Of a stretch of 21,441 bases of DNA, positions 1-21,441 are shown in pieces. This DNA comes from Deltaproteobacteria bacterium (GTDB lineage: Bacteria; Myxococcota; Polyangia; Haliangiales; Haliangiaceae). Under the pieces are notes generated by a model. That model did no database searches, was not told where the DNA came from, and saw only the letters and a program-made list of their open reading frames with translations. Numbering within the stretch: the first letter of the stretch is position 1; each line of letters opens with the position of its first letter. The position numbers were made by a program, and so were the translations under genes. The DNA lies in the NCBI GenBank assembly GCA_018262455.1, contig JAGSPR010000159.1, positions 1 through 21,441 of the forward strand, written 5' to 3'.

Positions 1-3000
1 GCTACAAGGCCCCGAAGACCTGGAAGCTCGCGTCGAAGACCGACGCGATCGGCGAGCACACCCTCCACCTCGACTTCCTTTCGGTGAATCCGGCGATGCC
101 GATGTCGGTGACCACGAGCGCGAGCGTCACCGACGTCAACCGCCAGACGTGGACCGCCTCGGCGATCTCGATCGTGCATCCATCGTCGGTCTACGTCGGC
201 CTGAAGACGAAGAAGCCGTTCGTCGAGAAGGGCACCCCATTCGACATCGACGTCATCGGCGTCGATCTCGACGGCAAGTTCGTCCCGAACGCCAAGATCG
301 AGGTCAAGACCGTGCGACTCGACTGGGAGTACAAGAAGGGCAAGTACACCCAGAAAGAGGTCGATCCACAGACGTGCTCGGTCGTCGCGGCCAAGGATCC
401 CGCGCCGTGCACGTTCGCCACCAAGGAAGGCGGGACGTACCAGGTGACGGCGATCGCGATGGACGCCAAGGGGCGGCCGAACCAGACCAAGCTGACGTTC
501 TGGGTGACCGGCGGCGATCAGCCCAAGGCGCGCGACGTCGCGCAGGAGGGTGTTCAGATCATCCCCGACAAGAAAGAGTACACGGCCGGCAACACCGCCG
601 AGCTCCTCGTCCAGGCGCCGTTCTATCCGGCCGAGGGCATCGTGAGCTGGCGGCGCAGTGGCATCGTCAAGACCGAGCGGATCTCGTTCACCGGGCCGAC
701 CAAGGTGATCACCGTGCCGATCAGCGAGGCGATGGTGCCGAACATGTTCGTGCAGGTCGATCTCGTCGGTGCAGCGGCACGGCTCGATGACAAGGGCGAT
801 CCCGATCCCAAGCTCCCGAAGCGGCCGGCCTATGCGGTCGGTCAGATCAACCTGCCGGTGCCGCCGAAGCAGCGCACGCTGGCCGTCACCGTGACGCCCA
901 ACGCTCCGAAGCTCGCGCCGGGTGAGCTCGCGAAGCTGCTGGTGACCGTGGTCGATGCGGCGGGCCGGCCTGTCCCGGACGCCGAGGCCGCGGTGATCGT
1001 CGTCGACGAGGCGATCCTCGCGCTCACCGGGTACCAGTTCGGCAGCCCGGTCGACACGTTCTACGGCCAGCGCGGGGCTGACGCGCGCGATGCCTACCAG
1101 CGGAGCTACGTGAAGCTCGCGAAGCCGGATAGCCACGCGCTGGCCGAGAACACCAAGAATGCCGCTCCGAGCGGTGGCGCGGGGGCGATCGATTTTGCGT
1201 CGGCGTCCGACGCGCCGCCGCCGCCGCCGGCCTCGGCGATGCCGGTCGCGACCCCCAAGCCAGGGCCGATGAGACGGGGCGAGGCGGCCGAGCAGGCGCG
1301 GACCGCGGGCGTGCTCGGCTCGATGGGGCAGCCACCGGCGCCGAACGCGCCGATCGCGATCCGTTCGAACTTCAACCCGCTGGCCGCGTTCGCGCCGGCG
1401 GTCAAGACCGATGCGGCTGGCCACGCGACGCTCGACGTCAAGCTGCCCGACAACCTGACACGCTATCGCATCGTCGCGATCGCGACCGCGGGCACGAAGC
1501 AGTTCGGCAAGGGCGAGAGCTCGGTGACCGCACGGCTGCCGCTGATGGTGCGGCCGAGCCCGCCGCGGTTCTTGAACTTCGGCGACACGTTCCAGCTACC
1601 GGTCGTGGTGCAGAATCAGACCGACGCGCCGATCACGGTGAAGCTCGCCGCGCGGACGACGAACGCGATGCTCACCGATGGGGCGGGCCGGCAGGTGACG
1701 GTCCCGGCCAACGATCGGGTGGAGGTGCAGTTCCCGGCGGCGGCGGAGCTGGCGGGGACGGCGCGGTTCCAGATCGTGGGGACGGCGGGCTCGTTCAGCG
1801 ACGCGGCGGAGGTGGCGCTGCCGGTGTGGACGCCGGCGACGACGGAGGCGTTCGCGACCTATGGCGTGATCGATGACGGAGCCGTCAAGCAGCCGGTGAG
1901 CTTGCCGGGCAAGGTGGTGATGCAGTTCGGGGGGCTGGAGGTGACGACGGCGTCGACGAATCTGCAGTCGCTGACGGACGCGATGCTGTACCTGGTGCGG
2001 TACCCGTACGAGTGCGCGGAGCAGCGGGCGTCGCGGGTGCTGGCGATCGCGGCGCTCAAGGACGTGCTGGGGGCGTTCAAGACGAAGGACCTGCCATCGC
2101 CGGCGGCGATGGAGAGCAGCGTGAAGAATGACATCGAGCGGCTGTCGCAGATGCAGAACTACGACGGCGGGTTCGCGTTCTGGGAGCGGGGGCGGCCGTC
2201 GGAGCCGTACCTGACGGTGTACGTGGCGAGCGCGCTGTGGCATGCGCAGCAGAAGGGGTTCGCGGTGCCGGCGGGGATCGTGGAGAAGGCGAAGCCGTAC
2301 CTGAAGAACATCGAGAGCTACTACCCGCACTACTACGGGCCGGAGATCCGGCGGACGATCTCGGCGTACGCGCTGTACACGCGGAAGCAGATGGGGGACG
2401 TGGACATCGGCAAGGGGCAGAGGCTGGTGCGGGAGGCGGGCGGGGTCGAGAAGCTGAACATGGAGGCGAACGCGTGGCTCTTGGGGACGTTCGCGGGGAA
2501 CGCGGGGGCGGTGACGGAGCGCAAGGCGATCGTGCGGCACGCGATGAACAAGGTGTCGGAGACGGCGGGGGCGGCGAACTTCACGACGAGCTACGGGGAC
2601 GGGGCCTATCTGCTGCTGGCGAGCGATCGCCGGGTCGACGCGGTGATGCTGGAGTCGCTGATCCAGGAGCAGAAGGATCTGGATCTGATCCCGAAGCTGG
2701 TGACGGGGCTCTTGGCGCACCGCAAGGCAGGGCGGTGGCTGAACACGCAGGAGAACACGTTCGCGCTGGTGGCGATGGATCTGTACTTCCAGACGTACGA
2801 GAAGGCGACGCCGGACTTCGTGGCGCGGGTGTGGCTGGGCGAGGACTACGCGGGGGACCACGCGTTCAAGGGGCGGACGACGGACTACTTCGCGATCCCG
2901 ATCGCGATGAAGGACGTGGCGGCGCACGACAAGCAGGCGCTGACGATCCAGAAGGATGGCAAGGGGCGGCTGTACTACCGGGTGGGGATGACGTACGCGC

Positions 3001-3500
3001 CGGCGAGCCTGAAACTGGAGGCGGCGGACTACGGGTTCGTGGTGGAGCGGAAGTACGAGGGGGTGGACGATGCGAAGGACGTGACGCGCGCGGCGGATGG
3101 GACGTGGCACATCAAGGCGGGGGCGCGGGTGCGGGTGAAGCTGGCGATGATCAACGAGAACCGGCGGTACCACGTGGCGCTGGTCGATCCGATGCCTGCG
3201 GGGCTCGAGGCGATGAACCCGGCGCTGGCGGTGACGGGGCCGATCCCGAGCGATCCGGCGGAGCAGCAGTCACGCGGGGCGTACTGGTGGTGGTACGGGC
3301 CGTGGTACGAGCACCAGAACATGCGGGACGAGCGGGTCGAGGCGTTCGCGTCGCTGCTGTGGGAGGGCGTCCACAAGTACGAGTACGTGGCGCGCGCGAC
3401 CACTCCCGGCAACTTCGTGGTACCGCCGCCGAAGGCCGAGGAGATGTACATGCCCGAGACGTTCGGGCGTGGCGCCTCGGACCGCGTGATCATCGAGTGA
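1..3500 (+). CDS. Bacterial alpha-2-macroglobulin family protein (5' end outside the window)
   Basis: The frame is open from the first complete codon (nt 3) to the stop at 3498-3500, so at least 1,165 residues are present and the N-terminus, with any signal peptide, lies upstream. A GTG at 84 is in frame but is probably internal. Order of parts: a macroglobulin-like beta domain (about nt 180-510), a bait-region-type domain (about 540-1050), a low-complexity Pro/Ala-rich stretch that could be the protease bait (about 1140-1350), the central A2M domain (about 1365-1640), the alpha-helical thioester domain, and a C-terminal beta domain. The thioester motif reads YPYECAEQRASR, with Cys at nt 2013-2015 and Gln at 2022-2024, so the residues needed for the internal thioester are intact. 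Family members trap proteases in the periplasm. No PbpC-type partner is visible here. Codon use changes sharply inside the gene (see findings). Confidence 0.93.
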   Translation, partial: YKAPKTWKLASKTDAIGEHTLHLDFLSVNPAMPMSVTTSASVTDVNRQTWTASAISIVHPSSVYVGLKTKKPFVEKGTPFDIDVIGVDLDGKFVPNAKIEVKTVRLDWEYKKGKYTQKEVDPQTCSVVAAKDPAPCTFATKEGGTYQVTAIAMDAKGRPNQTKLTFWVTGGDQPKARDVAQEGVQIIPDKKEYTAGNTAELLVQAPFYPAEGIVSWRRSGIVKTERISFTGPTKVITVPISEAMVPNMFVQVDLVGAAARLDDKGDPDPKLPKRPAYAVGQINLPVPPKQRTLAVTVTPNAPKLAPGELAKLLVTVVDAAGRPVPDAEAAVIVVDEAILALTGYQFGSPVDTFYGQRGADARDAYQRSYVKLAKPDSHALAENTKNAAPSGGAGAIDFASASDAPPPPPASAMPVATPKPGPMRRGEAAEQARTAGVLGSMGQPPAPNAPIAIRSNFNPLAAFAPAVKTDAAGHATLDVKLPDNLTRYRIVAIATAGTKQFGKGESSVTARLPLMVRPSPPRFLNFGDTFQLPVVVQNQTDAPITVKLAARTTNAMLTDGAGRQVTVPANDRVEVQFPAAAELAGTARFQIVGTAGSFSDAAEVALPVWTPATTEAFATYGVIDDGAVKQPVSLPGKVVMQFGGLEVTTASTNLQSLTDAMLYLVRYPYECAEQRASRVLAIAALKDVLGAFKTKDLPSPAAMESSVKNDIERLSQMQNYDGGFAFWERGRPSEPYLTVYVASALWHAQQKGFAVPAGIVEKAKPYLKNIESYYPHYYGPEIRRTISAYALYTRKQMGDVDIGKGQRLVREAGGVEKLNMEANAWLLGTFAGNAGAVTERKAIVRHAMNKVSETAGAANFTTSYGDGAYLLLASDRRVDAVMLESLIQEQKDLDLIPKLVTGLLAHRKAGRWLNTQENTFALVAMDLYFQTYEKATPDFVARVWLGEDYAGDHAFKGRTTDYFAIPIAMKDVAAHDKQALTIQKDGKGRLYYRVGMTYAPASLKLEAADYGFVVERKYEGVDDAKDVTRAADGTWHIKAGARVRVKLAMINENRRYHVALVDPMPAGLEAMNPALAVTGPIPSDPAEQQSRGAYWWWYGPWYEHQNMRDERVEAFASLLWEGVHKYEYVARATTPGNFVVPPPKAEEMYMPETFGRGASDRVIIE

Positions 3501-3553
3501 CGAGGAGGTTGGCGTCGGTAGCTACCGGCGGCACAGAGGAGTAGGTTGCCGGC

Positions 3554-4093
3554 GTGCCGACGACGCCAGTCATCTTCATCGACGGTAATCCGCTGCGCGC
3601 CTCCGAGCTCGCGCAGATGGTCCCTTCGCTCGCGCTGATCGTCGAGGCGCTGCAGACCGGGTTCTCGACGAGCGCCCCGGAGCCTGGTCAGCGCGCACGC
3701 GACAAGGTGCTCGCGCATCACGTGGCGGGCGGGTGCTTCGCCGAGGCGGTCGATCTCACGACGATGGACGGCAAGAGCCTCCGGCTCGAGCTCGATACCG
3801 AGAACGAGAACCGGTTCTGCAAGTGGTGGCGTGAGACCCCGACCAAGATGCTGCTGGCGGTCGCGCTTCGGCGCGGCGCCGATGCCGAGATCGAGCTGTT
3901 CACCGCGGTCTGTGAGGGCCGGATCGCCGACAAGCCGGCTGGCCCGCATCTGCTCGGCTGGGATCGCCTGTTCGTCCCCGCGGGCGAGGACGCCACGCTT
4001 GCGCAGCTCACCGAGGCCGGCGAGATCGTCGAGTTCCGGCGCGCCGCCTACGAGCAAGTCGCCCGTGCATTCGGGGTCCCGGCGACGACCTGA
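3554..4093 (+). CDS. Divergent HAM1/RdgB/ITPA-like protein (non-canonical purine NTP pyrophosphatase fold)
   Basis: This 179-residue protein matches the normal length of the HAM1/ITPA family. The N-terminus VIFIDGNPLRASEL resembles the family's start (x-T-GN-x2-K-x2-E). The C-terminal third contains LGWDRLFVPAG (residues 134-144), the counterpart of the highly conserved FGWDP-F-P-G block, followed by TLAQL. Family members hydrolyse ITP, dITP and XTP to monophosphates to keep damaged purines out of nucleic acids. Departures from the family: the substrate-binding Ser-His-Arg near the C-terminus reads Glu-Phe-Arg, the Thr/Ser of the N-terminal T/S-GN motif is Asp, and the central EDS/EDT motif is not clear. 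Activity or specificity may therefore differ. The GTG start at 3554 has a GAGGAG Shine-Dalgarno about 12 nt upstream; the gene starts 53 nt after the macroglobulin gene. It converges on the gene ending at 4121. Confidence 0.68.
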   Translation: MPTTPVIFIDGNPLRASELAQMVPSLALIVEALQTGFSTSAPEPGQRARDKVLAHHVAGGCFAEAVDLTTMDGKSLRLELDTENENRFCKWWRETPTKMLLAVALRRGADAEIELFTAVCEGRIADKPAGPHLLGWDRLFVPAGEDATLAQLTEAGEIVEFRRAAYEQVARAFGVPATT

Positions 4094-4120
4094 CCCTGGG
4101 GTTCGCTCGCTCGCGGTCAC

Positions 4121-4885
4121 TCACGGTCGGCCGCGTTTCCGGTCGGCTGCGAGGCAGCGTGTCGCTTGCTTGAGCTCGGTCGCCGACCCGCGGGTCAGGA
4201 CGAGCGATCGGATCCGCTGCAGGCCCGCGGCGCCGAGCGCATCGACGATCGGCGCCGCCGGATCGGAGACGAGATCGGCGCACAGCACCGCGGCGGCGGC
4301 GAGCGCGACCCCGCTGTCGAGATCCTTGGCGACGGCGGTGCCGAGCACGGGCCGGAAGTTGGCGGGGACCGGGATCGGGACCATCGCGATCGCGCCCCGG
4401 CGAAATGCCGGATCGGTATCTGTGAGGGCGGCGGCGAGATCGAACCGGGGATCGAGTGTGGTCGCGGTGTCGAGCGCGATCAGGCGGAGCTCGATGAACC
4501 GATCGGGATCGAAGGCGAGTCTGGCAAACGCATCGCGCCAGGTCGCGAGATCCTCGAATGCGACATCATCGGGGACATCGTGCTGGGCGAGCTCGCGGGC
4601 GATCTCGCGGGCGGCACGCGCAGCTGGGATCGCGACCCGGCGGTCGCCGCGGGCGGCCGCCTGCGCCAGGGCGTCGAGCAGCTCGGCTCGATCGGCCGCG
4701 ACCGGTGCCGCCGCGATACCCGCGAGCTGCGCGGCTCGATCCGGAGCGGCGAGGGCTTGCTCGATCACCAGCGGGCCGGCGAGCGCGCCTTGCCGGGCGG
4801 CCTCGTCGCTGTCCCCGCCGTCGATCGCGGCTCGCATCGAGGCGAGACCCGCGGCACTGACGAGGAACAGCGCGGTCCACCCCAC
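4121..4885 (-). CDS. Exported alanine-rich helical-repeat (HEAT-like) protein
   Basis: A 254-residue protein starts with GTG at 4885. The first ~20 residues (GWTALFLVSAAGLASM) form a hydrophobic signal peptide or anchor. The rest is Ala-rich and amphipathic, with repeating helical units such as QALAAPDRAAQLAGIAAAP and ADRAELLDALAQAAARGDRR. This pattern is seen in HEAT/Armadillo-type solenoids, which usually serve as protein-binding scaffolds. No catalytic motif is apparent and no specific family was recognised. It ends 27 bp from the convergent HAM1-like gene and starts 171 bp from the lexA start, on the opposite strand. It could therefore share the lexA control region, although the LexA boxes lie nearer to lexA. 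The reading frame is supported by the G/C-ending codon pattern; the overlapping frames on the other strand are shadows. Confidence 0.62.
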   Translation of the reverse strand: MGWTALFLVSAAGLASMRAAIDGGDSDEAARQGALAGPLVIEQALAAPDRAAQLAGIAAAPVAADRAELLDALAQAAARGDRRVAIPAARAAREIARELAQHDVPDDVAFEDLATWRDAFARLAFDPDRFIELRLIALDTATTLDPRFDLAAALTDTDPAFRRGAIAMVPIPVPANFRPVLGTAVAKDLDSGVALAAAAVLCADLVSDPAAPIVDALGAAGLQRIRSLVLTRGSATELKQATRCLAADRKRGRP

Positions 4886-4967
4886 CGCTCGACCGTACCA
4901 TCGGGCTTGCCGATCCCGTCCACAGCCACCGACCGGACCCTGTGGAAGCGGATTTCTCTTAGAAAAA

Positions 4968-5010
4968 TTGACAGGGTGATGATGCGTTCAGTACGGTGAG
5001 TCCGTTCAGT
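4968..5010 (+). promoter_or_regulatory. lexA promoter with two tandem LexA-box-like elements
   Basis: A perfect -35 hexamer TTGACA lies at 4968-4973 in a short AT-rich island. After an 18-nt spacer there is a -10-like TACGGT at 4992-4997. Two direct repeats of GTTCAGT occur at 4986-4992 and 5004-5010, 18 nt apart. The Myxococcus xanthus LexA box is described as CTRHAMRYBYGTTCAGS. The 10 nt before the first and second GTTCAG match the degenerate half at 7 and 8 positions respectively, and the last base is T instead of S in both. One element sits between -35 and -10 and the other just downstream, as expected for repression by LexA of its own gene. The promoter and boxes are read from sequence; their use is inferred. 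Confidence 0.66.
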
Positions 5011-5056
5011 AGCTCCACGGGTGGAACGACCCAACCGAGTCACACAAGAAGGTGCC

Positions 5057-5746
<690 letters not shown>

Positions 5747-5787
5747 GCGCAGACTCCAGGCGCTCGGTCAGCCGCCCGGCGGCGACT

Positions 5788-5805
5788 CGCGATCGACTGA
5801 TCGCG
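5788..5805 (+). terminator. Small hairpin after lexA, possible terminator
   Basis: CGCGATC at 5788-5794 and GATCGCG at 5799-5805 form a perfect 7-bp stem with a 4-nt GACT loop, 41 nt after the lexA stop. No clear U-run follows (only TT), so function as an intrinsic terminator is uncertain. Confidence 0.35.
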
Positions 5806-5982
5806 TTGCCCGCGACCCCGAAAGACCGTCCAATCCAGGCGAGCTATCGAGGATCGTTTACGTTTACGTTCGCCAGCATTTCGCCGACCCGCGGTCGAGC
5901 TGCAAACGTAGCCTTAGGCCCGGATATGTCAGGGCAATTCCCGGCAACCAATCTGGGCTTCGTGTGTCAGACTGAGTTCGCG
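5806..5982 (+). promoter_or_regulatory. Likely leader/promoter region of the TonB-family gene
   Basis: This stretch is formally open in the frame of the downstream gene, but its composition is more AT-rich and does not look coding. It holds a tandem GTTTAC repeat (5857-5868) and an inverted pair TACGTTT (5859-5865) / AAACGTA (5904-5910) separated by 38 nt, which could be an operator. No convincing -35/-10 pair was identified. It is reported as the probable control region by position only. Confidence 0.3.
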
Positions 5983-8295
5983 GTGGTCCGAAAGATCCGA
6001 GCATATCGGCGCGGGTGGTTGCTCGGCCCGGCGCTGGCCTTCTCGCTCATCACGCAGGCCGGCGCGGTCGCGACGTATGCGGTGACCCGGCCGGTGCCCA
6101 AGCCGCATCTCCGGATCCGACTCGCGGGCGAGGGCGAGGGTCAGGTCCACGTCGCGAAGGTCGGTGATGCAGCGCCGTTGCTTCGCTGCAGCAATGTCGA
6201 GGCGACGCTCAGCGATCTCGGCTACGTCGACGCGAACACCGATCCGCACGTCTACGACCTCGTTCGCGCCGTGGTCGGGATGGTGCGCGATCGATCCAGG
6301 TCGAAGTCGAAGTGCGATGTCGATCTCGCGCCGGGCACCCGCGTCCGGTTGACCGCCGTGCTTGGCAAGGACGCCACGTTCGGTGGTTATCACCAGGTTC
6401 CGATGCGGACGCCCGAAGAGCTCGTCCCGTACCTCGGCGATCCGCTCGCGTCGTGCACCGGCGGAGACGCGATGGCGGCGGCGGCGGCCGGCAGCGTGCT
6501 CGACTGCGCGTTCACGATCGGGTCGGACACCGAGCTGGCCGTCGACTTCGGCAAGGTGCCCGAGGAGATCACCGTCGCGCTTCAGACCGAGAAGCTGAAC
6601 GACATGGTCAAGCCACTCGAGCTTCCGGCGCCACCGAAGCCGATCGATGCCGAGAAGCTCGACGAACAGCCGCTCCAGGTGGCGATCGCGCCGCCGCCCA
6701 AGACGCTGCCTCCGCCCGTCGTGCCTCCTCCGCCTCCTCCGGCCGAGCAGAAGAAGCAGCCGCCGCCGCAACCACCGCCGCCCAACATGGTGATGGTCGA
6801 GGTCAAGGACGACAAGAACGTCAAGGACAAGGCCCCTGACGATGCCAAGGCTCTCTCCGACAAGAACCGCGATGTCGCCGAGGAGACGCGCGCGAAGGAG
6901 ACGAACCTCGACAAGGAGTCCGAGGGTACGCAGGTCGCATCCAAGGAGAGTGACGATCGCACGAGCAAGGAAGTCGGCGGACCTGACGACAAGATCCGGC
7001 AGATGGAAGACACCGACAAGACCACCGACAAGCACCTGAAGGAGACCGATCACTCGGGCAAGGACGAGACCGCGAAGGGCGAGATCGTCGGCGAGGGCGG
7101 CAACGACGGCGAGGAAGGCACCGGCGCATCGAAGGATCCCGGGTTGCTCAAGATGCGCGGCATCGAGGGCCGTGGCTCGGTCGCCGACCAGGGCAAGGAC
7201 GGCATGAAGGCGGGCAAGAAGGGCACGCCGGGGCTCAACACGCCGCTCGCGTTTCAGGACTACGAGCGGATCATGGGCAAGGAGAAGCTCGATAACGAGC
7301 GCCAGGTCGCGGCGCGCAAGATGTCGAGCAAGAAGGGCCGCTGGGAACGCAAGCTCGACGCGGTGAAGAGCTCGCTCGAGAACTTCGTTCCCGACGTTCG
7401 TACGGGCAACCAGACGGCCCTCAAGACCCGCGCTCACCCGTTCGCGGTCTACATCGCCCGGATGCACCGCCGGATCCACGAGCTGTGGGGCTTTGGCTTC
7501 CTCGAGGACCTCGACAACAAGGGTTCCGACTACCCGCTCAACAACCCCGACCTGTGGACCAACCTCGAGGTCTCGGTCAATCCGGACGGTAGCGTCCACA
7601 AGGTCACGATCGCCAAGACCTCGGGCAAGACCGAGTTCGATATCGCCGCCGTCGATACGGTGATGTCGGCGGCGCCGTTCGATCCGACCCCAGAGGCGAT
7701 CCGGTCGGTGAACGGCCGGATCTACCTGCGCTGGGGCTTCTATCGGAACTGGCGCCAGTGCGGCACGTTCAACGTCGAGCCATACATCCTGACCGACGTG
7801 GCGGATGACGGGCCCGACTCCGGTGCGCTTGACGATGGCACGCTGGTGCGCAACACGGCCAAGGCGCCCGGCAAGAAGAAGCTGGCGAACGACAAGGTGG
7901 TCACGCCCGATGACGGCCACGGCAGCGATCGCGTGTCCCCGACGACCTCGGTCACCGACAAGCAAGCGGTGTTCGCCGCCAACCTCTGGGTGTCGGCGTT
8001 CGCTACCGCGGGGATCGACAAGCTCGTGAAGTACTCGACCGTGCCGTTCTATGCGGGTGGCAAGGTCGCAGCCCAGACCTCCGCCGATCTGAAGGAGATG
8101 TTCAGCGGGCTGGTCGTGGAGTCCGGTCCGATGAAGGACTGGAAGCTACTGACGGCGAGCGAGTACGGCAGCGGTAGCGGCGCACTGCCCGAAGGCAACC
8201 TCGTGCTGCAAATCCGGACCGCGAAGGAGACCTTCGCCGTGGTGCTCACCCGCACCAAGTCCGGTGACTATCGCGCCACTCAGATCGCTCGCTGA
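5983..8295 (+). CDS. TonB-family envelope protein with C-terminal NTF2-like domain
   Basis: From a GTG at 5983 the product is about 770 residues. Parts in order: a short basic N-terminus (VRKIRAYRRGW) and one membrane segment (about residues 10-32); a periplasmic region with scattered Cys (about 40-200); a proline-rich spacer (about 215-270); a highly charged Lys/Asp/Glu low-complexity stretch (about 275-415); a TonB C-terminal-type domain (about 490-590, with LEVSVNPDGSVHKVTI and the typical AVDTVMSAAPFDP); and a C-terminal domain of about 110 residues resembling NTF2-like folds. TonB proteins transmit inner-membrane energy to outer-membrane partners. No ExbB/ExbD gene is adjacent and the partner is unknown. 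The open frame extends back to 5806, but that stretch lacks coding character; ATG 5926 is an alternative start. The gene converges on the cold-shock gene. Confidence 0.78.
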   Translation: MVRKIRAYRRGWLLGPALAFSLITQAGAVATYAVTRPVPKPHLRIRLAGEGEGQVHVAKVGDAAPLLRCSNVEATLSDLGYVDANTDPHVYDLVRAVVGMVRDRSRSKSKCDVDLAPGTRVRLTAVLGKDATFGGYHQVPMRTPEELVPYLGDPLASCTGGDAMAAAAAGSVLDCAFTIGSDTELAVDFGKVPEEITVALQTEKLNDMVKPLELPAPPKPIDAEKLDEQPLQVAIAPPPKTLPPPVVPPPPPPAEQKKQPPPQPPPPNMVMVEVKDDKNVKDKAPDDAKALSDKNRDVAEETRAKETNLDKESEGTQVASKESDDRTSKEVGGPDDKIRQMEDTDKTTDKHLKETDHSGKDETAKGEIVGEGGNDGEEGTGASKDPGLLKMRGIEGRGSVADQGKDGMKAGKKGTPGLNTPLAFQDYERIMGKEKLDNERQVAARKMSSKKGRWERKLDAVKSSLENFVPDVRTGNQTALKTRAHPFAVYIARMHRRIHELWGFGFLEDLDNKGSDYPLNNPDLWTNLEVSVNPDGSVHKVTIAKTSGKTEFDIAAVDTVMSAAPFDPTPEAIRSVNGRIYLRWGFYRNWRQCGTFNVEPYILTDVADDGPDSGALDDGTLVRNTAKAPGKKKLANDKVVTPDDGHGSDRVSPTTSVTDKQAVFAANLWVSAFATAGIDKLVKYSTVPFYAGGKVAAQTSADLKEMFSGLVVESGPMKDWKLLTASEYGSGSGALPEGNLVLQIRTAKETFAVVLTRTKSGDYRATQIAR

Positions 8296-8306
8296 TCGAC
8301 GGACGG

Positions 8307-8439
8307 ACCCCAGGGTTCGCTTGAGATGATCCCGAGGTCGCGAGCCGCTTGTGCGAGGTCGAGGCGCGGCGACGAAACGCTACGGGCGGTAACGTGAGGA
8401 GCAGCAACGAAGAGATCGCGCAAGCGCGAACCTGGGGTT
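8307..8439. repeat. Imperfect long-range inverted repeat between convergent genes
   Basis: The arm at 8307-8323 (accccagggttcgcttg) is an imperfect inverted copy of 8421-8439 (caagcgcgaacctggggtt), about 97 nt apart. They align over nearly the whole arm with small indels. The right arm overlaps the stop codon of the cold-shock gene. The arms flank the 142-bp gap between two converging genes, so a transcript from either side could fold into a large stem. A similar string (accctggggttcgctcgc, 4093-4110) lies at the other convergent junction. Function is not known. Confidence 0.45.
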
Positions 8440-8647
8440 AGCTCGTCACGCTGAGTACGCGTGCGGCGAACAGGCCCTTGGGGCCTTGCGCCTCCTCGTA
8501 CTCGACCGTCTGTCCCTGGTTCAGGGTGCGAAACCCTTCACCGGAGATCGACGAGTAGTGGACGAAGACATCCTTGCCGTCATCGGTCCGGCTGATGAAG
8601 CCGTAACCCTTGGCATCGTTGAACCACTTCACCGTTCCGTTGGCCAT
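8438..8647 (-). CDS. Cold-shock domain protein (CspA family)
   Basis: A 69-residue single OB-fold protein, the usual Csp length. It has the N-terminal ANGTVKWFNDAKGYGFI with RNP1 (KGYGFI) and RNP2 (DVFVHYSSI). Csp proteins bind single-stranded RNA and DNA and act as RNA chaperones. The ATG at 8647 is supported by GGGAGG 8 nt upstream on the minus strand and by the conserved start. The same frame is open to 9142, but that extension runs antisense through the start of the next gene and has no Csp sequence. The AT-rich stretch just upstream probably holds its promoter and 5' leader. Confidence 0.96.
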   Translation of the reverse strand: MANGTVKWFNDAKGYGFISRTDDGKDVFVHYSSISGEGFRTLNQGQTVEYEEAQGPKGLFAARVLSVTS

Positions 8648-8813
8648 CTGTACTGCCTCCCACGAATGCGGCCACCGCGCCGGGTAGCTGCCACCAACGG
8701 TTTGAACATCCGGCGCGCCTTGCCTCAACACAATTTTCGGACAAAGCGACTGCGGTGTGGAATTCTTCATATGTAGCGAAACATTGAGAACGACACGGGT
8801 AATGCGGACCACG
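8648..8813. promoter_or_regulatory. Divergent control region between the csp gene and the propeller lipoprotein gene
   Basis: About 166 bp separate the two divergent starts. The segment from roughly 8725 to 8800 is clearly more AT-rich than the flanking coding DNA (for example CAATTTT, ATTCTTCATATG and AACATTGAG), as expected for promoters. No -35/-10 pair was strong enough to name. The leader on the csp side is at least 80 nt if transcription starts within the AT-rich core, consistent with the long leaders of many csp genes. Confidence 0.4.
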
Positions 8814-10907
8814 ATGCCGGGCGCTCGAGTGCAGACTTTTCGTGACGGATCGCATCTTCGCCGCGTCGCTGGCACCGCCCTGCTGTGGATCGTCGCATGC
8901 GGCAACCCCACCCGCCTGGTGTCGAGGCCGCCCACGACCGATCGGTCGTCGCAACTCGATGCCGGGGTGGCCCCCGCGGGGCCAGCGAACGCGCTCGTCA
9001 GGACGATCCCGGGACACACCGCGACGGAGGCGCCCCACGGCGGCAACATCTCCGAGCTCGCCGTCACCGCAGATGGCGCCGCCGCGGTCAGCAGTGACGA
9101 GCTCGGCGGTGTTCGCCTGTGGCCGCGAATCGACGGAACCATCGAGCCACGCGCGGTCGATCTGCCGCGCCCGCAGCAGCTCGCGCTGGCCAGCCATCGA
9201 CGGGGCTTCCTCGTCGCGATGGTCGATGAAGGCGGTGGGCTCGTGCTCCAGGTGATCGATCACGATGGGCTGACCGTGCAGCGCGCCTCGCTGGGCGTCG
9301 ATCCCGGGTTCGCCGGCGTGGTGATGACGGACCGCGGGCCGATCGCGTGGAGGCGGGATCAGCGGATCGTTCGACTGTCGGCGGAGGGCGTGGTGGGCTC
9401 TGACCTCCCCGCCGAGGCGGGGCAACGCATCCTCACGGTCGCGGTGGCTGGCCCGCGCGCGGTGGCCGTGATCGAGTCGGGCGACACGTCGACCGGCAAC
9501 GCGACGCGGCGGGCACGCTGGCTCTTGATCGGCGACAAGCTTACGTGGGGCGCGTGGATCGATGCCGGCGACCACGTCAGCACCACGATCGCGCTGTCGC
9601 CCACGGGCAAGCGCCTCGCGAGCCTCGCCGGCGCCCAGCCCGGTGGCCCGATGCAAGCGATCGTCATCGACACCGCGACCGGCGCGTTGCTCGTCGCCGA
9701 ACCGGCCACGGGTGCGCTCGGCATCGGGATGCTCGACGATGATCACGTCGCCCTGGGCTCGAGCGGCGCGGTCAGCTGGATCGATCTGGCGAACGTTACG
9801 CGCAGGCCCCAGGCGACCGCGCCGGTGGAGCCACCCGCGGAGCGGGGGCTGCTCACGACCGGCGGCGGGCGGGCGATCACCGCGAGTAGCGGTGAGCTCG
9901 TGATCTCGACCCCGGCGAGCACCGAGTACCTCGGCTACGAGCTCGGGGCGCTGGCAGTCGCGGCGGCGGCGCCCCAAGGCCGCATGCTGGTCGGCCTCGG
10001 CGACTCGTTCGCGATGCTCGATTCCCAGCTCCGCACGACCGCCGCGCCGGACCTCGCGATCCCCGCGGCGTCCACGGTCGCCGCGCTGAAGTGGCTCGCG
10101 GGCGACGAGTGGCTGGTCGAGACGTCGCGCGTCAACGATGGGGTGACCTCGGTCGCGCTCGTCGATGTCGCCGGACACAAGTCCGTGGTGGTCCGCGGCG
10201 GCATGCCGATGGTCCAGCACCTGATGCACGATCGCTCGACTCAGCTCGTCACGTTGTCGCTTGGCGACACGCCCGAGGTCCTGCGCTACGAGCCCGGCAA
10301 GCTCCGGATCGATCGTCTCGCGGCACTTCCCAAGGCCGCCGGGTTCGAGCGCGCGGAGCTCGTGCCGGTCGCGCCCGCGCTCGCCGGCGGCACGCAGCTC
10401 GTCGTCGTCCAGATGCACGAGCGGCTCACGCTTCGCTGGGTCCGCGATCCGCGCGTGCTCGATCAGGGCACGGTGGTCACGATCGATGGCTCGCTCGCCG
10501 GGGTCGATGCAGCGGCCCACGTGTTCGTGTGGCAGAACGATCCGCAAGGCATGCTCGAGCTCGCGGTGTTCCTCGACGGCAAACGGATCGCCAAGCTGCC
10601 CACCGATGGCCCGACCGCGCTGTGGCCTGATCCGAGGGGCAACCGCGTCGTCCAGGTCTCGCAGCGCAGCATCGCGCTGGTTGGCTTCGACGGCACCCGC
10701 CGCTGGGCCCGGGCCCTCCAGGGCGTCAGCGAGGCGCTCTGGCTCGAGGACGGCACGCTCGGCATCGTCAGCGTGTCGGGCATCGCACGTCTCGATCCGC
10801 TCACCGGCGACGTGCTCGCTGCGAGGTGCGGCTGGAAGTTCGGGCTCTCGCGCAAGCAGCACCCGCTCATCGGCCGGTTCGAGCCGATCTGCACGCAGCT
10901 GCGCTGA
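8814..10907 (+). CDS. Outer-membrane lipoprotein with beta-propeller (WD40-like) repeats
   Basis: About 697 residues. A basic N-terminus and hydrophobic core end in a lipobox (LLWIVAC, Cys29 if the start is ATG 8814). The residues after Cys are Gly-Asn, with no Asp retention signal, so outer-membrane sorting is plausible. The mature part consists of repeating beta-strand units of the type ELAVTADGAAAVSSDELGGVRLW, LSPTGKRLASLAG and WPDPRGNRVVQV, typical of WD40/YVTN-like propellers. No enzymatic motif was seen. Such proteins usually serve as binding platforms. The frame continues upstream to a GTG at 8757; ATG 8802, ATG 8814 and GTG 8829 are all possible starts and none has a strong Shine-Dalgarno, so the exact start is uncertain. 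It ends 10 bp from the convergent VIT-domain gene. Confidence 0.72.
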   Translation: MPGARVQTFRDGSHLRRVAGTALLWIVACGNPTRLVSRPPTTDRSSQLDAGVAPAGPANALVRTIPGHTATEAPHGGNISELAVTADGAAAVSSDELGGVRLWPRIDGTIEPRAVDLPRPQQLALASHRRGFLVAMVDEGGGLVLQVIDHDGLTVQRASLGVDPGFAGVVMTDRGPIAWRRDQRIVRLSAEGVVGSDLPAEAGQRILTVAVAGPRAVAVIESGDTSTGNATRRARWLLIGDKLTWGAWIDAGDHVSTTIALSPTGKRLASLAGAQPGGPMQAIVIDTATGALLVAEPATGALGIGMLDDDHVALGSSGAVSWIDLANVTRRPQATAPVEPPAERGLLTTGGGRAITASSGELVISTPASTEYLGYELGALAVAAAAPQGRMLVGLGDSFAMLDSQLRTTAAPDLAIPAASTVAALKWLAGDEWLVETSRVNDGVTSVALVDVAGHKSVVVRGGMPMVQHLMHDRSTQLVTLSLGDTPEVLRYEPGKLRIDRLAALPKAAGFERAELVPVAPALAGGTQLVVVQMHERLTLRWVRDPRVLDQGTVVTIDGSLAGVDAAAHVFVWQNDPQGMLELAVFLDGKRIAKLPTDGPTALWPDPRGNRVVQVSQRSIALVGFDGTRRWARALQGVSEALWLEDGTLGIVSVSGIARLDPLTGDVLAARCGWKFGLSRKQHPLIGRFEPICTQLR

Positions 10908-10918
10908 CCCGCGCAGCT
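10897..10918. terminator. Hairpin at a tail-to-tail gene junction, possible bidirectional terminator
   Basis: AGCTGCGC (10897-10904) and GCGCAGCT (10911-10918) form a perfect 8-bp stem with a 6-nt loop that contains the stop codon of the plus-strand gene. A second, overlapping inverted pair GCGCTGA (10901-10907) / TCAGCGC (10918-10924) contains the stop codons of both convergent genes. The structure is GC-rich and symmetrical but has no U-tract, so terminator function in both directions is inferred. Confidence 0.5.
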
Positions 10919-13900
10919 CAGCGCGCGACGCCGAGCTCGACGGTGGCCTGGTTGGTCATGATCACATACGGGCGATCCTCGAACGTGATGCCGCCCTTCC
11001 CATCGAACCGCTGGATCTGCAACAGGCCCATGCCGTAGCCCATCGGGCCCTGCGAGTAGTAGTGCAGCGACAGCTTGTACGGGCCCGCGCTCGCGGTGCC
11101 AGGGATGGCGAAGCACTCCGGGCCATACCCGGTCGTCACGTCGGCGTAGAGCTCACCGCCCGACCGCAACACCGGGTGCGCGTACCACGCCTGGTTCCCG
11201 TTCGCGTCCTCGATGTGGAAGTCGACGTCGTTCGCGTCGGTCTCCCAGTAGGCGATGAACCGGGTCGACGGTAAGGTTGCGATCTCGAGCGACCGCTTCG
11301 CGAGCTCGCCGAGGATCTGTTCGGACTTGCCGCCGTGCGCGAGGTACGCGGCCGCGATCATCCCGGCATCCTCGGCGAACACGCGCTCGGCGCCGCGGAA
11401 CCGACCCGCGGGATACTTGTGGTCGATGGCCGCGAGGATCGCCGCGAACGCGCCCGCATGATCGGTGTCGCGCAGCAGGGCATAGGCGAGCAGGCGATGA
11501 CCGGTGGCGTGATCCGGTCGATCGGCGACCGCGCGGCGATAGCTGTCGATCGCGAGCTTGCGGGCCCCGAGTCGCTCCAGTCGCTCGCCGGCGAACCGTC
11601 GGAAGTCGGCGCGCGCCGGATACAGATCGATGATCGAGCCGTAGGTTCGCGCAGCGCCGGGGAGGTCGGCGCGTGCCTCGAGCGACTCGCCGAGCGCGAT
11701 CAGCGCGAGCACGTCGCCAGGAGCCTCGTCGCGCCACTTGCGAGCGACGGAATAGGCGTCGGCGAGACGGTGGGTGGCGATCGCCTGCATGACCAGGTCA
11801 AGCCGGCCGGAGAGTGCTGGCTTCGGATCGGCGGGCGGCTGCGGCCGCGGCGGCGGCGCCGGCGTGATCTGCACGGGCGCCACCGGAGCGGGCTCACTCG
11901 AGGGATCCGCTCGCCGGTACGTCATCGGGTAGCTGACCAGGACCTGTCCGGTAACCGGCCTCGGGAACTCGATGGCTCTGATGACAAGCGCGGCGCAGCT
12001 CGCGACGGCCGGATCGACGCCGGTCGCGGTCGCTCGCTCGACCGTGCCGTTGGCGTCGATCGTGAACTGGAGGGTCACCGTGCCTTCGAGGGTCGGCTTG
12101 CCGAGCAGCTCCTTCTCGTAGCAGTACTGGAGCTTCGCGACGTTGCGCTTGAGGTAGCGGCGGATCAGGGACTTGTCGAACGAGCCCTGCGTGGTGGGCG
12201 CACCGAGCGCAACGAGCGGAGCGTTGGTCCTGCGTCCGCGCATGACGCCCCAGCCGGAACCACCACCTCCGCTGCCGTAGCCCCTGCCGCTGCCGATCGT
12301 GTCGTAGCGTCCGCTCGCGCCCGGGCCGAACGCGGACCGCCCGAACCCGAATCCGGCGGGAGGATCGTCGCCGTTCAACCGGCCGTAGATCTGGTTGGCG
12401 TCCTCGATCCCGCTCGAGAAGTCGCCGGCGCCGGTCAGCGATGCGAGGCCATCCGAGCTCGACGTCGAGCTCGGGGCGTCGGGCCTTCCCATGGCGCCCT
12501 CGTCGAGCGCCATCGCGGTGCCGGGTCCGCCGCTCGCGTCCTCGTCGGGAGCGCGGGTCGGTGCTCGCGGCTCGCCGCTGGCGACAAACGTGCGGCGGGT
12601 CTGCTCGAGCCCGTGCGCGCCGACCACGAGGATGTCGGCGAGGGACGTGTGGTCGATGCCGTAGCGCGCGTAATCGGCCTCGCTCTCGAGCACGAGCATG
12701 GCGGTCTGGCTCGACACGACCCGCGCGGCGACCGAGCGCGTGCCGATCGTCTTGCGCAGCTGCCTGGCAAGGTCGGTGGTCGCGCCGGCGAGCTCGAGGC
12801 TGTGCTCGAGCTCCTCGATCTCGGCCTGTGCCACCGCGCGGTCGAGCAAGGCGGGCGCGGTCGCGACGAGCGAGACCGTGTTGCGCTCGCCGCCGACCAC
12901 GACCTCGAGCGTCTGCACCGGTCGCGTCATCCGGGCGTACACCGTCACCGGCGTCCCCGGCCGCGCGGACGCGAGCTTGCGTGGAAACACCCACGTCGCG
13001 CCCGGCACGTCGATCGCCACGTCGAGTCGCACGGCCTCGCCAAGCCCGGTCACGACCGCCGGCACGTCGCGATCGAGATCGAACACGTCTCCGGTGCGCG
13101 GCAGCGCTCGGACCAGGGCCGCGGCGAGCCGGTCATCGCGGATCCCACCGGCGAGCACGACGTCGAGCCGATCGATCGGCAGCTTGCCGACCGCGGCGAT
13201 GAGCTCGGGTGCAGGGCGACCGGCGGTGACCACACCGTCGGTGACCACCGCGACCCGACGATGCCTCGCCGCGCGCGCAAGCCAGTCGAGCGCTTGCCCG
13301 AGATCCGAGGCGCCCGCGGCCGAGCGCTCGACGAGTGCCGCGATCTGCGCGTCGCCGAAGTCGGCGGCCTGGCCCGCGAACACCAGGTGCGTCGCCTGAT
13401 CGAACGCGACGACCTGGAGCTCGAGTGCTTCGCCGTAGCGCGTCCGCATCCCGGTCACGAGCTCGCGCACGCGATCGAGGTAATCCGCGAAGCCGAGGGC
13501 GCGCGACGCACTGGTATCGACGAGCAGAGTGATCGCCTGCACCGGATCTGCGGTCGCGGGACCTGCGACCGTGAACGCACCGGCGACGAGGGTTCCGGAT
13601 GTGACGGCCACCGGCCCGGTCGTGGTGGCGACGAAGTCGCGGTCCGGCGCCCAGTTCCGCTCGTGGAGCTCGTGAAGCTCGCTCCCGACCTCGACGCGGA
13701 TGTCGATGCGCTCGGTCTTCGCGAGGCCTTGCAGCGGCAGCCTGTACTCCCCGGCGAGCTCCTGGCTGTAGGAGATCACGAGGTGCTTGTCGGCCTTCGG
13801 CTCGATCGGGAACACGCGCGCGGTGAACTGGTTGCCGGCCGCCTTCTCGAGCAGCGCGGGATCCTGCCGGCGATGCAGGAAGTCCTCGTACGCCCGTCGT

Positions 13901-14292
13901 GCGAGCACTTTCTCGACGACCTCGGCCTCCTGCCACGCGCCCTCGCGCTCCATCGCGAACCGCGAGACCGCAGCCCGTGCGGGCAGGGTGAGGGCGAACG
14001 TGCCTTCGCGTCGTCGCGGCTCGGGGTTATGAAAGTAGAGGTGCAGCTCGGTGAACGCGAGCGGGCCCTCGATCACGGCCTTCACATCGGCCCGCACGAG
14101 CAGCAGGCCGCTGCCGTCCGACGCGGTCAGCGTCCACGGCGGGGCGACGCGGGTGGGAGCGCGGTGTACAGCGGGTGGCGCGAGCGCTGGCGGCCTCGAG
14201 ATCGGCTCGGACGGCTGCGCGCATCCGGTCAGCCGGGCGGCGGACAGCAGGGCGATGGTCGGCAGGGCGAGCAGCAGGAGCTGGCGTGGCAT
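10918..14292 (-). CDS. Mosaic lipoprotein: VIT + vWA + AgmX/PglI-type C-terminal domain + TPR + DUF2135-like
   Basis: About 1,124 residues from ATG 14292, chosen over GTG 14307 because GGAG lies 6 nt upstream. A signal peptide ends in a lipobox (RLTGC, Cys24). Domains in order: a VIT domain (about 55-183, including RRAYEDFLHRRQDPALLE); a von Willebrand A domain with the intact metal-site motif DTSAS (Asp259, Ser261, Ser263); a Gly/Ser-rich linker (about 650-690); an AgmX/PglI-type TonB-like domain (about 700-790, RRYLKRNVAKLQYCYEKEL then GTVTLQFTIDANGTVERA); a Pro-rich linker; TPR-like helices (about 830-940); and a C-terminal beta domain like YfaP/DUF2135 (DVDFHIEDANGNQAWY, then DVTTGYGPE). 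VIT-vWA proteins usually mediate protein-protein contacts or adhesion at the surface. It is the last gene of the minus-strand operon, 86-101 nt after its neighbour. Confidence 0.88.
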   Translation of the reverse strand: MPRQLLLLALPTIALLSAARLTGCAQPSEPISRPPALAPPAVHRAPTRVAPPWTLTASDGSGLLLVRADVKAVIEGPLAFTELHLYFHNPEPRRREGTFALTLPARAAVSRFAMEREGAWQEAEVVEKVLARRAYEDFLHRRQDPALLEKAAGNQFTARVFPIEPKADKHLVISYSQELAGEYRLPLQGLAKTERIDIRVEVGSELHELHERNWAPDRDFVATTTGPVAVTSGTLVAGAFTVAGPATADPVQAITLLVDTSASRALGFADYLDRVRELVTGMRTRYGEALELQVVAFDQATHLVFAGQAADFGDAQIAALVERSAAGASDLGQALDWLARAARHRRVAVVTDGVVTAGRPAPELIAAVGKLPIDRLDVVLAGGIRDDRLAAALVRALPRTGDVFDLDRDVPAVVTGLGEAVRLDVAIDVPGATWVFPRKLASARPGTPVTVYARMTRPVQTLEVVVGGERNTVSLVATAPALLDRAVAQAEIEELEHSLELAGATTDLARQLRKTIGTRSVAARVVSSQTAMLVLESEADYARYGIDHTSLADILVVGAHGLEQTRRTFVASGEPRAPTRAPDEDASGGPGTAMALDEGAMGRPDAPSSTSSSDGLASLTGAGDFSSGIEDANQIYGRLNGDDPPAGFGFGRSAFGPGASGRYDTIGSGRGYGSGGGGSGWGVMRGRRTNAPLVALGAPTTQGSFDKSLIRRYLKRNVAKLQYCYEKELLGKPTLEGTVTLQFTIDANGTVERATATGVDPAVASCAALVIRAIEFPRPVTGQVLVSYPMTYRRADPSSEPAPVAPVQITPAPPPRPQPPADPKPALSGRLDLVMQAIATHRLADAYSVARKWRDEAPGDVLALIALGESLEARADLPGAARTYGSIIDLYPARADFRRFAGERLERLGARKLAIDSYRRAVADRPDHATGHRLLAYALLRDTDHAGAFAAILAAIDHKYPAGRFRGAERVFAEDAGMIAAAYLAHGGKSEQILGELAKRSLEIATLPSTRFIAYWETDANDVDFHIEDANGNQAWYAHPVLRSGGELYADVTTGYGPECFAIPGTASAGPYKLSLHYYSQGPMGYGMGLLQIQRFDGKGGITFEDRPYVIMTNQATVELGVAR

Positions 14293-14393
14293 CAGCGGCT
14301 CCGACACGCGAAGCCGCGCGCGAGTTCCACGGACCCGAGCGGCCGGCGCGTTGTCTCACCGCAGAGCGATCGGCCCGCGAGGGCTGGCCCCGA

Positions 14394-14858
14394 TCACCAC
14401 CGGCCGACGAGCAACGCGTTGGTCTGGAGCTGGAGCCGCGTGTCGTCGATGCCATCGAGCACCAGGTAGGCGGCGGTGTCGAGCGCGACGCTGAGCGGGC
14501 CGATGATCTTGGCGGTGATGCGGAGGCCGCCGCCCACGAGCGGGACGCGGGCATCGAGATCGCCGCCGAGCTCGGCATGGAGATCGAGGACGAGCAGGGG
14601 ACGGGCGGCCGCGCCTTCATAGACCACACCGGCCATCACGAGGCCGCGATGATGGTCGTCGAACGCGCGCCAGGCGACCAGGCCGCCGAACCTGCTGCGT
14701 GGCTTGACGTCGACGACGATGTCGAACCGCACGCGATCGCCACCGTCGCCGGTGAGCACGAGCGAGCTGCCCACGCCGGCGGTCCCGTGGATCCCTCGCT
14801 CGGCGTATGCGGGGGCGTCGGCCAGCGCGAGCACGGTGAGCAGGAGGAACGGCTTCAC
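14394..14858 (-). CDS. Small secreted beta-rich protein of unknown function
   Basis: 154 residues with a clear signal peptide (KPFLLLTVLALADAPAYA, likely cleavage AYA|E). The mature protein alternates hydrophobic and polar residues in strands (VRFDIVVDVKPRSRFGGLV, RPLLVLDLHAELGG, LQLQTNALLVGRW) and ends in an aromatic residue, as small outer-membrane barrels often do. No specific family was recognised. The GTG start at 14858 has a TGAGG Shine-Dalgarno that overlaps the stop codon of the export-gate gene 6 nt upstream. Translation of the two genes is therefore probably coupled, and a function linked to the export protein is plausible but not shown. Confidence 0.65.
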   Translation of the reverse strand: MKPFLLLTVLALADAPAYAERGIHGTAGVGSSLVLTGDGGDRVRFDIVVDVKPRSRFGGLVAWRAFDDHHRGLVMAGVVYEGAAARPLLVLDLHAELGGDLDARVPLVGGGLRITAKIIGPLSVALDTAAYLVLDGIDDTRLQLQTNALLVGRW

Positions 14859-14864
14859 GCGACC

Positions 14865-16715
14865 TCAGGTGATATCGATGCGTCCGGCGGTGCGCACGGA
14901 CGTGCCGGGCTGTAGCTCGTGCGCCGCGAGGACCGCGATCCCCGGCAGCTCGGGCTCGAGCAAGGTGCGGAGATGACGGCGGACATCGCCGCTCGCGAGG
15001 ATGACCGCGGGTCCGAGTCCGAGCTTGCCCTTCACCGCGGCAACGATGTCCTGGGCGATCGCCGGCTCGAGCGCGAGGATGGGGGTGCCATCGCGGCGGT
15101 CCACGGCACTGCGCACGGCATCCTCGATCATCGAATCGAGCGTGTAGACCGCGAGCTGGCCGCGGGGCGCCCACCGTGCGCTGATCTGTCGCCTGAGCTG
15201 ACCACGCAGGTGCTCGACGAGGGCAGGGACTTCGCGGGCCGTGTAGCCGCCGGCGGGGAGCGGGGCGAGCGCGATCGTCTCGAGCACCCCGGCGAGGTCC
15301 TGGATCGGCACCTCCTCGCGGACCAGGGCGCGCAGCACCTCGGTGAGCACGGGAAGGCTGACGAGCTTCGGCACGACCTCGCGAACGAGGATCGGAGCCT
15401 GCGTGGCGGCACGCTCGACAAGGCTGGCGACTCGGTCGACGCCGAGCAGCTCGGGGACGATCGTGGCCACCGCGGCGGGCAGCTTCGCGCGCAAGCCTTC
15501 GAGATCTCCGGCGGCGAGCCAGGCGAGCACGGTGGTGTCGAGCGCGAGCGCGGCCTCGCCAGCAGCGAGCGTCGGATCGACCGTGACAGCGAGCGGCGGC
15601 ACCGGGACGCCAGTCGTGGCTGTGGCCTGTGCCCGGAGCTCGCCGAGCGCGGCGTGGAGCTGCCCGAGCGGGATCAGCTGTCGCAGGGTGGGTGACAGGC
15701 GCAACGTGAGCCGCGGACCGCGCGCGGCGGCTGCCCCGGGCTCGTCGAGCACGTCGGCGACCCGCGGCTGGCTGCGCGCGGCGAGCCAGGCGAACACCGC
15801 GGCCACGAGGCCGAGCAGCAGGAACGGAGTGAGCGGCAGGCCGGGGACGAGCCCGAGCCCCACGAGCAACGCCGCGGCTGCTCCGAGCGCGCGTGGCTGA
15901 CCGCCGAGCTGAGCGCCGAGATCCTCACCGAGCGCGCGATCGCCCGTGCTCGCGACCCGGGTGACGAGCAACCCCGAGGCGACGGCGACGAGCAGCGACG
16001 GGATCTGAGCGACGAGGCCCTCGCCGATCGAGAGCAGCGAGTAGGTGCGCACGGCCTCTCCGGCGGACATCCCGCGCGTGCCGATGCCAACGACGAGTCC
16101 GCCGATCAGGTTGATGATCACGATGACGATCGCCGCGACCGCATCACCCTTGACGAAGCGCATGGCGCCATCCATCGCGCCGTAGAGCTGCGACTCGCGC
16201 TCGAGGTCGGCGCGCCGGCGGCGTGCGGTCTCGCCGTCGATCGTGCCGGTGCGCAGCTCGGCGTCGATCGCCATCTGCTTACCTGGCATCGCGTCGAGCG
16301 CGAACCGGGCCGCGACCTCGGCGACCCGCTCGGCCCCGCGGGCCACGACGACGAGCTGGACGACGGTGATCACCGCGAACACGACGATGCCGACCACGAG
16401 GCTGCCCGCGACCACCGACGAGCCGAACGCGGCGACGACGTCACCCGCATCGGCATCGGCGAGGATCAGCCGGGTGGCCGAGACTTCGAGCCCGACCCGA
16501 AACAGGGTGGTGACGACGAGCAGGGTCGGGAACGACGCGAATCCGAGCGGCCGCTGCGAGAACACGGCGGCCATGAGCAGGCACACCGCCATCGCGATGT
16601 TCAGGGTCAGCAGGACGTCGAGCAGAGGTCGCGGCAACGGCACGATCAGCATCGCGACCACCGCGATCACGAGCGCCGCGATCGCGAGCTCGGCTACGCC
16701 TCGCTGCTTCCTCAT
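14865..16715 (-). CDS. FlhA/SctV-family type III export-gate protein (FHIPEP family)
   Basis: 616 residues. FlhA (flagellum) and SctV (non-flagellar injectisome) form the nonameric ring beneath the export channel and bind chaperone-substrate complexes. The N-terminal half has the typical multi-helix membrane domain (LLDVLLTLNIAMAVCLLMAA, LFRVGLEVSATRLIL, GSLVVGIVVFAVITVVQ). It is followed by the best conserved block of the family, RVAEVAARFALDAMPGKQMA and then YGAMDGAMRFVKGDA. The C-terminal cytoplasmic domain (about 330-616) is present but short: the whole protein is roughly 70 residues below the usual ~690. Flagellar versus non-flagellar type cannot be settled from this sequence alone. No other export-apparatus gene lies in the window. 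The ATG at 16715 follows the sigma-factor stop by 15 nt, so both genes are probably in one operon. Confidence 0.9.
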   Translation of the reverse strand: MRKQRGVAELAIAALVIAVVAMLIVPLPRPLLDVLLTLNIAMAVCLLMAAVFSQRPLGFASFPTLLVVTTLFRVGLEVSATRLILADADAGDVVAAFGSSVVAGSLVVGIVVFAVITVVQLVVVARGAERVAEVAARFALDAMPGKQMAIDAELRTGTIDGETARRRRADLERESQLYGAMDGAMRFVKGDAVAAIVIVIINLIGGLVVGIGTRGMSAGEAVRTYSLLSIGEGLVAQIPSLLVAVASGLLVTRVASTGDRALGEDLGAQLGGQPRALGAAAALLVGLGLVPGLPLTPFLLLGLVAAVFAWLAARSQPRVADVLDEPGAAAARGPRLTLRLSPTLRQLIPLGQLHAALGELRAQATATTGVPVPPLAVTVDPTLAAGEAALALDTTVLAWLAAGDLEGLRAKLPAAVATIVPELLGVDRVASLVERAATQAPILVREVVPKLVSLPVLTEVLRALVREEVPIQDLAGVLETIALAPLPAGGYTAREVPALVEHLRGQLRRQISARWAPRGQLAVYTLDSMIEDAVRSAVDRRDGTPILALEPAIAQDIVAAVKGKLGLGPAVILASGDVRRHLRTLLEPELPGIAVLAAHELQPGTSVRTAGRIDIT

Positions 16716-16730
16716 GTCATCGTCTCATCG

Positions 16731-17723
16731 TCACGAGGGCTCGACCTCTTCGAGCTCGCTCGGATCGAGCTCGATCGCGTCGCTGTCGACGTTGTCGCTC
16801 GGCCCGCCGAGGTGGCGGATCAGCGACAGGTGGATCTGGCTGCGGATCATCCGCAATACGCTGTCCAGCTCGTCGGCGGGCAGCTTGAGCCGGCCGCGCA
16901 GGGTCTCGAGCGTCGAGCGCACCAGCAACTCCTTGGCCTTCTCGAGCCAGCGAAACGCGGTGACGCGGTGGACCCGGTAGATCGCGCCGATCTCATCGAT
17001 GTTGAGGCCGTCGACGTGGTGGTAACGCAGCAACGTCTGCTCGCGCGCGCCGAGTTGCTGGAGGGCATCTCCGAACGCGGCCTTGAACTGCTCCGAGTAC
17101 GTGCGCTTCATGTACTCGACCTCGGGATCGTCCTGCGCGATCGCGTGCTGCGCGATCAGGTGATCGTCGTCCACCAGGATCTCGCGCTTGCCCTTGCGGA
17201 GGTCGTTGAGGCAGGTCCGGACGGCGACCGAGCGGACCCACCGCCGGAGGTCGCCGCGCCCGCCGTACTCCGTGATCTTCCCAGCGCTCGTCGGGGTCCC
17301 GGCCGTGCCGCCGCCGACGAACAGCCGCTGGCGCACCAGCTGCTTGATGTCGGACAGCCGGGGCGGGCCGATCCGCATCCGCGCGAGCGCGATGTCGACC
17401 TCGCGCATGTAGTCGCGATCGAACGCGTTGATCGCGTGAGGGAGTTGCTTGGCGCAGCCGCAGGCGAGGTAAAGGTCGGCCGGGCGCAGCCCGTCGAGCG
17501 CCGCCTCGGCGAGCTCGATCGTGGCCTGGCGGCCGATGAACGACACGACATCCACCGCATCGACGGCGAGCTCGGGCCACGCCGCGCGGCCTTCGGCGAC
17601 GATCGTCCAGAGCCGCCGGTCGAGGTCGGCGATCGCCTCGAGAGTGGGCCTGACCGCCGCGGGCGCGGCATCGAGGAACGGACGCACCAGGCTCGGCGTG
17701 GTCACCGGGACGGAGTAGGCCAC
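16731..17723 (-). CDS. Sigma-70-family RNA polymerase sigma factor, Myxococcales-type
   Basis: About 330 residues from GTG 17723 (GTG 17705 is an alternative; neither has a good Shine-Dalgarno). The segment RWVRSVAVRTCLNDLRKGKR matches sigma region 2.4-like sequence. QLGAREQTLLRYHHVDGLNI followed by DEIGAIYRVHRVTAFRWLEK is a region-4 helix-turn-helix. The N-terminal ~130 residues (DLYLACGCAKQLPHAINAFD, then YMREVDIALARM) differ from ordinary ECF factors and match my memory of the sigma family described only from Myxococcales (TIGR03001, 'gmx1'). No anti-sigma factor is adjacent. As the first gene of the operon it may control the export-gate and lipoprotein genes behind it. It is transcribed divergently from the ClpX-like gene. 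Confidence 0.82.
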   Translation of the reverse strand: MAYSVPVTTPSLVRPFLDAAPAAVRPTLEAIADLDRRLWTIVAEGRAAWPELAVDAVDVVSFIGRQATIELAEAALDGLRPADLYLACGCAKQLPHAINAFDRDYMREVDIALARMRIGPPRLSDIKQLVRQRLFVGGGTAGTPTSAGKITEYGGRGDLRRWVRSVAVRTCLNDLRKGKREILVDDDHLIAQHAIAQDDPEVEYMKRTYSEQFKAAFGDALQQLGAREQTLLRYHHVDGLNIDEIGAIYRVHRVTAFRWLEKAKELLVRSTLETLRGRLKLPADELDSVLRMIRSQIHLSLIRHLGGPSDNVDSDAIELDPSELEEVEPS

Positions 17724-17735
17724 TGGAGGAGGCGA

Positions 17736-17765
17736 TTGGTCAAACGATCTCCCCTGCGCTACGCT
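17736..17765 (+). promoter_or_regulatory. Candidate promoter of the ClpX-like gene in the 54-bp divergent gap
   Basis: TTGGTC (17736-17741) and TACGCT (17760-17765) are separated by 18 nt, the same spacing and a similar -10 as at lexA. Transcription would begin only a few bases before the ATG at 17778, which would explain the missing Shine-Dalgarno. Each hexamer matches consensus at only 3 of 6 positions, so this is tentative. The whole gap between the sigma and ClpX-like starts is 17724-17777, so the two promoters must overlap or abut. Confidence 0.33.
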
Positions 17766-17777
17766 CGGGATCGTCGG

Positions 17778-18917
<1,140 letters not shown>

Positions 18918-18944
18918 CGAGCATTCCCGCGGCGTTCTCTCGGT

Positions 18945-18964
18945 GGACGTTCCGTGTTACGTCC
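18945..18964 (+). other. Short inverted repeat upstream of murA
   Basis: GGACGT (18945-18950) and ACGTCC (18959-18964) form a 6-bp stem with an 8-nt loop in the 57-bp gap between the ClpX-like stop and the murA start. It lies just before the murA Shine-Dalgarno (TGGAG, 18966-18970). It may be an operator, a weak terminator or chance; no U-tract follows. Confidence 0.3.
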
Positions 18965-18974
18965 CTGGAGCAGT

Positions 18975-20246
18975 ATGGACAAGATCGTCGTCGAAGGTGG
19001 TTCGCGGCTGGTCGGTAGGATTCCGATCAGCGGGGCCAAGAATGCGGCCTTGCCGCTGCTGGCAGCCTCCCTCCTGTCGACCGGCACGACGACCTGGAAG
19101 AACGTCCCGCAGCTCGCCGACGTCCGCACCATGGCCAAGCTGCTCCGGATGCTCGGCTGGAACGTCGACGGCACGAAGACGCTCGCGATCACGGCTCCCG
19201 AGGGCAAGAACCGCAAGAAGCTCAAGCTCGAGGCACCGTACGAGCTCGTCAAGACGATGCGCGCGAGCGTGCTGGTGCTCGGCCCACTCGTCGCGCGCTA
19301 CGGCAAGGCGAGGGTGTCGATGCCGGGCGGCTGCGCGATCGGCGCGCGCCCGATCGATCAGCACCTCAAGGGCCTGCAGGCGATGGGGGCCAAGGTCACG
19401 CTCGAGCACGGCTATGTCGAGGTCGAGTGCAAGCGGCTGCGCGGCGCGATGATCAACCTCGACGTCCCCACCGTGACCGGCTGCGAGAATCTGATGATGG
19501 CGGCGTCGCTCGCGAAGGGCCGCACCGTGATCGAGAACGCGGCGCGCGAGCCCGAGATCGAGGAGCTCGCGCTCGTGCTCAACAAGATGGGCGCGAAGAT
19601 CCAGGGCGCGGGGACCGCGATCATCACGATCGAGGGCGTCGACGAGCTGTCGCCGATCGAGCACTCGATCATCCCCGATCGGATCGAGGCCGGGACGTTC
19701 GCGGTGGCCGCGGCGATGACCCGCGGGGACGTGCTGCTCGAAGGGGCACGGCCCGAGCACCTCGACGCGGTGATCGCCAAGCTGCGCGCCTCGGGCGTGA
19801 CGGTCGTGGCCGAGGCCGGCGGGATGCGCGTGCGAGGCGGCGGTGACATCCAGGCCGTCGACATCATCACCCAGCCGCACCCCGGCTTTCCGACCGACAT
19901 GCAGGCCCAGTTCATGGTGCTCGCCTGCATGGCGAAGGGGCAGTCCGTGATCAAGGAGATGATCTTCGAGAACCGCTACATGCACGTCCCCGAGCTCGGG
20001 CGGATGGGCGCGGACATCACGGTGAACGGCCGGGTCGCCGTGGTGCGCGGCGACAAGTCGAAGCTGACCGGCGCGTCGGTGATGGCGACCGATCTCCGGG
20101 CGTCGGCGAGCCTCGTGCTCGCCGGGCTGGTCGCGGCGGGCAAGACCGAGGTGTTGCGCGTCTACCACCTCGATCGCGGCTACGAGACGATCGAGAAGAA
20201 GCTGCGTGCGGTCGGTGCCAAGATCAAGCGCGTGAAGGAAGCGTAA
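18975..20246 (+). CDS. murA: UDP-N-acetylglucosamine 1-carboxyvinyltransferase (MurA)
   Basis: MurA carries out the first committed step of peptidoglycan synthesis in the cytoplasm, transferring enolpyruvate from PEP to UDP-GlcNAc. The product is 423 residues, the normal length. Visible family marks: the N-terminal [20 protein letters not shown] with the conserved Lys-Asn pair; the active-site loop [16 protein letters not shown] with catalytic Cys120 (so the enzyme is of the Cys type that fosfomycin alkylates); [13 protein letters not shown]; and the C-terminal [19 protein letters not shown] 18975 was chosen over an in-frame ATG at 18954 because TGGAG precedes it and because MurA proteins begin with MDK-(I/L). 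hisG follows after 6 nt, so the two are probably cotranscribed. Confidence 0.97.
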
Positions 20247-20252
20247 CGGAAG

Positions 20253-20882
20253 ATGACCCGTCCGATGATCCTCGCGCTTCCCAAGGGCCGCATCCTCGAA
20301 GAGACGGCGGCGGTGTTCGCGCGCGCGGGCTACGACCTGTCGCCGGTGTTTGCGGACGGGCGGCGCCTGGTCCACGAGTGCGGCCCGTTCCGCGTGCTGG
20401 TGCTGCGCAGCTCGGACGTCCCGACCTACGTCGCGCATGGTGCGGCCGATGCAGGTGTGGTCGGTAGCGATGTGCTCGACGAGGAGGGCCGGGAGCTGTT
20501 CGAGCCGATCGACCTCGCGATCGGGCGGTGCCGGATGATCGTGGCCGAGCGCGCCGAGCACCGGATCGACGAGCGTACCCATTCGCACCTGCGGATCGCG
20601 ACCAAGTACCCGCGGACGACGCGGGCGTACCTCCACCGCAAGGGCATCACGGCCGAGGTGATCGAGCTGTCCGGCGCGATCGAGCTCGGGCCGCTGACAG
20701 GCCTGTGCGACCGCATCGTCGACATCACCCAGACGGGCGAGACGCTGCGCCAGAACGGGCTGGTCGAGATCGACACGATCGCGCAGATCAGCTCACGGTT
20801 CGTCGTCAATCCGGCGCGCCTGAAGCTCGATGGGGACCGGCTCGGCGGCTTGATCGACGCGCTCGAGCGCGCCGTGTCCTGA
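20253..20882 (+). CDS. hisG: ATP phosphoribosyltransferase, short form (HisG)
   Basis: HisG catalyses the first step of histidine synthesis, joining ATP and PRPP. At 209 residues it is the short form, which lacks the C-terminal regulatory domain and in other bacteria works with the regulatory subunit HisZ. No hisZ is in the window. Family marks: [15 protein letters not shown] at the N-terminus, [13 protein letters not shown], and the PRPP-binding loop [16 protein letters not shown] near residues 150-165. The start at 20253 lies 6 nt after the murA stop; a second ATG at 20265 (MILALPKGR) is also possible and has more room for a ribosome-binding site. Placement after murA resembles the order I recall from other deltaproteobacterial genomes. 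Confidence 0.95.
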
Positions 20883-20902
20883 ACCCCAATTCTGCGGGTC
20901 TG

Positions 20903-20931
20903 CCATCGGCTCGGCGAACTGATCCCGATGG
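20903..20931 (+). terminator. Inverted repeat after hisG, possible terminator or leader structure
   Basis: CCATCGG (20903-20909) and CCGATGG (20925-20931) are a perfect 7-bp inverted pair with a 15-nt loop, beginning 21 nt after the hisG stop. The second arm covers an ATG at 20928 that is in frame with the next gene. No U-tract follows. Confidence 0.35.
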
Positions 20932-20972
20932 ACCTGTCGCCGCGCCGATCCGCGTGTACACTCGTCGGTGAG

Positions 20973-21441
20973 GTGTCCTCCGATCTTCGTCCGTTCGTCG
21001 CCGAGGAGATCCGGCTCCACCCGCGAGTGGCCTACCAGGGCCTCTTGTCGGAGGAAGGCGCCGCGACGCGTGTGGCGGCCGCGCTCCCCGCGCTCTCCCG
21101 GTTCCGCCATGACTACGCGGGGGCGATCTCGGTCGTCGACTGGGACCACCGTCTGCCGTCGCAGAACCTCATCCTTCGCGTCTACGGCTACTACGGCGAG
21201 GACACCCTCGATGCCGGCTACGAGGCGTTCGATGACCGGCTCGAGCAGATCGCCGAGCGCGACAAGTACCCGGAGTTCGACGTGCCCGACTTCGACGGCC
21301 TCGCCGCCGACGAGGCCTACGAGATCGAATTGTCCCCGACTGGCCAGATCGGGCGCTGCCGGCTGACCTCGGCGTGGCGGCGCACCGTGGCCTCCCGGGA
21401 TGCGGTGGGCGCGGTGGGGCTGGTGCAGACCTCCGACGAGT
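20973..21441 (+). CDS. Protein of unknown function (3' end outside the window)
   Basis: The frame stays open from here to the right edge (at least 156 residues) with the G/C-ending codon pattern of real genes in this window. The protein is acidic and rich in Asp, Glu, Tyr and Arg (for example [20 protein letters not shown], then [20 protein letters not shown]). It has no signal peptide or membrane segment in the visible part, so it is probably cytoplasmic. I do not recognise a family. The start is uncertain: GTG 20973 follows a -10-like TACACT (20957-20962), while ATG 20928 would add 15 residues but lies inside an inverted repeat. It follows hisG by about 90 bp on the same strand. Confidence 0.6.

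Follow-up and report, generated by a model that had tools for sequence, protein, structure and literature searches.

The window (the whole 21,441-nucleotide stretch of DNA that was analysed) carries four minus-strand open reading frames where a sequence-only reading had placed them (Table 1), separated by gaps of 15, 6 and 86 nt. The first two gaps are as that reading gave them, and the last is shorter than its approximately 100 nt. Its remark that a Shine-Dalgarno motif overlaps the preceding stop also holds, with a GAGG lying on the TGA of the gate gene. A tRNA scan found none, and a simple promoter and terminator scan of positions 10700-18000 returned 0 of each; shuffled sequences gave 0.2 and 1.1, so the scan is uninformative on transcript ends.

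Table 1. Features of the locus and of the adjoining gene, in window coordinates
Feature	Position	Strand	Details
Sigma factor, TIGR03001 (Myxococcales family 1), ECF-like	16731..17723	-	330 aa; 208.3 bits, cut-off 154.6
SctV-type export gate, short	14865..16715	-	616 aa; FHIPEP PF00771 575.3 bits
FHIPEP loop of SctV, residues 129-151	16263..16331	-	alignment
SctV junction without D2, residues ~402-405 (approximate)	15501..15512	-	alignment
Small exported protein, predicted β-barrel	14394..14858	-	154 aa; AlphaFold2, Foldseek
Shine-Dalgarno-like GAGG of small gene	14863..14866	-	overlaps sctV stop TGA 14865-14867
VIT + AgmX/PglI C-terminal + TPR protein	10918..14307	-	1129 aa; outside conserved unit
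ClpX-like ATPase gene, divergent	17778..18917	+	236.9 bits, below cut-off 359; synteny anchor, unassigned to system

A conserved three-gene unit

Gene linkage was counted in 15 orthologous Kofleriaceae-family loci. The gene for the small exported protein lies directly after sctV in 14 of them, the exception being G016, where the next open reading frame runs off the contig end and has no match to the barrel. Among the 14 loci with a visible upstream side, 12 carry a sigma factor gene upstream of sctV, at most 136 nt away in 11 and about 1.2 kb away in G028; no sigma gene was found upstream of sctV in G030 and G031. Several gene junctions in these loci overlap by 4 nt, and the ClpX-like ATPase gene adjoins the unit in relatives that have the sigma gene and adjoins sctV in L180. 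Together, the sigma factor, the short SctV-type gate and the small exported protein form a conserved unit in Kofleriaceae, beyond chance, and the proposal of a gate with its own sigma factor and envelope protein is borne out by this gene order.

The small protein has a signal peptide and a C-terminal aromatic residue (the chain ends in RW), and neither Pfam nor NCBIfam assigned it to a family. Its AlphaFold2 model (mean pLDDT 88.6, pTM 0.76) contains eight strands, and the best Foldseek match was NspA (1p4t, E = 2.9e-4), followed by OmpA, Ail, OmpX and OmpW. The protein is predicted to be an eight-stranded β-barrel of the outer-membrane type. It shares strand number, signal peptide and C-terminal aromatic residue with NspA, OmpX, Ail and OmpW, but is 8-15% identical to its ten best structural matches, and its gene, unlike those of small outer-membrane barrels, sits beside an export gate gene.

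Identity and domain structure of the gate

The nearest NCBIfam model to the gate was hrcV/SctV, at 575.6 bits, below the curated cut-off of 692.25. We built two trees, one under LG+G4 and one under a mixture model with the columns of subdomain D2 removed, from rows that include no M. xanthus sequence. The gate fell among the non-flagellar rows in both, and the flagellar FlhA proteins of the same genomes formed a separate clade in both, with support of 100. The second tree joined 49 Polyangia rows in one clade (SH-aLRT 96) within the non-flagellar rows, where it meets the injectisome SctV rows in an unresolved fork; in the first, the Polyangia rows were not united in a single clade. Judged by its sequence, the gate is a non-flagellar SctV of a Myxococcota lineage, much as the earlier reading had supposed. 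Identity as a flagellar FlhA was rejected, the gate lying outside the FlhA clade in both trees and at a locus that is not flagellar.

In SctV and FlhA, the D2 dimple serves in chaperone docking, according to one report (PMC9431611). By alignment, the SctV of Kofleriaceae lacks this subdomain: 3-12 residues of the D2 block are left in 17/17 rows, whereas the 24 injectisome rows have 56-61 and the 12 flagellar rows, all of which keep D2, have 59. The gate therefore differs from a canonical injectisome SctV in having neither D2 nor the chaperone dimple, as well as in its score against the hrcV/SctV model. With fewer than 30 residues in the block counted as lacking (L168, with 26, lacks D2 and L199, with 44, has it) and the long-branch rows L262, L263, L264, L196 and L266 left out of the count, D2 is absent from most orphan SctV rows, and its loss or gain on the tree takes 5-6 state changes. 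Structure comparison gave large rmsd values for FlhA/SctV rows (10-12 Å), which we ascribe to moving subdomains, so D2 loss is read from the sequence alignment. The SctV model itself had a mean pLDDT of 70.6 and a pTM of 0.37, was poor in the membrane part, and was used for its cytoplasmic domain only.

Residues R73, R82, D182, D191 and Q237 of SctV are identical in all 17 Kofleriaceae and all 12 flagellar rows. Position 232 is acidic in 12/17 Kofleriaceae rows, versus 12/12 flagellar and 23/24 injectisome rows, and is Ala or Gly in the other five.

Export genes in relatives and alternative readings

The gate had been described as an orphan, and our profile scan agrees, finding no further export gene in the window or in the relatives' surroundings. 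Among 61 SctV/FlhA loci besides the window, sct/fli neighbours appeared only at L251 and L256, both FlhA-type. Applied to 67 ordinary SctV loci from other groups, each 8 kb or longer, the same profiles found a neighbouring part in 47; at least one of the 20 misses, L074 (Lujinxingia), resembles a further orphan.

This isolation, the loss of the chaperone-docking D2 and the non-acidic position 232 in some Kofleriaceae rows would suit a lone SctV that has been uncoupled from the export apparatus and put to another use in the membrane, such as ion conduction or scaffolding. However, relatives encode further parts of the apparatus at separate genome positions: on long contigs, over 100 kb separates the loci of non-flagellar SctR, SctU, SctN, SctQ and SctJ. 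All part counts come from the genomes of relatives rather than from that of the source organism, and contig neighbours and score served to tell flagellar from non-flagellar parts. In 30 Kofleriaceae-family genomes, non-flagellar SctR or SctU was found in 21/24 with the orphan gate versus 0/6 without it, and SctN in 20/24 (including G013, a contig-end fragment below cut-off) versus 0/6. Fisher tests, which ignore kinship and MAG incompleteness, gave 5.9e-5 for SctR/SctU and 1.8e-4 for SctN with the fragmentary G032 left out. Among the 24 gate-bearing genomes, SctR/SctU was not detected in G010, G011 and G032, nor SctN in G010, G028, G029 and G032; SctQ was not detected in three (G014, G020, G021) of 14 Kofleriaceae-family genomes tested, and no SctU was found in G004, the gate-bearing genome of L004.

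The same dispersed set recurs outside the family. We hand-chose 16 non-Kofleriaceae genomes among the listed long short-gate matches (G083, G127, G158 and G111 are among those left out), and found non-flagellar SctR in 16/16, SctN over cut-off in 16/16, SpoA/SctQ in 14/16 and SctJ in 15/16, with TIGR02544 the best model for the one SctJ tested. In G139, sctV (2.63 Mb), sctQ (0.88 Mb) and sctJ (2.87 Mb) are spread over contig C1, and sctR (0.40 Mb) and sctN (0.73 Mb) over contig C2; dispersal in G102 and G145 is similar. The loci where SctS and SctT were observed are all from Kofleriaceae or G124. Of the seven complete SctR loci inspected, six have a FliO-like gene next to SctR, and a gene of about 250 aa before SctN matched no family over its cut-off. 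The co-occurrence of the gate with these parts argues against the lone, repurposed gate suggested earlier, which we consider improbable.

Two of the other parts also depart from the usual form. The NPTH site is absent from six of the seven non-flagellar SctU proteins examined (the copies in G001, G003, G030, G034, G124 and G005) and present in that of G006, so that the SctU of this lineage, as seen in relatives' copies, mostly differs from autocleaving SctU/FlhB; the one same-genome flagellar FlhB examined, that of G001, keeps NPTH. A system devoid of any SctJ was entertained until a profile built from five Polyangia SctJ recovered weak, shortened candidates in 10/21 Kofleriaceae genomes (E 1e-9 to 4e-3). 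Kofleriaceae SctJ is probably shortened, with about half missing, to judge from these matches.

The sequence-only reading had counted the VIT protein, which matches VIT (73.4 bits), the AgmX/PglI C-terminal model NF033768 (69.7 bits, cut-off 40) and TPR, as a fourth member of the system. Its gene lies on the same strand as the other three, 86 nt away, and its product, read by eye, has a lipobox-like LTGC, as might be expected if all four genes, a VIT lipoprotein included, were one envelope operon with a joint function. The protein nevertheless matched no called open reading frame at any of the 15 orthologous loci, two of which extend less than 0.5 kb downstream. We propose no four-gene system, since the VIT gene is unlinked in relatives; the sigma-sctV-barrel part of the gene order recurs across relatives, the VIT part does not, and a joint operon is quite unlikely.

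The suggestion that the gate is a remnant, left over from the decay of an injectisome or flagellum, fared worse. Loss of D2, loss of NPTH from SctU, a shortened SctJ and scattered genes could all be signs of decay, yet the FHIPEP loop is conserved, Walker A is intact in 6/6 SctN viewed, the relatives (at least 120 listed) are 72-85% identical, and the short gate is kept in many Polyangia among the matches listed (144 genomes of the class scored). The dN/dS of sctV, about 0.25-0.30, indicates purifying selection; on this ground we set the remnant reading aside and give it very little credence. Flagellar genes are also carried by many Kofleriaceae, but that the short SctV is an alternative FlhA for a flagellar export apparatus is scarcely credible given its separation from the FlhA clade and given G102, G139 and G145, where the gate is the single listed gate-profile match and there is no flagellar-type FliF.

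Proposed apparatus and its significance

Our best reading is that the gate is one dispersed part of a putatively needleless, Myxococcota-type T3SS, and we consider it likely that it forms the SctV ring of a non-flagellar export apparatus of this type whose genes are dispersed in class Polyangia. The SctV ring, in the inner membrane and cytoplasm, would surround an SctRST-SctU gate inside a reduced SctJ ring; a separately encoded SctN ATPase and SctQ platform would feed the gate, pushing substrates across the inner membrane, and we infer that the dispersed parts come together as one apparatus. Export by a gate devoid of D2 and NPTH would involve neither the usual chaperone docking nor a substrate switch, which fits a machine that has no needle to measure; the apparatus is probably an unswitched exporter. 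The sigma factor may control how much SctV and barrel protein are made. Known eight-stranded barrels are narrow, and so the barrel would act in the outer membrane as a partner or sensor and not as the exit pore. The likely output would be periplasmic or surface export.

The closest known counterparts are the M. xanthus T3SS* (MXAN_2434-2464) and the 'Myxo' non-flagellar T3SS (Abby and Rocha 2012), described as without secretin and needle (PMC3459982; PMC10433427; PMC12403147). The likeness extends to a non-flagellar gate, ATPase, SctQ, SctJ and FliO in an early-branching Myxococcota lineage; FliO is reported for the non-flagellar systems of M. xanthus and is said to occur often in those of Myxococcota (PMC12403147). 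In M. xanthus, however, the genes are clustered (Cystobacterineae in Abby and Rocha), whereas those of Polyangia lie in several separate loci. Most orphan SctV here lack D2 and SctU mostly lacks NPTH, differences stated with no M. xanthus row in the comparison. The scattered injectisome of chlamydiae also differs: the single chlamydial row, L037, groups with the injectisome rows and has retained D2. Only the analogy to T3SS* of M. xanthus suggests that the apparatus may have a role in prey contact.

A search of the open PMC literature, which leaves out subscription papers and supplements, yielded no description of a dispersed T3SS in Polyangia. T3SS* has been described in a review as 'conserved within the myxobacteria' (PMC10433427), and bradymonabacteria are predicted to have a needleless T3SS* (PMC11509652). 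In one survey, of 17 genomes, the T3SS of myxobacteria belong mainly to the order Myxococcales (PMC10196010). A scattered, diverged machine can escape cluster-based scans.

If the apparatus works, the parts kept (the FHIPEP loop, most charged membrane residues and Walker A) would be those of the export core, and D2 and NPTH would belong to hierarchy control. It would bear on whether the injectisome arose later than a needleless T3SS, and would offer a second, testable system alongside M. xanthus T3SS*. More tentatively, and with some doubt on our part, Polyangia may share a class-wide T3SS core that does without gene clustering, substrate hierarchy, chaperone dock and switch, that lost D2 repeatedly in parallel, and that sends few substrates to the periplasm or outer membrane with a dedicated β-barrel. 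Such a core, if true, would be a living test of T3SS core function without needle or secretin.

The apparent gate operon and its conservation

We confirmed in the window sequence the positions of the four minus-strand genes that the sequence-only reading had joined into one apparent operon; they are separated by 15, 6 and 86 nt. Nine custom-built profiles of limited reach found no further type III secretion (T3SS) part in the window, in line with the proposal that the gate lies outside a secretion-gene cluster, and the rest of the system is known solely from relatives' genomes.

Features of the window and of loci from relatives (L-handles); D2, chaperone-docking subdomain of SctV/FlhA
Locus	Positions	Strand	Feature	Remarks
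Window	16731-17723	minus	sigma factor	TIGR03001
Window	14865-16715	minus	export gate (sctV)	FHIPEP family, 616 aa
Window	14394-14858	minus	exported protein	154 aa
Window	10918-14307	minus	VIT protein	1129 aa; mosaic of VIT domain, AgmX/PglI-type C-terminal domain and weak TPR match; part also matched by GltG gliding-motility model, far under cut-off
Window	84-3500		bacterial alpha-2-macroglobulin gene	Pfam A2M, bMG10
Window	3554-4093		Ham1-type protein	Pfam match spans just the profile end (115-183 of 186); may be shortened or diverged
Window	8757-10907	plus	716-aa ORF	matched by no family in Pfam or NCBIfam; many Kofleriaceae have a relative close to sctV, and L002 and L146 have a tandem pair
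L130	8779-11006		SctN locus	
L134	8039-14601		SctN locus	
L222	2184-2840		PspA-like gene	our own reading
L224	2292-2951		PspA-like gene	our own reading
L098	12830-13552		PspA-like gene	our own reading
L074	9986-12076, 13079-13999		Lujinxingia SctV and nearby zinc-ribbon protein	D2 kept in SctV; no sct neighbour detected
L229	14063-15854		comparison locus for the zinc-ribbon protein of L074	
L284	1405-1884		shortened SctJ-like lipoprotein	just second ring domain and membrane helix
L285	1106-1612		shortened SctJ-like lipoprotein	as L284
L288	1495-2064		shortened SctJ-like lipoprotein	as L284

The small exported protein matched no family in Pfam or NCBIfam. Its AlphaFold2 model (33 rows, mean pLDDT 88.6) has a signal helix and eight strands, and Foldseek returned NspA as the top match (E 2.9e-4, probability 1.00, TM 0.54), ahead of OmpA, Ail, OmpX and OmpW. 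Each residue of a C-terminal RW is kept in at least 90% of the family's rows, and several charged residues are invariant. The protein is predicted from this model to be a barrel.

Gene order was compared across 15 orthologous loci from Kofleriaceae-family genomes. We found that the conserved unit consists of three genes, encoding the sigma factor, SctV and the barrel. The barrel gene lies directly 3' of sctV in 14 of the 15 loci, the contig stopping there in the fifteenth (G016), and a sigma gene stands upstream in 12 of the 14 loci showing that side (gap of at most 136 nt in 11 of the 12), with none in genomes G030 and G031. Several junctions have 4-nt overlaps, which suggest translational coupling. 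The VIT protein had no match at the 15 loci, two of which offer too little downstream sequence to judge; the expected conservation of order therefore holds in most loci for the first three genes, and the VIT gene drops out of the proposed four-gene system. Flanking genes are often in common (a ClpX-like ATPase, HisG and, by our own reading, a MurA-like gene), pointing to a locus that is probably ancient and passed on by vertical descent. Crude Nei-Gojobori dN/dS values against four genomes were 0.11-0.18 for the sigma gene, about 0.25-0.30 for sctV and 0.39-0.51 for the barrel gene.

Gate lineage and scattered partners

The curated model nearest to the gate was SctV/hrcV (575.6 bits, under the cut-off of 692.25). 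In a 93-row FlhA/SctV tree, the comparison called for by the earlier reading, a branch of support 100 separated the gate from the flagellar FlhA of the same genomes, and the 17 Kofleriaceae rows, the window included, grouped in a single clade, likewise with support 100; a single Polyangia clade was not recovered in this tree. In a second tree, inferred under a mixture model with D2 columns removed and five long-branch rows excluded, 49 Polyangia rows formed one clade (support 96), whose branching order relative to the injectisome rows is unresolved. By these sequence comparisons the gate classifies as non-flagellar, and its placement, in trees without a M. xanthus row, fits the early-branching 'Myxo' lineage described by Abby and Rocha (PMC3459982).

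Outside the window, the profile scan took in 61 SctV/FlhA loci, two of them entered twice, and detected export neighbours in L251 and L256 only, both FlhA-type. A control run covered 67 SctV loci from other groups, each 8 kb or longer: a neighbour was detected in 47 and at least three neighbours in 23, which shows that the profiles reach distant families only in part. Among the 20 loci without a detected neighbour is L074 of Lujinxingia (Bradymonadia by name), which to judge by its ORFs looks like a further orphan, and a zinc-ribbon protein near Lujinxingia SctV resembles, by eye, proteins near Kofleriaceae SctQ. Dispersal may reach beyond Polyangia.

The orphan gate occurs in 24 of 30 genomes of the family of G001 (the G032 copy is a fragment whose type is uncertain). 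Of these 24, 18 had non-flagellar SctR, 16 non-flagellar SctU, 21 at least one of the two, and 20 SctN (in G013 a contig-end fragment under cut-off); no non-flagellar SctR, SctU or SctN was found in the six genomes without the gate. Fisher tests excluding G032, and ignoring kinship and genome completeness, gave 5.9e-5 (SctR or SctU) and 1.8e-4 (SctN). SctR lies with SctS, SctT and SctU in G001, G030, G034 and G124, adjoining priA by our own reading; a FliO-like gene is 5' of SctR in three of these, none being called in G030. SctN has its own conserved locus. Non-flagellar SpoA/SctQ was present in 11 of 14 Kofleriaceae genomes tested (partial match in G019) and stood at a separate locus in the cases viewed. 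Moreover, 16 non-Kofleriaceae genomes picked from class-wide gate matches carried non-flagellar SctR (16/16), SctN over cut-off (16/16), SctQ (14/16) and SctJ (15/16). In the long-contig assemblies of G139, G102 and G145, parts are either separated by over 100 kb or placed on different contigs, and fragmented assembly therefore does not explain the scatter. FliO is the sole companion of SctR in these three genomes, and SctU is solitary in G006; FliO has been reported in Myxococcota non-flagellar systems (PMC12403147).

At the SctN locus (L130, L134), a conserved gene of about 250 aa without a family, a candidate SctL, lies directly or one gene before SctN, whose start carries a 70-75 residue Ala/Glu/Arg-rich extension; a protein of about 1040 aa, AAA plus response-regulator-type DNA-binding, follows. 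Genes that we read as PspA-like adjoin an orphan SctJ (two genomes) or an orphan SctU (one genome), and membrane-stress genes may cluster with the scattered export genes.

Control elements and export engine

D2 is cut to 3-12 residues in 17/17 Kofleriaceae rows, and 21 of the 23 remaining orphan rows have fewer than 20; it measures 56-61 residues across the 24 injectisome rows and 59 in FlhA (12 flagellar rows). The missing block presumably spans FlhA positions Asp-456 and Thr-490. The chaperone-binding dimple is described as sitting between D1 and D2 and containing Phe-459 (PMC9431611). D2 state changes at least six times on the D2-free tree, five changes being forced by well-supported branches, through either parallel losses or losses with regains. 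D2 is kept in 14 of 17 further Polyangia rows, two of them FlhA-type; the same profile scan detected no sct neighbours for the other 12, so scattering probably preceded D2 loss.

The SctU cleavage site NPTH is absent from six of seven non-flagellar copies examined and retained in that of G006. Kofleriaceae SctJ candidates give weak matches that cover just the latter half of the SctJ profile; the shortened SctJ-like genes adjoin a common neighbour gene in three loci (L284, L285, L288). The gate retains the FHIPEP loop and R73, R82, D182 and D191, and Walker A is intact in all six SctN viewed. Position 232, acidic in 12/17 Kofleriaceae rows versus 23/24 injectisome and 12/12 flagellar rows, counts against engine conservation. 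Most of the export engine is kept.

Together, with strong support from anatomy and distribution in relatives, the window probably holds the gate operon of a variant Myxococcota non-flagellar T3SS that is dispersed and stripped of its hierarchy control. Our search of the open PMC literature found no report of a dispersed T3SS in Polyangia. A survey of 17 genomes places myxobacterial T3SS mainly in its nine Myxococcales genomes (PMC10196010), and a Myxococcaceae bin is reported to have at least half of the homologues of the M. xanthus T3SS (PMC11821767). Other accounts point to a wider spread: T3SS*, the needleless M. xanthus system, is described as conserved within myxobacteria (PMC10433427, a review) and predicted in bradymonabacteria (PMC11509652).

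Proposed working and partners

SctV, SctRST and SctU would make up a gate in the inner membrane that draws its energy as other T3SS do, and SctN and SctQ would bring substrates to it. Without D2 docking and SctU switching, substrates would not require an ordered handover, which suits a needleless machine. The barrel would more likely be an outer-membrane partner or sensor than the exit route. In prey lysis by M. xanthus, the related T3SS* is described as working together with the Kil Tad pilus (PMC12075869); a survey whose Haliangiales sample was a single genome reports a Tad-like pilus absent from Haliangiales and Nannocystales (PMC10196010), so the partner here may differ from that in M. xanthus. 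SctV and the barrel would be produced under the control of the sigma factor. Loci L140 and L141 (G030, G031) retain gate and barrel without an upstream sigma factor and offer an opening to study regulator change within the family.
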